Shown here one piece after another: positions 1-64,000 of a DNA stretch of 64,000 bases. Source of the stretch: Planctomycetota bacterium (lineage in GTDB: Bacteria; Planctomycetota; Phycisphaerae; Phycisphaerales; Phycisphaeraceae); contig CP066225.1 in the NCBI GenBank assembly GCA_016350165.1, positions 2,232,001 to 2,296,000 of the forward strand, given 5' to 3'. The position numbers were made by a program, and so were the translations under genes. Below the pieces are notes generated by a model. The model saw only the letters and a list, made by a program, of their open reading frames with translations, did no database searches and was not told where the DNA came from. Each line of letters opens with the position of its first letter. Within the stretch, counting starts at the first letter, position 1.

Positions 1-695
1 TCGAGGTTGTAGCCGGAGACGCGGCGCATGACTTTTGGATAACGCTGCTTAATCTCTTCAGCATTCTCCTCAATAATGCGTCTAACACCACGATAGACCT
101 GACTCTCACGTGTATCGACTTCCTCCTTAATTGACCACTCTTCTTCAGTAAGTGATTCGCAATCAAGAACAGTGCCGTCAGCAAGGACAAACTTACATGA
201 GATGGTGGAGTCGATTGTTTTACCGTAGACGATCGAGCGTGTACCTGAGGTATTGTTACCGATCATGCCGCCGACAGTCGCGCGGCTACCGGTCGCTGGG
301 TCTGGTGAAAAATGCATACCAAACTTTGCAAACTCAGCATTAATCCTGTCACGCACTGCACCTGGCTGAACACGTGCCCAACCTTCAGCTTCGTTGACTT
401 CTAGAACCTTGTCCATGTACTTGGAAAAGTCGAGGACCATACCTTCGCCGAAGGTCTGACCAGAGAGACTTGTACCGCCACCACGCGATGTGATAGGAAC
501 ACCAAACTTACCAGCAGTTTTCACTGCACGGACAGCATCACCTTCATCGACTGGAACGACGACACATGTTGGCATCATCTGATAGTGCGAAGCATCCGTT
601 GCATAGATGCCACGTGTCATCAGGTCAAAAGTCACATCCCCGCGCACCGCTCCCCTTAGCTCACGTTCAAAATCAGCTATCTGCTCGCTTGTCAT
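1..695 (-). CDS. FAD-linked oxidase (GlcD/YdiJ-like), 5' part
   Basis: The gene is cut by the left window edge; about 231 N-terminal residues are present, starting at an ATG at 695. The translation carries the FAD-binding type 4 (PP-loop) signature 'TSRGGGTSLSGQ' near residues 64-75 and 'GGMIGNNTSGTRSIVYGKT' near residues 145-165, both typical of GlcD/D-lactate dehydrogenase-type flavoproteins. These bind FAD and oxidise D-2-hydroxy acids. The phrasing 'FSPDPATGS' and the long spacing match the large family that fuses the FAD domain to a C-terminal Fe-S domain (YdiJ type), but that half lies outside the window, so the fusion and the substrate are inferred. A copy of the dispersed CTAWY palindrome lies inside it at 82-96. 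Confidence 0.85.
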   Translation of the reverse strand, partial: MTSEQIADFERELRGAVRGDVTFDLMTRGIYATDASHYQMMPTCVVVPVDEGDAVRAVKTAGKFGVPITSRGGGTSLSGQTFGEGMVLDFSKYMDKVLEVNEAEGWARVQPGAVRDRINAEFAKFGMHFSPDPATGSRATVGGMIGNNTSGTRSIVYGKTIDSTISCKFVLADGTVLDCESLTEEEWSIKEEVDTRESQVYRGVRRIIEENAEEIKQRYPKVMRRVSGYNL

Positions 696-848
696 AGGCC
701 TATCACTTTCTACAGCGGTCTATATCAACTATTTCCCATCACACTGCTGCCACGGCCCAATCATCCAGCATAATTGTAGCGAGATTTCACACCCCTGCTC
801 TAAACGCAACAGAACCCACCAAGAATCCCCGTTTTTGCTCAATTATCC

Positions 849-1628
849 CTACTCAGCCACCAATATCGACTTCGAATTACCCCATAACTCACCATCATCC
901 GCATGAACATCAAACACGACCTCATGCTCAACGCCCCAGTCCTTCTTCGTCTCTTCATCAACATCCATCCGCTCATCAATCTCCTGCCGCTCAGCCACTT
1001 CAAAATCCTGAATAATAAAATCAAAATACAGCTTCACAGTGATCCGCATGACATTACCATCTTGAAGTACCTGCTTAACCAGAATCGGCGCGTTCGATTT
1101 CTTATCCAACTTCTTATGATCCACTCTCAACCAACCATTAAGCTCGTACCCATGATCAACGATCACATGATCCAGAAACGCCAAACTATTCTCTGAAAAC
1201 TCATTGTCATACGTCATCGCAGTCAAGGTCAATTCATCAAGTAAATGCTCAACACTTCGTTCAAACCGCATCCTCATTGGCAGCGTATCATCTTTAACGC
1301 CATACCCTTCAATCCACTCGCCATATTTCATTCCCAACAATTCTTTGCGTCCTTCATTTCCATCACGCCACTTACCAATCACCGCATGAACAATCAGCTC
1401 TTTACTTTCTTCCTCAAACAAATCTTCCCACTGCTTCATCACAGCCTGGCGCAACTTCACCGTCTTAAGATTGTTTGGTCCACTCTCCGGCGTACCCTGT
1501 CTTGCCGGCCAACGTCCTCCTCCCGGCGAGACCCACGTCACAAACAACATAAACCCAACGATCACCACTGAAGTAATCGCAACGATCCATCCCATTTTCA
1601 CCCGTGAATTCTCTTTTTGCCCAGCCAT
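849..1628 (-). CDS. membrane-anchored hypothetical protein
   Basis: I do not recognise the family. The protein has about 259 residues if it starts at the ATG at 1628 (an upstream TTG at 1640 is also in frame). It has a short basic N-terminus, one hydrophobic segment around residues 14-34 that would anchor it in the membrane, then a soluble domain rich in charged residues with alternating beta-like segments. No catalytic motif is visible. It stands alone between the oxidase and a long gene-free stretch, so the context does not suggest a role. Confidence 0.6.
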   Translation of the reverse strand: MAGQKENSRVKMGWIVAITSVVIVGFMLFVTWVSPGGGRWPARQGTPESGPNNLKTVKLRQAVMKQWEDLFEEESKELIVHAVIGKWRDGNEGRKELLGMKYGEWIEGYGVKDDTLPMRMRFERSVEHLLDELTLTAMTYDNEFSENSLAFLDHVIVDHGYELNGWLRVDHKKLDKKSNAPILVKQVLQDGNVMRITVKLYFDFIIQDFEVAERQEIDERMDVDEETKKDWGVEHEVVFDVHADDGELWGNSKSILVAE

Positions 1629-2165
1629 AACACACACCAATACTCACAAAATTCATTCATACATTTACACACAATTACACGTAGCATCACAAACACGATC
1701 ATAGAATCGCATCAATATAATTGAAACAACCTATCGCTCTATCATTTGAATTTTTGTGATATGCTGATCACCAGACCTTTCTAACCGATGATTAGATTCA
1801 ACAATGATCGTCCAATACATTAAACTTCGCCCCATCTTCTACGCTTAGCAGCCAAGCTCATTCTGTTTGCACAAAATATTTTTCAGATTCTACCTTCAGC
1901 GTTCTCCCTACCTATTGCATCAAATGCCATATTTCAGAATCACACTCTACTCAACCATCAACTGAACCTAACCCCATCGCAACCACATAACTTACAACGC
2001 TTTCGCCCAAGCAATACCACACACATCTTGTACGCTTTCATTTTCAAAATTTGACAATTTCGCTCATTAATTAACTTTCAACAAGGCATTTAGGCAACTA
2101 AATTGAGCAACTTTTTCTTGATTATTACAACGCTATAGCTATTTTCAAGGCAAGGATAGGCAAAT
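1629..2165. other. gene-free stretch upstream of the GntR gene
   Basis: About 540 bases with no convincing ORF. It is AT-rich and must hold the divergent promoters of the flanking genes. The only recognised element is a copy of the dispersed 15-bp palindrome at 1781-1795. A TTGACA at 2053-2058 could be a -35 box, but no well-spaced -10 box follows it. Confidence 0.5.
1781..1795. repeat. dispersed 15-bp palindrome CTAWYN5RWTAG (intergenic copy)
   Basis: CTAACCGATGATTAG in the long gene-free stretch between the membrane protein and the GntR gene. It belongs to the 26-copy family described in the findings. Confidence 0.6.
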
Positions 2166-3158
2166 ATGAATACACCATCTGCAAACATCAAGAACTGGCT
2201 CATCACTTCAATCCGTAACGGTAAATTCCCTCCCGGAACGCCTTTGCCAACACGCCATCAGCTCATGGCCCAATTCAACGTTGCACGCGCAACCGCCGAT
2301 CGTGCCATCAATGATCTCATCAACGAATCATGGGCTTACTCAAGAAAAGGCTCAGGCACATTTGCTTCTATTCCCGAAGAAGCAGAACCTCGTCTTTATT
2401 TCGTTGACGCGTCACTCCCATTCGCACAACGCGTCGCTTCAGGACTCAACGGCAAAATCCCTTACGAAATGCTCTCCATCAGCGAGGTCAATGCACAACT
2501 CCCGCGCATCTCCCGACCCGGCTCGCGTGTCGTCTGGTATCTCCCTCATCAATACTCATACTACTTCATCAGCATTCTCGCCAACGCCTCCGTCCCACAA
2601 ATGCTCATCAACCGCCACATCAAACGCTGCTCATACGTCATGACCGACACCATCAACTGCATCAATAACGCAGTTAAATCTATCCACACGCAACACCCCG
2701 ACCTCAACTGGGGCCTGCTACTCCCGCCATTCAACACCGATTATTACTACTGGTACGAACGTGAGATCGCAATCTATCAAGCACTTGCAAATCTCAACAT
2801 CGTTCCAAGTGTTTCTATTCGTTCAGAAGGTATCACACCTCACTCATACTGGCAGGCATCCGCACGTATGCTTGATCGAATCAACAAGCCTCAAATCATT
2901 TTTTGCCCGGAAATCCATCTCGCCACGCAGCTTTATTCACTCGCCTACGAACGCGACATCAAACTCGGCGACCAACTCTTCATGCTCCTCACCGACTATG
3001 AAGAAAACCTCCAACCCTCACACGGTCTCTACATGCTCGAAAACGATTGGGATGCCATGGCAGACGTCACCGCCAAATGGGCACTCACACAAGAACCAAA
3101 ACTCGAACAGCACTACATCAACAGCCAACTCCACTCCGGAGAACCGCTACTCGTCTAA
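2166..3158 (+). CDS. GntR-family transcriptional regulator
   Basis: A 330-residue DNA-binding regulator. Residues 1-70 form a GntR winged helix: 'IKNWLITSIRNGKFPPGTPLPTR' type start, 'QFNVARATADRAINDLI' recognition region and a 'KGSGTF' wing. The remaining ~260 residues look like a periplasmic-binding-protein/LacI-type effector domain, as in the sugar-responsive GntR subgroup common in Planctomycetota. It precedes a Gfo/Idh/MocA oxidoreductase and a sugar isomerase-like gene on the same strand, so control of that locus by a sugar-derived ligand is a reasonable inference. Its TAA stop lies inside a copy of the dispersed palindrome at 3155-3169. The ligand cannot be read from the sequence. Confidence 0.85.
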   Translation: MNTPSANIKNWLITSIRNGKFPPGTPLPTRHQLMAQFNVARATADRAINDLINESWAYSRKGSGTFASIPEEAEPRLYFVDASLPFAQRVASGLNGKIPYEMLSISEVNAQLPRISRPGSRVVWYLPHQYSYYFISILANASVPQMLINRHIKRCSYVMTDTINCINNAVKSIHTQHPDLNWGLLLPPFNTDYYYWYEREIAIYQALANLNIVPSVSIRSEGITPHSYWQASARMLDRINKPQIIFCPEIHLATQLYSLAYERDIKLGDQLFMLLTDYEENLQPSHGLYMLENDWDAMADVTAKWALTQEPKLEQHYINSQLHSGEPLLV

Positions 3159-3169
3159 CATTCAATTAG
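3155..3169. repeat. dispersed 15-bp palindrome overlapping a stop codon
   Basis: CTAACATTCAATTAG; bases 2-4 are the TAA stop codon of the GntR-family gene. A second copy follows 31 bases later. Confidence 0.6.
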
Positions 3170-3199
3170 ACTCATAACGACTCATAAACAAAAACTAGA

Positions 3200-3214
3200 C
3201 TAATCAATGATTAG
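3200..3214. repeat. dispersed 15-bp palindrome upstream of the oxidoreductase gene
   Basis: CTAATCAATGATTAG, a nearly perfect palindrome 60 bases before the start of the Gfo/Idh/MocA gene. It could alternatively be read as an operator of the adjacent GntR regulator, but the same motif recurs throughout the window. Confidence 0.6.
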
Positions 3215-3274
3215 TCATCAAATAAATTTAACGTTTAGTAACACTCGGGTAATTAGTAAAAGGTTGATACAAAA

Positions 3275-4414
3275 ATGACTTCGACAGACAAAGTAAAACT
3301 GGCCATCGTTGGCCTAGGCAATATCGCCAACATGCACCTCAAATCATGTGCCGAACTCAATAACGTCGATCTTGTCGCCGTCTGTGACGTCGACAAAGAG
3401 CTCGCTGACAAAACCGCACAAACACACGACTGCAAATCATTCTACGATCACAAAGAACTCTTCGATTCTAAGATCGCAGAAGCCGTCATCATCGCCACCC
3501 CCCACTTCCACCACACTCCCATCGCCATCGACGCGCACGCCGCCGGCCTCCATATCCTCTCTGAAAAACCACTCGGCGTCACCAAAGCTGACTGCGAAAA
3601 AATGCTCAACGCTCACACCGACAAATCAAAAATCTTCGCTGTCGTCTTCAACTTCCGAACATACCCTGCCTTCGTCAAAGCAAAAGAAATTCTCGCATCA
3701 GGTGAACTCGGCGAAATCCTTCGCGTCAACGTCACCGCTACCGATTGGCTCCGCACCAACGCTTACTACGAATCAGGCACTTGGCGTGCGAAATGGGCGA
3801 CCGAAGGTGGCGGCGTCCTCGTCAACCAATGCCCGCACCATCTCGACCTCATGCAATGGCTCGCCGGCATGCCTTCTAAACTCTTCGCTGTCTGCAAGTT
3901 CGGGCATCATCACCCAATCGAGGTTGAAGACGATGTCGTTGCGACCTTCGAATATCCAAACGGTGCACTCGGCATCTTCACCACAACCACCGGCGAATGC
4001 CCCGGCCGCAACCGTATCGAAATCTCAACCGAGCGAGGCCTGCTCACTATCAACAACCTCACAGAGCTGACACTTCTTCGCAACGAAAAATCCGTTAAGG
4101 ACACCCTCGAAAATGGCGGCGTCTGGGACAACCCTTGGCCATGGAAATGCGAAATCCCCGTCGCCCCAAACGACGATCTCTTCGCTCGCGCTCTTCGTCT
4201 GAATCTCAAATCATTCGCAGATGCAGTCCTCGGCAAGAGTGAGCCTCTCGCACACGCCCCAGAAGGCATGAACTCCGTCGAGCTCGCCAACGCGATGATC
4301 TACTCATCCCTCCTCAACCAGCCAGTCGAACTCCCAATCGACGCGCAAGCTTTCCAAGCCAAGTTCGATCAGCTCGTCGAACAATCACAGCCAGCTGCAA
4401 CGTCATCCGCTTAA
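3275..4414 (+). CDS. Gfo/Idh/MocA-family oxidoreductase
   Basis: A 379-residue NAD(P)-dependent sugar or cyclitol dehydrogenase-like protein. The N-terminal Rossmann fold shows 'LAIVGLGNIANMHL' (GxGxxA/G nucleotide-binding loop, residues 8-21) and 'AVCDVD' at the end of the second strand. 'SEKPLGVTKADCE' near residue 95 contains the conserved EKP lysine of the family. The C-terminal part is the alpha/beta domain with 'GGGVLVNQCPHHLDLMQWL', where the His-x-x-Asp motif lies. It is followed by a terminator and a sugar isomerase-like gene, consistent with a carbohydrate catabolic locus controlled by the upstream GntR gene. The substrate is unknown. Confidence 0.92.
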   Translation: MTSTDKVKLAIVGLGNIANMHLKSCAELNNVDLVAVCDVDKELADKTAQTHDCKSFYDHKELFDSKIAEAVIIATPHFHHTPIAIDAHAAGLHILSEKPLGVTKADCEKMLNAHTDKSKIFAVVFNFRTYPAFVKAKEILASGELGEILRVNVTATDWLRTNAYYESGTWRAKWATEGGGVLVNQCPHHLDLMQWLAGMPSKLFAVCKFGHHHPIEVEDDVVATFEYPNGALGIFTTTTGECPGRNRIEISTERGLLTINNLTELTLLRNEKSVKDTLENGGVWDNPWPWKCEIPVAPNDDLFARALRLNLKSFADAVLGKSEPLAHAPEGMNSVELANAMIYSSLLNQPVELPIDAQAFQAKFDQLVEQSQPAATSSA

Positions 4415-4444
4415 AGATCAAACCTCCATCTACCCCTTAGTTCG

Positions 4445-4481
4445 AGAAACGCCATGCTTTTATGGCCTGGCGTTTCTTCTT
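4445..4481 (+). terminator. rho-independent terminator after the oxidoreductase gene
   Basis: Perfect 10-bp stem AGAAACGCCA / TGGCGTTTCT (4445-4454 and 4468-4477) with a 13-base loop, followed by a pyrimidine/T-rich tail. Confidence 0.75.
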
Positions 4482-4527
4482 TTCCATAGCTTCATAACCA
4501 TCCCTAAAATATTCCAGAGCAATCACC

Positions 4528-5388
4528 ATGCCTTCCATTCTCTCCGCTTTCACCGACGAAGCATCCTCCTCCATCGACGCACAAATCACCGCCGCACAAC
4601 GCGCCAATCTCACACACCTCGACCTACGCTCCATCGACGATTACAACATTACCAACCTCCCGCCTTATGTCGCAAAAGAAATCGCTGCCAAACTCAAAGC
4701 TGCAAACCTCTCCGTATGCATGTTCGGCTCACCTATCGGTAAAATCGACATCAACGACGATCTCAACATCGATATTGAAAAACTCAATCATCTCGCTGAC
4801 CTCGCCCCCATCCTCGGCACCAACAAAGTCCGCATCTTCTCTTACTACAACAACGCCAACCTCCCCAAAGATCAATGGCAAGCTGAAGCCATGCACCGTC
4901 TCCATCAGCTCTCACTCGTTGCAGAAAAACGCGACATGGTTCTCTACCACGAAAATGAATCCGATATCTTCGGCGACCACCCCGACGACATCGTCACCAT
5001 CTCATCACTCCGCTCAGACAACTTCAAACTCATTTACGACTTCGCAAACTTCCTCCGCACCTCCGCCACTCCCGATGAATCATGGTCCAAGCTCAAATCC
5101 ATCACCGATTGCTTCCACCTAAAAGATCAGAAGCTCGACAATCAGCACACTCCCATCGGTCTCGGCGACACCAACTCACCAGCCATCCTTACAGAAGCCA
5201 TCACCAACGGCTTCACAGGCCCCATCATCGTCGAACCTCACCTCACTCATTCCGAAGCCGTCCTCGCAACTCACTCCACCGGCACAGGCGACCTCTCACT
5301 CGCTTCACTTCCACCAGCCGAAACCTTCCACATCGCCGTCACAACCGCTCAGCAACTCCTCACCGATGCCGGCTGTACCATCGCCTAA
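4528..5388 (+). CDS. sugar phosphate isomerase/epimerase-like TIM barrel protein
   Basis: A 286-residue protein of the xylose-isomerase-like TIM-barrel (AP endonuclease 2) superfamily. The order of motifs is typical: 'LTHLDLRSIDDYNI' early, 'YHENESDIFGD' (metal-ligand Glu region) around residues 138-150, 'LIYDFANFL' around 170-180, 'FHLKDQK' around 197-204 with the conserved His and Lys, and 'IIVEPHL' near 230. The family uses a divalent metal to isomerise or epimerise sugars. It sits downstream of a Gfo/Idh/MocA dehydrogenase, a very common pairing in this phylum. A separate promoter is likely because a terminator lies between the two genes. Confidence 0.88.
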   Translation: MPSILSAFTDEASSSIDAQITAAQRANLTHLDLRSIDDYNITNLPPYVAKEIAAKLKAANLSVCMFGSPIGKIDINDDLNIDIEKLNHLADLAPILGTNKVRIFSYYNNANLPKDQWQAEAMHRLHQLSLVAEKRDMVLYHENESDIFGDHPDDIVTISSLRSDNFKLIYDFANFLRTSATPDESWSKLKSITDCFHLKDQKLDNQHTPIGLGDTNSPAILTEAITNGFTGPIIVEPHLTHSEAVLATHSTGTGDLSLASLPPAETFHIAVTTAQQLLTDAGCTIA

Positions 5389-5434
5389 CCCCAAACACCT
5401 CTGCATATTCACAGTCATAATCCATCTGTTCCTC

Positions 5435-5461
5435 AGCTCAGCATCACGCTGAGCTTTTTTC
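5435..5461 (+). terminator. rho-independent terminator after the isomerase gene
   Basis: 8-bp stem AGCTCAGC / GCTGAGCT, loop ATCAC, followed by six T. Confidence 0.85.
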
Positions 5462-5629
5462 TCATCATCTCCAAATCACACTTACCCAACTTACCAATCA
5501 TCAGTGAACACACCTATTCGCGCAAGCGCCCTTGCAAATAAACCTCTGAAACTACTCAACACACCTTATTCATTCTGTATCAATAAAAGGTCATAATACA
5601 CTTGTCTATGAGTAAGCATTGTTGTTTTA

Positions 5630-5828
5630 CCTATTTTCTCAAAAGGCTTTATAAAACATCTATGTCATAAAAAACAACCCACGTCCAACCCAGCGTCAAG
5701 GGAAAGATACAGATGCTCGGACGTGCTGAAAAAAAATAACTAGTTAGGAGGAGAGAGACACGTGTGCTCTCCCCTGTTTGCGCACTTTTTTTATGTAAAG
5801 ATCTTTTACATATAACGGAGAAGAAGAG
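5630..5828 (+). promoter_or_regulatory. leader of the first PEP-CTERM gene with stacked inverted repeats
   Basis: Within the 440-base gene-free stretch before the PEP-CTERM gene there are three inverted repeats: ACGTCC (near 5681) with GGACGT (near 5718), GGAGAG / CTCTCC around a central CACGTG (about 5752-5780), and GTAAA-GATCT-TTTAC (about 5797-5811), followed by a strong AACGGAG ribosome binding site before the ATG at 5829. Upstream of 5600 only the isomerase terminator is recognisable. A regulated leader is an inference. Confidence 0.4.
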
Positions 5829-6473
5829 ATGAAAAAAGCAACATCATTATTTACCGCCGCAGTCGTCGCCGGCCTATCCACTACCGCTTCCGCTGATGTC
5901 CTCATCACCGGCATCATCGACGGTAGTGGCAGCTCACCCAAGGCAGTTGAAATCTACGTTACTGAAGACACTAACTTAGATGGCTGGGCAATTGAGAAAG
6001 AAGCAAATGGTGGTAGTAGCTGGGGCAATGCATATGCATTCACCTCAACTCTTTCTGCAGGTTTCTATTACCTCACACAAAACAACTCAACAAAAGCTGA
6101 TCTTCTAGCACAGTTCGCTTCAGCTACCGACTCAAACACGATTGTTGATGGTAGTTTTGATGCCAATGGCAATGATGCTTTTCGTCTAGTTGACGATAAC
6201 AGCAATGTCATTGATCAATTCGGCGACCCTTCAAACGTTTCTAGTGGTTTTGGCTGGAACTTCGCAGACAGCTTTGCTTATAGAAAAGATGGCGTTTCAA
6301 CCAACGGCGGCGCTTTCGATGAAGCTAATTGGATCATTCCTGGTAAAGATTTCATCGACAACAACGGCGGCGACGATACGCTCGCACCTCTCGGCTCATT
6401 CGCCATCCCTGAACCAGCCTCACTCGCACTCATCGCACTCGGCGGCCTCGCCATGATCTCACGACGCAAATAA
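5829..6473 (+). CDS. PEP-CTERM secreted protein, lamin-tail-like
   Basis: A 214-residue exported protein. Residues 1-22 are a signal peptide ending 'TTASA'. The middle resembles a lamin-tail-like beta-sandwich domain ('ITGIIDGSGSSPKAVEIYV', 'NLDGWAIEKEANGGSS', 'AFRLVDDNSNVIDQFGD'). The C-terminus is a textbook PEP-CTERM sorting signal: 'IPEPASLALIALGG', a hydrophobic helix, then 'SRRK'. Family knowledge: exosortase cleaves at PEP and sends such proteins to the cell surface or an extracellular matrix. No exosortase is in the window. A good AACGGAG ribosome binding site precedes the start. A second PEP-CTERM gene follows. Confidence 0.92.
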   Translation: MKKATSLFTAAVVAGLSTTASADVLITGIIDGSGSSPKAVEIYVTEDTNLDGWAIEKEANGGSSWGNAYAFTSTLSAGFYYLTQNNSTKADLLAQFASATDSNTIVDGSFDANGNDAFRLVDDNSNVIDQFGDPSNVSSGFGWNFADSFAYRKDGVSTNGGAFDEANWIIPGKDFIDNNGGDDTLAPLGSFAIPEPASLALIALGGLAMISRRK

Positions 6474-6506
6474 ACCTCACCCAACTAACAATTTATACTT
6501 CTCTGA

Positions 6507-6540
6507 CAGCGGCGTAACACTACGTCGCTGTTTTTCTTTT
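6507..6540 (+). terminator. rho-independent terminator
   Basis: 10-bp stem CAGCGGCGTA / TACGTCGCTG with one mismatch, loop ACAC, followed by TTTTTCTTTT. Confidence 0.8.
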
Positions 6541-6691
6541 CAATCTCGACCAATCTTCCCTCCCACGACACGTCCCAGCGCCTTTCACACAAACCCAACA
6601 TCATTTGCTAACAATCGCGCCGTACTCTTCACACTCCTAAGAACGAGAGCCGTGCTCTCACTTTTCAATGACTAAAAAACGGAGAGAAACG

Positions 6692-7417
6692 ATGAAATTT
6701 GCAAAATCATCACTACTGATTGCTTCACTCGCAATCGCTGGAACTACTACTGCTGACGTCATGATCAACGAAGTTATGATTAATCCAGACGGCAATGACC
6801 CAGCAACAACCTCACTTGAACTTAAAGGCACAGCTGGCGAGTCCTTCAGCGGCGTCTTCGTCGGCCTCGATGCAGACAGCGGCAAACAAGGTACGCTCAA
6901 CAACTTACCAATGCCTGTTTCAGGTACATTCGATGCCAACGGTCTCCTCACCGTCACGATCAATGACATCGAAAACCCTTCAGTAACACTCATCCTCGTC
7001 GATAACTTTACCGACGCAGGTAAAGAACTTACTGCTGACAACATCGCTGACTTTGGTATCACCACTGTCTACGACGCAATCGGTACTGCAGACAAAGATT
7101 CAGACCAACAGTACCTCCTCGGTGCAGCACTTGGTGGTGCAGACTTTACCTTCAGTGGCATCAACGATCACGACGACGAACCTATCTTCGCATTCCGTAA
7201 CGGAACAACCAACGAATGGTACTCCATCGTTGAACACAACGACACAGGCGAATTAGCCGTCTTCGACATCGATGCAAACATCATCGACAACGCAACATTC
7301 TCAGCTGACCCTACCGTCAACACATTCGGCGCAGTAAACCCAACCCTCGTCCCAGAGCCTGCGTCACTCGCACTGCTCGGCCTCGGCGGTCTTGCAATGC
7401 TTCGTCGTCGCAAATAA
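6692..7417 (+). CDS. PEP-CTERM secreted protein
   Basis: A 241-residue exported protein. I start it at 6692 because GGAGAG lies 5 bases upstream and the first residues then form a signal peptide ('MKFAKSSLLIASLAIAG', cleavage near 'TTADV'); an in-frame ATG 24 bases earlier has no ribosome site. The middle ('VMINEVMINPDGNDPA', 'SLELKGTAGESFSGVFVGL') resembles lamin-tail-type surface domains. It ends with 'VPEPASLALLGLGG' and 'RRRK', a clear PEP-CTERM signal. It is similar in layout to the gene just upstream but not a close duplicate. Confidence 0.92.
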   Translation: MKFAKSSLLIASLAIAGTTTADVMINEVMINPDGNDPATTSLELKGTAGESFSGVFVGLDADSGKQGTLNNLPMPVSGTFDANGLLTVTINDIENPSVTLILVDNFTDAGKELTADNIADFGITTVYDAIGTADKDSDQQYLLGAALGGADFTFSGINDHDDEPIFAFRNGTTNEWYSIVEHNDTGELAVFDIDANIIDNATFSADPTVNTFGAVNPTLVPEPASLALLGLGGLAMLRRRK

Positions 7418-7426
7418 TGCAATCAT

Positions 7427-7441
7427 CTAACTAACTGTTAG
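7427..7441. repeat. dispersed 15-bp palindrome between gene end and terminator
   Basis: CTAACTAACTGTTAG, nine bases after the stop codon of the second PEP-CTERM gene and just before its terminator. Confidence 0.6.
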
Positions 7442-7453
7442 TTGCAAACATAT

Positions 7454-7490
7454 AAAAGCAGCAGCGTACATTCACGCTGCTGCTTTTCTT
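7454..7490. terminator. bidirectional terminator between convergent genes
   Basis: 13-bp stem from AAAAGCAGCAGCG to CGCTGCTGCTTTT with an 8-base loop, flanked by A on the left and T on the right. It can serve both the PEP-CTERM gene and the convergent S41 peptidase gene. Confidence 0.9.
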
Positions 7491-7506
7491 ATCAATAAAC
7501 TCAATC

Positions 7507-9027
7507 TCACTCCGACCCTTCACCCCTTTTACGAATCAAATCAAGCGTAAACTCCATCACATCATCTCGCCCCGCCTTATCACTCTCCAAACTCTGCTTT
7601 ACCTCATAGTCAGGCAACACCCCCTGACCAAACTGTACATCATCACCCACATATTCATTGTACTTATAAGCCACATACCCTCTTAATCCCGATTGCGGCA
7701 ACGTAAAATAGATGTTGTCAATATAACACTTCAACGCGCCGCTCGTCTCTTCACCAATCAAAGTACCAATCCCATAGTGTTTAATTGGCACACAGAAATC
7801 CATCCCCGCCGACGCCGTTCCCTCATTCGCAAGCACATAAACCTCACCCTCAAACCGATTCATCAAATTCTTCTTTGGATAATTCGTACTACATGTATAA
7901 CGAACCAACTTCCCAAGATGATTTCGGTATCGATACAAATGTGGCCGCTGCGCAAGACTCTGTTCAGACACACGTAACGTAATCCTATCGATTACCTTCC
8001 AAGGTTTATCCGCAAGATAATTAATAACCATATCACCCAACCCCGAATTTCCACCACGATTCTTACGCAAATCAACAATCAAATGCTTCACACCCTCCGC
8101 TTTCATCTTCATAAACGCATTTACTGTCTGTCGTTCAAATTTCAACTTACTCTCAAAACCATCAATCACCATGAGCCCCGTCCTCTCACCATCAAATTCA
8201 TCCAACACACGAAAATGAATCGGCCCTTCATTGTTTTGTTTCCCACTCCCCTTACTTTGCTTCATATTCCAACCAACACAGTTAACCGCTGGCAACCGGT
8301 ACTCACGCTCCTCACCATTTTTATCCTTTAAAACCAGTGGTATATAGTCTTCGCCAGCAAATTCTTTAGTCAACCAAAAGGACATGACATAAGTTTTTCT
8401 AAGCCGCCTCAAATTCCCCTCCCGTCTTCCTTCACGCGGACACCAATACGCCAATTCTTTCATAAACGTATCAGCATCCTTCTCACCAATCTTCACAACC
8501 TCAAGCCCCCGTGGCAGTTCTGCATCACCTTCATAATCCCAAAACAAAACCTTCCCATCACTCACACTCAATCCCATCTGAAAAATCATCCCATTATTAA
8601 TTCGCCACCACCAACCCTTCTTTGCCAACAGACCCAAGTGATCATTCAATAACCCCGATGTATATCTGCTGCAAACAACAAAAAAATCATCAACAGGCAT
8701 TCCTTCCCCCGCCTCGTCCACAGCTTTATACATCACATCTTTCAGCTGCGCATATTCTTCTTCACCAATATACGCCCAAGGCTTCACATGCACTTCCTCA
8801 ATCGTCTTCACTAAAAAGTCGCAGTCTTCCTTCATCATCGCCTGCGTCATCCACACCCCTTCTTTAAAACCCGCAACATTCTCAACTTTTTCATCAACCT
8901 GTCTTAATTTCTTCAGTACATTCGTAACTGGATTATCACCATCTTCAGCATGCACATTGATCGCGCCCACCACCATCAACACAATCATCATAAATTTGAT
9001 TATTAAATTCAAAGAAATGCAGCGCAT
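7507..9027 (-). CDS. secreted S41-family peptidase
   Basis: A 506-residue exported serine peptidase of the C-terminal processing peptidase (S41) family. Residues 1-28 are a signal peptide ('LIIKFMMIVLMVVGAINVHA'). The catalytic region is C-terminal: 'LIVDLRKNRGGNSG' (residues ~317-330) is the S41 strand-loop motif, and 'VLANEGTASAGMDF' (~400-413) holds the nucleophilic serine. The N-terminal ~280 residues resemble the tricorn-core/tail-type region; no clear PDZ domain is visible. A strong ribosome site TGGAGG lies 7 bases before the ATG. The GTGCGC-rich gene-free stretch is upstream. Substrate unknown. Confidence 0.88.
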   Translation of the reverse strand: MRCISLNLIIKFMMIVLMVVGAINVHAEDGDNPVTNVLKKLRQVDEKVENVAGFKEGVWMTQAMMKEDCDFLVKTIEEVHVKPWAYIGEEEYAQLKDVMYKAVDEAGEGMPVDDFFVVCSRYTSGLLNDHLGLLAKKGWWWRINNGMIFQMGLSVSDGKVLFWDYEGDAELPRGLEVVKIGEKDADTFMKELAYWCPREGRREGNLRRLRKTYVMSFWLTKEFAGEDYIPLVLKDKNGEEREYRLPAVNCVGWNMKQSKGSGKQNNEGPIHFRVLDEFDGERTGLMVIDGFESKLKFERQTVNAFMKMKAEGVKHLIVDLRKNRGGNSGLGDMVINYLADKPWKVIDRITLRVSEQSLAQRPHLYRYRNHLGKLVRYTCSTNYPKKNLMNRFEGEVYVLANEGTASAGMDFCVPIKHYGIGTLIGEETSGALKCYIDNIYFTLPQSGLRGYVAYKYNEYVGDDVQFGQGVLPDYEVKQSLESDKAGRDDVMEFTLDLIRKRGEGSE

Positions 9028-9454
9028 GATTAGACCTCCAGAAAAAAGCTAAAGCCGCCCGTTAAAAAGTTCAACGTATCATACTCAAATCAGTATCACA
9101 TCGCTTCGATATATTCGTAGCCGCGCGCACGTTTTCATCGATTTGAAATTCTTACACGCATTCAAAGCGCACAAAAGTGACGCGTACCACAACAGTACCC
9201 TTTCTCGAAACTGCTCAAAAGTGCTATAAACTCGTTCGAAACTCAACAAAACCCCCTCAAACTGCTCCAAAACCGCTCAAAACCCCACAATGCACTTTCA
9301 TTTCGTGCGCGCAAAATCAAACCAACCCCATTCACCCAACCGCATGTCCAAGCAATACTTAGACTTTTTGTGCGCGCGCTTTGAGTTAACCCCATTTCAA
9401 CTCGTGCGCGAGCAGCCCTCTCTTCCGCCATTAGTTGCTGTGTAGATTTTCATA
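9028..9454. other. gene-free GTGCGC-rich stretch
   Basis: No convincing gene. The segment has repeated GTGCGC/GCGCAC words (near 9121, 9168, 9304, 9370, 9402 and 9461) and several CTCAAA/TCAAAA words between 9220 and 9290. It contains the promoter of the S41 gene at its left edge. It resembles the gene-free stretch at about 44.15-44.5 kb in word composition. Confidence 0.5.
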
Positions 9455-10612
9455 TCAAAACGTGCGCGCCTCACGACTAAATCGCGCAAGTTTCGATGAC
9501 CTCACTGACAAGGCATCAATCATCTCAGCAACATTCTTCTCCTGTGTTTTCATTGACCGCACCACCGGCGATATCCCAAACAACAACTCCCGCGACACCA
9601 GATAACTATGCGGCAGCGCTTCAATCAAATGATTGAATTTCATCAAATTCGTGTTCCCCGCGCATACCTCTGAAATCAATATCTCATGAATCGCAACAAC
9701 TTTACATCGGTCCAAATGCTTTACACCCATGTACTGCCACGTCGCAAACTGATCGCGCTCAACATACTCATCAAAATACAACTTGTAATCATCAAAACTC
9801 AAATCCGCAGGTAACTCCGCCGCACCTGCCTGCTGCGCAATCAGACAATCTTTCACCACCTCTTCATACGCAAGCGGAAACCTTTTAAGTCCTTCACACA
9901 AAACAAGTTTCTGCTCTTCAGAAAATAAACCCCCATCAACCGCCTTCTGCAAAGGGTCCAAAATATAATCATCCGTCAAATTAATTCGCGTTCTTTGACT
10001 TTCAAAACTCGCTTCATTTTTAAGTGAATCCGCAAGTTGCATGATCTTTAAAAGATTGTCTACTGCTGCATCTTTTTGGTCGTGATGCATATTGACAAGG
10101 TATTGCAGATAAACAAGTTTCGCGCCATTTTTAATGTCATTCAAATGCAATAATTGTGCGCCGTAAACATCACGTAAATCAAAATCATAATGCACCGGCC
10201 CGCGATTCTGCTCCGCATTAATCGCCTTAAGAAATTGCTGATTCTGATTCAGCACCGTTTGCGCTATGTACAACTCTTCATCACTCCCAACCTGGCCCAC
10301 GCGCGTAAATGCGGACGCGACCGAATTAAACACATATAACTGCGATGTAAGCTCATGATCGATATAGATTTGTGAAACAATTTCGCCCAAAACCAAACCA
10401 TTTCTCGCATCTTCTGCGCACACAATCTCGTTTAGATGCGCGCGATTTTTCTCAAGCATCAAATCAATTTTCCGCTCCGCATATACATAAATTCCAATCC
10501 GCCAAAACGTGATCAGCAATATCGGAATCAAAACAATCATCATGTACGGCCACTGTTGCCGTACATGAATCCTCTTAAAAAAATCAACCATTCCAACGTG
10601 TTGTGCGCGCAT
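9455..10612 (-). CDS. membrane-anchored paralog A, unknown function
   Basis: A 385-residue protein of unknown function. The start at 10612 has GGGAG eight bases upstream. A single membrane segment lies near residues 20-42 ('MMIVLIPILLITFW'), followed by a long helical soluble domain. The central part ('RGPVHYDFDLRDVYGAQLLHL', then a helix-rich 'NLLKIMQLADSLKNE') aligns by eye with the two proteins encoded next to it, so I treat the three as paralogs. It lacks the C-terminal GspG-like tail seen in paralog B. Probably it faces the periplasm. No enzyme motif is visible. Confidence 0.7.
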   Translation of the reverse strand: MRAQHVGMVDFFKRIHVRQQWPYMMIVLIPILLITFWRIGIYVYAERKIDLMLEKNRAHLNEIVCAEDARNGLVLGEIVSQIYIDHELTSQLYVFNSVASAFTRVGQVGSDEELYIAQTVLNQNQQFLKAINAEQNRGPVHYDFDLRDVYGAQLLHLNDIKNGAKLVYLQYLVNMHHDQKDAAVDNLLKIMQLADSLKNEASFESQRTRINLTDDYILDPLQKAVDGGLFSEEQKLVLCEGLKRFPLAYEEVVKDCLIAQQAGAAELPADLSFDDYKLYFDEYVERDQFATWQYMGVKHLDRCKVVAIHEILISEVCAGNTNLMKFNHLIEALPHSYLVSRELLFGISPVVRSMKTQEKNVAEMIDALSVRSSKLARFSREARTF

Positions 10613-10795
10613 GATAAGCTCCCGGTTACAAACTTCATATCACTCGCTCTTCTATGCATTTAGAACATTTGCGCGCACAAGGTAGGTATGCGTTCGTGCG
10701 TTATTAAAATGCGGTGCGCGTTTTATTGTTCTCATCTATAAAGACGTTCGTAAATGTCATTCTTGCATCTTAAATCACATTTTTTTGAACATCTT

Positions 10796-12466
10796 TCACT
10801 CTTCTTCAGTTTCTGTAATCAACTCCAGATATAACTCTTGTTTCTCTTTAAGTTTATCGTAGTAAGCCTGTGTATTCTGTGGATGTAGCTCAAGTAGAAT
10901 ATCATTAACTTTCCCCTGTTTTTCAGATGGAAAACTGATCGCAGTCACCACATCCGTATCCGAAACGGATTTCCCGAAGACCTGATAACTTTCTACGTCA
11001 TAAGCATTTGCACGATTATCTGTTCGATCGTGGCCGGGTGTGTAAATGAGATAACCGTTATTAGTATGCAGATATTTGTATTGCGTTGGTTCTTCTGGAG
11101 TCAATTCATACGAATACGGATCGGTTGGCACTTTTTCAATATAGACTGGAACCAGTTCTAATAATGTATTAGGTAACAGGGCATGTTGAGTATCAGCTTG
11201 AGTACTCATTTGTATTGAATTTACATCTCTATTCGCTAGATAGAATCGCTCGACAGCGATAGCGAGTTGAAGTGTATTTTGTTTTTGATTGAGTTCGACA
11301 ATTGATTTGTAAATACTATTAAATGAGATGTATGACATGCGTGTATGAATGTTTAACAAGACAAATTCTTTTTCAATATGTTGTTCAATACTCTTGTAGT
11401 TTGGGTGGATAGATTTTAGTTTTTCCTCAGCGAGAAGTTGCGCTTCAAGTGTAGAAATTATGTCAGTTTTGAGCATGCCGAGATGCTGTTGCATTTCGTA
11501 TAGTTGTTTGTATTCAGTTGTTTTATTGTCGAACTCCATCTTTTTGGCCATACGTTCAGGCTGATTTATTGCGAGGTCAAAATAATTGAGCATGAGCGTG
11601 GTTTGTGTACGGTGTGCGTGAAGCGCGGTTTGCTGTACAGGAATTGGGGTTGTGAGTTTGTAAAGGGTTTGGAGTTGCGCATCATTGTAGATGTGTTGAC
11701 GAAGGCCTCGCTCTATTTCGGTGTTGAGACATGAGTAAATGATGTTTTGATAAATGACTGCATAGGCACCGAGATCATTTTCAAGTGATTGGGCTAACTT
11801 GTGAATAGACTCAAGCGCACGAAGCGATTCGTTTGGTTTATTATCATGAACGGCTAGCCAATGATAGAGAGCGAGGTGCTTGATTGCGTTTCTGATCTTT
11901 TTAAGATGAAACGGATAACTATAGCTTGTAATGTTGGGGTCGATTGGCCAAAAGTTTTGCTGATGAGCTGGGAGATTGAGGAGCGCATCGATATTTGTTT
12001 TTTGGCGATTTAAGTAGTCGCGTGCAGCTTGGATGAGCTGCGGTGGTGGTGGCTGGTGATTGGCTGCCCAGTCAGTGGGTGCTTCGTGATCTAAGAATGG
12101 GAGGAGCGTGTTGATGTATTGCTGATTCGATTGCGCTTCTACGGTTTTAAGGTTGTTGTCCTGTTCGAACTGGTGTTGGGTTTGCTGAAGTTTGTCGAAG
12201 TGAAAGCTCAGGTATTGAGTGAGGTTTGGCCCTTGCAGTTGCTCGGTTTTATTGATGTAGTCTTGAACGGTGAGGAGATTATTGGGGAGTTGCGTACGGA
12301 GTGTTTGGGTGAGCGAGTCGATTTTGCTGTTGAGATGATGATGCCAAAAGAAGTAGATAGCGATGAGAATGATGAGTAAATAACGCTTGCGAAAGAAAGG
12401 ACGCTTCTTTTTTTGTGGCTTAGCGAGATTTGGTGTCTCTGATTTTTCAGCTTGCTTTTCAGTCAT
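10796..12466 (-). CDS. membrane-anchored paralog B with pseudopilin-like tail
   Basis: A 556-residue protein if it starts at the ATG at 12466 (an in-frame start at 12529 overlaps the remnant ORF upstream by four bases). Basic N-terminus, one membrane segment ('YLLIILIAIYFFWHH'), then a long helical domain that aligns with paralogs A and C. The C-terminal ~120 residues carry 'LLELVPVYIEKVPTDP' and 'NNGYLIYTPGHD', the pattern of the calcium-loop tail of GspG-type pseudopilins and of related planctomycete proteins. Two copies of the dispersed palindrome lie inside it (11158-11172 and 11229-11243). Top-strand composition changes polarity within this gene. Function unknown. Confidence 0.7.
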   Translation of the reverse strand: MTEKQAEKSETPNLAKPQKKKRPFFRKRYLLIILIAIYFFWHHHLNSKIDSLTQTLRTQLPNNLLTVQDYINKTEQLQGPNLTQYLSFHFDKLQQTQHQFEQDNNLKTVEAQSNQQYINTLLPFLDHEAPTDWAANHQPPPPQLIQAARDYLNRQKTNIDALLNLPAHQQNFWPIDPNITSYSYPFHLKKIRNAIKHLALYHWLAVHDNKPNESLRALESIHKLAQSLENDLGAYAVIYQNIIYSCLNTEIERGLRQHIYNDAQLQTLYKLTTPIPVQQTALHAHRTQTTLMLNYFDLAINQPERMAKKMEFDNKTTEYKQLYEMQQHLGMLKTDIISTLEAQLLAEEKLKSIHPNYKSIEQHIEKEFVLLNIHTRMSYISFNSIYKSIVELNQKQNTLQLAIAVERFYLANRDVNSIQMSTQADTQHALLPNTLLELVPVYIEKVPTDPYSYELTPEEPTQYKYLHTNNGYLIYTPGHDRTDNRANAYDVESYQVFGKSVSDTDVVTAISFPSEKQGKVNDILLELHPQNTQAYYDKLKEKQELYLELITETEEE

Positions 12467-12525
12467 TATTTGCCCTGGATTAATCGTGATGTTTGTTATT
12501 GCTAAGTTTGGTGCGCATCGAGGTT

Positions 12526-12708
12526 TCATTGATAATCGCGTTGATCTTGCAGAATTTTGTCGCGGTCTATTTGTGTTGGAAAGAGGTGGAGTTCAAGGAG
12601 GATATTTTGTGATTGCAGCTCGGTGGTGCGTGAGTGGATATGGTAGTTGAGATGGGTATGCCAAAGGATGTAAGCAGGGGTCAGGATGTATATAAGAATA
12701 CTTGTCAT
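12526..12708 (-). pseudogene. remnant of a fourth paralog (N-terminal piece)
   Basis: A 60-codon ORF whose first half matches the N-terminal anchor of paralog B: 'YILTPAYILWHTHLN' against 'LIILIAIYFFWHHHLN', followed by the same IxSxTxxL pattern. It ends after about 60 residues, where the other family members continue for 300-500 residues. A GTGGAG ribosome site is present seven bases before the ATG. Its stop overlaps a possible start of paralog B. I read it as a truncated copy; a functional small membrane protein remains possible. Confidence 0.45.
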
Positions 12709-12835
12709 GCAACTGCTCCACGGAAAGTTTGCCTGCAATGATTTCTATCTATGGTAGCAGATGTGGTGATGCAGGAATGAGAAAACATCGCTGCGAAGTT
12801 GAGGATGTGTGGTGTTTTTTGAAAAGAGGATTATG

Positions 12836-14098
12836 TTATTGATTGGCAGGTGGTTCTTTTAGGTAGTGGGGGATGAGCTGGCTGTTGTCTTCGGGATATT
12901 TGTTGTGGTCGAGGAAGTAACGATGCTCAGCGATGGTGATGAGGAGTTCGTTATGGAGGCTTAGGTGTTGTTGATGTTTAGGGTAGATGGCTGAGAAGAT
13001 GGGGGTGAGGCCCCGTATGACGATGCAGCGTGATGAAACGTTGTCGGTGGTTTCAAGATACTTGTCGACCCAGGTGAAGTTAAAATCGTTTTTGCTGAGT
13101 TGAAGGTTGAGCTGATGATAGAGGTTGTAGATGTGATAACGATCGATGTGTTTGATGTAGGTGTACTTCCACAAGATCGCGGAGGTATTGATGTTGTAGT
13201 ATTGCACTGCGCGATTGGACCCGAGTAAATCAGGATTATGAATGACTTGGCGGGCGGTGTTGTATTCGTAGTCAAGGCAGTATTGAAATGTTTGCTTTGG
13301 ATCAGGTGGATCGGCTTGAAGAGCTTGTTGGATTTGGATGAGATGAGTGGCAGTGAAAAGGTTGTTTAGAATGGCGTCGGTGATAAGTGGTTCGATGTGC
13401 CTAAAGAAAATAGCACGGCGGACGAATTGAGACATGGTGTTGGGTTCGTGAAGAAGCGAATGCTGAAGTTGAATGATTGAGAGGATGTCGTTGGTGGCGA
13501 GTTGTGGTTGGTTGTTTTGGAAATAAAGAAAAGCGCGGAGGTGATAAAGCTTGGTGGCAGCATTGATGTAGCCGAGATGTGGTGTGAGGATGCTGAAGGG
13601 CGCGTTGTAATCACCTGCGTAACGAACGGGACCTTGATAAGTGAGTGACTGGAATTGATCGAGGTATTGCTTGTTGTGATCGAGGAGTTTTTGGATGGCT
13701 GTTCGGTATATCGGGGCGAGGGGCGTGGCAATTGCGAGGACTTGGTTGGCATCTGAATCGTAGAAAGGCACATTGGCGGTGAGATCGACTGGGGTTTGGA
13801 TGGGCGAAAGGATGTTGTTGTAGTCGTGGTAAATGTCGGTGCTTGCAAGTGAGTCGTAAGTTTGGTTGAGTTGATTGGATGTGGGGAGGTGCGCGATTTT
13901 GCTTAGCATTTTTTGAGCACGGAGATAGTAGAAGATATGCAGGCCGAGGTATAGAAGAATGAGCGCGAGGATGCAGGGGATGAGGAACTTGAGGAATTTG
14001 TAGAAGCGACGTTTACGGAGTTCCCAAAGTTCGCGGTAAGTGAAGGTATTTTGCTGAGGGATGGTGATGGTTTTGGTTGCTGGCTCGGATTGTGACAT
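12836..14098 (-). CDS. membrane-anchored paralog C, truncated tail
   Basis: A 420-residue protein with a basic N-terminus, one membrane segment near residues 36-56 ('LIPCILALILLYLGLHIFYYL') and a helical domain aligning with paralogs A and B ('QGPVRYAGDYNAPF', 'DILSIIQLQHSLLHEP'). The last residues 'HNKYPEDNSQLIPHYLKEPP' correspond to the beginning of the pseudopilin-like tail of paralog B, and then the frame stops. The tail therefore appears to be lost. GGAG lies eight bases before the start. Located directly downstream of dnaA on the same strand but separated by the dnaA terminator. Confidence 0.7.
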   Translation of the reverse strand: MSQSEPATKTITIPQQNTFTYRELWELRKRRFYKFLKFLIPCILALILLYLGLHIFYYLRAQKMLSKIAHLPTSNQLNQTYDSLASTDIYHDYNNILSPIQTPVDLTANVPFYDSDANQVLAIATPLAPIYRTAIQKLLDHNKQYLDQFQSLTYQGPVRYAGDYNAPFSILTPHLGYINAATKLYHLRAFLYFQNNQPQLATNDILSIIQLQHSLLHEPNTMSQFVRRAIFFRHIEPLITDAILNNLFTATHLIQIQQALQADPPDPKQTFQYCLDYEYNTARQVIHNPDLLGSNRAVQYYNINTSAILWKYTYIKHIDRYHIYNLYHQLNLQLSKNDFNFTWVDKYLETTDNVSSRCIVIRGLTPIFSAIYPKHQQHLSLHNELLITIAEHRYFLDHNKYPEDNSQLIPHYLKEPPANQ

Positions 14099-14180
14099 GG
14101 GTGACTCCGCTTAAGGGTTGCTTAATCTAAAGACGTAAACGGAGCGAGGTTGTTGCAGGGATGGGTGCGCGGGGATGCAT

Positions 14181-14210
14181 AAAAAAAACTGCGACTTGGG
14201 GGAGTCGCAG
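14181..14210 (-). terminator. rho-independent terminator of dnaA
   Basis: Perfect 8-bp stem CTGCGACT / AGTCGCAG, six-base loop, followed on the minus strand by eight T. Confidence 0.9.
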
Positions 14211-14238
14211 CGTTTGATATTGATTTTTATGTTTTGGA

Positions 14239-15843
14239 TTATGCGATTGGTGCGCGTTTGAGGGTGCGTTTGATGCGATCGACGAGTTCTTTTGGTGTGA
14301 CGGCTGAGGCTTCTGTTGGAAGAAGGATTGGCGCGTTTTCGTCAATTTGGCGTTGCATGCGCTGGGTTGCGGTGATGACGGTGGAGTGTGTCTTGCGACC
14401 CATAGCGGTTGCGATTTCTGGGTAGGACATTGAGGTGAGGTTGCGAGCGAGGTAGATGGCGATGGATCGTGCGAGGACGATGTGTTTATTACGTGAGGTG
14501 CCTAGGATTTTGGCTTGCTCGATTTCGAGTTCGACTGAGACGGTATCAACGATATCGTTGAAGCGGATTGGCTTGCGACGTTGGCCGGTCTTTTCTTCAG
14601 CTTCGAAGAGACGGTTGATGAGGGCGTGACCGACTGGGTCGAGGAGACCACCGGAGCGTGAGCCGCCGAGTGAGGCGAATGCATGAAGCTTGGTGAGCAG
14701 GCCTTCAATTTCACGGACGGAGCCATCGGCACGCATGGCGAGTTCGCGAGCGGCTGATGGTTGAATGATCATCTGACGACGATCAGCGAGTGCGCGGACG
14801 ATGCGGATGCGTGTTTCTTCGTCAGGTTCATGGATCTGAACAACCATGCCACGAACGCAGCGAGAGACGAGCGCTTCGGTGAATTGCTTGATGAGTTTGG
14901 GGTGTGAGTCTGAAGCGAGGACAACGTTGGACCCTGAGAGTTCGATGTGGTCGAAACAGTGCAGGAATTCTTGTTGAGTTGATGATTTATTTGCGATGAA
15001 GTGGATGTCATCGACGGCGAGCAGGTCCATTTGTCTCATGCGACGACGGAACTGATCGAGTTTGTTTGTTCGAACGGCGGTGATGTATTCGTTGGTGAAT
15101 TGTTCGCCGGTGCAGTAGTGGACTTTGGCTTGTGGGTTGCGAGAGCGGTATTTGTTGACGATACCTTGGAGGAGGTGAGTTTTGCCGAGGCCGCAGCCGC
15201 CGTGAATGAAGAGTGGTGTGCCTGCGATGGTTGCATCATCTTCGGCGACACGTGAAGCGGCGGAGTATGCGAGTTCGTTTGATGGGCCCACGACGAAGGT
15301 GTCGAGAGAGTGGCGGAGCTTGCGTGAGAAGGAAGGGGCTGCTGAGGTTGGTCGTGGCATGACGACGGTGTTGTGTGCTGTGGCTTGTGGTGTGTGAGGG
15401 AGGTTTGGCGTTGGCGGTTGGTTGGTGAGGTGTTGTGGGGCTGGGGCTTGATGAGGCGGCGAGGTGGTCATGCGTGAGCCGATGGGGGCTGGCGCGAAGT
15501 TTGCGGCGGTGTTATGATGCGCGGGTGCTGGTTCGTTGGATGAGGATTGTGGTGCAGCGGCTGCACGATTGAAGCATTCTGGGTCTACACAGACGTTTAG
15601 TTCAAAGTCCGCACCGATTTCTGATGATGCAGCGTTATGAAGGTCTTGCTCGAAGTTGCGGCCGATCCAGTCAGCGACGAAGCGGTTCGGGACGTTGACG
15701 GTGAGGCGTCGATCGTTTGGCTCGTAATTGAAGTGAGCGGATTGATCGAACCACATCGCGAACTTTCGTTGGCCGAGGGATTCAGCGAGCCGTTCTGCGA
15801 TACGCGCAGTGACAGCGTAGGATGTTGACGTGATGGAACTCAC
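14239..15843 (-). CDS. dnaA: chromosomal replication initiator DnaA
   Basis: A 534-residue DnaA with all four domains. Domain I (about residues 10-90) has 'QRKFAMWFDQSAHF' and 'NRFVADWIGRNF'. A Pro/Ala-rich domain II linker runs to about 185. Domain III is the AAA+ ATPase with Walker A 'GGCGLGKTHL' and Walker B 'LLAVDDIHFI'. Domain IV ends with the DnaA-box-binding signature 'MSYPEIATAMGRKTHSTV'. It starts at a GTG preceded by AAAGG. The protein opens the origin in the ATP-bound form. The usual partners dnaN, recF and gyrB are absent around it; the neighbours are unknown membrane proteins and a GNAT enzyme. DnaA-box-like sites lie 520-560 bases upstream. Confidence 0.98.
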   Translation of the reverse strand: MSSITSTSYAVTARIAERLAESLGQRKFAMWFDQSAHFNYEPNDRRLTVNVPNRFVADWIGRNFEQDLHNAASSEIGADFELNVCVDPECFNRAAAAPQSSSNEPAPAHHNTAANFAPAPIGSRMTTSPPHQAPAPQHLTNQPPTPNLPHTPQATAHNTVVMPRPTSAAPSFSRKLRHSLDTFVVGPSNELAYSAASRVAEDDATIAGTPLFIHGGCGLGKTHLLQGIVNKYRSRNPQAKVHYCTGEQFTNEYITAVRTNKLDQFRRRMRQMDLLAVDDIHFIANKSSTQQEFLHCFDHIELSGSNVVLASDSHPKLIKQFTEALVSRCVRGMVVQIHEPDEETRIRIVRALADRRQMIIQPSAARELAMRADGSVREIEGLLTKLHAFASLGGSRSGGLLDPVGHALINRLFEAEEKTGQRRKPIRFNDIVDTVSVELEIEQAKILGTSRNKHIVLARSIAIYLARNLTSMSYPEIATAMGRKTHSTVITATQRMQRQIDENAPILLPTEASAVTPKELVDRIKRTLKRAPIA

Positions 15844-15979
15844 CGAGCAACCTTTATCGTAGAGTAACGGGTCACGAACTTACGAGGTGACCGTTTGTTA
15901 CATCAAGGTGCATTCACGGAAGCGTGTATGCTGAGAAATCGTAATTGTGTGGCTCCATCCAACGACCGCCTGATCGATT

Positions 15980-16090
15980 GTGCCTGGGTGATGCGACTGA
16001 AGTAGTGAGCAGGAAGCTCGAACTAAGAAGGGTCGCAGTAATGTTTGGACCGGGTTGCCGCGAGGGCGAGCATCACCAAACGAGTGGCAC
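15980..16090. ncRNA. candidate structured RNA upstream of dnaA
   Basis: A self-complementary element with nested helices: GTGCC/GGCAC (15980-15984 with 16086-16090) closes GGTGATGC/GCATCACC (15987-15994 with 16070-16077), inside which sit a hairpin TAGT-GAGC/GCTC-ACTA (16003-16025) and a short hairpin GCC-GCGAG-GGC (16057-16067). This gives a junction of two hairpins on a bulged stem. The strand is not determined. On the minus strand it would lie in the dnaA leader; it may also be a free small RNA. It lacks the hallmarks of SRP RNA, RNase P or tmRNA. Confidence 0.4.
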
Positions 16091-16149
16091 GAGAGCAAGA
16101 TGGTTATGTAAATAAGAGACGGTTTCGAAATTGATTGAAGTTTTAACAT

Positions 16150-16425
16150 GATCAATCTAGTCGATGTTATAGACTTCAAGTGAATTTCAATTTCAAAGAT
16201 GCGTCATACATGACCTGCTCTGCAGCGGAGTAGTCGTCCTAACTACCGAAGAAGAATTTACGTGGGCGCAAGTCTCACATCAACCGCTTGCGGACTTTAG
16301 TTTGCTCTTGATTTTTTCATCGTTGCGTTAGATAAGGGTTTAGAAGAAAAAAGTTTTTTTATCCACGCAGTTTTACACAAGAAAGTCACGTGTGGATATG
16401 GGGAAAAGAAAGTGAACAACTTTCA
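16150..16425. other. candidate origin of replication (oriC)
   Basis: Gene-free DNA between dnaA and the GNAT gene. It contains TTATCCACG at 16359-16367 and TGTGGATAT at 16391-16399 (reverse complement ATATCCACA), each one base from the DnaA-box consensus TTATCCACA and facing opposite ways, next to T-rich and A-rich tracts (16312-16360). Two good boxes beside dnaA suggest an origin but are fewer than in most mapped oriCs, so this is a candidate only. Confidence 0.45.
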
Positions 16426-17430
16426 TTATTTGTCTATTTTTTCAGTATAAATCAGCGCATTCTTGACGCCGGTCTGTACAAACCCCAATGAGTGGTAGAG
16501 TTTAAGAGCAGGTACGTTGTTTTGATCGACTGCGAGCATAAGTTTTCGTTGTGCTTCGTAAGCGGCGAGATGTAAGCCCCATGAAAGAATTGGTTTTGAG
16601 AAGCCTTTGCGTCGGTGAGATTTTGCGATTCCGAAATAGACGAGTTCAGCAGATTGTTGTTTGCCTAGTTTCGAGATGAGCATAACTGCGAAGGGTTGGT
16701 CATTTTGCGTAAAGACGTGCCACATGTTTGGGTCGAAGGCACCGGTTGCTTTGTGACCTTCGATAATGTCATCGATGTTTCGGATTCCGAGGAGGCCGGG
16801 ACAGTCGAGTGTGTCTTGATATGAATCGAGGATGGCTTGTTTGAATAGGGGGAGTGTTTGATCTGAGTAGGTGTGAGCCTGAATGTTCTGATCGGAGAAC
16901 GGTATGGGAGGTAGTGCATCTATATAGTCGGTGCGTTTATGCATGTAGGCGAGTGATGCGAGGGGGAAAAAGCCGGTGTTTCGGAGGGCAGTGTTTTCTT
17001 GAGACTGCGCGGGGTCGAGGAGGGACTGATAGAAATTGATATTTGATTGTGGCTTACTTGCGAGGTGATCGATCATCGAACGGATAAGGATTTCGAGGAT
17101 GGTACGTTGCTTGCGCGTGGGTGTGGGTGAGATAAAGAGCATGCCTGAGTGGCCGGGCATGGGGATCAGGAGAATCGAAGCGAGAATTTGGGAGTGTGAC
17201 TGGTGTTGGGAATTTGTGGAATTTTGGGGTTTTGCGACCCATAGGTGGTCTAGAGAATAGCCTGCGGAGTGGGAGTAAGCGATCATCTGGTCGACGCGAG
17301 GGTCGTTGGGTGAATTTGTGCCAAGAATGAGGATGGCGATGGCAGAACGTATCTCATGCGACATTGCGGGGGCACAGTGGACGCCAAATTCGTCGTTAGA
17401 TGTTGTATTTTCAGTACTTACGGACGTCAT
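16426..17430 (-). CDS. GNAT-family N-acetyltransferase
   Basis: A 334-residue protein. The C-terminal ~110 residues form a GNAT acetyltransferase domain: 'VYFGIAKSHRRKGFSKPIL' has the acetyl-CoA-binding Q/RxxGxG/A-like loop, and 'DQNNVPALKLYHSLGFVQTG' is the characteristic final helix-strand of the family. The N-terminal ~200 residues look like a second, degenerate GNAT-like half ('GHSGMLFISPTPTRKQRTIL'). The acceptor substrate cannot be deduced. The start at 17430 is preceded by AGAG. It points towards dnaA, with the candidate oriC between them. Confidence 0.82.
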   Translation of the reverse strand: MTSVSTENTTSNDEFGVHCAPAMSHEIRSAIAILILGTNSPNDPRVDQMIAYSHSAGYSLDHLWVAKPQNSTNSQHQSHSQILASILLIPMPGHSGMLFISPTPTRKQRTILEILIRSMIDHLASKPQSNINFYQSLLDPAQSQENTALRNTGFFPLASLAYMHKRTDYIDALPPIPFSDQNIQAHTYSDQTLPLFKQAILDSYQDTLDCPGLLGIRNIDDIIEGHKATGAFDPNMWHVFTQNDQPFAVMLISKLGKQQSAELVYFGIAKSHRRKGFSKPILSWGLHLAAYEAQRKLMLAVDQNNVPALKLYHSLGFVQTGVKNALIYTEKIDK

Positions 17431-17532
17431 GATGTCTCTTTTCTGGATAAAGATGATAGGCGTCGTGTATCCCCGAAGCGTCCACAGGCGGATGTCAAGA
17501 AAAAACGTCTTAACTGTCTACGTTATAAATAA

Positions 17533-17560
17533 TTGACCACTGTTCTGGTGATCGTACAAT
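17533..17560 (+). promoter_or_regulatory. possible sigma70-type promoter
   Basis: TTGACC and TACAAT separated by 16 bases in the divergent intergenic region between the GNAT gene and the secreted protein gene at 17757. It would leave a leader of about 190 bases. Nothing else is recognisable in this 326-base gap. Confidence 0.35.
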
Positions 17561-17756
17561 GGGGGCATAATCGTTCAACCGATATGGCTACGTAATGCTG
17601 AGTCAGCATGGCCCTGCACATGAGGGTATCGTGTTTTGATAGGTAGTGGTAGGCTATGAGGTTGAAAAAGATTGGTCTGATTCGGTCGTGTCGAGTGCAT
17701 GCGACTGAAGAATGCGAACAAGATAGAAGCATCAGCATCAGAAGTTCGAGGTAATA

Positions 17757-18383
17757 ATGAAGACGACTTTTGCTTTCGTAACGGTGCTGGCCGCGACACT
17801 TTGCCTGCTTACGAGCGGCTTTGTATCCAGCGTCCAGGCATATCCCCAGCCAGCGATTGTCAGTTCATCCTGGCAGCTTGATTTTGATTACGAAACTCCT
17901 AAGCCAATTGCGGTGAAGGATGGTTTGGGTCGTATTCATTGGTACTGGTACATGACCTACACTGTTGAGAACCACAGTGGTAAGAAACGTTTCCTTTCAC
18001 CTGAAGTAACGATCGCGACTGATTCAGGCAAGATCATTACAGCAGGTCGTAAGGTACCTTCGAATGTATTTAATGCAGTGAAGGCAGCTGAAGGCAACTC
18101 TTTGCTGATCGATCCGCTGCTGGTTGTTGATGAGATTCTTGAAGGTAGCGATTACGCTAAGGAATCTGTTGCGATCTGGCCTGCGTTTGAAGAAGACGTT
18201 GATGAGTTCCGCGTGTTTGTTGGCGGTATTTCAGGCGAATCAGCATACGTTGTGAATCCAATCACGAAAGATCGTGTACGTCTTCGCCGCTCAAAGATGA
18301 TGACCTTTGATACACCTGGTAATGTTCTTTCACCTAAGAATCAGCCAGTGATCTTGAAGGTTGATACAGAAGTGATGCGATAA
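17757..18383 (+). CDS. secreted hypothetical protein
   Basis: A 208-residue exported protein, family not recognised. Residues 1-28 are a signal peptide ('TVLAATLCLLTSGFVSSVQA'). The mature part is beta-rich with 'WYWYMTYTVENHSGKKRFL', a layout seen in uncharacterised planctomycete periplasmic proteins. GAGGTAATA directly before the ATG is a good ribosome site. It stands alone between two promoter/terminator boundaries. No catalytic residues can be suggested. Confidence 0.7.
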   Translation: MKTTFAFVTVLAATLCLLTSGFVSSVQAYPQPAIVSSSWQLDFDYETPKPIAVKDGLGRIHWYWYMTYTVENHSGKKRFLSPEVTIATDSGKIITAGRKVPSNVFNAVKAAEGNSLLIDPLLVVDEILEGSDYAKESVAIWPAFEEDVDEFRVFVGGISGESAYVVNPITKDRVRLRRSKMMTFDTPGNVLSPKNQPVILKVDTEVMR

Positions 18384-18420
18384 GGCATACAAAGCGAGGT
18401 GGGTTACAAGGACTATTAAA

Positions 18421-18452
18421 AACGCTGCTCTTTTGAGCAGCGTTTTTTTTGT
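18421..18452. terminator. terminator between convergent genes
   Basis: Perfect 10-bp stem AACGCTGCTC / GAGCAGCGTT with a TTTT loop and a run of eight T. An A run on the other side lets it act in both directions. Confidence 0.92.
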
Positions 18453-18473
18453 GGTTGAATTTTGCGTGATTAT

Positions 18474-19373
18474 TTACGCGTGTTTTTGCTGCATGTATGC
18501 GAAGACTTCTTCTGCGATGCGTTTGTATATTGGTTTTGCATCATCAGCACTAATGGGGAGGATGAGTGAGATGACGAAGTTTGTCTTACCATCGTCAACG
18601 ATCATGCAATCACCTGACCAGTAGCTGAACCAGCCGGTTTTGTGATAAGCCATGGCGTTGCTTGGAAGACCGAGTGCGAGTTTGGATTTATCGAGTTGGC
18701 GGCCGAGGAAAGTCATCATTTGCAATGAGACCCAAGGCGACTCGAATTGATTGGTTGCGATGCGATAAAGAAAATCGGTTGTATGAAGCGCGCATGTCAT
18801 GGTTGAGGGAACGTCGGCGTAACCTTCGTCTTCTTTTGAGCGTGAGAGATATTTGCGTGTGACTTCGGAGCCTTTGTAGTTGTACTTGTGAAGGGTCGCA
18901 TCAATGCGTGGACGCTGAGCTAAGTCGATACAGCAGTTTGCGGCAGCGTTGTCGGAACGCGTGATCATAAGATCAAGGAGGTAGCCGATGGTGACTATGT
19001 CGCCTGCAGCGAGAAGTGGGCGTGGGTCGGTTGGAATTTCTTTTGAACGATCAACATCGTTAGGCGATTCAACGGTAACTTGCTGATCGAGAGAGTAGAC
19101 CCCTTGCTCGATGAGTGAGAGGAGTGTACCTGCTACGTACATTTTGTAGATGCTACATGGGTAGATGAAGTTGTCGGGAGAGACGCCTGCGAATTCTGGT
19201 TGAGGTGTGTTTAAGTCAACGACTGCGAGTGAAATTTCTTCAACGCCATCTTCGCCAACGTCGAAAGAATGAAGCAGGTCGAGTTCACTACAAAGCTGTT
19301 CGAGTTTTTCGGTGAGTTTATAGTCGACAGTGTAATCGGCGGGCAACTTCATCTTGGATGTACCTTTTTCCAT
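18474..19373 (-). CDS. serine hydrolase, class A beta-lactamase fold
   Basis: A protein of about 299 residues. All three active-site elements of the beta-lactamase/penicillin-binding fold are present in order: SxxK in 'YPCSIYKMYV' (near residue 70), SDN in 'ITRSDNAAANCC', and KTG in 'YHKTGWFSYWSG'. No signal peptide is seen with the ATG at 19373, or with the ATG at 19352 that has the better AAAAAGG ribosome site; the GTG at 19433 has none. Without export, true beta-lactamase activity is doubtful; a peptidase or esterase-like role is as likely. It converges on the secreted protein gene at 17757. Confidence 0.85.
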   Translation of the reverse strand: MEKGTSKMKLPADYTVDYKLTEKLEQLCSELDLLHSFDVGEDGVEEISLAVVDLNTPQPEFAGVSPDNFIYPCSIYKMYVAGTLLSLIEQGVYSLDQQVTVESPNDVDRSKEIPTDPRPLLAAGDIVTIGYLLDLMITRSDNAAANCCIDLAQRPRIDATLHKYNYKGSEVTRKYLSRSKEDEGYADVPSTMTCALHTTDFLYRIATNQFESPWVSLQMMTFLGRQLDKSKLALGLPSNAMAYHKTGWFSYWSGDCMIVDDGKTNFVISLILPISADDAKPIYKRIAEEVFAYMQQKHA

Positions 19374-19499
19374 GATTGGATTCCATGCTAAAGGGGATAC
19401 GCGCACGAGCGATCCGGAAGAACAAACGACCACTGGAGAGGCTATTTTAGCAGTATGGATTTAAGATGTAAGCGCGAAGGTGTTGGAATTAGAAGTGTG

Positions 19500-20195
19500 C
19501 TAATTCCAGAGGATGGCGGTGCGATAACGGACGTCGTCGCCGACGATAGCATCGTCGATTTGGATGTGGTGGGCGAAACGCTTGAGTTGGTTGAGGTCGA
19601 AATCAAGAGGAATTAGAAAAGCGATCTGTGAAGCGCATGAAGCGGCAGCTTGAAGGAGTTGATGAGCGGGGGGCGAGAAGTCGTCGAGCGTAATGAGAGA
19701 ATTTTTCACTTCCTGAATTGCGTTATAGGGCGGATCTAAGATGACGGCATCGAACTCACGCTGCTTGGCTTCGCGCATGATATGACGGGGATCGCCGGTA
19801 ATGAAGGTGAGGTTGTCTTGAATGCCATAGATTTTTGCATTGTGCTTGGCGAGTTCGATGCGCTCGGCTGAGGTATCGATACAGACGACTTGTTTACCTG
19901 CACGAGCACATGCGATTGCGGACATACCGAGCCCTGTGAATGCATCAAGAACACGATCGCCACGGATACGAGAAGCGAGTTCATTGGAGACACGTTCAGG
20001 CTTAGCGCTGATTAGACCGTTACGATCGACCATGATGCCATAGTCGAAGAGTTCGAAGTACTCGTAACGAAGGTCCCAGAATGTCTGGAGTTTATCGCCA
20101 AACGGGCATGAAACCATGCCGGGCTTGCCGATGATGTAGTGTTGATCCTCAACCATATCCCTGAACCGATAATCGTGAAGTGACCCCCTAGTCAT
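19500..20195 (-). CDS. SAM-dependent methyltransferase (RNA-type)
   Basis: A 231-residue class I methyltransferase. 'VLDAFTGLGMSAIACARAG' is the SAM-binding motif I, 'VVCIDTSAERIELAKHNA' is motif II, and 'FDAVILDPPYNA' is the catalytic DPPY motif, typical of enzymes that methylate exocyclic amino groups. The overall arrangement resembles the TGS1/RNA cap guanine-N2 methyltransferase-like family that occurs widely in bacteria without a known target. An in-frame GTG is found two codons earlier. It is followed on the same strand by the beta-lactamase-fold gene and preceded by prmC. Confidence 0.8.
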   Translation of the reverse strand: MTRGSLHDYRFRDMVEDQHYIIGKPGMVSCPFGDKLQTFWDLRYEYFELFDYGIMVDRNGLISAKPERVSNELASRIRGDRVLDAFTGLGMSAIACARAGKQVVCIDTSAERIELAKHNAKIYGIQDNLTFITGDPRHIMREAKQREFDAVILDPPYNAIQEVKNSLITLDDFSPPAHQLLQAAASCASQIAFLIPLDFDLNQLKRFAHHIQIDDAIVGDDVRYRTAILWN

Positions 20196-20261
20196 AACCA
20201 CTTGAAGAGATATCGGTTTGGGAAGGCCAATAACATCGGAAAATAAAGGGGAAAATGCAGA

Positions 20262-21137
20262 TCAGACCGTATCTGCAACAAGAATGCGAGGGAAAGATTC
20301 GTGGTCCGAGAGGACGTGTTCGTTTTCGTAACGATTGGTATTACGAACTAACTCACGGATAGGCTTGTCGTGGACAGCAGCCATTTCAAGAGCGATCTGG
20401 CCGGGCGTGTTGATAAGATCCCTGCCCCGCTCAATTAGTGATGTGAGGAATTGAAGACCATCTTCGCCGCCACGTAAAGCGATTTCTGGTTCATACTCTT
20501 TGACATTGCGCTCAAGCTCGGACCACTCGCTGTCAGGGATGTATGGTGGATTGCTGACGAGGTAATCAAAACGTTCGCCTTGGAGAGGTTCGAGGAGATC
20601 ACCTTGTCGGAAGTCAATACGGTCTGCGACGCCATGCTTTTCAGCGTTGCGCTTTGCGACTTTGAGTGCAGCTTCACTGATGTCTGTCGCAATTACGCGT
20701 GAATCTTTGATCTGTTTCGCAAGGCAAATCGCGATAATACCGGAACCGGTGCAGACGTCAGCGATCACTGGTTTTGTAAGACCTGGTGCGACACGAGCGT
20801 GTTGAATAACGTGTTCAACAAGTGTTTCAGTGCTTGGACGAGGAATGAGGGTATCGCGTGTAACTTCGAACATCATGGAGAAGAAAGGCGCTTGTCCAAC
20901 GAGGTAATCGACGGGTTCGTGTTCGCATGCACGTTCAACAAGATCACGAAAAGCAGCGCGTTCAAGTTCAGTGGCTGGGCGTTCTGGGTCCATGTAAAGG
21001 CGCAGACGTTCACAGTTGAGAATATGCGCGAGGAGCATCTCAGCAGAAAGGCGCGGATGATCGATGCCTTTCTTTTCGAAGTGCTGAGTAGTCCAGCGAA
21101 TGAGAGCTTGGGATGTCCAAATCTTTAAGGTGCCCAT
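20262..21137 (-). CDS. prmC: peptide chain release factor glutamine N5-methyltransferase PrmC
   Basis: A 291-residue protein of normal length for PrmC/HemK. It has the N-terminal five-helix substrate domain (residues 1-85, including 'HPRLSAEMLLAHIL' and 'EPVDYLVGQAPFF'), 'IPRPSTETLVE' at the domain junction, SAM motif 'IADVCTGSGIIAICLA' and the catalytic 'SNPPYIP'. The enzyme methylates the GGQ glutamine of RF1 and RF2. The usual neighbour prfA is not in the window. A copy of the dispersed palindrome lies inside the gene at 20348-20362. Confidence 0.95.
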   Translation of the reverse strand: MGTLKIWTSQALIRWTTQHFEKKGIDHPRLSAEMLLAHILNCERLRLYMDPERPATELERAAFRDLVERACEHEPVDYLVGQAPFFSMMFEVTRDTLIPRPSTETLVEHVIQHARVAPGLTKPVIADVCTGSGIIAICLAKQIKDSRVIATDISEAALKVAKRNAEKHGVADRIDFRQGDLLEPLQGERFDYLVSNPPYIPDSEWSELERNVKEYEPEIALRGGEDGLQFLTSLIERGRDLINTPGQIALEMAAVHDKPIRELVRNTNRYENEHVLSDHESFPRILVADTV

Positions 21138-21361
21138 GGGTTATATGATACCCATAAAATCGAATGAACTCACTCTGGATTACATGTTGAAATCATGAAG
21201 ATATGACATAGGCACGTCAGTGGGATGAATGTCGGGTTGGTAGATAAGTTTGGTTATTGGTTCGGGAATCGAAATATGCAAGGGGTTTTGTGGGGTGCTC
21301 CGATGAAATGACGGGGTTGTTGTGCCGGGGGATTAGTCGATAATTTGCGGAGCGAATGACA

Positions 21362-22474
21362 ATGAATCGGGTCGTTTTTACATTTGGTTTGCTGATCATG
21401 CTGATGGTTACATTTTTTTTATACACTTCTGCGAATGCGTGCACTGAATTTATTGTAAAGGCTGATGATGGTGTGAATGTGGTGGGGCGATCGATGGAAT
21501 TTGGCTTTGATTTGAAGAGTCAGGTTGTGGTGCAGCCGCGCGGTGATGAGTTTACGATGCCTGAAGTTGAAGGGCAGGAAGGGATGCATTGGGAGAATAA
21601 GTTTGGGTATGCATACTTGAATGGCAATGAAACAACTGTAATTGCGGATGGTATGAATGAGAAGGGGTTGTCGGTAGGTTGTTTGTATATGCCTGAGTAT
21701 GCGGTGTATCAGAAGGTCAATAAAACGAATGCTGATCGGGCGATACCAAATGATTTACTGGGACATTGGCTGCTTGGGAATTTTGAGCGTGTTGATGAGA
21801 TTAAGAAGCAGTTGCCTGAGATGATTGTGTATGGCCATGAAGTTGAGTGGGTGGGTGGCGAGCTGCCGCTGCATTACTCGGTGTACGAAAGAAGTGGGAA
21901 GGGAATTGTGATTGAATATACGAAGGACGGTTTGCGAATTTATGACAATGAGATTGGGGTGATGACAAATTCGCCGCCGTTTGATTGGCATTTAGAAAAT
22001 CTGCAGAATTATCTTGGTTTGAAGTCGAATAATCCTGAAGCTGAGAAGGTTGATAAATATTTAGTGAAGCCTGCTGGTCAGGGTTTTGGCATGATTGGAT
22101 TGCCGGGCGATTATACGCCGCCGTCACGATTGGTGAGGGTATTGGCATTGCGATCGGCTTCTGATAAAGTTGACGATGAATATGAAGCGGCGAACCTTGC
22201 ACTGCATTTATTGAACACAGTTGATATACCGAAGGGGACAGTGAGGCCTGCAAAGAATGAGAAACAGGATCATTTTGATTACACGCAGTGGATTGTGATC
22301 AAGGATCTGAAAAATCTGAAGCTTTATTACAGAACCTATTCATCGATTAGTGTTCAGATGATTGATTTGATGAAGATTGATTTTGAAAAAGAGAGTGGTG
22401 TGAGGAAAATTTCGCTTACGGAGAAGCCTATTGTTGTTGAGCAGACGTGGAAGGTAATGGAAGCGGTAAAGTAG
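21362..22474 (+). CDS. exported linear amide C-N hydrolase (choloylglycine hydrolase family)
   Basis: A protein of about 370 residues of the Ntn-hydrolase family of penicillin V acylases and bile salt hydrolases. The signal peptide ends at '...SANA' and is directly followed by Cys in 'CTEFIVKADDG'; in this family the exposed N-terminal Cys is the nucleophile. 'GRSMEFGFD' carries the conserved Arg, and 'TNSPPFDWHLENL' carries the conserved Asn region. I choose the ATG at 21362 because GGAG lies nine bases before it; the ATG at 21356 is possible. It is predicted periplasmic and may hydrolyse acyl-amides; the substrate is unknown. Confidence 0.9.
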   Translation: MNRVVFTFGLLIMLMVTFFLYTSANACTEFIVKADDGVNVVGRSMEFGFDLKSQVVVQPRGDEFTMPEVEGQEGMHWENKFGYAYLNGNETTVIADGMNEKGLSVGCLYMPEYAVYQKVNKTNADRAIPNDLLGHWLLGNFERVDEIKKQLPEMIVYGHEVEWVGGELPLHYSVYERSGKGIVIEYTKDGLRIYDNEIGVMTNSPPFDWHLENLQNYLGLKSNNPEAEKVDKYLVKPAGQGFGMIGLPGDYTPPSRLVRVLALRSASDKVDDEYEAANLALHLLNTVDIPKGTVRPAKNEKQDHFDYTQWIVIKDLKNLKLYYRTYSSISVQMIDLMKIDFEKESGVRKISLTEKPIVVEQTWKVMEAVK

Positions 22475-22537
22475 TTTGAGAGAAGCTTCATGATGATCCC
22501 ACTAGACCGGAAGGGGCAAGAGCATTACTATTAATAC

Positions 22538-23644
22538 ATGCATGTGGCGTTATTAACCAATACGGCTTGGATTGATGAGGAACTCGCGATTCTGAAGCAC
22601 CTGATTGTGGGGCTGATTGATGAGCGTGTGCGTGTGACGCAGGTTGTTCCGGAGTCTATTCGTGAGTCAGAATTTACGCCGTTTGTTAAGCATGTGAAGT
22701 GGAATGAGGTTCGCACAAAGTCGCGATTGATATCGCGAATGCTGAACCGGTTGCATATCAGTCAGATTACACCGTCATTGAAACCGATGGGTTTGGATTT
22801 GATTCACGCGTTAGATGGACGCATGTGGCATGGGGCTGCTTATATTGCGAGGAAACTTGATTTACCGCTAGTTTTGAGTGCATCATCGTTTTTTGATCTT
22901 GAGACAGCGCGGTCGATACGTGGGCGGGTTGATTCAGAACGTACGGTAATTACTGCTGCGACGTTGCCGTTGTCTGCAGCAATTGAACGAGCGGTGCATA
23001 ACAAGATACCTGTGCAGTTGGTGCCGACGGGGATTTATCGTGCGACACAACATGAGCACCATGACCCGGTTGGTACTTCACCTTCTGCGATTATTTCTGG
23101 AACTGGGCGACTTGACTCGAACTACCAAGCATTGCTTCAGGGAATTGCTGAAGTGGTGCGTATTCATCCGAATATCCAGTTCTTTTTCGATGGACAGGGT
23201 GTTGATCAGCATAATATTTGGCAGGTTGCGGAGCGATTGAATTTACTGCCGAATATTTCGATCATTCCGAGACAGGTCGGGCACCGTGAGATTTTATTGC
23301 GTGCAGATATATTGATTCATCCCCAGCCATTGGGGCGTGCGAGATCAATTACATTGCAAGCAATGGCGCGCAAGATACCGATTCTTGCTCATGAAGATCC
23401 GTGGTTGGATTATTTGATCCCCGATCAGACTGCTTGGGTTGTGGCAGGTGATTCGATTTCATCGCAGACATGGCGAAATTTACTTTTACGTGTGATTGAG
23501 CAGCCGAAGGCAGTACATACTTTGGGCGAATCTTCACGCAATTGGGTAACAACACATCGGCTTGCTTCTCAGCAGATCACGCGTTTGGCTGCGATCTATC
23601 GTATGCTTGCACCACAAACTCAGAATATTAAATTTCCAGCCTGA
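22538..23644 (+). CDS. GT-B glycosyltransferase (family 4-like)
   Basis: A 368-residue protein with the two Rossmann-like halves of GT-B glycosyltransferases. The N-terminal half has 'MHVALLTNTAWIDEELAIL' and 'DLIHALDGRMWHGAAYIA'. The C-terminal half has 'IISGTGRLDSNYQALLQGI', 'FFFDGQGVDQ' and 'ADILIHPQPLGRARSITLQA', which occupies the place of the E-x7-E donor site but lacks the usual first Glu. Donor and acceptor are unknown. Upstream is the amidase gene and downstream panC, both on the same strand with short gaps, so cotranscription is possible. A palindrome copy lies just upstream inside the amidase gene at 22336-22350. Confidence 0.82.
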   Translation: MHVALLTNTAWIDEELAILKHLIVGLIDERVRVTQVVPESIRESEFTPFVKHVKWNEVRTKSRLISRMLNRLHISQITPSLKPMGLDLIHALDGRMWHGAAYIARKLDLPLVLSASSFFDLETARSIRGRVDSERTVITAATLPLSAAIERAVHNKIPVQLVPTGIYRATQHEHHDPVGTSPSAIISGTGRLDSNYQALLQGIAEVVRIHPNIQFFFDGQGVDQHNIWQVAERLNLLPNISIIPRQVGHREILLRADILIHPQPLGRARSITLQAMARKIPILAHEDPWLDYLIPDQTAWVVAGDSISSQTWRNLLLRVIEQPKAVHTLGESSRNWVTTHRLASQQITRLAAIYRMLAPQTQNIKFPA

Positions 23645-23702
23645 TCATTCCACGATTTAATGTGACGTAGCCTGATCCTACAACTGGTCATACAATATCT
23701 GT

Positions 23703-24566
23703 ATGGACATTGCTAAATCAATCGACGAAGCTCGTGCAATGCGTTATTCGACGCCGGGCAAGATCGCGTTAGTGCCAACAATGGGCGCTTTGCATGAAGG
23801 ACATCTTTCACTTGTGAAAGAAGGCAGAAAACATGCGGATAATGTGATCGTTTATATTTTTGTAAATCCTACACAATTTGCGCCTAATGAAGATTTTGAT
23901 TCGTACCCTCGTACAGTTGAAGATGATCTGAAGAAACTAGAAACTGTTGGCGTGAATAAGGTTTTCATTCCTGACCTCAGCGAAATCTATCCGACTGAAG
24001 ATATCCCTTGTGAAGTCGATGTTGCAGCATTGAATGGGATACTTGAAGGTGAATTTCGGCCACACTTTTTTGGCGGCGTATGTCGTGTGTTGACTAAAAT
24101 GTTCAATATCGTGCAACCGCACTATACAATTTTTGGTCAAAAAGATTACCAGCAATTACAAATTGTGACTGCGATGGTACGTGACATGTGTATGCCGATG
24201 AAAGTCATTGCTGCACCAACGATGCGTGAAAAAGATGGGCTTGCTATGTCTTCACGCAATGTATATTTGAGTAAAACAGAGCGAAAACTATCTGTCGGTT
24301 TATACAAAGCACTTAAGCAAGCAAAACACATGATTATGAGCGGTGGCGAAACTGATCCTGAAATTGTTGAGTCAGCGATGAAAGATGTGATCAATGCTCA
24401 TCATTTTGATTCAATCGACTATGCAACGATTAGACATCCTCATACATTGCAACCATTGGATTGTATCGAGCCCGAATTAAGTAATGGTGTTGTCGCATTA
24501 ATTGCTGCTCACCTTGGAAAAACTCGTTTAATTGACAATATGGTCATTGGCGCAGGCTCTGCATAA
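23703..24566 (+). CDS. panC: pantothenate synthetase PanC
   Basis: A 287-residue protein of normal length. It has 'VPTMGALHEGHLSLV' with the HxGH nucleotide motif, 'FVNPTQFAPNEDFDSYPR', 'HYTIFGQKDYQQLQ' and the KMSKS-like 'GLAMSSRNVYLS'. It joins pantoate and beta-alanine with ATP hydrolysis in the pantothenate/CoA pathway, in the cytoplasm. panB and panD are not adjacent. A copy of the dispersed palindrome lies inside at 24419-24433. A strong terminator follows. Confidence 0.97.
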   Translation: MDIAKSIDEARAMRYSTPGKIALVPTMGALHEGHLSLVKEGRKHADNVIVYIFVNPTQFAPNEDFDSYPRTVEDDLKKLETVGVNKVFIPDLSEIYPTEDIPCEVDVAALNGILEGEFRPHFFGGVCRVLTKMFNIVQPHYTIFGQKDYQQLQIVTAMVRDMCMPMKVIAAPTMREKDGLAMSSRNVYLSKTERKLSVGLYKALKQAKHMIMSGGETDPEIVESAMKDVINAHHFDSIDYATIRHPHTLQPLDCIEPELSNGVVALIAAHLGKTRLIDNMVIGAGSA

Positions 24567-24587
24567 TTTTCGTAAACACAAAATATT

Positions 24588-24624
24588 AAAGCACGTTATG
24601 CTCACACATAACGTGCTTTTTCTT
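24588..24624 (+). terminator. rho-independent terminator of panC
   Basis: Perfect 13-bp stem AAAGCACGTTATG / CATAACGTGCTTT, six-base loop, then a T-rich tail. Confidence 0.92.
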
Positions 24625-24719
24625 GTTAGCAGTGAGTAACAAAATGATTGATCCGAAGCTATTTTACATGTTACGATAGTGTCGTTGATCCTACCTTACT
24701 AATTTACCGGGGCACAAAA

Positions 24720-26519
24720 ATGATCAGCCAAAATATCGCTAAAACATGCTTATGTTTCACACTTACTGCTGGGATATTTGGAAGCATCCAAGACGTCAAC
24801 GCGCGGCCACGTGAGAATGCTGCATTAAAAAAGCACACAGTTGAGTTTCGTAATCGCACAGCTAGCCGCGAAAAAGATCCGTTCCCCATGGCGGATAAAC
24901 GGCTATATCTAATCAACACCGATTTGAGTTTTTATGAAAACTCGCTACTTACAGCTCATCAAATTGTAATCGACAGTAATTCGTCACTTCTACTTAATAA
25001 TTCCAAGGCAATTATCAGCCCTTCAAAATTAAACAACATCACTTTAAAAAATTTGCCTTCAACAGTTAGTTCATTTGGATCATTTGAGCTTTACAACCAA
25101 TCAACATTAACATCACCGTCATTACTGATCACAACTCAAAAAGACAAAATTAAACGGGCTGAAATCCCTGAAATTAAAGTATTAAACAGCAATTTTAAAG
25201 TAAATGATATTGATTTTGAATATGTTAATGCTACTTTTACAGCTCAATCAACTATTCAAACCGACAACCTGTACTTTGCAGGTGGCATACGTACCTATGC
25301 AATCGATCTACCCTCAATCGATTTGTCAGGAGAAACGAATTGGAAAAATACAAATTATCTGCGCATAGGTTCGAATTCTAAAAATTCGCTTTATCGCGTT
25401 CCAATCCTCACAATCTCCGAGAAAGCTGTCTTGGACACGAACATTCTTCACACAGAAGGCGGTACTGAAGTTCAACCCATCGTCAGGCTCATGGACAGTA
25501 CGCTGATTGCTAACGAGCTATATACAAGCAAACATGCTTTTGATTATCGTTCAGGAAATCTAGTTATTAAGAAAACTTTTGTTTCACCTGATGGTTTTGA
25601 TTTTAAAAATCAGAACGTATCTATTAAATCAAATGATATGTTTATGTATATAGGTGAATTGGAAAATGCTAGAAATGTGCGTGTCAATCTAGGCAAGGAT
25701 GCGATTGTTGTACACTCAAAGAAGTTCAAGAAAAACCTCTTCGAATCATTCATCAACAAGGGTAAGAACCACATGCTGGGTAAACCCTTTCAAGTCGCTC
25801 GCGGTGAAACTATATACTTACACGGACTCTTTCAAGATCCGATATACATCAACGGCACTGTTATTGTTAAACCTAACCAACGGTTAGATCTACAAAACAG
25901 AATTATTGTAAAGAATTTCGGATTATTTGAAGCACCCAGTCTTGATTTACATAACCCCGTAGAGATCATCGGCGGAAAAGTTAAAGTCAATTCAGTTACC
26001 ACTAATGAGTTGCGTATCTCTCAGAATGGTGAACTACATTGCAAGGAACTCACGCTTCTATTATCTGAATCACTTAACGATAGGCAAGCTGAGTATTTCT
26101 TTTCGAATAATGCAGTCATTAAATGTCTTGAAGGCAATCATCGATTTAATTTTCGCAATAACAAAACAACACTCACCGGCTCGCTATTTTCACCAAATAA
26201 TCTTACTTTCCAGCCATCGTCAACGCTTATCATCAACTTTGATGCATATGAAAATATTGAACAATACTATGATAAGCCGATTATCTCATCGACTCAGCCA
26301 ATCGTACTCAAGGGCGCACTGCAATTATCTGGCAGAATCCCCAGAGATAAGCCAATCATTCTCGCACAAGGGCCAAACGTTGACTACAAGCAGCTCAGAT
26401 ATAATGATCGCATCTACACGTTACAGCACCAAGGCTATGAAGGCGAGTTACGGGTATATTTAACCTATCGCGCTTCAACAATTATTAGAAATAAAACAGG
26501 GCAATTTGATAAAGAATAA
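24720..26519 (+). CDS. secreted repetitive beta-rich protein, unknown
   Basis: A 599-residue protein, not recognised. The ATG at 24720 gives a signal peptide ('IAKTCLCFTLTAGIFGSIQ'); an upstream in-frame start at 24648 does not. The mature part is an irregular series of short beta strands with Asn/Leu/Ile-rich turns ('LDLQNRIIVKNFGLFEAPSL'), which suggests a right-handed beta-helix or similar solenoid. There is no PEP-CTERM tail or membrane anchor. The gene is clearly more AT-rich than its neighbours. A perfect-arm copy of the dispersed palindrome lies inside at 25873-25887. Confidence 0.6.
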   Translation: MISQNIAKTCLCFTLTAGIFGSIQDVNARPRENAALKKHTVEFRNRTASREKDPFPMADKRLYLINTDLSFYENSLLTAHQIVIDSNSSLLLNNSKAIISPSKLNNITLKNLPSTVSSFGSFELYNQSTLTSPSLLITTQKDKIKRAEIPEIKVLNSNFKVNDIDFEYVNATFTAQSTIQTDNLYFAGGIRTYAIDLPSIDLSGETNWKNTNYLRIGSNSKNSLYRVPILTISEKAVLDTNILHTEGGTEVQPIVRLMDSTLIANELYTSKHAFDYRSGNLVIKKTFVSPDGFDFKNQNVSIKSNDMFMYIGELENARNVRVNLGKDAIVVHSKKFKKNLFESFINKGKNHMLGKPFQVARGETIYLHGLFQDPIYINGTVIVKPNQRLDLQNRIIVKNFGLFEAPSLDLHNPVEIIGGKVKVNSVTTNELRISQNGELHCKELTLLLSESLNDRQAEYFFSNNAVIKCLEGNHRFNFRNNKTTLTGSLFSPNNLTFQPSSTLIINFDAYENIEQYYDKPIISSTQPIVLKGALQLSGRIPRDKPIILAQGPNVDYKQLRYNDRIYTLQHQGYEGELRVYLTYRASTIIRNKTGQFDKE

Positions 26520-26545
26520 AATCGATATGTACAAACAATCGAAGG

Positions 26546-26560
26546 CTAATCATTGATTAG
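26546..26560. repeat. dispersed 15-bp palindrome overlapping a stop codon
   Basis: CTAATCATTGATTAG, symmetrical except for the centre. On the minus strand it contains the TAA stop of the gene that ends at 26557, and it lies between two convergent genes. Confidence 0.65.
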
Positions 26561-27375
26561 TCTTTTTCTACGCGCGAAGTATTTGTTGCTGGATTATAAA
26601 ATCTACCATCAACCGTTGGATCGTAATAGCTACCTGATAAAGATCCATCATGCTTCATCTGCTGAACTTGATAAGCTCCATTCACACGAAGGTCCAATCG
26701 TGAGCCCACACTTGGCAAAGAATGCACTTGCGTAGTCGCTGGCTGCCAACTTGATTGATAATGTTGCGGCGAAACATATGCTGCTCTCGGCGATTCAGAC
26801 GATTCTTCTTCCGCCGTTATAACAGGATTCAGCAGATCAATATTCAGATTGTAAACCATGCCTGCTGAACCAATATCAGCAAACAAACCATCACGCATTG
26901 GCTTACGATTTTTCTCAACATACGTCCGTTTAGAACTCTTGCCTACAACAACGAGATATTCAGGTCGTTGCACCAAAGCAGTCACACCTGGAGCACGATA
27001 CTGATATTGAGTCGGCACAACCATCCCCGTATGCATATCAACCGTCGGCAAACCTTGCTTCAATTGTCCACCGACATAATCACGCTCATACATCGTGACA
27101 TTACGGCTGAATTGCGAATTGCCATGATTCAACCGCCTCTGACTGGCTGCATTCGAACTCATATCGCTAACCGTCTGATCAACCGGCCGCCATGTACCCT
27201 GCATCACCAGTTCAGGTACATACCCACGCTTATCACCTGCCAAATTATTGTCATTCACAGGTGCCTGCCCCATTGCCACATCACTCAAACACGCAGCAGC
27301 AAGCAACACCCCTGCACTAGCTGTGATGCGACTTATTTGACTCAGTTGTCCGGATTTCATTGCCATGTTGCCCAT
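26557..27375 (-). CDS. exported hypothetical protein
   Basis: A 272-residue protein, not recognised. The N-terminus has a signal peptide ('ITASAGVLLAAACLSDVAMG') with cleavage near 'AMGQA'. The mature part is Asn/Ser/Tyr/Gln-rich, low in hydrophobic residues and probably largely unstructured or beta-rich. No domain or catalytic motif is visible. It converges on the beta-rich protein gene; the dispersed palindrome lies across its stop codon. Confidence 0.6.
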   Translation of the reverse strand: MGNMAMKSGQLSQISRITASAGVLLAAACLSDVAMGQAPVNDNNLAGDKRGYVPELVMQGTWRPVDQTVSDMSSNAASQRRLNHGNSQFSRNVTMYERDYVGGQLKQGLPTVDMHTGMVVPTQYQYRAPGVTALVQRPEYLVVVGKSSKRTYVEKNRKPMRDGLFADIGSAGMVYNLNIDLLNPVITAEEESSESPRAAYVSPQHYQSSWQPATTQVHSLPSVGSRLDLRVNGAYQVQQMKHDGSLSGSYYDPTVDGRFYNPATNTSRVEKD

Positions 27376-27463
27376 TTTATCGGCTTTTCAGCTTCTCCCA
27401 AACACAATTAATCGTGACTTTCCTCATAACTGTTACGAATTCAACCTAAATTGGTTCCGCCCC

Positions 27464-27488
27464 CAAAAAAACGCCGCTTTCACGGCGT
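27464..27488 (-). terminator. terminator of the regulator/membrane protein operon
   Basis: Stem ACGCCG / CGGCGT (27471-27476 and 27483-27488) with seven or more T following on the minus strand. Confidence 0.85.
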
Positions 27489-27520
27489 CCCGCCCTTGTA
27501 AGGCTTAATACGTCATATCG

Positions 27521-27808
27521 TTACCCCAAAATATTCTTAAGCGCTGCAACATGATCCATAAACCGATCTCTGCCCTTCCCCGTCAGTTTCAGGTACGTGC
27601 GTGGCTTCTTCCCTTCAAAAACCTTCTTGATCCTCACATACCCCGCGTCCTCAAGCTTTGTTAAATGTGAACCAAGATTACCATCTGTCATCTTTAATTC
27701 ATCACGCACATATACAAAATCCACATCAGCATCACCAGGCAACACGTTCAACATTGCCATAATCTTGAGCCGTGCAGGCTGGTGAATGACCTTGTCTAAC
27801 TCATGCAT
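27521..27808 (-). CDS. winged-helix transcriptional regulator (HTH_34 type)
   Basis: A 95-residue single-domain regulator: 'HQPARLKIMAMLNVL', 'VYVRDELKMTDGNLGSHLTKLEDAGYV' as helix-turn-helix and 'KKPRTYLKLTGKGR' as the wing. This is the ArsR/MarR-like family often encoded with membrane proteins. It is the last gene of an apparent three-gene operon; only three bases separate it from the membrane protein gene upstream. Two matching palindromes in front of the first operon gene are good candidates for its operators. A palindrome copy (27796-27810) overlaps its start codon. Confidence 0.85.
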   Translation of the reverse strand: MHELDKVIHQPARLKIMAMLNVLPGDADVDFVYVRDELKMTDGNLGSHLTKLEDAGYVRIKKVFEGKKPRTYLKLTGKGRDRFMDHVAALKNILG

Positions 27809-27811
27809 AGA

Positions 27812-28411
27812 TCACCTCCACCGTAATTTAATATACGCACCACTGAATAACATCGAACCACCACACATCAGTGCCAACCATAACATGAAACGCCGACTGT
27901 CACCCAACCAGCCAACCAAAGTAATGAAATAACCCGCTACCGCAAGCCCCGCAACCAACAATCCGACAAAGATTAAAAATCGCGAATTAGCCCACAAACC
28001 CATCATTACGTACATGAACATCAACATCACAACAATCGCTGCACCAAACTGCATCCCATTCCAAGGCCACATCACCGCTAAAATCCCATTCGCAAACAGC
28101 ACACCCAAACCCCACATCCAACCAATATTCTTCCCAACTCTCTTCAATTCATCACTGACAATATCCTTCTTACGTGTATCCTTCCAACTCAACCAGGCTG
28201 TACCAATAAATCCGATCGAATTACCTATCAGCCAACCCCACCCATTCCATGATGGCGCCCAGTACGGCAGGGCAAAACATACCATCCAAACCGCGCCCCA
28301 CAACATCACAATATATCCAACAGGTCCCATCCCTAAGCGCTCTTTTATCTGCCGCGTCGTAACTTCAATATCTTTAAGCGCCTTCGCAGCTTCATCATTA
28401 CTCATATGCAT
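27812..28411 (-). CDS. multi-pass membrane protein, copy 2
   Basis: A 199-residue integral membrane protein with about five hydrophobic segments after a short soluble N-terminus. It is a clear paralog of the upstream gene product: both share 'W..VWMVC', 'GWLIG', 'WPxNGMQFG' and 'RFLIF'. The start at 28411 has AAGGGA seven bases upstream. Function unknown; membership in an operon with a winged-helix regulator suggests a regulated membrane function. Confidence 0.8.
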   Translation of the reverse strand: MHMSNDEAAKALKDIEVTTRQIKERLGMGPVGYIVMLWGAVWMVCFALPYWAPSWNGWGWLIGNSIGFIGTAWLSWKDTRKKDIVSDELKRVGKNIGWMWGLGVLFANGILAVMWPWNGMQFGAAIVVMLMFMYVMMGLWANSRFLIFVGLLVAGLAVAGYFITLVGWLGDSRRFMLWLALMCGGSMLFSGAYIKLRWR

Positions 28412-28490
28412 CGTTAAATCCCTTATAAATCCGCTCTCACTAAACTGATCCCATCCAATTCACATGCCAAACCAACACTCAAAAAACACG

Positions 28491-29090
28491 TCATTCCAAA
28501 CGAACGCGAGCATAGACACCACTACCAAAAAGTAATCCGCCGCAAACCACCGACATCCATAGCGCATAAGCTCTCATCCCATTAATCACTTCATGTTCCG
28601 CTAGAACATATCCAAGCACCGTCATCGCCGCGATCAAACATCCAATGAAAATCAGAAATCGAACTTCAAGCCATAATCCCGTCACCACAAACATAAACAT
28701 CACCATCAACACAATCACTGATCCAAATTGCATCCCATTCATAGGCCAAGCCATGTACAATATTCCAAACAAAAACGCAGCCCAGCATCCCCACGCTATC
28801 CAAATCCTTTTACTCTTCGCACGTAACTCTGTACTAACAATCTCTTTCTTTCTGCTATCCCATACTCCGAAACAGATCGTCGCGAAAACACCAATCCCAT
28901 CACCAATCAGCCAACCCTTCCCCGCATACTGCGGCAACCAGTACACAATCGCATAGCATACAATCCAAACCAAACCCCAGATCATCAATGGAGACCCTAT
29001 AGCACCCAACCCAGTCTTACGTTTAGTATCTCGCTCAACACCATCAATGTTATTTAAAAACCTTCTGGCATCATCCGCATTCATTTCCAT
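28491..29090 (-). CDS. multi-pass membrane protein, copy 1
   Basis: A 199-residue integral membrane protein, paralogous to the next gene (shared 'GWLIGDGIG', 'KKEIVSTEL', 'WPMNGMQFGSVIVL'). I start it at 29090, where GGAAAGGG lies about seven bases upstream; a longer frame to 29123 has no ribosome site. It is the first gene of the operon with copy 2 and the winged-helix regulator. Promoter-region palindromes at 29140-29154 and 29161-29175 lie 50-85 bases upstream. Confidence 0.8.
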   Translation of the reverse strand: MEMNADDARRFLNNIDGVERDTKRKTGLGAIGSPLMIWGLVWIVCYAIVYWLPQYAGKGWLIGDGIGVFATICFGVWDSRKKEIVSTELRAKSKRIWIAWGCWAAFLFGILYMAWPMNGMQFGSVIVLMVMFMFVVTGLWLEVRFLIFIGCLIAAMTVLGYVLAEHEVINGMRAYALWMSVVCGGLLFGSGVYARVRLE

Positions 29091-29139
29091 CACACAGCCC
29101 TTTCCTGTGAAATTAACCAGCAAAACCTTTCAACTTCAA

Positions 29140-29175
29140 TTGCAGTAACTGCAACAACTATTGCAAAAACTGCAA
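29140..29175. promoter_or_regulatory. paired palindromic operators upstream of the membrane protein operon
   Basis: TTGCAGTAACTGCAA at 29140-29154 and TTGCAAAAACTGCAA at 29161-29175 share the form TTGCAN5TGCAA. Their starts are 21 bases apart, about two turns of the helix. A further TTGCAA half-site follows near 29190. They are likely binding sites of the winged-helix regulator encoded at the end of this operon (inference). Confidence 0.55.
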
Positions 29176-29395
29176 TATCGACTTCGACAGTTGCAACCTT
29201 ATCGCAATGACAACCGCGACTGTAAATACAACTCCGATCATCAACCCAGTTTAAAAACTTAGTCACAATCTACAGCTTCAAAGCATTTTACTCTGCAATA
29301 CAGAGTACTCTGTGTATATCGTTCATTCAACCCTTTTACTTAAAAAATTTCGCCCTTGCACCCTCTCTTCTCAGTGCCTCGACAAGATTCACAAC

Positions 29396-29422
29396 AAAAA
29401 AACGCCGCAAGGATGCGACGCT
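29396..29422 (-). terminator. terminator after the D-cysteine desulfhydrase-like gene
   Basis: Six-base stem CGCCGC / GCGACG with a G-T wobble on the minus strand, followed there by a run of seven or more T. Confidence 0.6.
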
Positions 29423-29452
29423 TCTTTTCTTAACTTATTAAATAAACCACGC

Positions 29453-30478
29453 TTACACGCCAAGGTCATCTCTGTACGCGAATAGTGCCGGCCCGCCACC
29501 TGTGTGCCAAAACAACACCTTATCATCACCGGTCAGCTCGCCCTTACGCACCATATCAATCAGACCAGCCATCGAGCGACCCGTGTAAACCGGGCATACA
29601 AACAACCCTTCAGTTTTAGCTAACAGTGCAATCGCTTCGCGCTCTGCATCGGTCACGATTCCATAACCCACGCCGAGGTAATTCTGATTCACAATAAAAT
29701 CCTCAGCATTAAATGTCGCATCGTATCCAATACGATCTGCAGTTTTATCTGCAATCTCAGCCATCTGCTCTTCAAACGAAGGGCCACCATCAATACCCCT
29801 CGCAACATTCACGCCAACGATCTTGCCTTCATAACCACACAACTTAGCCCCCACAACCATGCCAACTTGCGTGCCACCACTACCTGTTGTGAACACGATA
29901 TGGCTTGGCTGCTCACCAAACACACCCAACTGATCCATCAGTTCTTGCATGGCTACCACATACCCAACGCTACCCACTTCATTGCTGCCACCCACAGGAA
30001 TCAAATAAGGCTCCTCCCCTGCATCCCTCAAATCATTCTCTAACTTTTCCATCAACGCTGCACGATTCTCACGTGCACACCAATGAACTCTCGAACCAAG
30101 CATCTCATCTAACAACAAGTTACCGTTCGACTTTTCCGGTGGCTGCCCAACCAAAACCAAATGACATTTCAAACCAGCCTTAATCGCAGCCGCTGCTGCT
30201 TGGCGACAATGGTTCGACTGAGCTGCACCAGCTGTAATCACACAGCTCGCCCCCTTCTCCACCGCATCAGCCATCAAATACTCAAGCTTTCTCGTCTTAT
30301 TACCACCAAAAGCCAAACCCGTTTGGTCATCGCGTTTCACCCAAAGCTCAGGTGCTGGCTTACCAGTCTCTTCACTCAACGCTTCACGTAACTTATCCAT
30401 TCGCTCAATCGCCGTTGGCAAATCCGCAAACTTCATACGTGGTACGTCATTTAACTTCGTAGCTTCTGATGTTTTCAT
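29453..30478 (-). CDS. PLP enzyme of the D-cysteine desulfhydrase/ACC deaminase family
   Basis: A 341-residue fold type II PLP enzyme. 'GNKTRKLEYLMADA' contains the PLP-binding Lys (residue ~61), 'ITAGAAQSNHCRQAAAAA' is the substrate Ser-Asn-His motif, and 'FTTGSGGTQVGM' is the glycine-rich phosphate loop. The family includes D-cysteine desulfhydrase, ACC deaminase and L-cysteate sulfo-lyase; this sequence looks closest to the D-cysteine desulfhydrase branch but the exact substrate is inferred. The ATG at 30478 is preferred over an adjacent GTG. It stands alone between terminators. Confidence 0.88.
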   Translation of the reverse strand: MKTSEATKLNDVPRMKFADLPTAIERMDKLREALSEETGKPAPELWVKRDDQTGLAFGGNKTRKLEYLMADAVEKGASCVITAGAAQSNHCRQAAAAAIKAGLKCHLVLVGQPPEKSNGNLLLDEMLGSRVHWCARENRAALMEKLENDLRDAGEEPYLIPVGGSNEVGSVGYVVAMQELMDQLGVFGEQPSHIVFTTGSGGTQVGMVVGAKLCGYEGKIVGVNVARGIDGGPSFEEQMAEIADKTADRIGYDATFNAEDFIVNQNYLGVGYGIVTDAEREAIALLAKTEGLFVCPVYTGRSMAGLIDMVRKGELTGDDKVLFWHTGGGPALFAYRDDLGV

Positions 30479-30506
30479 CACAGCATTCTAACCACATCGC
30501 ACAGAT

Positions 30507-30536
30507 AAAAAAACACGCTGCCTTCTCAGACAGCGT
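30507..30536 (-). terminator. terminator of the pseudopilin-like gene
   Basis: Stem ACGCTG / CAGCGT with a 10-base loop and a run of seven T on the minus strand. Confidence 0.75.
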
Positions 30537-30574
30537 ACCTTCTTTTCGTATCATTTAACCCCTCAATCCAAGCA

Positions 30575-31321
30575 TCATTTGTAAATACTTGCCATCCTCC
30601 CCACCCAGTCACTGTGATATCCACGAGGCTCATTCCCATCATGCCAATGACACACTTCCTCAGCCACCTCAGCCAACTTCATAAACTCAACATGCCCATC
30701 AAACATCCCCCAATACCCACCATTACTCGCATGCCAATAACTGAAATACCCACCGCCATCATCTTCCCCAGGCACCGTTCCACGACCATCAACCGAGTTA
30801 TACCTCAGGTCAGGCCAATACGATCGCGTCTCCAGCAACATCACCACATCACTACTCCGCTTAATCTGCTCCGCCAAAACATCACCCGTCGGCTGATCAC
30901 TATTTCTCATCTCCCACATCAACTCACCATTCAGCGCATAGTTTGATTGCGGATCGCTCACACACTGCGATCCACCAATCGTCCTACCCTCTTCAGTCAT
31001 CGCATCCGTTGGCGGCGGCGCTGGGCACAACCACGCTTCCTCATTCTCCAAGTACCCCTTCTTCGCCAACCATGCACGCCATGTCACATGCACATCATTC
31101 TGCAAACCAATCCGATTCGCAGGCAACCGCCCCTTGTAGTCATTCATAAACATCACATTCGTCAACAGGATCTGTCGCATATTGCTCGAGCAAGCTGCGC
31201 CTCTCGCAGCAGTCCTCGCCATGCTCAGTGCAGGCAACAAAATCCCGATCAAAAGCGAAATAATGCTGATCACCACCAGCAATTCCATCAACGTAAAACC
31301 ATACTCCCGAACTTTTCGCAC
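30575..31321 (-). CDS. type II secretion/type IV pilin-like protein (prepilin leader)
   Basis: A 248-residue protein with a prepilin N-terminal cleavage/methylation motif, '[19 protein letters not shown]', followed by a hydrophobic helix and 'NMRQI'. I start it at a GTG at 31321, because GGGAG lies seven bases before it and this leaves the short basic leader 'MRKVREYG' expected before the peptidase site; the longer frame from 31375 would add 18 residues of unlikely leader. The C-terminus with '[21 protein letters not shown]' is the H-x-G-DGHV pattern common in the planctomycete pseudopilin family. Probably assembled in the inner membrane by a type II secretion-like system encoded elsewhere. 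Confidence 0.88.
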
Positions 31322-31408
31322 GTGATTACTCCCAGACAAGTCATACAGGTAAAAGCCAACCCAACAATCACACATACCATCTACTACTTATTCATCGAAC
31401 TTTCCCAT

Positions 31409-31437
31409 TAAAAAACGCCAGCCCAAAGACTGACGTT
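31409..31437 (-). terminator. terminator of the lipoprotein gene
   Basis: 8-bp stem AACGCCAG / CTGACGTT with one G-T pair, followed by T on the minus strand. Confidence 0.7.
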
Positions 31438-31466
31438 CTCATTCATTCGTTTATTGCATCGCTGAT

Positions 31467-32000
31467 TTACATCTGCTCACCAGCATCACCGGTATTGTCT
31501 TCTGTCTCATCAGCTTCTTTGCCTGCAGCATCCTGATCCAAAGGTGCAACCTTGCCGTCACTATCAACGACTTCTTGAGCACCTTCAATCTCATACTTCT
31601 CTTGCAGCAACTCTTCACCATCAGGCGACCTCAGCGTCATAATCTGCTGAATCGGAGTCCCCGGCAGTGGTACCACACCACTCTCTTCTGAGTGTGTGAA
31701 CACATACAAGCCAGTCAGGTCACTCTCCGTGCCCTGTACCAACTTCCAGTTCATCTCTGTTGGAATCACTGAATGAGAATTACCCTTGTTGCTGACCTGC
31801 TCATCAGAATTGAAATCCAGAATCAGACGGTAACCCGATGGAACATCGTAACTCCAAATCGGCTCTCCACTTGGCTTCTTCACGATCGTAATTGTCTTCA
31901 AGCTCACAGGTGTACTCTCATACACATGGCGATCAAATGAAGTACAACCAGCAAAAAGCACCACCGTCAAGAGCAGTGACAACACCGAAGTAATTTTCAT
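31467..32000 (-). CDS. putative lipoprotein
   Basis: A 177-residue protein with a lipoprotein signal peptide ending in the lipobox 'LFAGC'. The ATG at 32000 has GGAG nine bases upstream. The mature part contains short beta segments ('TITIVKKPSGEPIWSYDVPSG') and an acidic, probably disordered C-terminus ('GKEADETEDNTGDAGE'). Family not recognised. Confidence 0.75.
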   Translation of the reverse strand: MKITSVLSLLLTVVLFAGCTSFDRHVYESTPVSLKTITIVKKPSGEPIWSYDVPSGYRLILDFNSDEQVSNKGNSHSVIPTEMNWKLVQGTESDLTGLYVFTHSEESGVVPLPGTPIQQIMTLRSPDGEELLQEKYEIEGAQEVVDSDGKVAPLDQDAAGKEADETEDNTGDAGEQM

Positions 32001-32420
32001 CCTCGATATCTCCACATTTAAATCCTTAGTCGTTCGTATCTTCAGTCAATTGACCTGCTCACAAGATACGTTCATTCATCCCCGTGAGCCAGTCCCGATG
32101 TTAATCTGCGCAAAGTTTTTTTCAGTCGTTAACTTGCTTTTCGTATATACAAGACTTACGACTTTCATCCATAACGGTTCGCGCTTTCACCTATCTTATC
32201 GGCTCACCGCCACCCAACCTCAAACCTATTCCCAAACATTTCGCCCCTTATTATATCATCTCACCCAATATTACAACCACATATCCACTCTCATAACCCA
32301 TCTTTTAACACCAACTTAGCACCATTAAGACAAACCACGCACTCTCACACACTCCCAAAATCCTTCCACTCTTTTAACGACTCATTTACAATCAACTCCC
32401 CCAGCTATCCGGAGACAATC
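32001..32420. other. gene-free stretch between divergent genes
   Basis: About 420 bases of C- and T-rich DNA between the lipoprotein gene and the HAF-like gene. It must hold both promoters; I see no clear boxes, repeats or hairpins. Confidence 0.5.
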
Positions 32421-33515
32421 ATGACATTTATACGCCCATTTTTTCTGCTTTTCATCCTGTCATTCGTTTTCACCCCAACTCACGCCGCAACCTTCACCGA
32501 GCTAGGCCCCGTCATCGGCAATCTCGGTGACATCCACAAAACCCGCCTTGCAAACAACGGCAAAGCCGCTGCATGGAATTCCGATAAACACCATCCCTAC
32601 CGGTGGACCCTCCAACACGGCGTCCAACCACTTCACAATCCCGACGACCCCAATTCCGCTTCAAAACACTTCACCGTCTGGGGCATCGACAATTCAGGCG
32701 AAATAATCGTCGGCAACACAGGCGACAAAAAATACAACTTTGCCGCTGCTCTATGGACCGACAAAACCGGCGAAACAAAACTCCAAAAACCTCCCACTAT
32801 CATTAGATACTCAGCTCGAAACATCTCCTCCAACGGCAAATCCATCATCCTCGATAAAACAGTCCCACAGAAAAATGAACGAGCCTTTCGATGGTCAAAA
32901 AACTATCGCTTCAAACCCATCGGCGGCAGACTTAAAAACTACAAAATCATCATGAAAGTTCGTGGCATCTCCGACGACAGCTCCACAATCGTTGGCTGGA
33001 TCGCTGATCAATATCACAAAAATATCACCGCATTCGCCAGCATCAACGACAAGCTTCATTATTTACCACAAAACAGTTCAAAACAATCACTCGCGAAAGG
33101 TGTTTCAGGCAACGGACTTTTCGTCGTCGGCTCTTTCGCCAACACCGGTAAAGAAATTAATTCTGCATTCGTTTGGCCAATTGACGGCCCCCTCTACATC
33201 ATCGACCCATTACCTAACACCACAGGCATTACCGCAAACGACATCACAAATGACGGCTCAATCGCTGTCGGCTTCACGTATAAACCTAATCGTGGCGTCT
33301 TCTGGACCCAAACCGACGGTACACAACCCATCGAAAACCTCCTCACCGAATGGGGCCTCGACGAATACATCAAAGACCTCACTTTTAAATCCGTTCAAGG
33401 CATCTCAAACGATGGCAACACCATCCTCGGAATCGCAACTCGTCCCGACGACACCTCATTCCTCTGGCTCGCTCAAAAACAAATGCCACCACCCACCCCA
33501 TCAATCACCAAATAA
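32421..33515 (+). CDS. exported HAF-repeat-like protein
   Basis: A 364-residue exported protein. Signal peptide 'PFFLLFILSFVFTPTHA' at residues 6-22. The rest consists of about six imperfect repeats with the pattern G-I-S-x-D/N-G-x-x-I/V-V-G (for example 'VRGISDDSSTIVGW', 'AKGVSGNGLFVVGS', 'ANDITNDGSIAVGF', 'VQGISNDGNTILGI'), the hallmark of the extracellular HAF repeat family, likely a beta-propeller-like fold. Unlike many relatives it has no PEP-CTERM tail. GGAG lies six bases before the ATG. Its stop is one base from the stop of the convergent HxlR gene. Confidence 0.82.
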   Translation: MTFIRPFFLLFILSFVFTPTHAATFTELGPVIGNLGDIHKTRLANNGKAAAWNSDKHHPYRWTLQHGVQPLHNPDDPNSASKHFTVWGIDNSGEIIVGNTGDKKYNFAAALWTDKTGETKLQKPPTIIRYSARNISSNGKSIILDKTVPQKNERAFRWSKNYRFKPIGGRLKNYKIIMKVRGISDDSSTIVGWIADQYHKNITAFASINDKLHYLPQNSSKQSLAKGVSGNGLFVVGSFANTGKEINSAFVWPIDGPLYIIDPLPNTTGITANDITNDGSIAVGFTYKPNRGVFWTQTDGTQPIENLLTEWGLDEYIKDLTFKSVQGISNDGNTILGIATRPDDTSFLWLAQKQMPPPTPSITK

Positions 33516-33516
33516 C

Positions 33517-34020
33517 TCACCCCTCTTCACGCCTCGCACTCGCTTTTTCAATCATCCCAATCAACTGCTTCTCCAGCGTAACTGGATCGCTATCCAATAG
33601 CTCGCGCATCCCCTCAGGCATCCACGTCTCATGAAACTCACCGCTCCACATCAACAACTTCACCATCACCGGCCCAAACCGCCTCGCCTTCTCTGTTAAC
33701 TCATACCTCACCTTCGCACCCTTCACCACGCCCTGCTCCCTCACCACCATGTGCCATTTCTCCAGCCGCTTGAGACGATCCGCAAGCAGATTCGTCGAAA
33801 TACCCTCACTCGATTTCAAAAACTCGCCGTAGTACCGCTTCCCAAAAATCAGCATGTCTCGCAGGATCAGAATCGTCCACTTATCACCCAACATTTCCAG
33901 CGCCACATTAATCGGGCACAACGATCGCACCTCATCGCTATCAATCTTCTCACGCTGAGTTCCCACCTCTCCCTCTTTAACTTCTTTCAAAGCATCATCT
34001 TGCGCATTCACTTCTTCCAT
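33517..34020 (-). CDS. HxlR-family transcriptional regulator
   Basis: A 167-residue winged-helix protein: 'LCPINVALEMLGDKWTILIL' (conserved Cys and DKW motif of HxlR), 'GISTNLLADRLKRLEKWHMV' as recognition helix, and 'YELTEKARRFGPVM' as the wing end. The family responds to redox or aldehyde/quinone stress in some members. It has an unusual ~35-residue acidic N-terminal extension. It is divergently transcribed from a DinB-family gene, and a perfect 17-bp palindrome lies in the shared promoter, so control of itself and of DinB is likely. It starts at the ATG at 34020; an in-frame GTG lies seven codons upstream. Confidence 0.9.
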   Translation of the reverse strand: MEEVNAQDDALKEVKEGEVGTQREKIDSDEVRSLCPINVALEMLGDKWTILILRDMLIFGKRYYGEFLKSSEGISTNLLADRLKRLEKWHMVVREQGVVKGAKVRYELTEKARRFGPVMVKLLMWSGEFHETWMPEGMRELLDSDPVTLEKQLIGMIEKASARREEG

Positions 34021-34043
34021 AACACAAAATTCTACCACCAACC

Positions 34044-34099
34044 ACTTGCAATTTGCAAGTAATCTTTGTTACAATCCAAACCACTTGCTTTTCACAAGT
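34044..34099 (+). promoter_or_regulatory. HxlR operators overlapping a DinB promoter
   Basis: ACTTGCAATTTGCAAGT at 34044-34060 is a perfect 17-bp palindrome; ACTTGCTTTTCACAAGT at 34083-34099 has the same length and outer arms. TTGCAA at 34046-34051 and TACAAT at 34070-34075, 18 bases apart, form a plausible promoter for the DinB gene. The first palindrome covers the -35 box and the second lies downstream of the -10 box, an arrangement expected for repression. Confidence 0.6.
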
Positions 34100-34134
34100 A
34101 GTTTCATACCCAAACTCCAAACAAGGAAACAACC

Positions 34135-34668
34135 ATGAGCCTGTACGAACAATTCTTAGCCGAACTCGAGCACGAAGCCATCGCCACGCGTCGCTTCCTC
34201 GACCGCATTCCTGCTGATCAGCTCGACTGGACCCCACACCCCAAATCCATGACCATCGGACAACTCGGCTTTCACCTCGCCACCGCCCCCACCGGCATTC
34301 TCAGCTTCCTCAAAGACGACCGCTTCGTCGTACCAGACTTCAACTCACTCGAACGCGAAACCCCCACCTCAAAGCAGCAGATCCTCGACGCTTTCGAGCA
34401 AAGCATCGCCGACTTCAAAGCGGCTGCCTCTTGTCTCACCGACGAAAAACTCCAATCCACATGGAGCATCGTCACCGAAACCGACCAGGAACTTCTCGCC
34501 CTACCACGCCAAGTCGCCATCCGTTCACTACTCTTCAACCACCTCTACCACCATCGCGGACAACTCGGCGTCTACCTCCGACTCATCGGCGCCTCCGTCC
34601 CATCATCCTACGGCCCCTCAGGCGACGAACTACCAGACTGGCTCAAAGACTTAGCCCAAGCCAACTAA
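34135..34668 (+). CDS. DinB-family protein
   Basis: A 177-residue four-helix-bundle protein of the DinB/YfiT-like family. 'TIGQLGFHLATAPTGIL' and 'LFNHLYHHRGQLGVYLRLIG' carry the His residues that usually bind a divalent metal. Such proteins are often thiol-S-transferases or of unknown function in stress response. Divergent from an HxlR regulator with palindromes across its promoter. CAAGGA lies about eight bases before the ATG. Confidence 0.88.
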   Translation: MSLYEQFLAELEHEAIATRRFLDRIPADQLDWTPHPKSMTIGQLGFHLATAPTGILSFLKDDRFVVPDFNSLERETPTSKQQILDAFEQSIADFKAAASCLTDEKLQSTWSIVTETDQELLALPRQVAIRSLLFNHLYHHRGQLGVYLRLIGASVPSSYGPSGDELPDWLKDLAQAN

Positions 34669-34709
34669 ACAAACACGATCCCATCCTGAACAATAGGGAT
34701 CACAACTCC

Positions 34710-34746
34710 AAGCACCTCATAGCCCACTGTGAGGTGCTTCTTTTTC
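34710..34746. terminator. bidirectional terminator between DinB and SulP genes
   Basis: 10-bp stem AAGCACCTCA / TGAGGTGCTT with a 10-base loop, followed by T. Confidence 0.85.
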
Positions 34747-36476
34747 TACTTATCTTTCTTCTTCTTTTTATCCATCTCAAACTCAAACTTCTCAACCGCC
34801 TCACCAATCTCATCACATATATGCTCATCACCCACATGATCAAGCAGCCCTTTTTTCTTCATCGCCAATAACGGTTGCTCCTGCGCTCCAACCAAATACA
34901 ACTTCACCTTACGCTGACCACACACACGTATAAACGTCTCAAAATGATGCAACGCCGTCGCATCCATCACAGGCACATCACCCATCAACACCAAAATCCC
35001 CTTCACATCCGTCCTGATCTGCCGCGTCACATCCACAAACTTATCAACCACCCCAAAGAAGAACGGCCCATTAATCTCATACACCAACAACCGCGAACCA
35101 AACTTCCTCATAATCTTCCGACGTATCGCAGCATCATGCAGCCCCACCCGCCCCGTACTCTTCTGACCAAACATCCCACCCACTTCCTGTACATCCGCAA
35201 CATCTGCCATCCGTTTCATAAACAGAAACACCGACAACACCAGCCCCACCTGCAACGCAACAACCAACTCAAACACAACCGTCATCACAAACGTCAGCAG
35301 AAAAACCATCCCGTCACTCAACGGCCCCTTCCCAATATCATGAAAAGCATGCCAGTCCGCCATGTTGTAACACACAACAAACAGCACCGCCGCCAATGCT
35401 GTCAACGGAATCATCTTCGCATAAGGCATAAACACCAGCACAACCAATAACACCGTCGCCGAATGTACTAATCCCGCAATAGGTGTCCGCGCACCATTCT
35501 TCGCATTCGTCGCCGTCCTTGCAATCGCTCCCGTTGCAGGCATCCCCCCAAACATTGCTGCGCCCACATTCCCCAAACCCTGGCCCACTAACTCTGCATT
35601 AGACCTGTGACGACTCCCAATCATCCCGTCCGTCACCACCGCCGACAATAAACTCTCGATCCCCGCCAAAATCGCAATCGTGATCGCAGGCCCAATCAGA
35701 CTCTGCACCATCTCACGATCCACCCCGCTCGGCAAAGTAAACTCAGGCACCCCTCCCTCCAAATCACTGAACTGACTCCCAATCGTCGCCACACCCATCA
35801 ATCCCAATTCCTCAGGCAACCACGCAACCGCCAACGTCGCCACAACAATCGCAACCAACGCACCCGGCAAATAACGCATCCACTTACTCGGCCACTTATC
35901 CCACACCAACATCACTACCAGCGAAAAAATCCCAAGCTCAAGCGTACCCCAATCAATGCTCCAAATATTCTTCACATACACCCCAACCAGCGGCACAAAA
36001 TCCACCGGCACCTTATCCAAATCCATCCCCGTAAAATCCTTAATCTGAATCACCGCCGTCAATATCGCGATCCCAGCCGTAAACCCCGTCACCACAGGAT
36101 ACGGAATGTATTTGATCATCCCTCCCATCCGCGACAAACCCATCACCAACAAAATCCCACCCGCCATCCACGTCGTCACCAACAACCCATCAATCCCAAA
36201 CTCCGACACGACCCCATAAATCACCGGCACAAACGCAGCCGTCGGCCCCCCAATCTGTACACGACTCCCACCAAACACAGCGACCAAAAACCCCGCCACC
36301 GCCGACGTAATTAACCCCCACTCAGGACTCAACCCCGAAGCAATCGCCAGCGCAATCGAAAGCGGGATCGCAATAATCCCAACCAATATCCCCGCTACCA
36401 CATCGCGCGCAAACTGATCTTTGGTGTAACCCTTCATCACCGTAAACAGCACTGGTACCAACGATCGATTCTGCAT
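34746..36476 (-). CDS. SulP-family anion transporter, copy 2
   Basis: A 576-residue inner-membrane transporter. 'VVAGILVGIIAIPLSIALAIA' is the SulP signature region and 'GSRVQIGGPTAAFVPV' the conserved glycine-rich loop. About 11-13 membrane segments run to residue ~420, followed by a cytoplasmic STAS domain ('VYEINGPFFFGVVDKF', 'VLMGDVPVMDATALHHFE'). The family moves sulfate, bicarbonate or other anions. It is a tandem paralog of the next gene upstream. Two copies of the dispersed palindrome lie inside it (35468-35482 and 35588-35602). Starts at an ATG at 36476. Confidence 0.93.
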   Translation of the reverse strand: MQNRSLVPVLFTVMKGYTKDQFARDVVAGILVGIIAIPLSIALAIASGLSPEWGLITSAVAGFLVAVFGGSRVQIGGPTAAFVPVIYGVVSEFGIDGLLVTTWMAGGILLVMGLSRMGGMIKYIPYPVVTGFTAGIAILTAVIQIKDFTGMDLDKVPVDFVPLVGVYVKNIWSIDWGTLELGIFSLVVMLVWDKWPSKWMRYLPGALVAIVVATLAVAWLPEELGLMGVATIGSQFSDLEGGVPEFTLPSGVDREMVQSLIGPAITIAILAGIESLLSAVVTDGMIGSRHRSNAELVGQGLGNVGAAMFGGMPATGAIARTATNAKNGARTPIAGLVHSATVLLVVLVFMPYAKMIPLTALAAVLFVVCYNMADWHAFHDIGKGPLSDGMVFLLTFVMTVVFELVVALQVGLVLSVFLFMKRMADVADVQEVGGMFGQKSTGRVGLHDAAIRRKIMRKFGSRLLVYEINGPFFFGVVDKFVDVTRQIRTDVKGILVLMGDVPVMDATALHHFETFIRVCGQRKVKLYLVGAQEQPLLAMKKKGLLDHVGDEHICDEIGEAVEKFEFEMDKKKKKDK

Positions 36477-36590
36477 AAATCACCACCACCCGATAACGCA
36501 CAACAGCCCCACACACCTCTACTTATATTAAACGACCACTCCTCCCCAATCCCCCCAAAATTCCCTTCATCCCCTCCGTCATCCACAACC

Positions 36591-36653
36591 CACGATACGC
36601 TTTAGTGAGACAAATCAAAATAACCGCCGATCCACGATCGGCGCGCACACCCC
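36591..36653. repeat. REP-like element, copy 1
   Basis: Shares with three other copies a left block containing CGATACGCT and a right hairpin CGCCGATC-CAC-GATCGGCG (36625-36643). Located between the two SulP genes. Confidence 0.7.
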
Positions 36654-36677
36654 TCAAACCTCACCTCATCCCCCAAA

Positions 36678-36712
36678 TAAAAAAGCACCTCACTCTATTC
36701 AGCAAGGTGCTT
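36678..36712 (-). terminator. terminator of SulP copy 1
   Basis: 8-bp stem AAGCACCT / AGGTGCTT with a T-rich tail on the minus strand. Confidence 0.7.
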
Positions 36713-36739
36713 ATCTTCTACTTCCTACAAACTTTCTCA

Positions 36740-38527
36740 TCACGCCATAACGATCTGCCCCGCCCCAATATCCCTCGCCTCAACCGCTCGCTGATCTTTC
36801 TCATATTGTCCAATCGCATCCCCAATCTCATCACAAACGCGCCCTTCACCCAGCATCCCCACCAACCCACGCTTCCACATCGCCCCCATCGGCTGATCCT
36901 GCACACCCACCAGATACACCCCAACACCCTGCTTCTGACACACCCGCACAAACGTCTCCAGGTAATGCATTCCCGTCGCATCCATCGCAGGAACAGCGTT
37001 CATCTTAATCACAATCCCCTTCACATCCCCCCCGATCCCAGCCCCGTTTTTTCGAGTCAGGTCCACAAACTTATCCGCAGCCCCAAAAAAGAACGGGCCA
37101 CTAATCTCATACACCACAAGCTCCTCCCCATACTTCCTCATCAGCTCACCACGCAATTCCCCATCATGCAAAACATCCCCCCCCTGTTCACCAAACACGT
37201 TCGCTTCTTCGGAGTCCAAACTTAAAAACTTCACCTCCGACACATCCGCCATCCGCTTCATGAACAGCAGCACCGCCAGCACCATCCCCACCTCGATCGC
37301 TACCACCAGATCGAACACCACCGTCAATCCAAACGTCAGCACGAACACCACCCCATCGCTCTTCGGCCCCTTCCCCAAATCACGGAAAGCTTGCCAGTCA
37401 CCCATGTTATAAGCCACAACCAACAACACCGCCGCCAACGTCGTCAGCGGGATCATCTTCGCATAAGGCATCAGCACCACCACAATTAGCAGCACCGTAA
37501 TCGCATGAACAATGCCCGCCACCGGCGTTCTCCCCCCACTCCTCACGTTCGCAGCCGTCCGCGCAATAGCGCCCGTCGCAGGTATTCCCCCGAACATCAC
37601 CGACCCAATATTCGCAAGTCCCTGCCCCACCAGTTCAGCATTCGACCGATGGTGACCACCGATCATCCCATCCGCAACCACTGCCGACAGCAAACTCTCC
37701 ACCCCGGCCAGCACCGCAATCGTCACTGCAGGCCCGATCAGATTTCGCACCATATCCCAATCCACCCCCTGCGGCAGCGTCAACTCAGGCAGCCCACCCT
37801 TCAAATCCCCAAATCGGCTCCCAATCGTCGCCACCCCGTTCATCCCCCAATGCTCACCCATCAGCACCACCCCAATCGTCACCACTAAAATCGCCACCAA
37901 CGACCCCGGCACAAACTTCACCCACTTAAACGGCAACTTCCCCCACCCCAATATCATCACAAGTGATCCCAATCCCAAACCCAGCGTTACCCAATCAATC
38001 CGCCCCAAATTCTCCCAATAGACCTTGCACATCGGCAAAAATTCGCCCGGCAGCCCCTCCACTGCCATCCCACTAAAATCCTTCAGCTGCTTAACCCCAA
38101 TCGCCACCGCAATGCCAGCCGTAAACCCCGTCACAACCGGATACGGGATATATTTAATCATTCCACCCAACCTCAAAACCCCCATCAGTACCAGCAATCC
38201 ACCCGCCATCAGACTCGCCACCATAAGCCCATCAATCCCATATTCCTGCACCACCGCATAAACCACCGGCACAAACGCCGCCGTCGGTCCACCAATCTGA
38301 ACACGGCTCCCACCAAAAAATGCAATCAAGAACCCCGCCACCGCCGCCGTATACAACCCCATCGCCGGCCCAACCCCCGACGCAATCGCCAATGCAATCG
38401 ACAACGGGATCGCAATGATCCCCACCAACACACCTGCCACCAGATCGCGCGCAAACTGCCCACGATCATAATCCTTAATCACTGTAAATAGCTTTGGCAC
38501 TAACGACTTCTGCATCTCGAACACCAT
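36740..38527 (-). CDS. SulP-family anion transporter, copy 1
   Basis: A 595-residue SulP transporter closely related to the gene downstream: same 'LVGIIAIPLSIALAIASG', 'GSRVQIGGPTAAFVPV' and 'SNAELVGQGLANIGSVMFGG' segments. It ends with a STAS domain ('VYEISGPFFFGAADKF', 'AVPAMDATGMHYLE') and a 30-residue C-terminal extension. Duplication of SulP genes is common; different anions or regulation are possible. Starts at an ATG at 38527, or at an ATG four codons later. Confidence 0.93.
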   Translation of the reverse strand: MVFEMQKSLVPKLFTVIKDYDRGQFARDLVAGVLVGIIAIPLSIALAIASGVGPAMGLYTAAVAGFLIAFFGGSRVQIGGPTAAFVPVVYAVVQEYGIDGLMVASLMAGGLLVLMGVLRLGGMIKYIPYPVVTGFTAGIAVAIGVKQLKDFSGMAVEGLPGEFLPMCKVYWENLGRIDWVTLGLGLGSLVMILGWGKLPFKWVKFVPGSLVAILVVTIGVVLMGEHWGMNGVATIGSRFGDLKGGLPELTLPQGVDWDMVRNLIGPAVTIAVLAGVESLLSAVVADGMIGGHHRSNAELVGQGLANIGSVMFGGIPATGAIARTAANVRSGGRTPVAGIVHAITVLLIVVVLMPYAKMIPLTTLAAVLLVVAYNMGDWQAFRDLGKGPKSDGVVFVLTFGLTVVFDLVVAIEVGMVLAVLLFMKRMADVSEVKFLSLDSEEANVFGEQGGDVLHDGELRGELMRKYGEELVVYEISGPFFFGAADKFVDLTRKNGAGIGGDVKGIVIKMNAVPAMDATGMHYLETFVRVCQKQGVGVYLVGVQDQPMGAMWKRGLVGMLGEGRVCDEIGDAIGQYEKDQRAVEARDIGAGQIVMA

Positions 38528-38786
38528 TCATTACCAACACAGGCGAACAAGATTCACACTTCACACTCTCAACACAAACCGCAACGCAAAACCCCTCCCT
38601 CCATCCATCAGGATTTCAGAAACGGTCAAATCGCTCATTATTAACAAAGGGGGCAAGAGACAGGCAACTCAGACTCCATTGCAGAGCCGCAGACATTAAA
38701 CCACTTCGCTATACCCGAAGCAAATCACCCCACCCACCATGACTACTCCACCACCAATCCCCCAACACACCTCAACATTTCAACCA

Positions 38787-39947
38787 TCAAGACACTCGCC
38801 GATGATCCTCATCATTCGGATGAATCACGCGATAATCGATCAACACGTCCTCCCCGATCTGTTTCACATTATCCAGCAGCAACTGATGCGTATCACAAAT
38901 ATGATGCAGGTTATTCCCATTCACAGCACTCAGCGCATCATGATCCCCCGCAACACGCGGCGCAATAAACGTAAGCACCTGATCCACCAGTTCCTCCTCA
39001 AACAACGTCCCCGTCAGATACGCACCACCCTCACACAGAATATTCGTCATCTGATGCTCACTTACCAGATATCGCATAAACCCATGCAGATCTAAATGCC
39101 CACACTCCCGCACGCCCATCGGCACAATAATCGCACCATGCCCCTCAATATCCTTCACTCGCTCCGCTTCCTTTTTCACCACAACCTCACTTGCCGCAAT
39201 AATCACCTCCGGCCCATCATCATGCAATAACTGACTCTTCAGCGGTATCCTCAGATGCGGATCAATCACAACCCGCTTCGCCACCCTTTTAACATGCACA
39301 TTACGCGCCGTCAGCGCCGGATCATCATGCTCAACCGTCCGCACACCCACCATCACACCATCCACCCTCGACCTGATCCGAGCCACAATCTCTCTTGATC
39401 GATCACAACTGATCCATTTACTATCCCCCGTCATCGTTGCCGTCTTCCCATCCAAAGTTTGTGCCCACTTACACATCACCCAAGGGAGCCCCGTCGTCAC
39501 CCGTTTCACAAACCCCTCATTCAATTTCATCGCCGCCGCTTCACACACACCAACCGTCACCTCAATCCCCGCACTGACCAACTTCTCAATCCCACTCCCA
39601 CTCACTTCCTCAAACGGGTCTTCCATCGCCACCACCACACGCTTGATCCCCGACTTAATCACCGCATCCACACACGGCGGCTGCTTCCCATGATGACTGC
39701 AAGGCTCAAGATTCACATACATCGTCAACCCCGCCGTATCCACACCCTTCTCCCTGCAATCATTCAGCGCCGCCACCTCAGCATGCGCCTCGCCAAATTT
39801 TGCATGGTATCCCTCACCCACAATCCGATTATCCTTCACAACCACAGCACCAACGAGTGGATTCGGCTCAACATAACCTCGCCCACGCATCGCAATATCC
39901 AAAGCACTGCGCATAAACGTCACATCTCGTGGCTGCAATCGACTCAT
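38787..39947 (-). CDS. ribD: riboflavin biosynthesis bifunctional deaminase/reductase RibD
   Basis: A 386-residue protein of usual length. The N-terminal zinc deaminase domain has 'HAEVAAL' and 'PCSHHGKQPPC' (zinc ligands His, Cys, Cys). The C-terminal reductase domain has 'GDSKWISCDRSREIVARIRS', 'DGVMVGVRTVEHDDPALTAR' and 'ILCEGGAYLTGTLF'. It converts 2,5-diamino-6-ribosylamino-pyrimidinone phosphate to the ribityl-uracil intermediate in two steps, using NADPH. The other rib genes are not adjacent. Encoded on the minus strand upstream of the SulP pair. Confidence 0.95.
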   Translation of the reverse strand: MSRLQPRDVTFMRSALDIAMRGRGYVEPNPLVGAVVVKDNRIVGEGYHAKFGEAHAEVAALNDCREKGVDTAGLTMYVNLEPCSHHGKQPPCVDAVIKSGIKRVVVAMEDPFEEVSGSGIEKLVSAGIEVTVGVCEAAAMKLNEGFVKRVTTGLPWVMCKWAQTLDGKTATMTGDSKWISCDRSREIVARIRSRVDGVMVGVRTVEHDDPALTARNVHVKRVAKRVVIDPHLRIPLKSQLLHDDGPEVIIAASEVVVKKEAERVKDIEGHGAIIVPMGVRECGHLDLHGFMRYLVSEHQMTNILCEGGAYLTGTLFEEELVDQVLTFIAPRVAGDHDALSAVNGNNLHHICDTHQLLLDNVKQIGEDVLIDYRVIHPNDEDHRRVS

Positions 39948-40226
39948 TCTTCTACATCCTTACTTCTATTGATCTAACTGCAAACCCCACTCCCCCTAAA
40001 GCATAGCCTGCAGTATCGATTAATCATACTCACCCACAAATTTCACCCCCCACAAACCAACTACGCTTTTCCCCTCACCACGCAAAAAAAATTTACGCCA
40101 CTATTTCAAAATCGTATAGCATACACTCGCCGATGCAATTTTAACCAAGCCTTTTAATTCAAACACACATCAAACTCACCAACACATAACACACTCATCA
40201 ACATCCAAAATTATGGGAGCCTGAAC

Positions 40227-41102
40227 ATGAAGTGGATCATCCGAGGTATTATCGCACTGCTTCTCCTCGTCGTCATCGCCGTCTCTATCCTATACATCTA
40301 CATCGACACCATCGCACGTCGTGGCATCGAATACGCTGCCAACTACGCCACCGGCTGCAAAACCACACTCGCCCAGGCAAACGTCGGCATCCTCAAGGGC
40401 TCCCTCACACTCACCGACCTCATCCTCTACAACCCACCCGACTACGGCGACACAACCTTCTTCGAACTCAAAAACGGCAAAACAGCCGTCGAACTCTCTA
40501 CACTCCGCCAAGATACCGTCGTCATACCACTACTCGAACTCAACGACCTCACTCTCAACATCATCCAGGAAGGTAAAAAATCAAACTACCAAACAATCTT
40601 TGACCACATGTCCAAGCTCCAGGAAGACTCTAAAAAAACCGAGCAAGGCGACACCGGCTCACAAAAAGGTTTCATGATCAATGAAATCCTCATCACCGAC
40701 ATCAAAGTCAACGTCAAATATGACAACCAACTCTACCCCGTAAAAATCCCCAAAATCCAACTCAAAGACATCGGCTCAGATACCGACTCTGGCGTCGTCC
40801 TCTCTCAAGTCTCAGGCATCATCATTCAAGCCATCATGAAATCAGTCATCGAAAACGCACCCGAAGTCCTACCCAAACTCATGATCAACGGCCTCCAAAA
40901 CGGACTCAACGGCGTCGGCGACATCGGTAGCTACTCCGCCGAAACCCTCGGCAACGTCATCGGCTCAATCCCCGGTGGCAAAGAACTCAACAAAGCACTA
41001 CAAGATGCAGGTGGCGCACTACATGGCAGCGGTAAATCACTCGAAGAAGGATTCGGCAATCTCTTCGGCGGCAGCAAAGACAAAGAAGAAGAATCCAAAT
41101 AA
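40227..41102 (+). CDS. AsmA-like membrane-anchored protein
   Basis: A 291-residue protein with one N-terminal membrane segment (residues 5-27, 'GIIALLLLVVIAVSILYIYI') and a periplasmic part beginning like the AsmA/DUF748 family: 'YATGCKTTLAQANVGILKGSLTLTDL' has the pattern of the first beta strands of this lipid-channel-type fold. The middle has a short charged linker, and the C-terminus is Gly/Ser/Lys-rich. AsmA relatives shuttle lipids between membranes; this small one may be a reduced member. GGGAG lies eight bases before the ATG. A strong terminator follows. Confidence 0.7.
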   Translation: MKWIIRGIIALLLLVVIAVSILYIYIDTIARRGIEYAANYATGCKTTLAQANVGILKGSLTLTDLILYNPPDYGDTTFFELKNGKTAVELSTLRQDTVVIPLLELNDLTLNIIQEGKKSNYQTIFDHMSKLQEDSKKTEQGDTGSQKGFMINEILITDIKVNVKYDNQLYPVKIPKIQLKDIGSDTDSGVVLSQVSGIIIQAIMKSVIENAPEVLPKLMINGLQNGLNGVGDIGSYSAETLGNVIGSIPGGKELNKALQDAGGALHGSGKSLEEGFGNLFGGSKDKEEESK

Positions 41103-41120
41103 CTGAAAACGATTCCTCTT

Positions 41121-41135
41121 CTAACCAACCATTAG
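41121..41135. repeat. dispersed 15-bp palindrome between gene end and terminator
   Basis: CTAACCAACCATTAG, 18 bases after the stop of the AsmA-like gene and just before its terminator. Confidence 0.55.
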
Positions 41136-41141
41136 ACCCCA

Positions 41142-41173
41142 AAAAGCTCATGCCTCTCGCATGAGCTTTTTCT
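41142..41173 (+). terminator. terminator of the AsmA-like gene
   Basis: Perfect 12-bp stem AAAAGCTCATGC / GCATGAGCTTTT with a CTCTC loop and T tail. Confidence 0.92.
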
Positions 41174-41196
41174 TTCCTCCCAACCAATACACAACT

Positions 41197-41256
41197 TACG
41201 ATACGCTACAGTGAAACCTATCAAGTAGCCGCCGATCCACGATCGGCGCGCTCACC
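41197..41256. repeat. REP-like element, copy 2 (downstream of RAYT gene)
   Basis: Left block with CGATACGCTACAGTGAAAC and right hairpin CGCCGATC-CAC-GATCGGCG (41230-41248). It abuts the 3' end of the RAYT transposase gene. Confidence 0.75.
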
Positions 41257-41259
41257 ACC

Positions 41260-41742
41260 TCACTCCTCACAATCATTTTTTCTAATCCAAACCACCCCAT
41301 CATGCTTAGGCAAATAAGCCCCACACAAATAATCAAAATGTTCCTGATCCTTCACACGCTTCCGACTCGCCCCTTTACTAAACCACTTACGTTTTCCATA
41401 TTTGTTATTTAATCTACTTGTCATTGAATACTTAATCCGATTCCGCAATACCTCCCACTCACGCTCATCCTCCCACCCAACTAAAACGTGCACATGCGAA
41501 ACATCACAAGAAAACCCATACAAATTCAACCTCATCAAATCCGATGACTTCCGACACACTTCAAGCAATAACAGTTGAATATCACAGCCAAACCATGAAT
41601 CATTCTCTTTGGCTAACTGAAGATAATTTTGATACGCCAAATGATCTGTATCACGAAACTTACCACCACTCCGCACATACCCCTCATCCCGGTCAGGCAT
41701 CCAACTCCCATACGCATGAAACGTAAATAGATATACAGCCAT
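41260..41742 (-). CDS. REP-associated tyrosine transposase (RAYT)
   Basis: A 160-residue protein of the Y1 (IS200-like) transposase superfamily, RAYT branch. Visible family features: 'GSWMPDRDEGYVR' near the N-terminus, 'GFSCDVSHVHVLVGWE' with the HxH metal motif, 'KRKWFSKGASRKRVKD' (W-F-S/T-x-G-x-S-R-K/R region) and a late Tyr in 'FDYLCGAYLPKHDG'. RAYTs nick single-stranded REP hairpins and are domesticated rather than self-mobilising elements. REP-like copies lie on both sides (41197-41256 and 41768-41815), which supports the call. The gene starts at an ATG at 41742, with another ATG one codon earlier. Confidence 0.88.
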   Translation of the reverse strand: MAVYLFTFHAYGSWMPDRDEGYVRSGGKFRDTDHLAYQNYLQLAKENDSWFGCDIQLLLLEVCRKSSDLMRLNLYGFSCDVSHVHVLVGWEDEREWEVLRNRIKYSMTSRLNNKYGKRKWFSKGASRKRVKDQEHFDYLCGAYLPKHDGVVWIRKNDCEE

Positions 41743-41767
41743 CATTCACCCTCGAAAACAAATCCTA

Positions 41768-41815
41768 CAACTCAAATAGCCGCCGATCCACGATCGGCGC
41801 GCTCACCCCTCACAC
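41768..41815. repeat. REP-like element, copy 3 (upstream of RAYT gene)
   Basis: Hairpin CGCCGATC-CAC-GATCGGCG at 41781-41799 followed by the same CGCTCACC as copy 2. The left block is reduced. Confidence 0.72.
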
Positions 41816-41945
41816 CTCCTCCCCCAAAATTTTCAAACATCATAAAACCCCTCCCTCAAAACCCCAATACCCTGCCCGTTTTTCGTCGCCTCCTCAACTC
41901 CATAAAGCCTAATATCTCTACAGATCCAAAACACGGAGCACAAAC

Positions 41946-42686
41946 ATGAAACTCGAAAACAAAACCATCCTTATCACCGGCGCCAACAAAGGGCTAGGCC
42001 TCGCCCTCACGCAACAACTCCTCACCCATAACATCAAAAAGATCTACGCAACCAGTCGCAACCTCGACAACCTTAACGACATAACCCACCCCAACATCAC
42101 CAAACTTCAGCTCGACATCACCGACCCAAATCAAATCACACAAGCCGCATCCATCGCAGCCGACACACAAATCCTCATCAACAACGCAGGTATCATCACA
42201 TACGAAGACGCTTTCGAAGCAGACCTCCAGTCTATTCACCAAAACTTCAACACCAATTTCTTCAGCAACCTCAACATGATCCGCGCCTTCACCCCTATCC
42301 TCAAACAAAACACCCCAGCCGCAATCATCAACATCGCATCCATCGCCGCCTTCGCTAATTTCCCCTTTATTGCAGGCTATTCCGCCTCTAAAGCCGCCCT
42401 CTTCTCACTTACCCAAAGTACGCGTATCCACCTCGCCACCTCAAACATTGCCGTCCACTCCGTCAACCCCGGGCCCATCGACACCGACATGACCAAAAAC
42501 CTCGACATGCCCAAAACCTCACCCACCGACGTCGCCAACAACATCATAGATGCGCTCATCCAGGATCAGCCCGACATCTTCCCCGACCCAACAAGCCAAC
42601 ACTTTTTCAGTCTCTGGAACAACAACTACCGCGACCTCGAACAAGCAGTACAAGAAATGACAACAACCCAACCAACCACCAACTAA
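41946..42686 (+). CDS. short-chain dehydrogenase/reductase (SDR)
   Basis: A 246-residue classical SDR: 'ILITGANKGLGLAL' is the TGxxxGxG cofactor loop, 'ILINNAGI' the NNAG motif, 'IINIASIAAFANFPFIAGYSASKAAL' holds the catalytic Ser and the YxxxK pair, and 'NPGPIDTDM' follows as usual. It should reduce or oxidise an alcohol/carbonyl with NAD(P)H. Substrate unknown. GGAG lies nine bases before the ATG. It sits between two REP-like elements and next to ada, without evidence of cotranscription. Confidence 0.92.
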   Translation: MKLENKTILITGANKGLGLALTQQLLTHNIKKIYATSRNLDNLNDITHPNITKLQLDITDPNQITQAASIAADTQILINNAGIITYEDAFEADLQSIHQNFNTNFFSNLNMIRAFTPILKQNTPAAIINIASIAAFANFPFIAGYSASKAALFSLTQSTRIHLATSNIAVHSVNPGPIDTDMTKNLDMPKTSPTDVANNIIDALIQDQPDIFPDPTSQHFFSLWNNNYRDLEQAVQEMTTTQPTTN

Positions 42687-42710
42687 TCCATAAACATGAC
42701 TCACAACCAG

Positions 42711-42772
42711 CCAACGATACGCTTGAGTGAAACAACTCAAAATAACCGCCAACCCCCGATCGGCGTGCCCAC
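42711..42772. repeat. REP-like element, copy 4 (degenerate hairpin)
   Basis: Left block CGATACGCTTGAGTGAAAC matches copies 1 and 2; the hairpin is partly lost (CGCCAAC...GATCGGCG). Confidence 0.65.
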
Positions 42773-42844
42773 ATCCCATCACTCCCCCTCAAAACTCCCC
42801 ACAGACAACCTCCTGACAAATTTCTACAATAGCTGAAACTAAAG

Positions 42845-43891
42845 ATGTTCAACAAAACCAAACAATCCGAATTCTATACAGCCCTCGTCAACAAAGACCC
42901 AAACTACGAGGGACAATTCTTCGCAGGCATCAAGACCACCAACATCTTTTGTCGCCCCACTTGTCCTGCGCGAAAGCCCAATCCGGAAAACTGTGAGTAC
43001 TTCAAAACGCCGCAAGATGCGCTCCTCGCAGGTTATCGACCCTGCAAGCGATGCCATCCCCTCGCACTCCCACATGAAGCATCAACTCTCATCAAAAAAC
43101 TCATTGATGCAGTCGAAGCTGAACCCGAAAAACGCTGGAAAGACAGAGATTTTCGCGCAATCGGTGCTGACCCATCCACGGTTCGCCGACACTTCAAAAA
43201 ACGTTTCGGCATGACCTTCGTCGCATACGCGCGCGCACGCCGCATGGGGCTCGCACTCAACAACATCCGTTCAGGTGATTCAGTCATTCAATCCCAAATC
43301 GCAGCAGGCTACGAATCAGGTTCCGGCTTCCGCGACGCCTTCTCACGCATCATGGGAGCCCCACCCTCAAAAAACAAACAGCAAACCGTTCTAAGCGCTG
43401 ATTGGATCGACACCGCACTCGGGCCCATGATCGCCATCACCGACGATACCCACTTACACCTGCTCGAATTCGTCGATCGTCGCGGCCTCGAACGTGAAGT
43501 CGAACGTCTACGCCAACGACGTAACGCTGCCATCATCCCCAATAAAACCGCTATCACTAAATCTATCACCAAAGAACTCATCCAATACTTTAAAGGCAAC
43601 CTAATAACCTTTAAAACTCCCATTATTTACCTTGGTTCTGAATTCCAACAAACTGTTTGGGAAAAACTCCGCACCATCCCCTACGGCTCAACCTGGTCTT
43701 ACTCCGATCTTGCCTATTCATTGAATAGACCTACCGCCGCTCGCGCTGTCGCCCGCGCCAACGGTACAAACCAACTTGCCATCATCATCCCCTGCCACCG
43801 TATCATCACCAAAGACGGCGATCTCGGTGGCTACGCAGGTGGCATCCCGCGTAAAAAACAACTCCTCGAACTCGAGTCTAATAACATCTAA
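42845..43891 (+). CDS. ada: bifunctional Ada: methylphosphotriester/O6-methylguanine repair and activator
   Basis: A 348-residue Ada of usual length. Residues 35-75 form the zinc-thiolate domain: 'IFCRPTCPARKP' and 'YRPCKRCHP' supply the four Cys, of which the first accepts the methyl group from DNA phosphotriesters. An AraC-type HTH follows (residues ~80-180, 'AAGYESGSGFRDAFSRIMG'). The C-terminal alkyltransferase has 'IPYGSTWSYSDLA' and the acceptor 'IIPCHRII'. It repairs alkylated DNA and, once methylated, activates the response. A palindrome copy lies inside (43714-43728) and another supplies its stop codon (43888-43902). Confidence 0.96.
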   Translation: MFNKTKQSEFYTALVNKDPNYEGQFFAGIKTTNIFCRPTCPARKPNPENCEYFKTPQDALLAGYRPCKRCHPLALPHEASTLIKKLIDAVEAEPEKRWKDRDFRAIGADPSTVRRHFKKRFGMTFVAYARARRMGLALNNIRSGDSVIQSQIAAGYESGSGFRDAFSRIMGAPPSKNKQQTVLSADWIDTALGPMIAITDDTHLHLLEFVDRRGLEREVERLRQRRNAAIIPNKTAITKSITKELIQYFKGNLITFKTPIIYLGSEFQQTVWEKLRTIPYGSTWSYSDLAYSLNRPTAARAVARANGTNQLAIIIPCHRIITKDGDLGGYAGGIPRKKQLLELESNNI

Positions 43892-43902
43892 CCATGTGTT
43901 AG
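43888..43902. repeat. dispersed 15-bp palindrome overlapping the ada stop codon
   Basis: CTAACCATGTGTTAG; its bases 2-4 are the TAA stop of ada. Confidence 0.6.
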
Positions 43903-43983
43903 TGACATGATTAATCAATTGCTCAAGTTTTTTAAACAGCTCGCGCGATCGCTGCGCCAACTCATACAACATCGGATAAACCA

Positions 43984-44163
43984 ATGGCAAAAAACAATCA
44001 AAACAAAAACCTGCAACCATCAATCTACATCGCGCCTATTAACCTCGCATCAATTACTTCATTAATTCGAACCAAACGTAAATCAAAGAAAATCACCACC
44101 CAACCCATCGTAAAACAAGACGAGAACAAAGCAGTTCAAGCTAATGACAACCAGCGTGCGTAA
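43984..44163 (+). CDS. possible small basic ORF
   Basis: A 59-codon ORF ('MAKNNQNKNLQPSIYIAP' start, Lys-rich middle) in the gap after ada. It has no good ribosome binding site and no recognisable family, and a second 52-codon ORF from 43907 overlaps it in another frame. It may be chance. Confidence 0.15.
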   Translation: MAKNNQNKNLQPSIYIAPINLASITSLIRTKRKSKKITTQPIVKQDENKAVQANDNQRA

Positions 44164-44500
44164 CATGCAATGTGCGTACAGAAACCCATACGTTTTCGTG
44201 CGTTTTTTTTGTACGCGGGCGCACGATTATTTGTTGCGATTTACAGAATAATGAAACCCATACAGATTTCTTTGTGCTATCCGTGGCATAAAACCCCAAA
44301 AAAGCGCGCACGTTTTCCTCATTTTCAGGGTATGCACCTAACCAAAAATCGAGCGTTTTAAGCAGAAACGCGCTCAAAACAGCGCACTTTGGTCAAAAAC
44401 GATCCAGTTTTAGCCAGTTTTGACGCGCAAATATGCGCTCAAATGCGTGTTTGTGCGCGCATTCACGCTACAGCGCGCACAAAACCGACGAGAACTACGG
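44140..44500. other. gene-free GTGCGC-rich stretch
   Basis: No gene is visible. The stretch is packed with GTGCG/GCGCAC words (near 44155, 44171, 44200, 44230, 44304, 44380, 44452 and 44475) and TCAAAA words. It resembles the stretch at 9.03-9.45 kb. The promoter of the gene at 44554 must lie at its right end. Confidence 0.5.
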
Positions 44501-44553
44501 TATCAACAGTAGGTACTTGCTGATTCATCCGCACAGCTAGTTACAATGTGACC

Positions 44554-46053
44554 ATGAAAGAGTATCTTCACAAATGGTTCCTCGCACTGAATGACCTGTC
44601 TTTCAAAGCAAAGGTTATGGTATTACTCATTGCAGGCGTTGTGGTTACGTTAATCGTCGGCACATGGACATGGCCCGGTGAACCCGAGCAAAAACAAGCT
44701 GTCAATTACGAACAAAACATTTCATCGTGGGTACAAGACCTGCTCGCCATCAACCCCAACGGCAGCGGCATCTCCCGCCGCGACGCTGAGGGCCAGCGTT
44801 GGGTCTACGGCGTCGATGTCGGCTTCCTCCTGCAATACGCAGCACTCTCGGAAAACAAAGAACTCTATTCATCGATTAGAGGTTTGGTCACACAGCACCT
44901 TATTGTAAGTGCTGACAAGGTATCAGGATATACTAATGGAACTGACAACAAACTGGATCTCGATCGTAAACTGATTAACGCAGATTTTGTAGCATGGCGA
45001 TACCCAACTAAGCGCACAATAGACAAGAACAAAGAGAAGTGGGCAAGTTGGGAAAAGTTGAATCAAGCAGGGGAGCCGATTGATGCGACGGGGACAACGG
45101 AGGCGCTTCGGATTGCTGAGGGGCTATGGATCGGGGCGAAGGTATTTGAAAGTGATGAAGATAAAGCTTTGTCCTTACGGATTTTAAGGGGGTATGCGGC
45201 ACATGGGTATGTGGATCAAGGGGTTTGGATGATCCGCAATTACATCAATCTGCAAACCGGAGCGGGTGCGACGAACTCTTATTCCATTGATTACGATGCG
45301 GATTTTGTGGGGATGGTTGCGGCGCAGACTGGGGACGAACAGCTTAGGGATGTGGCTGAGAAAACACGGCAGCTGATGTTGAAGTTAAAGAGCGAGGCTG
45401 GGTTGATTCACTCGATGATACAGCCTGAGATTAAAACACTGATGAGCCCGCTGCCTGGAGCAATCTATTCGCCGAATAGAGTTGAGCAGGTGAATAATGT
45501 GGTGAGTGTCGCTGAACGATGCGCGATGATGAATCGCGAAGTAGCGGAGGGTGTTTACAAGTTTTGCATTAATGATCTTGGGCAGTTGAATAAGTATTAC
45601 GATGCGGGGAATGGAGATCGGGTGGGTAGGTATGCTGTTGGAATTGGAACATACGCGCCGTTATTGCGATTGTCGATCCGAATGAATGATCGGGCGGGTT
45701 ATGAGAAAGTGCTGCCACTACTGCTTTGGCAGGTTCGTGATATGACGGATTGCATTGCAGTTGAGCGTAAGGGTGGGCGTAAAGAGGGGAAAGATGTGGT
45801 GAGTGTTTATGAAATGGGTGAGGCGCTGTTATCGCTACGACTGGCGCAGTTATACTACGATTACAAGGGTCCACGACTCATGTTGCCGGGGTATGTGGAT
45901 CGTGAGGCGAAGACTAATCAAGTATTAGATGCGAACAAAGTTAAGGAAGAAAGTAAGAAAGATAGGAAGAAAGAGGGGGATACGACTGAGGGTGAAGAGA
46001 AGCTACCGATGATTATGCCGGTACAGATTGAACCGCCAAACAATAGCTCTTAG
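44554..46053 (+). CDS. membrane-anchored hypothetical protein, helical-toroid-like
   Basis: A 499-residue protein, family not recognised. One membrane segment near residues 18-40 ('VMVLLIAGVVVTLIVGTWTW'), then a long helical domain with phrases reminiscent of six-hairpin glycosidase folds ('RDAEGQRWVYGVDVGFLLQYA', 'SIDYDADFVGMVAA', 'AVGIGTYAPLLRLS'). The C-terminal 60 residues are charged and Lys/Glu-rich. A carbohydrate-active function is only a guess. Three copies of the dispersed palindrome lie inside (44865, 45465, 45914). Top-strand composition changes from C-rich to G-rich inside this gene, near 44.9-45.0 kb. Its stop is one base from the stop of the convergent KAP gene. Confidence 0.65.
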   Translation: MKEYLHKWFLALNDLSFKAKVMVLLIAGVVVTLIVGTWTWPGEPEQKQAVNYEQNISSWVQDLLAINPNGSGISRRDAEGQRWVYGVDVGFLLQYAALSENKELYSSIRGLVTQHLIVSADKVSGYTNGTDNKLDLDRKLINADFVAWRYPTKRTIDKNKEKWASWEKLNQAGEPIDATGTTEALRIAEGLWIGAKVFESDEDKALSLRILRGYAAHGYVDQGVWMIRNYINLQTGAGATNSYSIDYDADFVGMVAAQTGDEQLRDVAEKTRQLMLKLKSEAGLIHSMIQPEIKTLMSPLPGAIYSPNRVEQVNNVVSVAERCAMMNREVAEGVYKFCINDLGQLNKYYDAGNGDRVGRYAVGIGTYAPLLRLSIRMNDRAGYEKVLPLLLWQVRDMTDCIAVERKGGRKEGKDVVSVYEMGEALLSLRLAQLYYDYKGPRLMLPGYVDREAKTNQVLDANKVKEESKKDRKKEGDTTEGEEKLPMIMPVQIEPPNNSS

Positions 46054-46054
46054 A

Positions 46055-47410
46055 TCATTTATTTGTAAATTTAATAATATCATTAGCCTCATTTTTAGCA
46101 TCTTCAAATTCAAGTTGAATTTGTCGTGCCGTATCTGTACCTATACTGGTTAAGCTCAGACTTTTTGATGGATCTGAGCTATACATTGCATAGCAGACTT
46201 CAATCATTGTATAAACGTATGCACTATTTGATTGCATTTCTTCAAGCTTAAATGCAATATTTTCTTCAATATCGTCGCAAAACTCTTTAGTATATTTAGC
46301 TTCAACAATTACACGAAGCATCGCCCATGCAGTCTGATGATTTATTTCATCAATATTCGACTTTAAAAACACTTCAAATTCGAATGCAATATGTTCGATA
46401 TCTCTCGGTTGAAGCCCATACAGTTGAGCGAGAATTTCAAACAACTCGAATGTTTGAGTATTAAACATGGGACCGCATTTTTCCATTAAACGGCCAATTT
46501 CTGTTTTTGATTCAACAATATGCTTAACAAAGAAATACTTATTACTGTACGGTAATGAAATATACTGTTCAACAAATCGATTCAAATAACGCTCTGAATC
46601 AAAGTGCTGTCCATAAAAATGCGAAATAGTATGGCACAGTTGCTCTTTATCCATCACTATAACAAACACTAAATTTTTTATATTAAAGAAGTGCTTGATG
46701 CGTTCGAGCAGTTTAATCGCAAAGTCTGGTTTACATCGATCGAGTTCATCTATGATGAATACTACAGGTTTATCATTTATAGACAATTGGTTGATATAGT
46801 CTTGTAAATTTTCTCGAAAGTCTTCGACTAGCCTATCGTGAGCTTGTAAATTTAAAAGTTGCTGTTCAATAATTTTATCAATCTCAGAATGTCTATTTTG
46901 GATTGCTCGACGTCCAAATTTTGTAGCATTTTTCACTACATTCTGCCCATTTATTAATCCCCCTGTTGCTGCATATATACCGGTTGCTGCAGTAAGTTGA
47001 GCAGTCTTGCTTAATAGCTTTCCAGCAACTTTTACGGTTTCTTTTTTTAGCAAATCGCTGGCTTTTTTTACTTCACGTTTAAACTTCTGACTTTTACTTT
47101 CCAAATCCATTAATTTTGCAATAAACGCTAGAAGCGGCTCTTCGACATAATCTCGCTCCCATGCGTTAAAGAAAATAGTATTTGTTTCTTTTTCTAACTG
47201 TTCTTGCCATGCTTCTACAAAAAAACTCTTACCACATCCCCATGGTCCCGTAATCGCTATGGTCTTACTTTGGTTATGAAATGAATAAACCAGATCAGTT
47301 AGACTGTCAGCACACGTTTTTCTATTTAGCTTGTCAACATCACCAATAAATGATGGTTTAGGGTCATCAAAAGATTGGTTCTTACTAGATGTGGTACTTA
47401 GCGTGGTCAT
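46055..47410 (-). CDS. KAP-family P-loop NTPase
   Basis: A 451-residue NTPase. Walker A is 'AITGPWGCGKSFFVEAW' (residues ~48-64) followed by the KAP-typical 'FFNAWERDYVEEPLLAFIA'. Walker B is 'PVVFIIDELDRCKPDFAIKLL'. A weakly hydrophobic stretch ('LTAATGIYAATGGLI') sits in the long insert between them, where family members often carry membrane helices. KAP NTPases are sporadically distributed and some act in phage defence; no partner gene is adjacent here. The ATG at 47410 has GGGAG eight bases upstream. The gene is markedly more AT-rich than its neighbours, which suggests recent transfer. Confidence 0.88.
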   Translation of the reverse strand: MTTLSTTSSKNQSFDDPKPSFIGDVDKLNRKTCADSLTDLVYSFHNQSKTIAITGPWGCGKSFFVEAWQEQLEKETNTIFFNAWERDYVEEPLLAFIAKLMDLESKSQKFKREVKKASDLLKKETVKVAGKLLSKTAQLTAATGIYAATGGLINGQNVVKNATKFGRRAIQNRHSEIDKIIEQQLLNLQAHDRLVEDFRENLQDYINQLSINDKPVVFIIDELDRCKPDFAIKLLERIKHFFNIKNLVFVIVMDKEQLCHTISHFYGQHFDSERYLNRFVEQYISLPYSNKYFFVKHIVESKTEIGRLMEKCGPMFNTQTFELFEILAQLYGLQPRDIEHIAFEFEVFLKSNIDEINHQTAWAMLRVIVEAKYTKEFCDDIEENIAFKLEEMQSNSAYVYTMIEVCYAMYSSDPSKSLSLTSIGTDTARQIQLEFEDAKNEANDIIKFTNK

Positions 47411-47481
47411 TGTTATGCTCCCTGTACATTTGAGTATATCAAATAACAGGCCTGAGTAATTATCAAACAATTAGCATCAAT

Positions 47482-47509
47482 AAAAAAGCTCACGCATAAG
47501 CATGAGCTT
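47482..47509 (-). terminator. terminator of the NfeD-type protease gene
   Basis: Stem AAGCTCA / TGAGCTT, 10-base loop, six T following on the minus strand. Confidence 0.8.
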
Positions 47510-47515
47510 AAGTAT

Positions 47516-47530
47516 CTAATATATGGTTAG
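47516..47530. repeat. dispersed 15-bp palindrome between gene end and terminator
   Basis: CTAATATATGGTTAG, ten bases past the stop of the NfeD-type gene (minus strand) and next to its terminator. Confidence 0.55.
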
Positions 47531-47539
47531 TAGTAACGG

Positions 47540-49423
47540 TTAAGCTTTTTCTACGGTGATTAGGTTGCCTTGGACTTCGATGACGCGGACTTCGGCGTTG
47601 GTGCTGATCCAATCGCCACGTGTGATGACATCGACTTTGTCGCCGTTGAAATCGACGGTGCCGGCTGGGCGCAGGTCGGTGACAGCTTTGCCGATTTTGC
47701 CGATGTTGACGTTGCCATAACCGAGCACTTCGTCACCTGAAACACCTTCTTGTTGACCGGTGAGACCGAACATGCCGCGACCGCCTGAGTTTTCGAGTGC
47801 GAGATCATCCTGAAGGATGAGGCGGTTGATGATTGGAATGCGGCCGAAGTAGCGGGTGATGAAATACATGCAGATGCAGGCGAGGAAGGTGCCGCCGAGG
47901 ATGCCCATGGTTGAGGACATGACGCTGTTCCATTGAACGGATGCGGGGAAGTCAACGGGGCCGAAGGATGGGCCGCCACCTGTTGGGACGACTGAGAGGA
48001 TGAGACCTGCGAGCATCATGACGATGCCGACAATGCCGAGGAGGCCGAAGGTTGGTGTGAATGCGAGTTCGACGACAAGGAGGAGGAAGCCGAGGAAGAA
48101 CATGACGATGTGCCAGACTTCGGCGAGGCCGACGACGAACGGTGGCGCGAGTAGTGCGATGAGTGCGAGGACTGAGACAGCACCAGCGATGCCGAGGCCA
48201 GGTGATTGGAATTCCATGTATGCACCGACGAGGAGGGCCATGACGAGGAAGCCACGGATGAGTGGTTTGGTGAGGAAGGCGGAGATTTCTTCACTCCATG
48301 TTTGCGGGATGACGGTGACTTGAGCGGCGGCGTAGTGTTGCTTGAGTTCAGCTTGTGTAGCGATGGTTGCGCGTGAGAGGCCGATGTCTTTGGCGCGGGT
48401 CTGGTTGACGGTGAAGAGTGTGTTGCCTGCGTGGACGAGGCCGTTAGGGAGTCGGGCGCCGGAAGGGAGAGCGGTGACTGGTTTCCATGTGCCTTTGGTG
48501 TTGGGATTGTTTACCTGTGCGAGGTTGTAGTTGACGGCGCCAACTGAGTATGGGTCTTCTTTGTAGATGGAGGTGTCGAATTCATTGCCTTGCACCATCC
48601 ATGCGTAGTCGGCTTGGTTAACGAGGTGGCGCTGGCCGGTGGTTGGGTTTTGGATGTAGTAGACTTCGACGCCGATGACACACATTGCGTGGAATGGTGC
48701 GTAGTCGAGACCTGCTTCGCGAGCGTTGTCACGGAATTCTTCGAGTAGTGGCGAGAGTGCTTTTGCGCGTTCGGTTGGGCTGAGGTTCTGGCCGGGGAGG
48801 ATTGGTGCGCAGTCGCCCATTGTTGAGGCAGGTGACATGATGATTTCGTCGGTTGCGGATGCGATGAGGATGCCTGCGGAATAGGCTTTGTTGTTGACCC
48901 ATGCGATGGTTTGTACGGGGACTTTGACGGGGTCTTTGATGAACTTGGCGATTTCGATGGCGGAGGTGAGGACGCCGCCGTAGGTGTCGAATTCAAAGAC
49001 GATGAGTGAAGCGCCGGCATCGATGGCACGTTGAACGCGACGCTCCATTGAGGTTTTAACGAAGTCGTAGATTTCAGATTCGACGGGGATGATGGCGATT
49101 TCGGCACCGCTTGGAATGGTTTCTGCGATGGAAGGATGTTGAAGGGCATTAATAAGGTCGGGAGAAGCGTTGGCGTTGGTGCGATCGATGTCGTCGTCGG
49201 TGAGTGTGAAGACCTGAGGGAGGACCTCCTTAGTGGTGGAGTCGGTGTGAACTGACTGATCGCTATCGGTGGGTGGTGGGGTATCTGTTTGCGTGGTTTG
49301 TTGTGGCTGATCTTGCTGAGGTTCTTGCGCATCGAGGATGGCATTGCTGAAGAGGAATGCAATGATGAGGAAGAGGAATGTGAGCAGTCCGGAAACCCGA
49401 TTGACCCTGTTGTTGCTTTTCAT
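47540..49423 (-). CDS. membrane-bound NfeD/ClpP-class serine protease
   Basis: A 627-residue protein with signal anchor, a ClpP-class serine protease domain, a block of membrane segments and a C-terminal OB-fold, the layout of long NfeD proteins. 'FEFDTYGGVLTSAIEIAKFI' and 'NNKAYSAGILIASATDEIIM' (nucleophile Ser in AYSAG) mark the catalytic domain. The membrane block runs from about residue 385 to 535. The end has 'GKAVTDLRPAGTVDFNGDKVDV', the NfeD OB-fold. Such proteases are thought to regulate stomatin-type membrane proteins; no stomatin gene is adjacent. An unusually long insert (~200-360) separates the protease core from the membrane block. Confidence 0.9.
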   Translation of the reverse strand: MKSNNRVNRVSGLLTFLFLIIAFLFSNAILDAQEPQQDQPQQTTQTDTPPPTDSDQSVHTDSTTKEVLPQVFTLTDDDIDRTNANASPDLINALQHPSIAETIPSGAEIAIIPVESEIYDFVKTSMERRVQRAIDAGASLIVFEFDTYGGVLTSAIEIAKFIKDPVKVPVQTIAWVNNKAYSAGILIASATDEIIMSPASTMGDCAPILPGQNLSPTERAKALSPLLEEFRDNAREAGLDYAPFHAMCVIGVEVYYIQNPTTGQRHLVNQADYAWMVQGNEFDTSIYKEDPYSVGAVNYNLAQVNNPNTKGTWKPVTALPSGARLPNGLVHAGNTLFTVNQTRAKDIGLSRATIATQAELKQHYAAAQVTVIPQTWSEEISAFLTKPLIRGFLVMALLVGAYMEFQSPGLGIAGAVSVLALIALLAPPFVVGLAEVWHIVMFFLGFLLLVVELAFTPTFGLLGIVGIVMMLAGLILSVVPTGGGPSFGPVDFPASVQWNSVMSSTMGILGGTFLACICMYFITRYFGRIPIINRLILQDDLALENSGGRGMFGLTGQQEGVSGDEVLGYGNVNIGKIGKAVTDLRPAGTVDFNGDKVDVITRGDWISTNAEVRVIEVQGNLITVEKA

Positions 49424-49542
49424 AGTGATATTATAGATCGGCAGATGAAAAGCTCACCAAGAATCTGTGGGAAGATGCCTGTAAGAATATGCGGATGTGG
49501 GAAAATTGGGATTATGGGAGCAATGGCTTGGAGGAGAATGCG

Positions 49543-50907
49543 TTATTTATCGTCTGGTTGGGTGAATAGTTGTTTAATTTGGCGATCGAGTCTGGAGTAG
49601 ATGGCTGGGGAGGTGCCGTGGAAGTGTTCTTTGATGGTGCCGTTCTGATCGATGAGGACGAAGGCTGGGTAGCCGAGAAGGTTGTAGGTTTTGGTGATGG
49701 GGAAGGCTTGGAGTGAGATGAAGGAAGGTTTGAGAACGCTGTTGGTTTGGATTGCGTTGTGGGGGTCTTCATCGACGTTCATGCCGAGGACGATGAAGGG
49801 TTTGTCTTGGTACTCTTTTGCGAGCTTTTCGATGCTGGGGATGTAGTAAAGGCATTCTTTGCGGTTTTTAAGCCAAAAGTAGAGGAGGACGACTTTGCCT
49901 TTGTTGTCTTGGAGGTTGTAGGTTTTGAGGTCGTCGATGTCTTTGAGTGAGAAAGGTGGAGCGGTGATGTTGACGAAGTTGGAGCGTTTACTGAGTACTT
50001 TGAGTTTGAGGAGGATGTCGTCGGCTTGTTTGTAGAGGTCGTGGATTTCAGATGAGAATTCGTAGGTGGCAATGGTGCGAAGGATTTGTTTTTTGTCGAG
50101 TTGCTTCTTGCGGATGGCTGCGGGGTGTGAAGATTGAGCGAGTTTTGTGATGTCGAGGACTGAGTAATGGTACTTGTTGTATTGTCTGATGTGACGCTTA
50201 ACGAGGTTGAGTAGTGGTGCGGGGGCTTTTTGTGTGCTGGTGAGTTTTAATTTGCCGTAGGCGCGAAGGTGTGCGGTCTGCAGGAATGTGATGTTGGTGG
50301 GGACATTGGTTTTTGGGTTGAGTTGCCATTGGATGCGATCTTGTCCACCGAAGATTTCGTTGTAGATGAAGGAGATGTTGCCGACGATCGCTTCTGCGGT
50401 TGCACGTCTACCGATGGAGACGAATTGTCTGGAGAAAGTTTTTTTATGCCAAAGGCCTTTGGGGTAGGTTGAGATTTCCCATTCGGGTTCGGGGCTGAGT
50501 TCGGGGAATGGGATACAGAACCATGGAGAGGTGTCGATGTCGTGGAGTTTGGTGGCTTGGCCTTGCGGGGTGAGATGGACTTGTTGGACTTTGCGAGTTT
50601 TGTCGGCGTATGTGCGAGTGATGAGCAGGTCGTAAGAGTCGTCGGAGTTTTCATCGAGGACAAGGACGGTGAGTTTTTTGAGGGGACTGACAGCATTGGT
50701 TGGAGGACGTGATTGTGATTCCCATGTAAAAAGTTGCCCTTCAATGAGGTTATATGTGGGGATGTCTTCGTCGGATTGAGCGAGCAGGGGTATGGTTGTG
50801 AGTGAGAAAGAAAGCATGATGAGAAGAGAGAAGGTGAGTTTGAAGAGAAGGCGATTGGTGATTGCGGCATGGGTGATGATGTATGAAAAATGCACTGGTT
50901 TGCTCAC
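49543..50907 (-). CDS. exported thioredoxin-fold (TlpA-like) protein with degenerate active site
   Basis: A 454-residue protein: signal peptide (ending 'IPLLAQ'), ~280 residues of unknown beta-rich domain, then a TlpA/redoxin-type thioredoxin domain from about residue 315 ('GKVVLLYFWLKNRKECLYYIP', 'YNLLGYPAFVLIDQNG'). In TlpA proteins the motif is W-C-x-x-C; here the matching residues are R-K-E-C, so the nucleophilic first Cys is missing and only the second is kept. The cis-Pro region 'GYPAF' is intact. It is the downstream paralog of the next gene, which keeps both cysteines. The start at 50907 is a GTG without a clear ribosome site. Confidence 0.85.
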   Translation of the reverse strand: MSKPVHFSYIITHAAITNRLLFKLTFSLLIMLSFSLTTIPLLAQSDEDIPTYNLIEGQLFTWESQSRPPTNAVSPLKKLTVLVLDENSDDSYDLLITRTYADKTRKVQQVHLTPQGQATKLHDIDTSPWFCIPFPELSPEPEWEISTYPKGLWHKKTFSRQFVSIGRRATAEAIVGNISFIYNEIFGGQDRIQWQLNPKTNVPTNITFLQTAHLRAYGKLKLTSTQKAPAPLLNLVKRHIRQYNKYHYSVLDITKLAQSSHPAAIRKKQLDKKQILRTIATYEFSSEIHDLYKQADDILLKLKVLSKRSNFVNITAPPFSLKDIDDLKTYNLQDNKGKVVLLYFWLKNRKECLYYIPSIEKLAKEYQDKPFIVLGMNVDEDPHNAIQTNSVLKPSFISLQAFPITKTYNLLGYPAFVLIDQNGTIKEHFHGTSPAIYSRLDRQIKQLFTQPDDK

Positions 50908-50951
50908 AGGTGAAGGGGTTGGTGTTGCTGAAGGTCCGGAATGCGTGCGAG

Positions 50952-52229
50952 TTATTTCTCGAGTAATTGGTCAATACTGTTTTTGAGTTGCATGCGTAGA
51001 ACGGGGCTGAAGCCTACGAAGACGTGTTGAACGATGCCTTGCTTGTCGATGATGACGAAGGTTGGGTAGCCTTCGATACTGTAGGATTGTGCGAGTGTTT
51101 GAGCTTGAATGCTTTCGTACTGAGCGTTCATGATTTCTTCGGTTCGGATAATGTCTTTGACGGAGTCACCCTTGTTCATGCCGAGGACAATGACATCTTT
51201 GTTTTTAAATTGGTTGACGATGTCGTTGATCGTGGGCATGGCGACGATGCACCAGCCACAACGCTTGAACCAGAAGTCGAGCAGAACGACTTTGCCTTTG
51301 TAATCTTGGAGATTGTAGGTTGTGCCTTGATGGGATTGGAATGAGAAAGTTGGAGCTGGTTTACCGACGAGAGGTGAATCTTTGCCGAGGTCAGTGCAGT
51401 CTTTGACGATGCCTTTGGCACGCTTGTAGAGGTCGAGGATGTTGTTGTGGAATTTGGAGCTTTGTATGTTGGCAGCGAGCGTATCGAACTTGGTTTCGAG
51501 GCGTTTAATTTCGTCGGTTTGTTTTTGGTCGGTGAGGTTGATGAGGTTGTTTACTTCGTTGAGGTAGTGACTGAACTGTTCGAGGTCGGTGTTAAGTGCT
51601 TTGAGCTGTTCGGGTGTGAGGGTTGCGTTTTGAATGAGACTAAGTTTTGAGGTGATTTCCGCACCGTAGTTTGTTTTGGTGTAGTTAATGGATTGGGGGA
51701 TTGTGAGATGTGGGTTGAAATGCCATTGAATGGTGGATTTGTTGTTATAAAGTTTGTCTCTGTTGGTTTGGATATCGGCTTTGATGATGCGGTTCGCAGA
51801 GATGTCGGCAGAATTGAGGGTTGTGAGTGTGAAATTTTTGGTGATGCCATCGGCGATGGTTTGCCATTTGGGCGTGGAACGGAGTTCGGGGAATGCGATT
51901 GGGTACCATGAAAAACGGAATGGGTTGTTGAGTATTTTAGCTTTGCCGGTGGGTGCGAGGTTGATGGTGTCGGGATTGGTGCGGAGCTTGTTGAAGTCGT
52001 GAAGGATGAGTAAGTCGTAGGAATTGTCGGGGTTGGTTTTCAGGACGATAGCGGTGATGGCGGTGAGTCGATAGGTTTTATCTTTGCCGACGTCATTGGT
52101 TTGCCATGTGAAGATTTGGCCTGGTGTGAGGTTGTAGCTGGGGATGATTGTGTTAGTTTGAGCGGAGAGAGATGAGGAAATGAAAAGGCAAAGAGCGGTG
52201 ATTGTGAAGAGGGGTGCGCGGAAGTTCAT
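50952..52229 (-). CDS. exported thioredoxin-fold (TlpA-like) protein
   Basis: A 425-residue protein, paralogous along its whole length to the gene downstream (shared 'YNLxxGQxFTW', 'DNSYDLLI', 'WYPIAFPEL'/'WFCIPFPEL'). The ATG at 52229 gives a signal peptide ('ITALCLFISSSLSAQ'). The C-terminal domain has 'GKVVLLDFWFKRCGWCIVAMP' with an intact C-x-x-C (CGWC), and 'YSIEGYPTFVIIDKQG'. It is expected to act as a periplasmic thiol-disulfide reductase or similar. The ~270-residue N-terminal domain is unknown and may supply the partner specificity. Confidence 0.87.
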   Translation of the reverse strand: MNFRAPLFTITALCLFISSSLSAQTNTIIPSYNLTPGQIFTWQTNDVGKDKTYRLTAITAIVLKTNPDNSYDLLILHDFNKLRTNPDTINLAPTGKAKILNNPFRFSWYPIAFPELRSTPKWQTIADGITKNFTLTTLNSADISANRIIKADIQTNRDKLYNNKSTIQWHFNPHLTIPQSINYTKTNYGAEITSKLSLIQNATLTPEQLKALNTDLEQFSHYLNEVNNLINLTDQKQTDEIKRLETKFDTLAANIQSSKFHNNILDLYKRAKGIVKDCTDLGKDSPLVGKPAPTFSFQSHQGTTYNLQDYKGKVVLLDFWFKRCGWCIVAMPTINDIVNQFKNKDVIVLGMNKGDSVKDIIRTEEIMNAQYESIQAQTLAQSYSIEGYPTFVIIDKQGIVQHVFVGFSPVLRMQLKNSIDQLLEK

Positions 52230-52311
52230 GAAGCTTTGTCCCAGATAATTAGCGTCACAATGAAACTGTAAGTCAGTGATGGTAAACAATCATAAGATAG
52301 CGAACGCGCAT

Positions 52312-52353
52312 GAAAAAGCTCGAATCTCGTTTTTACGAAATTCGAGCATTTTC
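52312..52353 (-). terminator. hairpin terminator upstream of the TlpA-like genes
   Basis: Stem GCTCGAA / TTCGAGC (52318-52324 and 52341-52347) with T following on the minus strand. It would end transcription coming from the CCCGGAA-rich stretch and insulate the TlpA-like pair. Confidence 0.65.
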
Positions 52354-52617
52354 TGATGTAATAAGAATCACACCGTCCCCGACCCGGCCCAGAAGAAAGA
52401 ATGCCTCGGAATAACCTGTTGCTCCATTGATTTCCGAAAGCTGAAGCCCCGGAAAGGTCAGTTGCTTGGAAATCATGGAAGCCGAAGCATGCCCCGGAAT
52501 GCCGAAAAATCCCCTTCCCTCATGAACCCGGAAAGGCTCGGTCCCCGCCCATTTGCCCCGTAAGAAATTAAATTGCCAAAGCCCGGAAGGCTCGATATCC
52601 CTATGCCCAATCCTCAC
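52333..52617 (-). CDS. doubtful small ORF in the CCCGGAA-rich stretch
   Basis: A 94-codon ORF that ends inside the terminator hairpin. The translation ('GLWQFNFLRGKWAGTEPFRV', 'FFLLGRVGDGVILITSEN') is reasonably protein-like but matches nothing I know, and the ORF is laced with the CCCGGAA word. It may be a decayed or laterally acquired gene. Confidence 0.25.
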   Translation of the reverse strand: MRIGHRDIEPSGLWQFNFLRGKWAGTEPFRVHEGRGFFGIPGHASASMISKQLTFPGLQLSEINGATGYSEAFFLLGRVGDGVILITSENARIS

Positions 52618-53280
52618 CCAGCTTGCCCAATGGCCGGAAGTTATATCCTTTTGTTTTTACTTTTGGAAGCATGGTGCGTAGATGCAATGATCGCGCAACA
52701 CTGGTTTTACAACAATGGCGAATCTGACAACGTTTTGCATATATTGAGCGAAAAAAAAATGTGGAGCAGCCCGTTTAAATGTCGTGAATTGCATCCATTC
52801 TCTTAGAACCCCAGAAGCCCCGGAAAAAATTGAAGCTTATTACGATGAACTAATGAGAACCCCACGAAAGGCCCGGTTAAATTGAGACTCTGCCCCGGAA
52901 CAGAATATCAAGCCGGCACTTAGCCCACGAGACACAGGAACCCACGCCCGGAAGGGCGGCACACTGAGTCTGGACACAACTGATTAGAGAGAACACGATG
53001 ACCATGTAAACGGAAGGATGGTTTGGGCATCCACTGCTCACACAACAAACGCAACGCTCAAATTTATGCAGTGCTCAGAAAAGAGCTATTAAGTTGTCAA
53101 TGCCAGATAGCGTGCTGGTCATTTTGCTGAGGGACTGGTGTTATGTCTGCTGGAGCAGAGAGAATCTGTTGATTCTCACACATCAGCTCGCAATTGGCGT
53201 GAGGCCCAAGTTAAGTAGTCTTGAAAAGTGTCAACTGTGTCACATTACCCGAAAGCCCGTGAAGATTTAAAGTCAGGTGT
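52360..53280. other. unassigned stretch with repeated CCCGGAA
   Basis: About 900 bases without a convincing gene. CCCGGAA occurs near 52447, 52492, 52528, 52579, 52815, 52894 and 52947, with variants near 52404, 52633 and 52873, mostly as G-CCCGG-A junctions. From 53010 to 53271 a frame without start shows 'VILLRDWCYVCWSRENLLIL', possibly a gene remnant. I cannot assign the region. Confidence 0.4.
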
Positions 53281-53573
53281 CACAGTGAATATTTGGTTTT
53301 CAAGTGCTCAAATCTTGAGTCTTCTGTAAATATGACGGTAAGCAAGTATGGACATTTCACACTTGTGAGTTTTTTTTGCAAAAAAAATTGAAAGATTGGG
53401 CTTTGGGGGTTGTATGCGTGGGAGAGAGGCGTAATATGCCGAACTTGCAGAGGGGATTGGGGAATATCTGGAAAAGGTTGGAAATCACACAAACAAACCC
53501 AAGGTGAATCGGCGTACATGTATGTCGTGGCGTGGCAGAGGATCTGAGGAAAACAGAAGATTGGAGTTTGGAA

Positions 53574-54362
53574 ATGAGTACGAAGCCGATTCGCGTAACG
53601 GTGTGGCATGAACATAAGCATGAGAAGCTGAATAAAACGGTTGCAGAGTTGTATCCGGATGGCATGCATGCGGTGATGAAAGATGCGATCGAAGAGATTC
53701 TGGGTGAAGAAGTGGTTGTGAGGACAGCTTTGCTGGAAGACCCGGAGCATGGGTTGACTGATGAGGTGCTTGCTGAGACGGATGTGATGACGTGGTGGGG
53801 CCACTGTGCTCACCATGAAGTGAAAGATGAGATTGTTGAGAAGGTACACAAGCGTGTGCTGGAAGGTATGGGGCTGGTGGTATTGCACTCAGGTCACTAT
53901 GCGAAGATCTTTAAGAAGCTGATGGGGACGAGCTGCTCACTGCGTTGGCGTGAAGCTGCGGAGAAGGAGCGTTTGTGGTGCGTGAATGCTGGGCACCCGA
54001 TTGCTGATGGTCTGGATGGTGAGTTCTTTGAGATTGCGAATACAGAGATGTATGGAGAGTACTTTGATATTCCGACGCCTGAAGAGACCGTTTTCATTTC
54101 ATGGTTTGAAGGTGGCGAGATTTTCAGGTCTTGCTGTGCTTGGACAAGAGGCAAGGGTAAGGTTGTGTACTTCCGCCCGGGTCATGAAACGTTTCCGATC
54201 TACTATCACAAGGACGTGAGGCGTGTGCTGGCGAATAGTGTGAAGTATGTTGCACCGAAGTCATCGGCACCAGTGAGAGTGTTTGATGCTCCATGTATTG
54301 CGGAGCCTTTGGAAGAAATCAAAGGTGACCACGAAGTGGATCAATCGATTCACGAACACTAA
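53574..54362 (+). CDS. ThuA-domain protein
   Basis: A 262-residue protein of the ThuA (trehalose utilisation-like, class I glutamine amidotransferase-like fold) family. Visible motifs: '[13 protein letters not shown]' at the start, '[14 protein letters not shown]', '[22 protein letters not shown]', '[15 protein letters not shown]' and '[19 protein letters not shown]'. Planctomycetes carry many ThuA proteins, usually next to sugar dehydrogenases; the biochemical role is not settled. I choose the ATG at 53574, which has GGAG seven bases upstream, over an in-frame start at 53532. Confidence 0.92.
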
Positions 54363-54384
54363 ATTGAAGTAGAAAATAAACATG

Positions 54385-54425
54385 AAGCAGCTGCGAATCG
54401 ATTAGGTTTGCGGCTGCTTTTGTTT
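54385..54425 (+). terminator. terminator of the ThuA gene
   Basis: Stem AAGCAGC / GCTGCTT with a further pairing GCGAA/TTTGC inside, then TTTTGTTTT. Confidence 0.7.
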
Positions 54426-54481
54426 TATGATGAATGGCGGAAAAGGCAACGCGAGTACACTGAAAATAAAGGGTTTAGTAG

Positions 54482-54892
54482 ATGATCAAGCAACTGGCAC
54501 ACTTGTGCATATTGACGAAGGATCTTGAAAAGTCACGGTGGTTTTATTGTGAGGTCCTGGGGCTTGAAGAGGGGTTTGTGTTTAAGCGAGATGAGAAGCC
54601 GATTGGATTTTATGTGAAGCTGGGTGAGAACACGTTTATTGAAGTGTTTAAAGGTGAGGTTGTTGAGCAGGGGAATATTCGGCACATGGCGATTGAAGTG
54701 GAAGATATGGATGGGGTGATCGCGCGAATACGTGAGCATGGGGTTGAGGTTTCGAATAAGACGATGGGGGCGGATCACTCATGGCAAGCATGGGTGATTG
54801 ACCCGGATGGAAATGAGATTGAATTTCATGAGTACACAAAAGAATCACTTCAACTGCGCGGGGGCGTATGTCAGGTAAACTGGCAAGACTAA
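54482..54892 (+). CDS. VOC-family (glyoxalase-like) protein
   Basis: A 136-residue two-module vicinal oxygen chelate protein: 'LAHLCILTKDLEKSRWFYCEVLGL' has the first metal-ligand His, 'NTFIEVF' a Glu, 'IRHMAIEVEDMDGVIARI' the second His and 'WVIDPDGNEIEFHEY' the last Glu. All four ligand positions of glyoxalase-like enzymes are present. The reaction is unknown. The stop codon lies inside a copy of the dispersed palindrome. Confidence 0.9.
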   Translation: MIKQLAHLCILTKDLEKSRWFYCEVLGLEEGFVFKRDEKPIGFYVKLGENTFIEVFKGEVVEQGNIRHMAIEVEDMDGVIARIREHGVEVSNKTMGADHSWQAWVIDPDGNEIEFHEYTKESLQLRGGVCQVNWQD

Positions 54893-54903
54893 CTTGCGAA
54901 TAG
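54889..54903. repeat. dispersed 15-bp palindrome overlapping a stop codon
   Basis: CTAACTTGCGAATAG; its bases 2-4 are the TAA stop of the VOC gene. Confidence 0.55.
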
Positions 54904-54909
54904 ACATAC

Positions 54910-54941
54910 AAAAACCGCACGTCTTAATGATGTGCGGTTTT
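54910..54941 (+). terminator. terminator of the VOC gene
   Basis: 10-bp stem AAAACCGCAC / GTGCGGTTTT with an 11-base loop. Confidence 0.85.
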
Positions 54942-54961
54942 CTTTCTCTCTACGGAAAACA

Positions 54962-54976
54962 CTAATCGATGATTAG
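54962..54976. repeat. dispersed 15-bp palindrome overlapping a stop codon
   Basis: CTAATCGATGATTAG, almost perfectly symmetrical. On the minus strand it contains the TAA stop of the HTH/membrane protein gene. It lies 59 bases from the copy at the VOC stop. Confidence 0.65.
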
Positions 54977-56073
54977 AATCTTACATTTATATCTTCATCA
55001 AAAGCTTGTTGAAGTGCTTTGCGTGCTTTAGCGCTTTTTGCTTCAAGCTTTGATACTTTATCTTGCATGGCCTTGAGTTGATCACGAAGCTTGTCGTTTT
55101 CGTTTTGGAGTTGATGAGGCTTTACGTTGGGTTTATCCATTTGCATGAACTGATCGAAATCGGTTCGTGCTGTAACGCTATTTGGATTTGCGAGCTGATC
55201 TTCAAGTGAGAAGCCAGCGTTTGCACCGAATTCTTCCTGAGGCATTTCGTTTGAATCGATATCCATCGGCGTGTTCACGGTTGCTGCAGGCGCGGCCATG
55301 GCTGGTGCCGGGCCTGAGGAGGTGCCATTGCTGAAGGTGATACCACCGATACTTGCAACTGCGATAACAGCTGCGCTTGCCCATGCGAGATAACACATCT
55401 GACGCATGCGGTAAATGTGGTTATGCAGGATCGCAATTTTTTCGTTTGCTTCGTCTGCTTGTTTCTGTGCAAGAAGAACGCTTGCACCAGCGAGTTTCTG
55501 GAAACGACGTGCTTGTGCTTCTGGCGATACGTCTTCCTCTTCTTCTTGATCTTCGAGAAGATGTGAAGGCTTGAGGAATCCGGGACGGCCCATTGGCCAA
55601 CGTTCAGCTTCGGTTTGGCCTTGTGGGATTTCGTTCCATGGTTCTGCGTCGTCATCGTCTTCTGGTGTGCCGACGGCCTCGGATGGAAGTGGTGAGTATT
55701 TTTGGCCGCCAAGTACGTTTTGCGCGGCAGACTGTTCGGCTGGACGTGACTCGAACTGCTCTTCAGTTTCGACTTCAGCTGCAACAGGTTTTGCATTACG
55801 GCTTACAGGGCGCATACGGTTCTGTTGTGGTGCAGCTTCGATATGTTCTGAAACAGCTGAACGTTTTTCGATAGGCGTTTGGCTGACTTCGAGTATGAGG
55901 CCGAGACCAAGTTGATCTTCTGTGCCTTCTTCGAAGTAAACCTTAACTTCACGGCGGTTGCCTTCGCCTTGTCGCCATTCGACGAGATTGCCTGAGATTC
56001 GACGACGGACGGTACTGGCACTAACGCCAAGCGCTGATGCTGCGTGTTCAACTGATAACCATTTGCTAATCAT
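54973..56073 (-). CDS. membrane-tethered HTH protein with coiled coil
   Basis: A 366-residue protein with an unusual order: N-terminal helix-turn-helix of the MerR/excisionase type (residues 1-40, 'WLSVEHAASALGVSASTVRRRI'), a long acidic low-complexity linker, one membrane segment near residues 225-245 ('CYLAWASAAVIAVASIGGI'), then a Pro/Ala stretch and a C-terminal coiled coil near residues 318-360. I start it at 56073, where GAGGGG lies five bases upstream; the longer frame to 56211 has no such site. It may link DNA or gene regulation to an envelope signal. Function unknown. Confidence 0.75.
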   Translation of the reverse strand: MISKWLSVEHAASALGVSASTVRRRISGNLVEWRQGEGNRREVKVYFEEGTEDQLGLGLILEVSQTPIEKRSAVSEHIEAAPQQNRMRPVSRNAKPVAAEVETEEQFESRPAEQSAAQNVLGGQKYSPLPSEAVGTPEDDDDAEPWNEIPQGQTEAERWPMGRPGFLKPSHLLEDQEEEEDVSPEAQARRFQKLAGASVLLAQKQADEANEKIAILHNHIYRMRQMCYLAWASAAVIAVASIGGITFSNGTSSGPAPAMAAPAATVNTPMDIDSNEMPQEEFGANAGFSLEDQLANPNSVTARTDFDQFMQMDKPNVKPHQLQNENDKLRDQLKAMQDKVSKLEAKSAKARKALQQAFDEDINVRF

Positions 56074-56413
56074 CGGACCCCTCTTCTTCCAAGAATAAAT
56101 GGGTGACCTGAATCGAGTCGCTACTGTTCTGCGGACATGTAGAGATATTGCGGCAGATGTAGGGACGTAATATTTTGTCTTGCCGGTGTTGTACGCTGCG
56201 ATATTGACCACTCAGATATAGTGCAGTCCGGCATGACTGAGGTAACGTTTCAGTGTTTAAGTTCGGCAGGATGGGAGGGCCGCTTCAAGACGTGATGCGA
56301 TTCCAAATAAACTTCTGAAAATTCTATGTTATTGATGCAGTTCGTAACGGTTATTCGGACTAGGCAAACTTGCTGAGGTTATATGAGAATGCTCTGGAAT
56401 TTTAAGTGAACAT

Positions 56414-56510
56414 AAAAAAAACGAGCCCTCAGCCGAAGCCGAGGACTCGAGGGGGGGGATCAAATTTAAGGCGACTGCGTCGTTCACTTATTTAAGAACG
56501 GAGTCGCATT
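56414..56510 (-). ncRNA. candidate small RNA with 3' terminator
   Basis: On the minus strand a hairpin with outer stem GCGACT / AGTCGC and inner CGTTC / GAACG (56471-56507) is followed by a strong terminator (stem CGAGTCCTCGGC-TTCG-GCTGAGGGCTCG, 56422-56449) and eight T. No protein gene ends near it; the nearest minus-strand stop is 400 bases away. This is the form expected of an independent small RNA or a long 3' untranslated region. The 5' end is not defined. Confidence 0.45.
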
Positions 56511-56908
56511 TAACATCTTAGGGGTTAACCCTCAAGACAGGAATATGATATATGAATTTGAGATTAAATCAACTGCTAGATTTGGGATTTAAAGCTTTTT
56601 TTTATTTTTATTCTGAGCTTCTGAGCAGATAGGCAGAAGTAGGCAACAGATTTTTTACTTAAAACCAGTGTTTGCTAAGTCACGTGAATATGAGCAACTT
56701 TAAGCTCTGAGTGAGTTAACTTCCTTTCGACCAAGGTTATATAAGCCTCGTATCGCGATGAAGTGAATACATAAGTCTGAAAGTACTGCGTTTACGGATT
56801 GCTGAATTTGCTGAGCAGGATCGAGATAAAATTATTTTCGATCAAAATAAGTTATCCCCAAAAAAGTACCGCATATGGAACCGGAGCCTGTTATTGAGAG
56901 CTTGAGAT

Positions 56909-57229
56909 TCACTTATCTGATGTCTTGAGATTGAGAATCGAATTTCCCATTCCAGATGATTGAGGGTCACGGAGTTTGGGCTCTGCACGCGTATTTTTGT
57001 GCGAACGATCGTCAATATTGTGCACCTGATAGAGGATATCTTCGAGGTGATGAATCTCGTTGGTGATGCGTTCTGACTCGGTTTTGTAGGTTGGCTGTAG
57101 TGCGGTCTGAGGCATGTTGGTTTCAGGGTGGAGTGCATGTTTAAGCCAAATATCGTTATGCATTGTAAATGGGACGGAATTGTAAATAGTTCCGCTAATT
57201 GCTTTCATATTGTTTTGGTTTTTGTCCAT
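56909..57229 (-). CDS. small hypothetical protein
   Basis: A 106-residue hydrophilic protein, not recognised. It has a good ribosome site (AGGAG seven bases before the ATG), which is the main reason to accept it. The sequence is Asn/His/Thr-rich with a helical middle ('ESERITNEIHHLEDILYQVH'). No signal peptide or membrane segment is present. The region between it and the HTH gene holds only the candidate small RNA. Confidence 0.5.
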   Translation of the reverse strand: MDKNQNNMKAISGTIYNSVPFTMHNDIWLKHALHPETNMPQTALQPTYKTESERITNEIHHLEDILYQVHNIDDRSHKNTRAEPKLRDPQSSGMGNSILNLKTSDK

Positions 57230-57423
57230 TTTTCTTCTCCTGTGTGCATGAAGCCAGTTAATGAGTTTTGGCTTTTATAGCGTCTAAGTGCTAATGGAAA
57301 AACCAGCATCGTCAGATAGACAATGCTGGCCAGGAGGGATTTGGTGCTAGTCTGTTCTACTGCCTGTGACACCAACACCAAACAAACAAGGAGACGCCAA
57401 ATTTCAATTACATTGATGCGCAT
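57205..57423 (-). CDS. possible small membrane protein
   Basis: A 72-codon ORF with two hydrophobic stretches ('LLVCLVLVSQAV', 'LLASIVYLTMLVFPLAL') and a basic C-terminus. It overlaps the start of the next gene by 25 bases in another frame. No ribosome site is seen before its ATG. It may be translationally coupled or not real. Confidence 0.3.
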   Translation of the reverse strand: MRINVIEIWRLLVCLVLVSQAVEQTSTKSLLASIVYLTMLVFPLALRRYKSQNSLTGFMHTGEEKWTKTKTI

Positions 57424-57451
57424 TGCGATAATCGCAATTTGAACTGAAGCT

Positions 57452-57466
57452 CTAATGATTGATTAG
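57452..57466. repeat. dispersed 15-bp palindrome (intergenic copy)
   Basis: CTAATGATTGATTAG in the promoter region of the small membrane protein ORF. Confidence 0.6.
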
Positions 57467-57784
57467 GGTGCGTTTCAGTTCTGCGGATCAAGCAACACTC
57501 AACACACGATTGGGAAGGTCTTATGCATTCCTGCAAGCGACTATCTGTCGCGACAATAAACTCTTTTTATTTTCCAATTACGGTTCATTTAGTACCGTGT
57601 TATCTCTTTGAATTCACTGAATAATAGGGGTGCTACCTAGCAAGGTCTAGCGATTACATGTAAAAATAATTCGTTTATATGGGGAAGGGTTTATTTCGCA
57701 TAATAATAGCTTTTAGGCTGTATTTTTAGTTCTTTTGAATATTTAAATCGTTTGAAAATTATGTGACTATTGATGATTTATATG

Positions 57785-57819
57785 CAAAAAACAAACGCTG
57801 CGAGCGACCACAGCGTTTG
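57785..57819 (-). terminator. terminator of the first array gene
   Basis: 9-bp stem CAAACGCTG / CAGCGTTTG with T following on the minus strand. Confidence 0.85.
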
Positions 57820-57864
57820 CGTAACATGAGTCAAATTATTCAGTTTCACTTTCATTAACTGATT

Positions 57865-58548
57865 TTAATGGCTTCGTTTTTTCCGTCGATCGAAAGCGAT
57901 TGCGAGCACACCTAAAGAGACAAGAACAACTGTGCCGGGTTCCGGCACGGTAACGAAGCGTGCAAAGAGAGAGAAGTCATTGTTTGAGTATGCACTTTTG
58001 GTTTTGAGCTCTGAATACTTGTCAGATTTACCATCCCACTTAAGACCAGTAAGTTCAACAGCGTATTTCGCTTCATCGATTGCAAATGTTTCTTTTGAAA
58101 GTAAGTTTTCGGGTAGCTTAATGTAGTCGCCGTTGGTGCCGGCTGAATCTACAAAAAGCAGATCGAAAGTCAATTTATCTTCAGCTAAATAGGGTTGAAG
58201 GAAGTCGAAGTTAACGCCGAGTTCAAACGTGGTTGGCGCTGTGTTATCGATTGTTTTGCCATTCCAGAAATTGAAGAACGACATTTCAAACTCTTCACCG
58301 ACATTTACATCGATTGGGCTGTATCGATACTTAGTTTGAAGGGTATCTTCAATGGTATAGCCGGGGTATTGATTTTGCCCCAGTCTGAGGCCATGGCTAT
58401 TACCGAAGGATTTGAAGACGCTTGCAGGATTCTGCTCCTGATCAACGTTGAGTGTTGATTCTTCAATTCGCCCTTTAAACGTGCTTGCGTGGAGTGGTGC
58501 GGCAGCAACAAGCGCAGTTGCCGCGGTACATATTAGTGTGCGATTCAT
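57865..58548 (-). CDS. PEP-CTERM protein, THxN-like array member 1
   Basis: A 227-residue exported protein: signal peptide ('AATALVAAAPLHAS'), a domain related to the next genes (the segment 'GLRLGQNQYPGYTIEDT' matches 'GLRLGENPAPNYTVEDT' in member 2, and 'FFNFWNGKTI' takes the place of the THWN motif) and a C-terminal 'VPEPGTVVLVSLGVLAIAF' with 'DRRKK'. It is predicted to be sorted to the surface by exosortase. It lies on the minus strand at the end of a seven-gene array, each with its own terminator or promoter gap. Confidence 0.9.
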   Translation of the reverse strand: MNRTLICTAATALVAAAPLHASTFKGRIEESTLNVDQEQNPASVFKSFGNSHGLRLGQNQYPGYTIEDTLQTKYRYSPIDVNVGEEFEMSFFNFWNGKTIDNTAPTTFELGVNFDFLQPYLAEDKLTFDLLFVDSAGTNGDYIKLPENLLSKETFAIDEAKYAVELTGLKWDGKSDKYSELKTKSAYSNNDFSLFARFVTVPEPGTVVLVSLGVLAIAFDRRKKRSH

Positions 58549-58704
58549 AATTCTATCCTGGATACGGTGTTTGTTGTATCACTCAAAAAGGTAAGAAATA
58601 ACCTGATGAGAAGGGAATTGAATTATGGGTATTACTTAATTTGTACATATGTATGAGGCGCATATGAGGTTTGGAACGGTTAGCTAAAGCGATGCCCTAC
58701 TTGT

Positions 58705-58719
58705 CTAATCTAGTGTTAG
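58705..58719. repeat. dispersed 15-bp palindrome (intergenic copy)
   Basis: CTAATCTAGTGTTAG between array members 1 and 2, next to the terminator of member 2. Confidence 0.55.
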
Positions 58720-58728
58720 ATACAGCAA

Positions 58729-58763
58729 TAAAAAACCGTTGATATGACTATCATATCAACGGT
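58729..58763 (-). terminator. terminator of array member 2
   Basis: Perfect 13-bp stem ACCGTTGATATGA / TCATATCAACGGT with a CTA loop and T on the minus strand. Confidence 0.92.
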
Positions 58764-58838
58764 CGGAATCCTCTTAATTTTGCCTGAAAAATGTCAGGCA
58801 ACCGGTTGCGCGGCATTTACATAGTTGTGCAACTACAG

Positions 58839-59546
58839 TTATTGAGTTGCGCGTTTGTTTCGGTTTCTGCGAAGCGACAGAAGGCTAAGTCCTGCAAGGC
58901 CGAATGCCGCAGCGGCTGGTGTTGGTACTGTTGAAGGAATTTCAACAAACTGTCCATAGACACCAGTTTTTGAGTTCGTGTATTCAGTACCTGTAATGAA
59001 GTCAGCATTGAGGTTGCCTGGATTTTGGCCAAAGCCAAGAAGTTCCAAAGCGTATGTGGTTCCATTGATTTCGAAGGTTTGCTGCGAAAGTGCTGAGTCA
59101 GGTATTGAGTAAACATCGCTTGCAGTCCCATCACCCTGTGTGTAGTTCACATCAAAGGTAAAGGTCTGATTACCTGCAGCACCAAGATCAAGGTTTACGT
59201 TAAAGACGATGGAATCAGGTGAGGTACCTTCGACAGTTCTGCCATTCCAGTGGGTGACGCCACCGATTTGGAAAGCTTCACTTTCATCAACATCGACGGG
59301 GTAATAGCCATAGAGAGATTGGCTTGTATCCTCAACGGTGTAGTTTGGTGCAGGATTTTCGCCTAAGCGCAGTCCGCGATCAGAGAACTGGTCGTAGACC
59401 GCGTTTGGGTTTGCTTCGTCATTGATATCGAATGTAAGCTCTGACCTGCCGTTAAAGGTTGCTGCTGAAAGCGTTGAAGCACCAACAACAACAACAGCGG
59501 CGGCAAGTGCAAAGAAGATATTTCTATGTAGGTGTTTGATTTTCAT
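58839..59546 (-). CDS. THxN-family PEP-CTERM protein, array member 2
   Basis: A 235-residue exported protein. Signal peptide ends near 'STLSAATF'. The family motif THxN is present as 'GVTHWNGRTV' (residues ~90-99). The beta-rich domain includes 'TFEINGTTYALELLGFGQNP', a strand pair shared by all array members. The C-terminus 'VPTPAAAAFGLAGLSLLSL' with 'RRNRNKR' is the VPTP variant of the PEP-CTERM signal. This is the best-preserved member of the array. Confidence 0.93.
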   Translation of the reverse strand: MKIKHLHRNIFFALAAAVVVVGASTLSAATFNGRSELTFDINDEANPNAVYDQFSDRGLRLGENPAPNYTVEDTSQSLYGYYPVDVDESEAFQIGGVTHWNGRTVEGTSPDSIVFNVNLDLGAAGNQTFTFDVNYTQGDGTASDVYSIPDSALSQQTFEINGTTYALELLGFGQNPGNLNADFITGTEYTNSKTGVYGQFVEIPSTVPTPAAAAFGLAGLSLLSLRRNRNKRATQ

Positions 59547-59628
59547 GTGTCATCTCCCTTCCTGTGTACTAAGGGTAATACTATGCGCGAAATAGCTAGT
59601 GGACTACGTATTCGCATGTGTGGGTTAT

Positions 59629-60357
59629 TTAATGGGGTTTTTGTACGGCGATTAAACCAAGAACAGTGAAAGGCACGGCCAAAGTAATGGGGAATGTGTC
59701 TTGCGGGTCGGTAATATCTACAAACTCTGCATAGATCGTTTCAGTGTTATGCGTGACCTGATGCATTTGCGTTGAAAGCGTAAGGTTTTTGGGATCTTTA
59801 CCGAAGCCAAGCAATCGCATGGCGAAGACACGGCCGTTGAAATCGCAGCAACAACGTGACATAGCATTTCTTTTGATGAACATTGTGTCACGGCCAGAAT
59901 GATTGTTGCGACTTTCAAGTGAGAAAGTAAAAACACGGCGATCAAGCACCGGGTGATCGAATTGCAACGTCACGGTCAGGTCGATCTCTTCGCGTTCAGC
60001 CGGGTTGTGGTAGTGGCTGATGCGACCGACTTCGAAAGCAACCGTTTTGGTTCGCATTGCCGAGATGTCTGGGGGTAGCGTCATCATTGTCGGAAACTTG
60101 TAGTTTGTACTTGATGCTGAGTCCCTGTTTAGTTTGTCATCAAGCTGGTTAATAGATGCAGCCAATCCGACCGTCTTGTTTGAGTGATTTAATCCCTGTT
60201 TAGCGTGAATACTTTTGGGGGTTGTTCCTTGATCACTCTTGGGGAATATTAGGGAGATCACGGATTTATGTCCATGAAACGACGTAAAAAAACTACGATT
60301 CTGTCGTAAATGTTCGGCAGCAGTGATTTTCATCGTTTCATTGGTACAGTCATACAT
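59629..60357 (-). CDS. degenerate THxN-like protein, array member 3
   Basis: A 242-residue protein (or 234 from the ATG at 60333). The C-terminal half matches the array domain ('EVGRISHYHNPAERE' in the place of THxN, 'GRVFAMRLLGFGKDPKNL'), but the N-terminus has no obvious signal peptide and the C-terminal 'FPITLAVPFTVLGLIAVQ' lacks both the PEP and the arginine cluster. It contains an unusual Cys cluster ('SRCCCDF'). It looks like a decaying or re-purposed copy. Confidence 0.65.
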   Translation of the reverse strand: MYDCTNETMKITAAEHLRQNRSFFTSFHGHKSVISLIFPKSDQGTTPKSIHAKQGLNHSNKTVGLAASINQLDDKLNRDSASSTNYKFPTMMTLPPDISAMRTKTVAFEVGRISHYHNPAEREEIDLTVTLQFDHPVLDRRVFTFSLESRNNHSGRDTMFIKRNAMSRCCCDFNGRVFAMRLLGFGKDPKNLTLSTQMHQVTHNTETIYAEFVDITDPQDTFPITLAVPFTVLGLIAVQKPH

Positions 60358-60402
60358 TAGATTAGAGATCCGATACTAAAGTCGTGAAAGTTGCGTGTTC
60401 GT

Positions 60403-61050
60403 TTATGCTGGTACCAAGCTGGCTATAAGATTTATGTGACGCCACGCTGGCGGGTCATTGGGGTCGAGTTTTTCAAATGGACTTGTTGCTTGATCAATGG
60501 TTTGTGTTGCTGTGATTTTGATGTGGTAGGTGGAGCCGTTGAGAATAATCGGTGATGGTGCGAGGTACTGCTTTTGATCAGCAAGTGATTGAATGAGTTT
60601 TCCAGCAGGAATGACGAGTGAGAAACTCTGATCAGCCGGCTTGGTTAAAAACATACTGACGGTGAGTTTTAGGTCATTGCGTTGATTAGAAGTTAATGGA
60701 CGTGCCACGTATGAAGAGATTGTGCCGATATAAAAAGGCTTATTTTCTTTCGCTGAAATTGGTTTCATACCTGACGATGTTTGCAAAATTGTTGAGTTAC
60801 GAGTGATACTGAATTGCGTATCAAGGAAAAGCGTTTCACTTGAAAGTGCTTTCCAATTCTGCGCATCTGATTTCACGTTCTTGTACCAGTGCGTTTGCGT
60901 ACCAACAGGAATGCTTGAGCTAAGAGAGATTGTTACAACACCTTGAAAAGGCAGCATCTTTGTATAATTCCAAGCGCAGAATAGGCCCAATATCGCCAAT
61001 AAGACGAAGGGTGTTGTGTAAATCAGCTTGGTACGTTTAATGAGATTCAT
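60403..61050 (-). CDS. membrane-anchored array-related protein, member 4, no sorting signal
   Basis: A 215-residue protein with an N-terminal membrane segment ('PFVLLAILGLFCAWNY') and a beta-rich domain distantly related to the array ('FYIGTISSYVARPLTSNQR', 'PIILNGSTYHIKITATQ'). The PEP-CTERM tail is absent: the protein ends right after the domain. Its relation to the array is inferred from order and a few matching segments. Confidence 0.6.
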   Translation of the reverse strand: MNLIKRTKLIYTTPFVLLAILGLFCAWNYTKMLPFQGVVTISLSSSIPVGTQTHWYKNVKSDAQNWKALSSETLFLDTQFSITRNSTILQTSSGMKPISAKENKPFYIGTISSYVARPLTSNQRNDLKLTVSMFLTKPADQSFSLVIPAGKLIQSLADQKQYLAPSPIILNGSTYHIKITATQTIDQATSPFEKLDPNDPPAWRHINLIASLVPA

Positions 61051-61057
61051 GACTTTA

Positions 61058-61089
61058 AAAAGACGCGGTTGACGTTAATCAACCCCGTC
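61058..61089 (-). terminator. terminator of array member 5
   Basis: 11-bp stem GACGCGGTTGA / TCAACCCCGTC with one mismatch, then TTTTT on the minus strand. Confidence 0.8.
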
Positions 61090-61134
61090 TTATCTCTATG
61101 TGTGTGATCTGGTTTTATTTCTCTATTTTTTATT

Positions 61135-61860
61135 TCACGCATTGCGGCGTTTTCTTTTTTGAACTAACAACAACGCACAAAGTGAAGCTGCTGTCATCAT
61201 CCCTGTACTTGGAAGAGGCACGACAGTTGGAATAAACTGGAAATACAGATCCGCTTCGCTAACTGAATCAAATTCAGCGATCAGTTCTTTGGAGAGATCG
61301 TTAGAATCGTCGCCAAAACCAAGCAGTTGTAACTGATATTCAACGCCATCGATTGTGACGATAGCATCTGCGGTATCGTCTGTGATGATGACAGATTGTG
61401 TGCCGTCATTATTCATTTCGAATTCAAGTTCGAAGACGAATTCTTCTGCGATACCTGGAATGTTGATTGTCATGTCAAAGGAATCAACCATTGTGTCAGG
61501 ATCGACATCGCCGGCATAGAAGTAGAATTCTGCGCCTTTGAATGCTTCTGTGACATCAGTGTTACTTCTGATGTATAAACCATTAACACGTGCGACTGTT
61601 GGTGGATCATAATAATGGCTGGGCTTGCCGTTATAGATTATTTCACCGACACCTGTATGAGGCGCTTCCTGCCAAGTTGCGTTTGGATTTTCGTTTGAAT
61701 CAACATCAAAGTGTGTATATGTGTAACCACCGCTAATGGATGCAGCAATAACGCGTGAGCAAGGCATTGCGTTCATAAAAAGAAACGTCACCAGTGGAAT
61801 CAATAAAAGCTTGATTCGTATGTACGACAAGTTTTCGGTGTTGGCAAGTAATGTCAGCAT
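61135..61860 (-). CDS. THxN-like protein, array member 5, VPLP-type tail
   Basis: A 241-residue exported protein (start at the ATG at 61860; an in-frame GTG lies five codons earlier). Signal segment 'LLLIPLVTFLFMNAMP'. The array domain shows 'GVGEIIYNGKPSHYYDP', 'FKGAEFYFYAG' and 'GVEYQLQLLGFGDDSND'. The tail 'VVPLPSTGMMTAASLCALLL' with 'QKRKRR' is a diverged PEP-CTERM signal. Members 5-7 are closer to each other than to members 1 and 2. Confidence 0.82.
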   Translation of the reverse strand: MLTLLANTENLSYIRIKLLLIPLVTFLFMNAMPCSRVIAASISGGYTYTHFDVDSNENPNATWQEAPHTGVGEIIYNGKPSHYYDPPTVARVNGLYIRSNTDVTEAFKGAEFYFYAGDVDPDTMVDSFDMTINIPGIAEEFVFELEFEMNNDGTQSVIITDDTADAIVTIDGVEYQLQLLGFGDDSNDLSKELIAEFDSVSEADLYFQFIPTVVPLPSTGMMTAASLCALLLVQKRKRRNA

Positions 61861-62387
61861 CGTTATTAAATCCACTGTAACTATTAGTTAATAGAACTAA
61901 TCGAAATCCAAAATCAGATATTTAAATCAGACCTTGGAATGCTTCACTGGAAGCTGTTGTTCGTCCGACCCCCACCATCAACAGGTGGGAGATAAACTCA
62001 AACCAAACCGAAAGTGCCTGAGTGGGGTTCTGTTTACAAAGACTCACGAAGTGAAAAGATGGACTTCGCCAGCATGGAGGTAACCAACAAACATAGGCGG
62101 ACAATCAGTTCTGTTTGCTAGAAGTACCAGTTGTGTATCCGATCCAATCCCTAGGGTGTAATCTTGGCGTGGCAGGCGGTAGTGCATTCCCCTTGCCACG
62201 ATGCCATATATTAGGGGTAGTACGTAATCAGTATCAACATGATACCTAAAATATTTTCACTTTAAACCCTGTCTATTAATAACTTTATGACATTAGATGT
62301 GTCTAAGTTGACTATACTACTTTATAAGTAATGCGCAATAAAAAACCGCGATCAAAATCGCGGCTAATGTAGGAGATTTTTGTTATT
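61861..62387 (-). promoter_or_regulatory. long leader region of array member 5 with several hairpins
   Basis: About 480 gene-free bases between member 5 and the terminator of member 6. On either strand there are four hairpins: GCTTC/GAAGC (61941-61954), CCCACC/GGTGGG (61971-61989), CGAAGT/ACTTCG (62047-62068) and CGTGGCA/TGCCACG (62168-62200). They may form a structured 5' leader of member 5 or a small RNA. I could not match them to a riboswitch class. Confidence 0.35.
62339..62363 (-). terminator. terminator of array member 6
   Basis: Perfect 7-bp stem CCGCGAT / ATCGCGG with loop CAAA and T on the minus strand. Confidence 0.85.
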
Positions 62388-63083
62388 TCAAGCACGTCTT
62401 CGCCGCTTCAGAGCAGCGAACCCGAGCAAACCGAGTGTGATCGAAGCGCTGGCTGGGGTGGGGACTTGTGGTGCGTGGTATTCTTTGAGTTGGAACATCA
62501 CATCGGCAGTTTTAGCTTGATAGTCTGGTGAGCACCATGAGTCGCATATTGTATTTCCATTGTTGTTCGAGAAGCCGAGCATTTCGAGTTGATACTCTTT
62601 GCCTTTGTAGTCGATGATCGGATCAGCAAGACCGTCGAGCACGTTAAGCTTGATAGAGCTACCGTAGTCGATAAGTTCAAGGTTGAATTTGAATTGATCG
62701 GAGACGCCGGGCATTTTGAGAGTGAAGTCGATGTAGCGATAGTATGAGCCGGAGTAAACCGATGGGCTTGACCAAAGGTATAATTCCATACCTTTAAAAG
62801 GCGTACGATCCATGTTGTTCGACACTGAGGAAGTAATGTATTCACCTTCATTACGTACAGCATGTGGCGAATAACTTGTCCATGTTTTACCTGTATATAA
62901 AAGCTTTCCTACACCGGTGTGGTTCGTGATATTACCTTGGGCTGCGGAAGGTTGTCCTTCGGATGGGATCTCAATGCCTGCATAAGACCAGCCAGAATAA
63001 AACGCGGCATGTGATAATGTTGTTGTGGCAAACACGGTGATTGATGCGGCTGCAACAAAGATGGGTTTAATGAATAAAGACAT
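62388..63083 (-). CDS. PEP-CTERM protein, array member 6
   Basis: A 231-residue exported protein. GGGAG lies six bases before the ATG; the signal peptide ends near 'TTLSHAAF'. The domain carries 'GVGKLLYTGKTWTSYSP', 'PFKGMELYLW' and 'GKEYQLEMLGFSNNNGN', matching members 5 and 7. Two Cys in 'ICDSWCSP' could form a disulfide. The tail 'VPTPASASITLGLLGFAAL' and 'KRRRRA' is a VPTP-type PEP-CTERM signal. Confidence 0.9.
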   Translation of the reverse strand: MSLFIKPIFVAAASITVFATTTLSHAAFYSGWSYAGIEIPSEGQPSAAQGNITNHTGVGKLLYTGKTWTSYSPHAVRNEGEYITSSVSNNMDRTPFKGMELYLWSSPSVYSGSYYRYIDFTLKMPGVSDQFKFNLELIDYGSSIKLNVLDGLADPIIDYKGKEYQLEMLGFSNNNGNTICDSWCSPDYQAKTADVMFQLKEYHAPQVPTPASASITLGLLGFAALKRRRRA

Positions 63084-63573
63084 TTGATTCTCCCTGAAAT
63101 CAAGTAGGCGAATAACAACTCACATAGTGAACTCGTGAATCAATCGAGTACCCCTGCACGGATCGCGCACTGCGCTATCAATGCATTAACACAAGAACAG
63201 CGCAGCTCACAGCTAATCACGTCATGTGAATAGCTAAATATTCAGTTGTCTCAATTTCCCTGATCACCAGCCAAAACTTACGCAAAACTCATTGCCTCAC
63301 GAGGCAGCAAGTCGGCTGAATTTATTACTAGTCAACTAGACAATTCGTACGATCTAAAGCCAATCCAATAGTAAGTAAAAGTACTAGGTAATCCGTATCA
63401 GTTAGGTCTGTAACGCGCTGGAGGTCATGACTGACCCGATAACATATTCAAGTCAAGCACATCGCTGATGCGATTCAGAAATTACTGAATGTTCGAGGCT
63501 TACAACAATCATGTTAAATGGAAAAAGCCGTCATGCATTGACGGCTTTTTTGTCTTTCAAATATTCAAATCAC
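63084..63573 (-). promoter_or_regulatory. long leader/promoter region of array member 6
   Basis: About 440 gene-free bases. It contains two hairpins, TGCCTC-AC-GAGGCA (63293-63306) and CTGCGCT/AGCGCAG (about 63167-63203), besides the terminator of member 7. Nothing else is recognised. Confidence 0.35.
63521..63553 (-). terminator. terminator of array member 7
   Basis: 12-bp stem AAAAAGCCGTCA / TGACGGCTTTTT with a five-base loop. Confidence 0.9.
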
Positions 63574-64000
63574 TCAAGCTTGGCGGCGGCGTTTCAGAAC
63601 ACCCAATCCGATTAAGCCGAGTGAGATTGATGCGGTAGCAGGAGTTGGCACTGCGACAAATTCAAACTTAACATCAGCGGTCATAGCCGTGTTAGTATCA
63701 AGTGGATTGGTCAGGATTGATAATCCATCGACCACGCCACCATTCGCATATTCAAAGCTGACTAAACGCAGTTGATAGTCCATGCCTTGGAAACTTACGA
63801 TTTGAACCGCTGTATCATCGATCGCTGCAAGCTTAGTTTGATTACCAAGATCTGTGAACTCAAAATGAAATACAAAATCATCCAAGCTTGGATCTAAACT
63901 CAAATTCAAATCAACGAATTGATACGACGTGCCTGCAACCATGTTGATACCTCCGGATGAGATATAGGCTTTGACTGCAGAAAATTCTTGCGTAAATAGC
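63574..64000 (-). CDS. PEP-CTERM protein, array member 7 (5' end outside the window)
   Basis: The C-terminal ~141 residues of an array member; the frame is open to the right edge of the window. Upstream residues 'TQEFSAVKAYISSGGINMVAG' align with 'FKGMELYLW' of member 6, so the gene continues beyond the edge and the internal ATG at 63942 is not the start. It has 'GMDYQLRLVSFEYANGG' and the tail 'VPTPATASISLGLIGLGVL' with 'KRRRQ', a VPTP-type PEP-CTERM signal. Confidence 0.88.
   Translation of the reverse strand, partial: LFTQEFSAVKAYISSGGINMVAGTSYQFVDLNLSLDPSLDDFVFHFEFTDLGNQTKLAAIDDTAVQIVSFQGMDYQLRLVSFEYANGGVVDGLSILTNPLDTNTAMTADVKFEFVAVPTPATASISLGLIGLGVLKRRRQA

Follow-up and report, generated by a model that had tools for sequence, protein, structure and literature searches.

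In the REP/RAYT systems described so far (REPtrons), as set out in the cited sections, a Y1 transposase gene has tagged palindromes on both sides, and these recur in many copies across intergenic DNA and also form arrays; different REP subtypes can accompany different RAYTs in one genome. The inverted orientation of the REPs flanking a RAYT has been called universal, and the motif NP(L/V)(R/K)xG next to the Tyr is a hallmark of the protein (Nunvar 2010, PMC2817692). REPINs are inverted REP doublets, with P. stutzeri named as a genome that lacks them (Bertels and Rainey 2011, PMC3116915); for Planctomycetes, tagged REPs were reported in 2013, in a paper that also describes REP dimers in direct (head-tail) orientation (Di Nocera 2013, PMC3733652). 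A classification of TnpA-Y1 proteins lists in its Table 1 the consensus motifs [DN]H-u-H and Y---Q, Y---NP or Y----Q, gives Y---NP as the class 2 signature and, for most subclasses, median HUH-Y distances between 58 and 67, and describes a class-3 enzyme with atypical REP-like structures in Planctomycetes (Quentin 2018, PMC6006769).

We analysed a 64,000-bp stretch (the window, bases 2,232,001-2,296,000) of the genome of the deep-sea planctomycete Poriferisphaera heterotrophicis ZRK32, a single contig of 5,234,020 bp with 46.28% G+C (1.2-Mb sample), for which a preliminary description had proposed a planctomycete pair of RAYT transposase and REP-like hairpins. The pair is supported by the predicted fold and catalytic residues of the protein (RAYT1), by tagged palindromes and their dispersal, by a paralogue (RAYT2) and by hairpins beside relatives of the gene; it is not new in itself, as the tagged REPs in the cited part of PMC3733652 precede it. 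ZRK32 shares with REPtrons, as far as the cited sections describe them, the features listed above, including arrays and different subtypes beside different RAYTs. It differs in that its RAYT1-flanking REPs are direct and none of the counted close REP pairs is inverted, in its NTAG (mostly ATAG) tag, in lacking NP(L/V)(R/K)xG, and in extra non-palindromic leaders, here called the left block (LB) and L2. Within the open-licence literature, and in the sections cited, this one-way layout differs from both inverted flanks (PMC2817692) and REPINs (PMC3116915).

Element counts come from two sets of ZRK32 sequence: a systematic sample of 60 stretches of 20 kb, the sole unbiased set for LB and REP counts (cut-offs of ≤3 mismatches for LB and ≤2 for REP), and 1.384 Mb of 'known' stretches, in which both counts are enriched by pattern hits. 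Coding sequences were called with our own dicodon gene finder, which recovers the window's genes around RAYT1 (coding fraction 0.831). The within-genus comparator was P. corsica KS4, two Poriferisphaera genomes being compared in all.

RAYT1 and its relatives

The preliminary description saw a RAYT-type protein here, and the minus-strand open reading frame (41260-41745, 161 aa) does encode an HUH/Y1 protein, but not a canonical one: its Tyr motif is of the form Y---H, as in 28/28 sequences of our alignment (A1). A1 comprises the trimmed sequences of RAYT1, RAYT2, L061 and 25 other relatives; L060 (locus identical to L064), L066, L075, L089 and L090 were left out. Its invariant columns, in RAYT1 numbering from the second Met (codon start 41742), are H83, H85, W90, Y143 and H147 (28/28 for H83, H85 and Y143). 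The HUH motif of RAYT1 is H83-V-H85 and the Tyr motif reads YLPKHDG, in which Y143 is the putative catalytic Tyr. All 28 aligned sequences carry [ST]H-u-H and Y---H, with His always at Y+4, which places the clade outside every consensus signature listed in PMC6006769 (Table 1), its novelty being judged among open-licence papers and against the cited part of that one; the HUH-Y1 core is common to both, and the clade's HUH-to-Y distance of 58 aa lies within the published medians. NP(L/V)(R/K)xG is absent beside the Tyr of RAYT1, and Y---NP is likewise absent from all 28. T7 near the N-terminus occurs in at least 90% of A1; it is unaligned with known RAYTs and so may differ from their conserved N-terminal Thr.

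By sequence, RAYT1 matches the Pfam family Y1_Tnp (PF01797) weakly (E 0.0038, below the cut-off), 16 of the 28 A1 members match it at E ≤ 0.01, and a sequence search of the PDB returned no match for RAYT1 and none for A1. The AlphaFold model of RAYT1 (mean pLDDT 92.3) matches the structures of the ISDra2 and IS608 transposases and the solved RAYT 4er8 (Foldseek 1.1e-4 for 2xqc, 3.1e-4 for 4er8), and on this model RAYT1 is predicted to have the Y1 transposase (IS200) fold. By Z score the model is nearer to IS200-type TnpA (14.3 to 2ec2, range 14.3-12.6) than to RAYT 4er8 (10.8, over more residues, 122), which would suit an IS200/IS605 insertion sequence with MITE-like derivatives instead of a REP/RAYT system. 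The end hairpins of IS608 and ISDra2 have a direct orientation, and the RAYT1 flank hairpins resemble them in this. We nevertheless hold an insertion sequence to be very improbable: ZRK32 has just two RAYT copies, 51% identical rather than near-identical and multicopy, REP matches minus control exceed RAYT copies by about 65 to 1, and the RAYT1 clade reads Y---H, not Y---Q.

The sole RAYT1 paralogue, RAYT2 (ZRK32 2360445-2360909, 51% identical), carries a D2-type REP (CCGCGGACC) on its 5' side; on inspection of its 3' side no close tagged hairpin was seen. With RAYT1 next to REP-A hairpins and RAYT2 next to D2, two paralogous RAYTs stand beside two different subtypes, and no RAYT gene was seen beside subtypes B, C or D or the TAGC[TC]GCGA type. 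A candidate RAYT remnant at 4949556, a PF01797 match near a subtype-C hairpin, proved spurious and without RAYT similarity. Counting against a REP/RAYT system are the absence of NP(L/V)(R/K)xG, the direct flanks of RAYT1, and the position of RAYT2's cognate REP on the 5' side only.

Relatives of RAYT1 occur in 32 of the 301 genomes of the order, ZRK32 counted in, and the A1 profile matches at least 57 of 392 genomes of the phylum, a lower bound because at most nine candidates per genome were scored; matches with E < 1e-30 lie solely within the same order. No relative was found in plasmid records at E ≤ 1e-5. A TAG-tagged hairpin stands ≤300 bp from the gene at 20 of 26 related loci, against 1/26 at a control distance of 1000-1300 bp (RAYT1 excluded; L060, L075 and L089 removed beforehand; flanks of L066, L076 and L077 short). 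RAYT2 (L029) is among the six misses because its stem holds a mismatch. Both flanks are tagged at 12 of these 26 loci, inverted in 7 and direct in 5. The Y---H clade adds a RAYT signature outside the published scheme, and since its genes sit beside tagged REPs, association with REPs may not depend on the NP motif.

Other Y1 genes are also present. ZRK32 has a strong IS200-like Y1_Tnp match split into two pieces at 680223-680581 (L163, L165), the second of which contains a stop; P. corsica has a further Y1_Tnp gene at 580601-580816 (L164). Both exceed the Pfam cut-off, and they could also act on repeats.

REP hairpins and their dispersal

Table 1. Coordinates of the features described (window positions unless a genome or locus is named)
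Feature	Position	Strand	Basis or remark
RAYT1, HUH/Y1 single-strand-DNA transposase, 161 aa	41260..41745	-	ORF, invariant residues, predicted structure
REP-A hairpin, 3' side of RAYT1	41230..41248	+	exact; GTAG at 41225-41228
REP-A hairpin, 5' side of RAYT1	41781..41799	+	exact; ATAG at 41776-41779; without LB
L2 alternative leader (CCTACAACTCAAATAG) of the 5' REP	41764..41779	+	by eye
REP-A hairpin behind LB, between two SulP-type genes	36625..36643	+	exact
Degenerate REP-A hairpin	42747..42765	+	3 mismatches; inner half mostly unpaired by eye
LB before the 3' REP of RAYT1, read as separate module	41198..41219	+	pattern match, 0 mismatches
LB between two SulP-type genes	36592..36613	+	pattern match, 0 mismatches
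LB between SDR-type and Ada-type genes	42714..42735	+	pattern match, 0 mismatches
CE copy	ZRK32 4541088-4540755	-	
CE copy	L122 ~11026-11440		
Other CE copies			

The hairpin named in the preliminary description, CGCCGATC-CAC-GATCGGCG (REP-A), was recovered exactly at three sites of the window (Table 1), as was the left block, without mismatch, at its three; at the 42711 copy the hairpin is present but degenerate. The ~60-base repeat had been placed on both flanks of RAYT1. The hairpin does stand on both sides, but 41768-41815 carries the leader CCTACAACTCAAATAG and no LB, so the repeat flanks the gene fully on one side only. A window search with REP-A gives seven rows, since each of the three exact copies is found a second time, with 3 mismatches, on the opposite strand; 100 dinucleotide shuffles gave 0 matches. 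Beyond the copies in Table 1, LB and five-subtype REP patterns found none in the window; two 3-mismatch LB matches, at 17616 and 49035, are about the number expected by chance. The two tandem SulP-type transporter genes (34746-38527) are 77% identical over a 300-bp stretch.

Confinement of the repeat to 36.6-42.8 kb holds within the window but not in the genome, where both elements recur above reversed-pattern controls. Genome-wide, 27 hairpins match REP-A perfectly when its two middle bases are left free, and the LB pattern ACGATACGCTnnAGTGAAAC is matched 131+116 times at ≤3 mismatches (control 1+1). A pattern covering five REP subtypes gives 89+68 = 157 matches in ZRK32 at ≤2 mismatches (reversed control 12+15 = 27) and 16+7 = 23 in P. 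corsica (control 10+9 = 19); its exact matches number 67 and 6, so that any link between REP abundance and RAYT presence rests on n=2, the two genomes of the genus compared. Matches to a further, TAGCTGCGA-like hairpin type (≤2 mismatches) number 20 in ZRK32 and 10 in P. corsica, against a control of 0 in both; a few are single palindromes counted on both strands.

The 1.384 Mb of known sequence holds 78 tagged hairpins (≤3 mismatches) of subtypes A, B, C, D and D2, each with a characteristic 3' tail. At ≤2 mismatches there are 71 (A 31, B 16, C 12, D 7, D2 5), whose stems pair by Watson-Crick rules in 555/596 cells and by wobble in 13, with both-sided swaps at three pairs. Their 5' tags are ATAG (39), GTAG (14), TTAG (12), GTAA (3), ATAA (2) and CTAG (1), the hairpins having been selected for a TA[GA]-like tag. 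REPs of the GTAG superfamily carry GT[AG]G at the base of the stem on its 5' side; of the RAYT1 flanks one reads GTAG and the other ATAG.

The two REPs flanking RAYT1 lie on the same strand, and in the systematic sample REP pairs ≤150 bp apart are direct in 6/6 cases and inverted in 0/6, most REPs being singlets. ZRK32 thus shares with REPINs, as the cited part of PMC3116915 presents them, RAYT-linked short palindromes in extragenic DNA, and differs in this direct, mostly single arrangement; with P. stutzeri named there as free of REPINs, it is not the first exception. That no inverted pair occurs among the counted close REPs bears on whether inverted doublets are needed for spread.

Nearly all copies in the systematic sample lie in intergenic DNA: one of 34 REPs and none of 35 LBs (one unclassified at a stretch edge) fall in predicted coding sequence. 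Such a distribution would also be expected of transcription terminators or mRNA-stability hairpins that merely resemble REPs, and 19/71 REPs of the known, pattern-enriched stretches lie between convergent genes (7/34 in the systematic sample), where convergent gaps make up 11% of intergenic bases. This is extremely unlikely to be their nature, since relative to tandem genes the REPs show no strand bias (12 same, 12 opposite, systematic sample), no T-run was seen by eye after the hairpins, tag, loop and tail are conserved, and the hairpins flank RAYT genes.

The explanation that we consider probable, with some confidence, is that RAYT1 acts in trans on NTAG-tagged REP-A and that LB is a separate directional module. 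RAYT1, as an HUH/Y1 enzyme, would recognise the REP-A stem plus NTAG as single-stranded DNA, cut it with Y143 and rejoin it, moving REPs in trans such that copies spread to intergenic DNA and the RAYT1 gene stays put; RAYT2 would do likewise for the CCGCGGACC (D2) subtype. Recognition of stem and tag and movement in trans are expected by analogy with IS200/IS605 and the E. coli TnpA-REP system, and binding, cleavage, mobility and RAYT-subtype specificity are inferred.

The left block and the CE repeat

The LB pattern (≤2 mismatches) is matched 209 times in ZRK32 and 7 times in P. corsica, and no more than twice in any of 299 further genomes of the order. That LB is part of the REP, as the preliminary description took it to be, is not well supported. 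The systematic sample holds 35 LBs and 34 REPs, of which only 10 of each are paired, leaving 25 LBs without a REP and 24 REPs without an LB. It is conceivable that LB and hairpin are one REP unit, with LB as its integral left end and solo LBs as truncated remnants: the distance from LB start to REP stem start is 31-35 nt in 32/33 pairs, and the sites orthologous to 41197 and 42711 in P. corsica lack LB and REP alike. We regard this as doubtful given the unpaired majorities just cited, the scarcity of REPs in long LB arrays, the joining of LB in P. corsica to an unrelated CAAG hairpin (CCCGCACC-GCT-GGTGCGGG, which it precedes in a 72-bp array), and an LB pair without REP that stands before a CE copy (see below) near 4541240, in the corresponding gap, in both species. 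LB is therefore probably not part of the REP; in ZRK32 it precedes five hairpin types. REPs without LB are often preceded by a leader like CTRCAACTCAARTAG, and L2-like leaders stand before many of them, RAYT2's 5' REP included (both by eye).

LB arrays are direct, with 71/71 LB neighbours ≤400 bp apart on one strand and spacings mostly of 44-54 and 97-115. The same holds for LB and REP neighbours taken together (118/118 on the same strand: 56 LB-LB, 31 LB-REP, 27 REP-LB and 4 REP-REP), part of the 31 LB-REP neighbours being the fixed-spacing pairs. At ZRK32 2430200-2431250 (L094), LB dimers form a tandem array of ~106-bp, slightly varied copies. In E. coli BIMEs, REPs form mosaics with other short motifs, and the spacers bind host proteins; a short-motif mosaic is thus common to both, and the layout in ZRK32 differs in being one-way. 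On inspection by eye the LB variants do not appear to covary, and the idea that LB folds as a DNA hairpin was rejected on this ground.

In the systematic sample LB clusters read on the lagging strand in 20/25 cases (p 0.004), and no significant bias appears for REP clusters (16/28), CE (11/19) or pooled elements (30/50, p 0.20); the test was post hoc over several element classes, with the origin placed by GC skew. It replaces a strand bias seen among the LB matches listed, which was discarded because the exact match at 796210 was missing there.

Downstream of many LB arrays lies CE, a conserved repeat of intergenic DNA whose core spans ~335 bp (Table 1). A search at E ≤ 1e-3 finds CE 44 times in the known ZRK32 stretches (28 in the systematic sample) and 17 times in the sample of P. 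corsica; many of these matches are weak or incomplete. CE stands ≤700 bp downstream on the same strand of 48/134 LBs and 14/71 REPs (11/35 and 7/34 in the systematic sample), and never upstream of either or on the opposite strand; LBs and REPs therefore precede CE, and inside arrays LBs may follow a REP. As a directional repeat module apart from the REP, common to P. corsica and often found before CE, LB would form one-way mosaics with REPs in front of CE. An Rfam search of one 1.1-kb LB-CE stretch gave no match up to E 1. At matching alignment positions some CE copies have an ATTTC block and others an AAAAC block, a variation between two states.

Comparison with P. corsica

A search of P. corsica for relatives of RAYT1 found none at E ≤ 1e-5. 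The orthologous locus retains the neighbouring genes (74-83% identity) without RAYT1, its two flanking REPs or the LB and REP of the 42711 element. Of 14 clusters, 40, 56 and 57 were skipped as too wide, cluster 40, the RAYT1 locus, being compared by eye instead. LB and REP are absent in P. corsica (thresholds of ≤5 mismatches for LB and ≤3 for REP) from nine of the 11 testable clusters, the 42711 site included, or from 8/10 separate gaps when 73 and 74 count as a single gap; the remaining two hold an LB pair and two weak REP-like matches, respectively. A candidate P. corsica counterpart of the 36591 site (L273) did not match.

The preliminary description had taken copies in relatives without a RAYT gene to speak against the pair, and this is partly what P. 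corsica shows, with its 6 exact REPs and 7 LBs (≤2 mismatches), which we read as relics. The absence of elements there could reflect loss in P. corsica rather than gain in ZRK32. In P. corsica the site orthologous to 2797191 lacks the L2 leader along with the REP hairpin, so leaders may travel with REPs; L2 as an integration target already in place is not supported at this site.

P. corsica has a palindrome family of its own, CAAG-CCCNNNNACC-GCC-GGTNNNNGGG-GTGT, with 43 copies (≤5 mismatches) in a 1.2-Mb sample (L212-L271) against 0 in the ZRK32 sample. Its stems are varied yet paired, and CAAG tops the list of 5' tags in that species with 36 tagged hairpins, jointly with ACAC, its other strand. 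Two inverted CAAG hairpins lie directly downstream of a different P. corsica Y1 gene (L274 2478-3150), whose putative Tyr motif, YIKRH, is Y---H by eye. These families could be the current occupants of a polar composite of LB array, REP slot and CE, older than the species split and independent of the transposase, into which Y---H RAYTs would load NTAG hairpins in ZRK32 and CAAG hairpins in P. corsica; LB, an imperfect dyad read mostly on the lagging strand, would then be a chromosome or replication site bound by protein, and the real function at host level. We think such a composite quite unlikely, and prefer RAYT1 acting in trans on REP-A beside a separate LB module. At 2797810 the same intergenic gap holds different REPs in ZRK32 and P. 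corsica, and the two, being cultured sister species that differ in their REP families and Y1 genes, make REP turnover directly testable.
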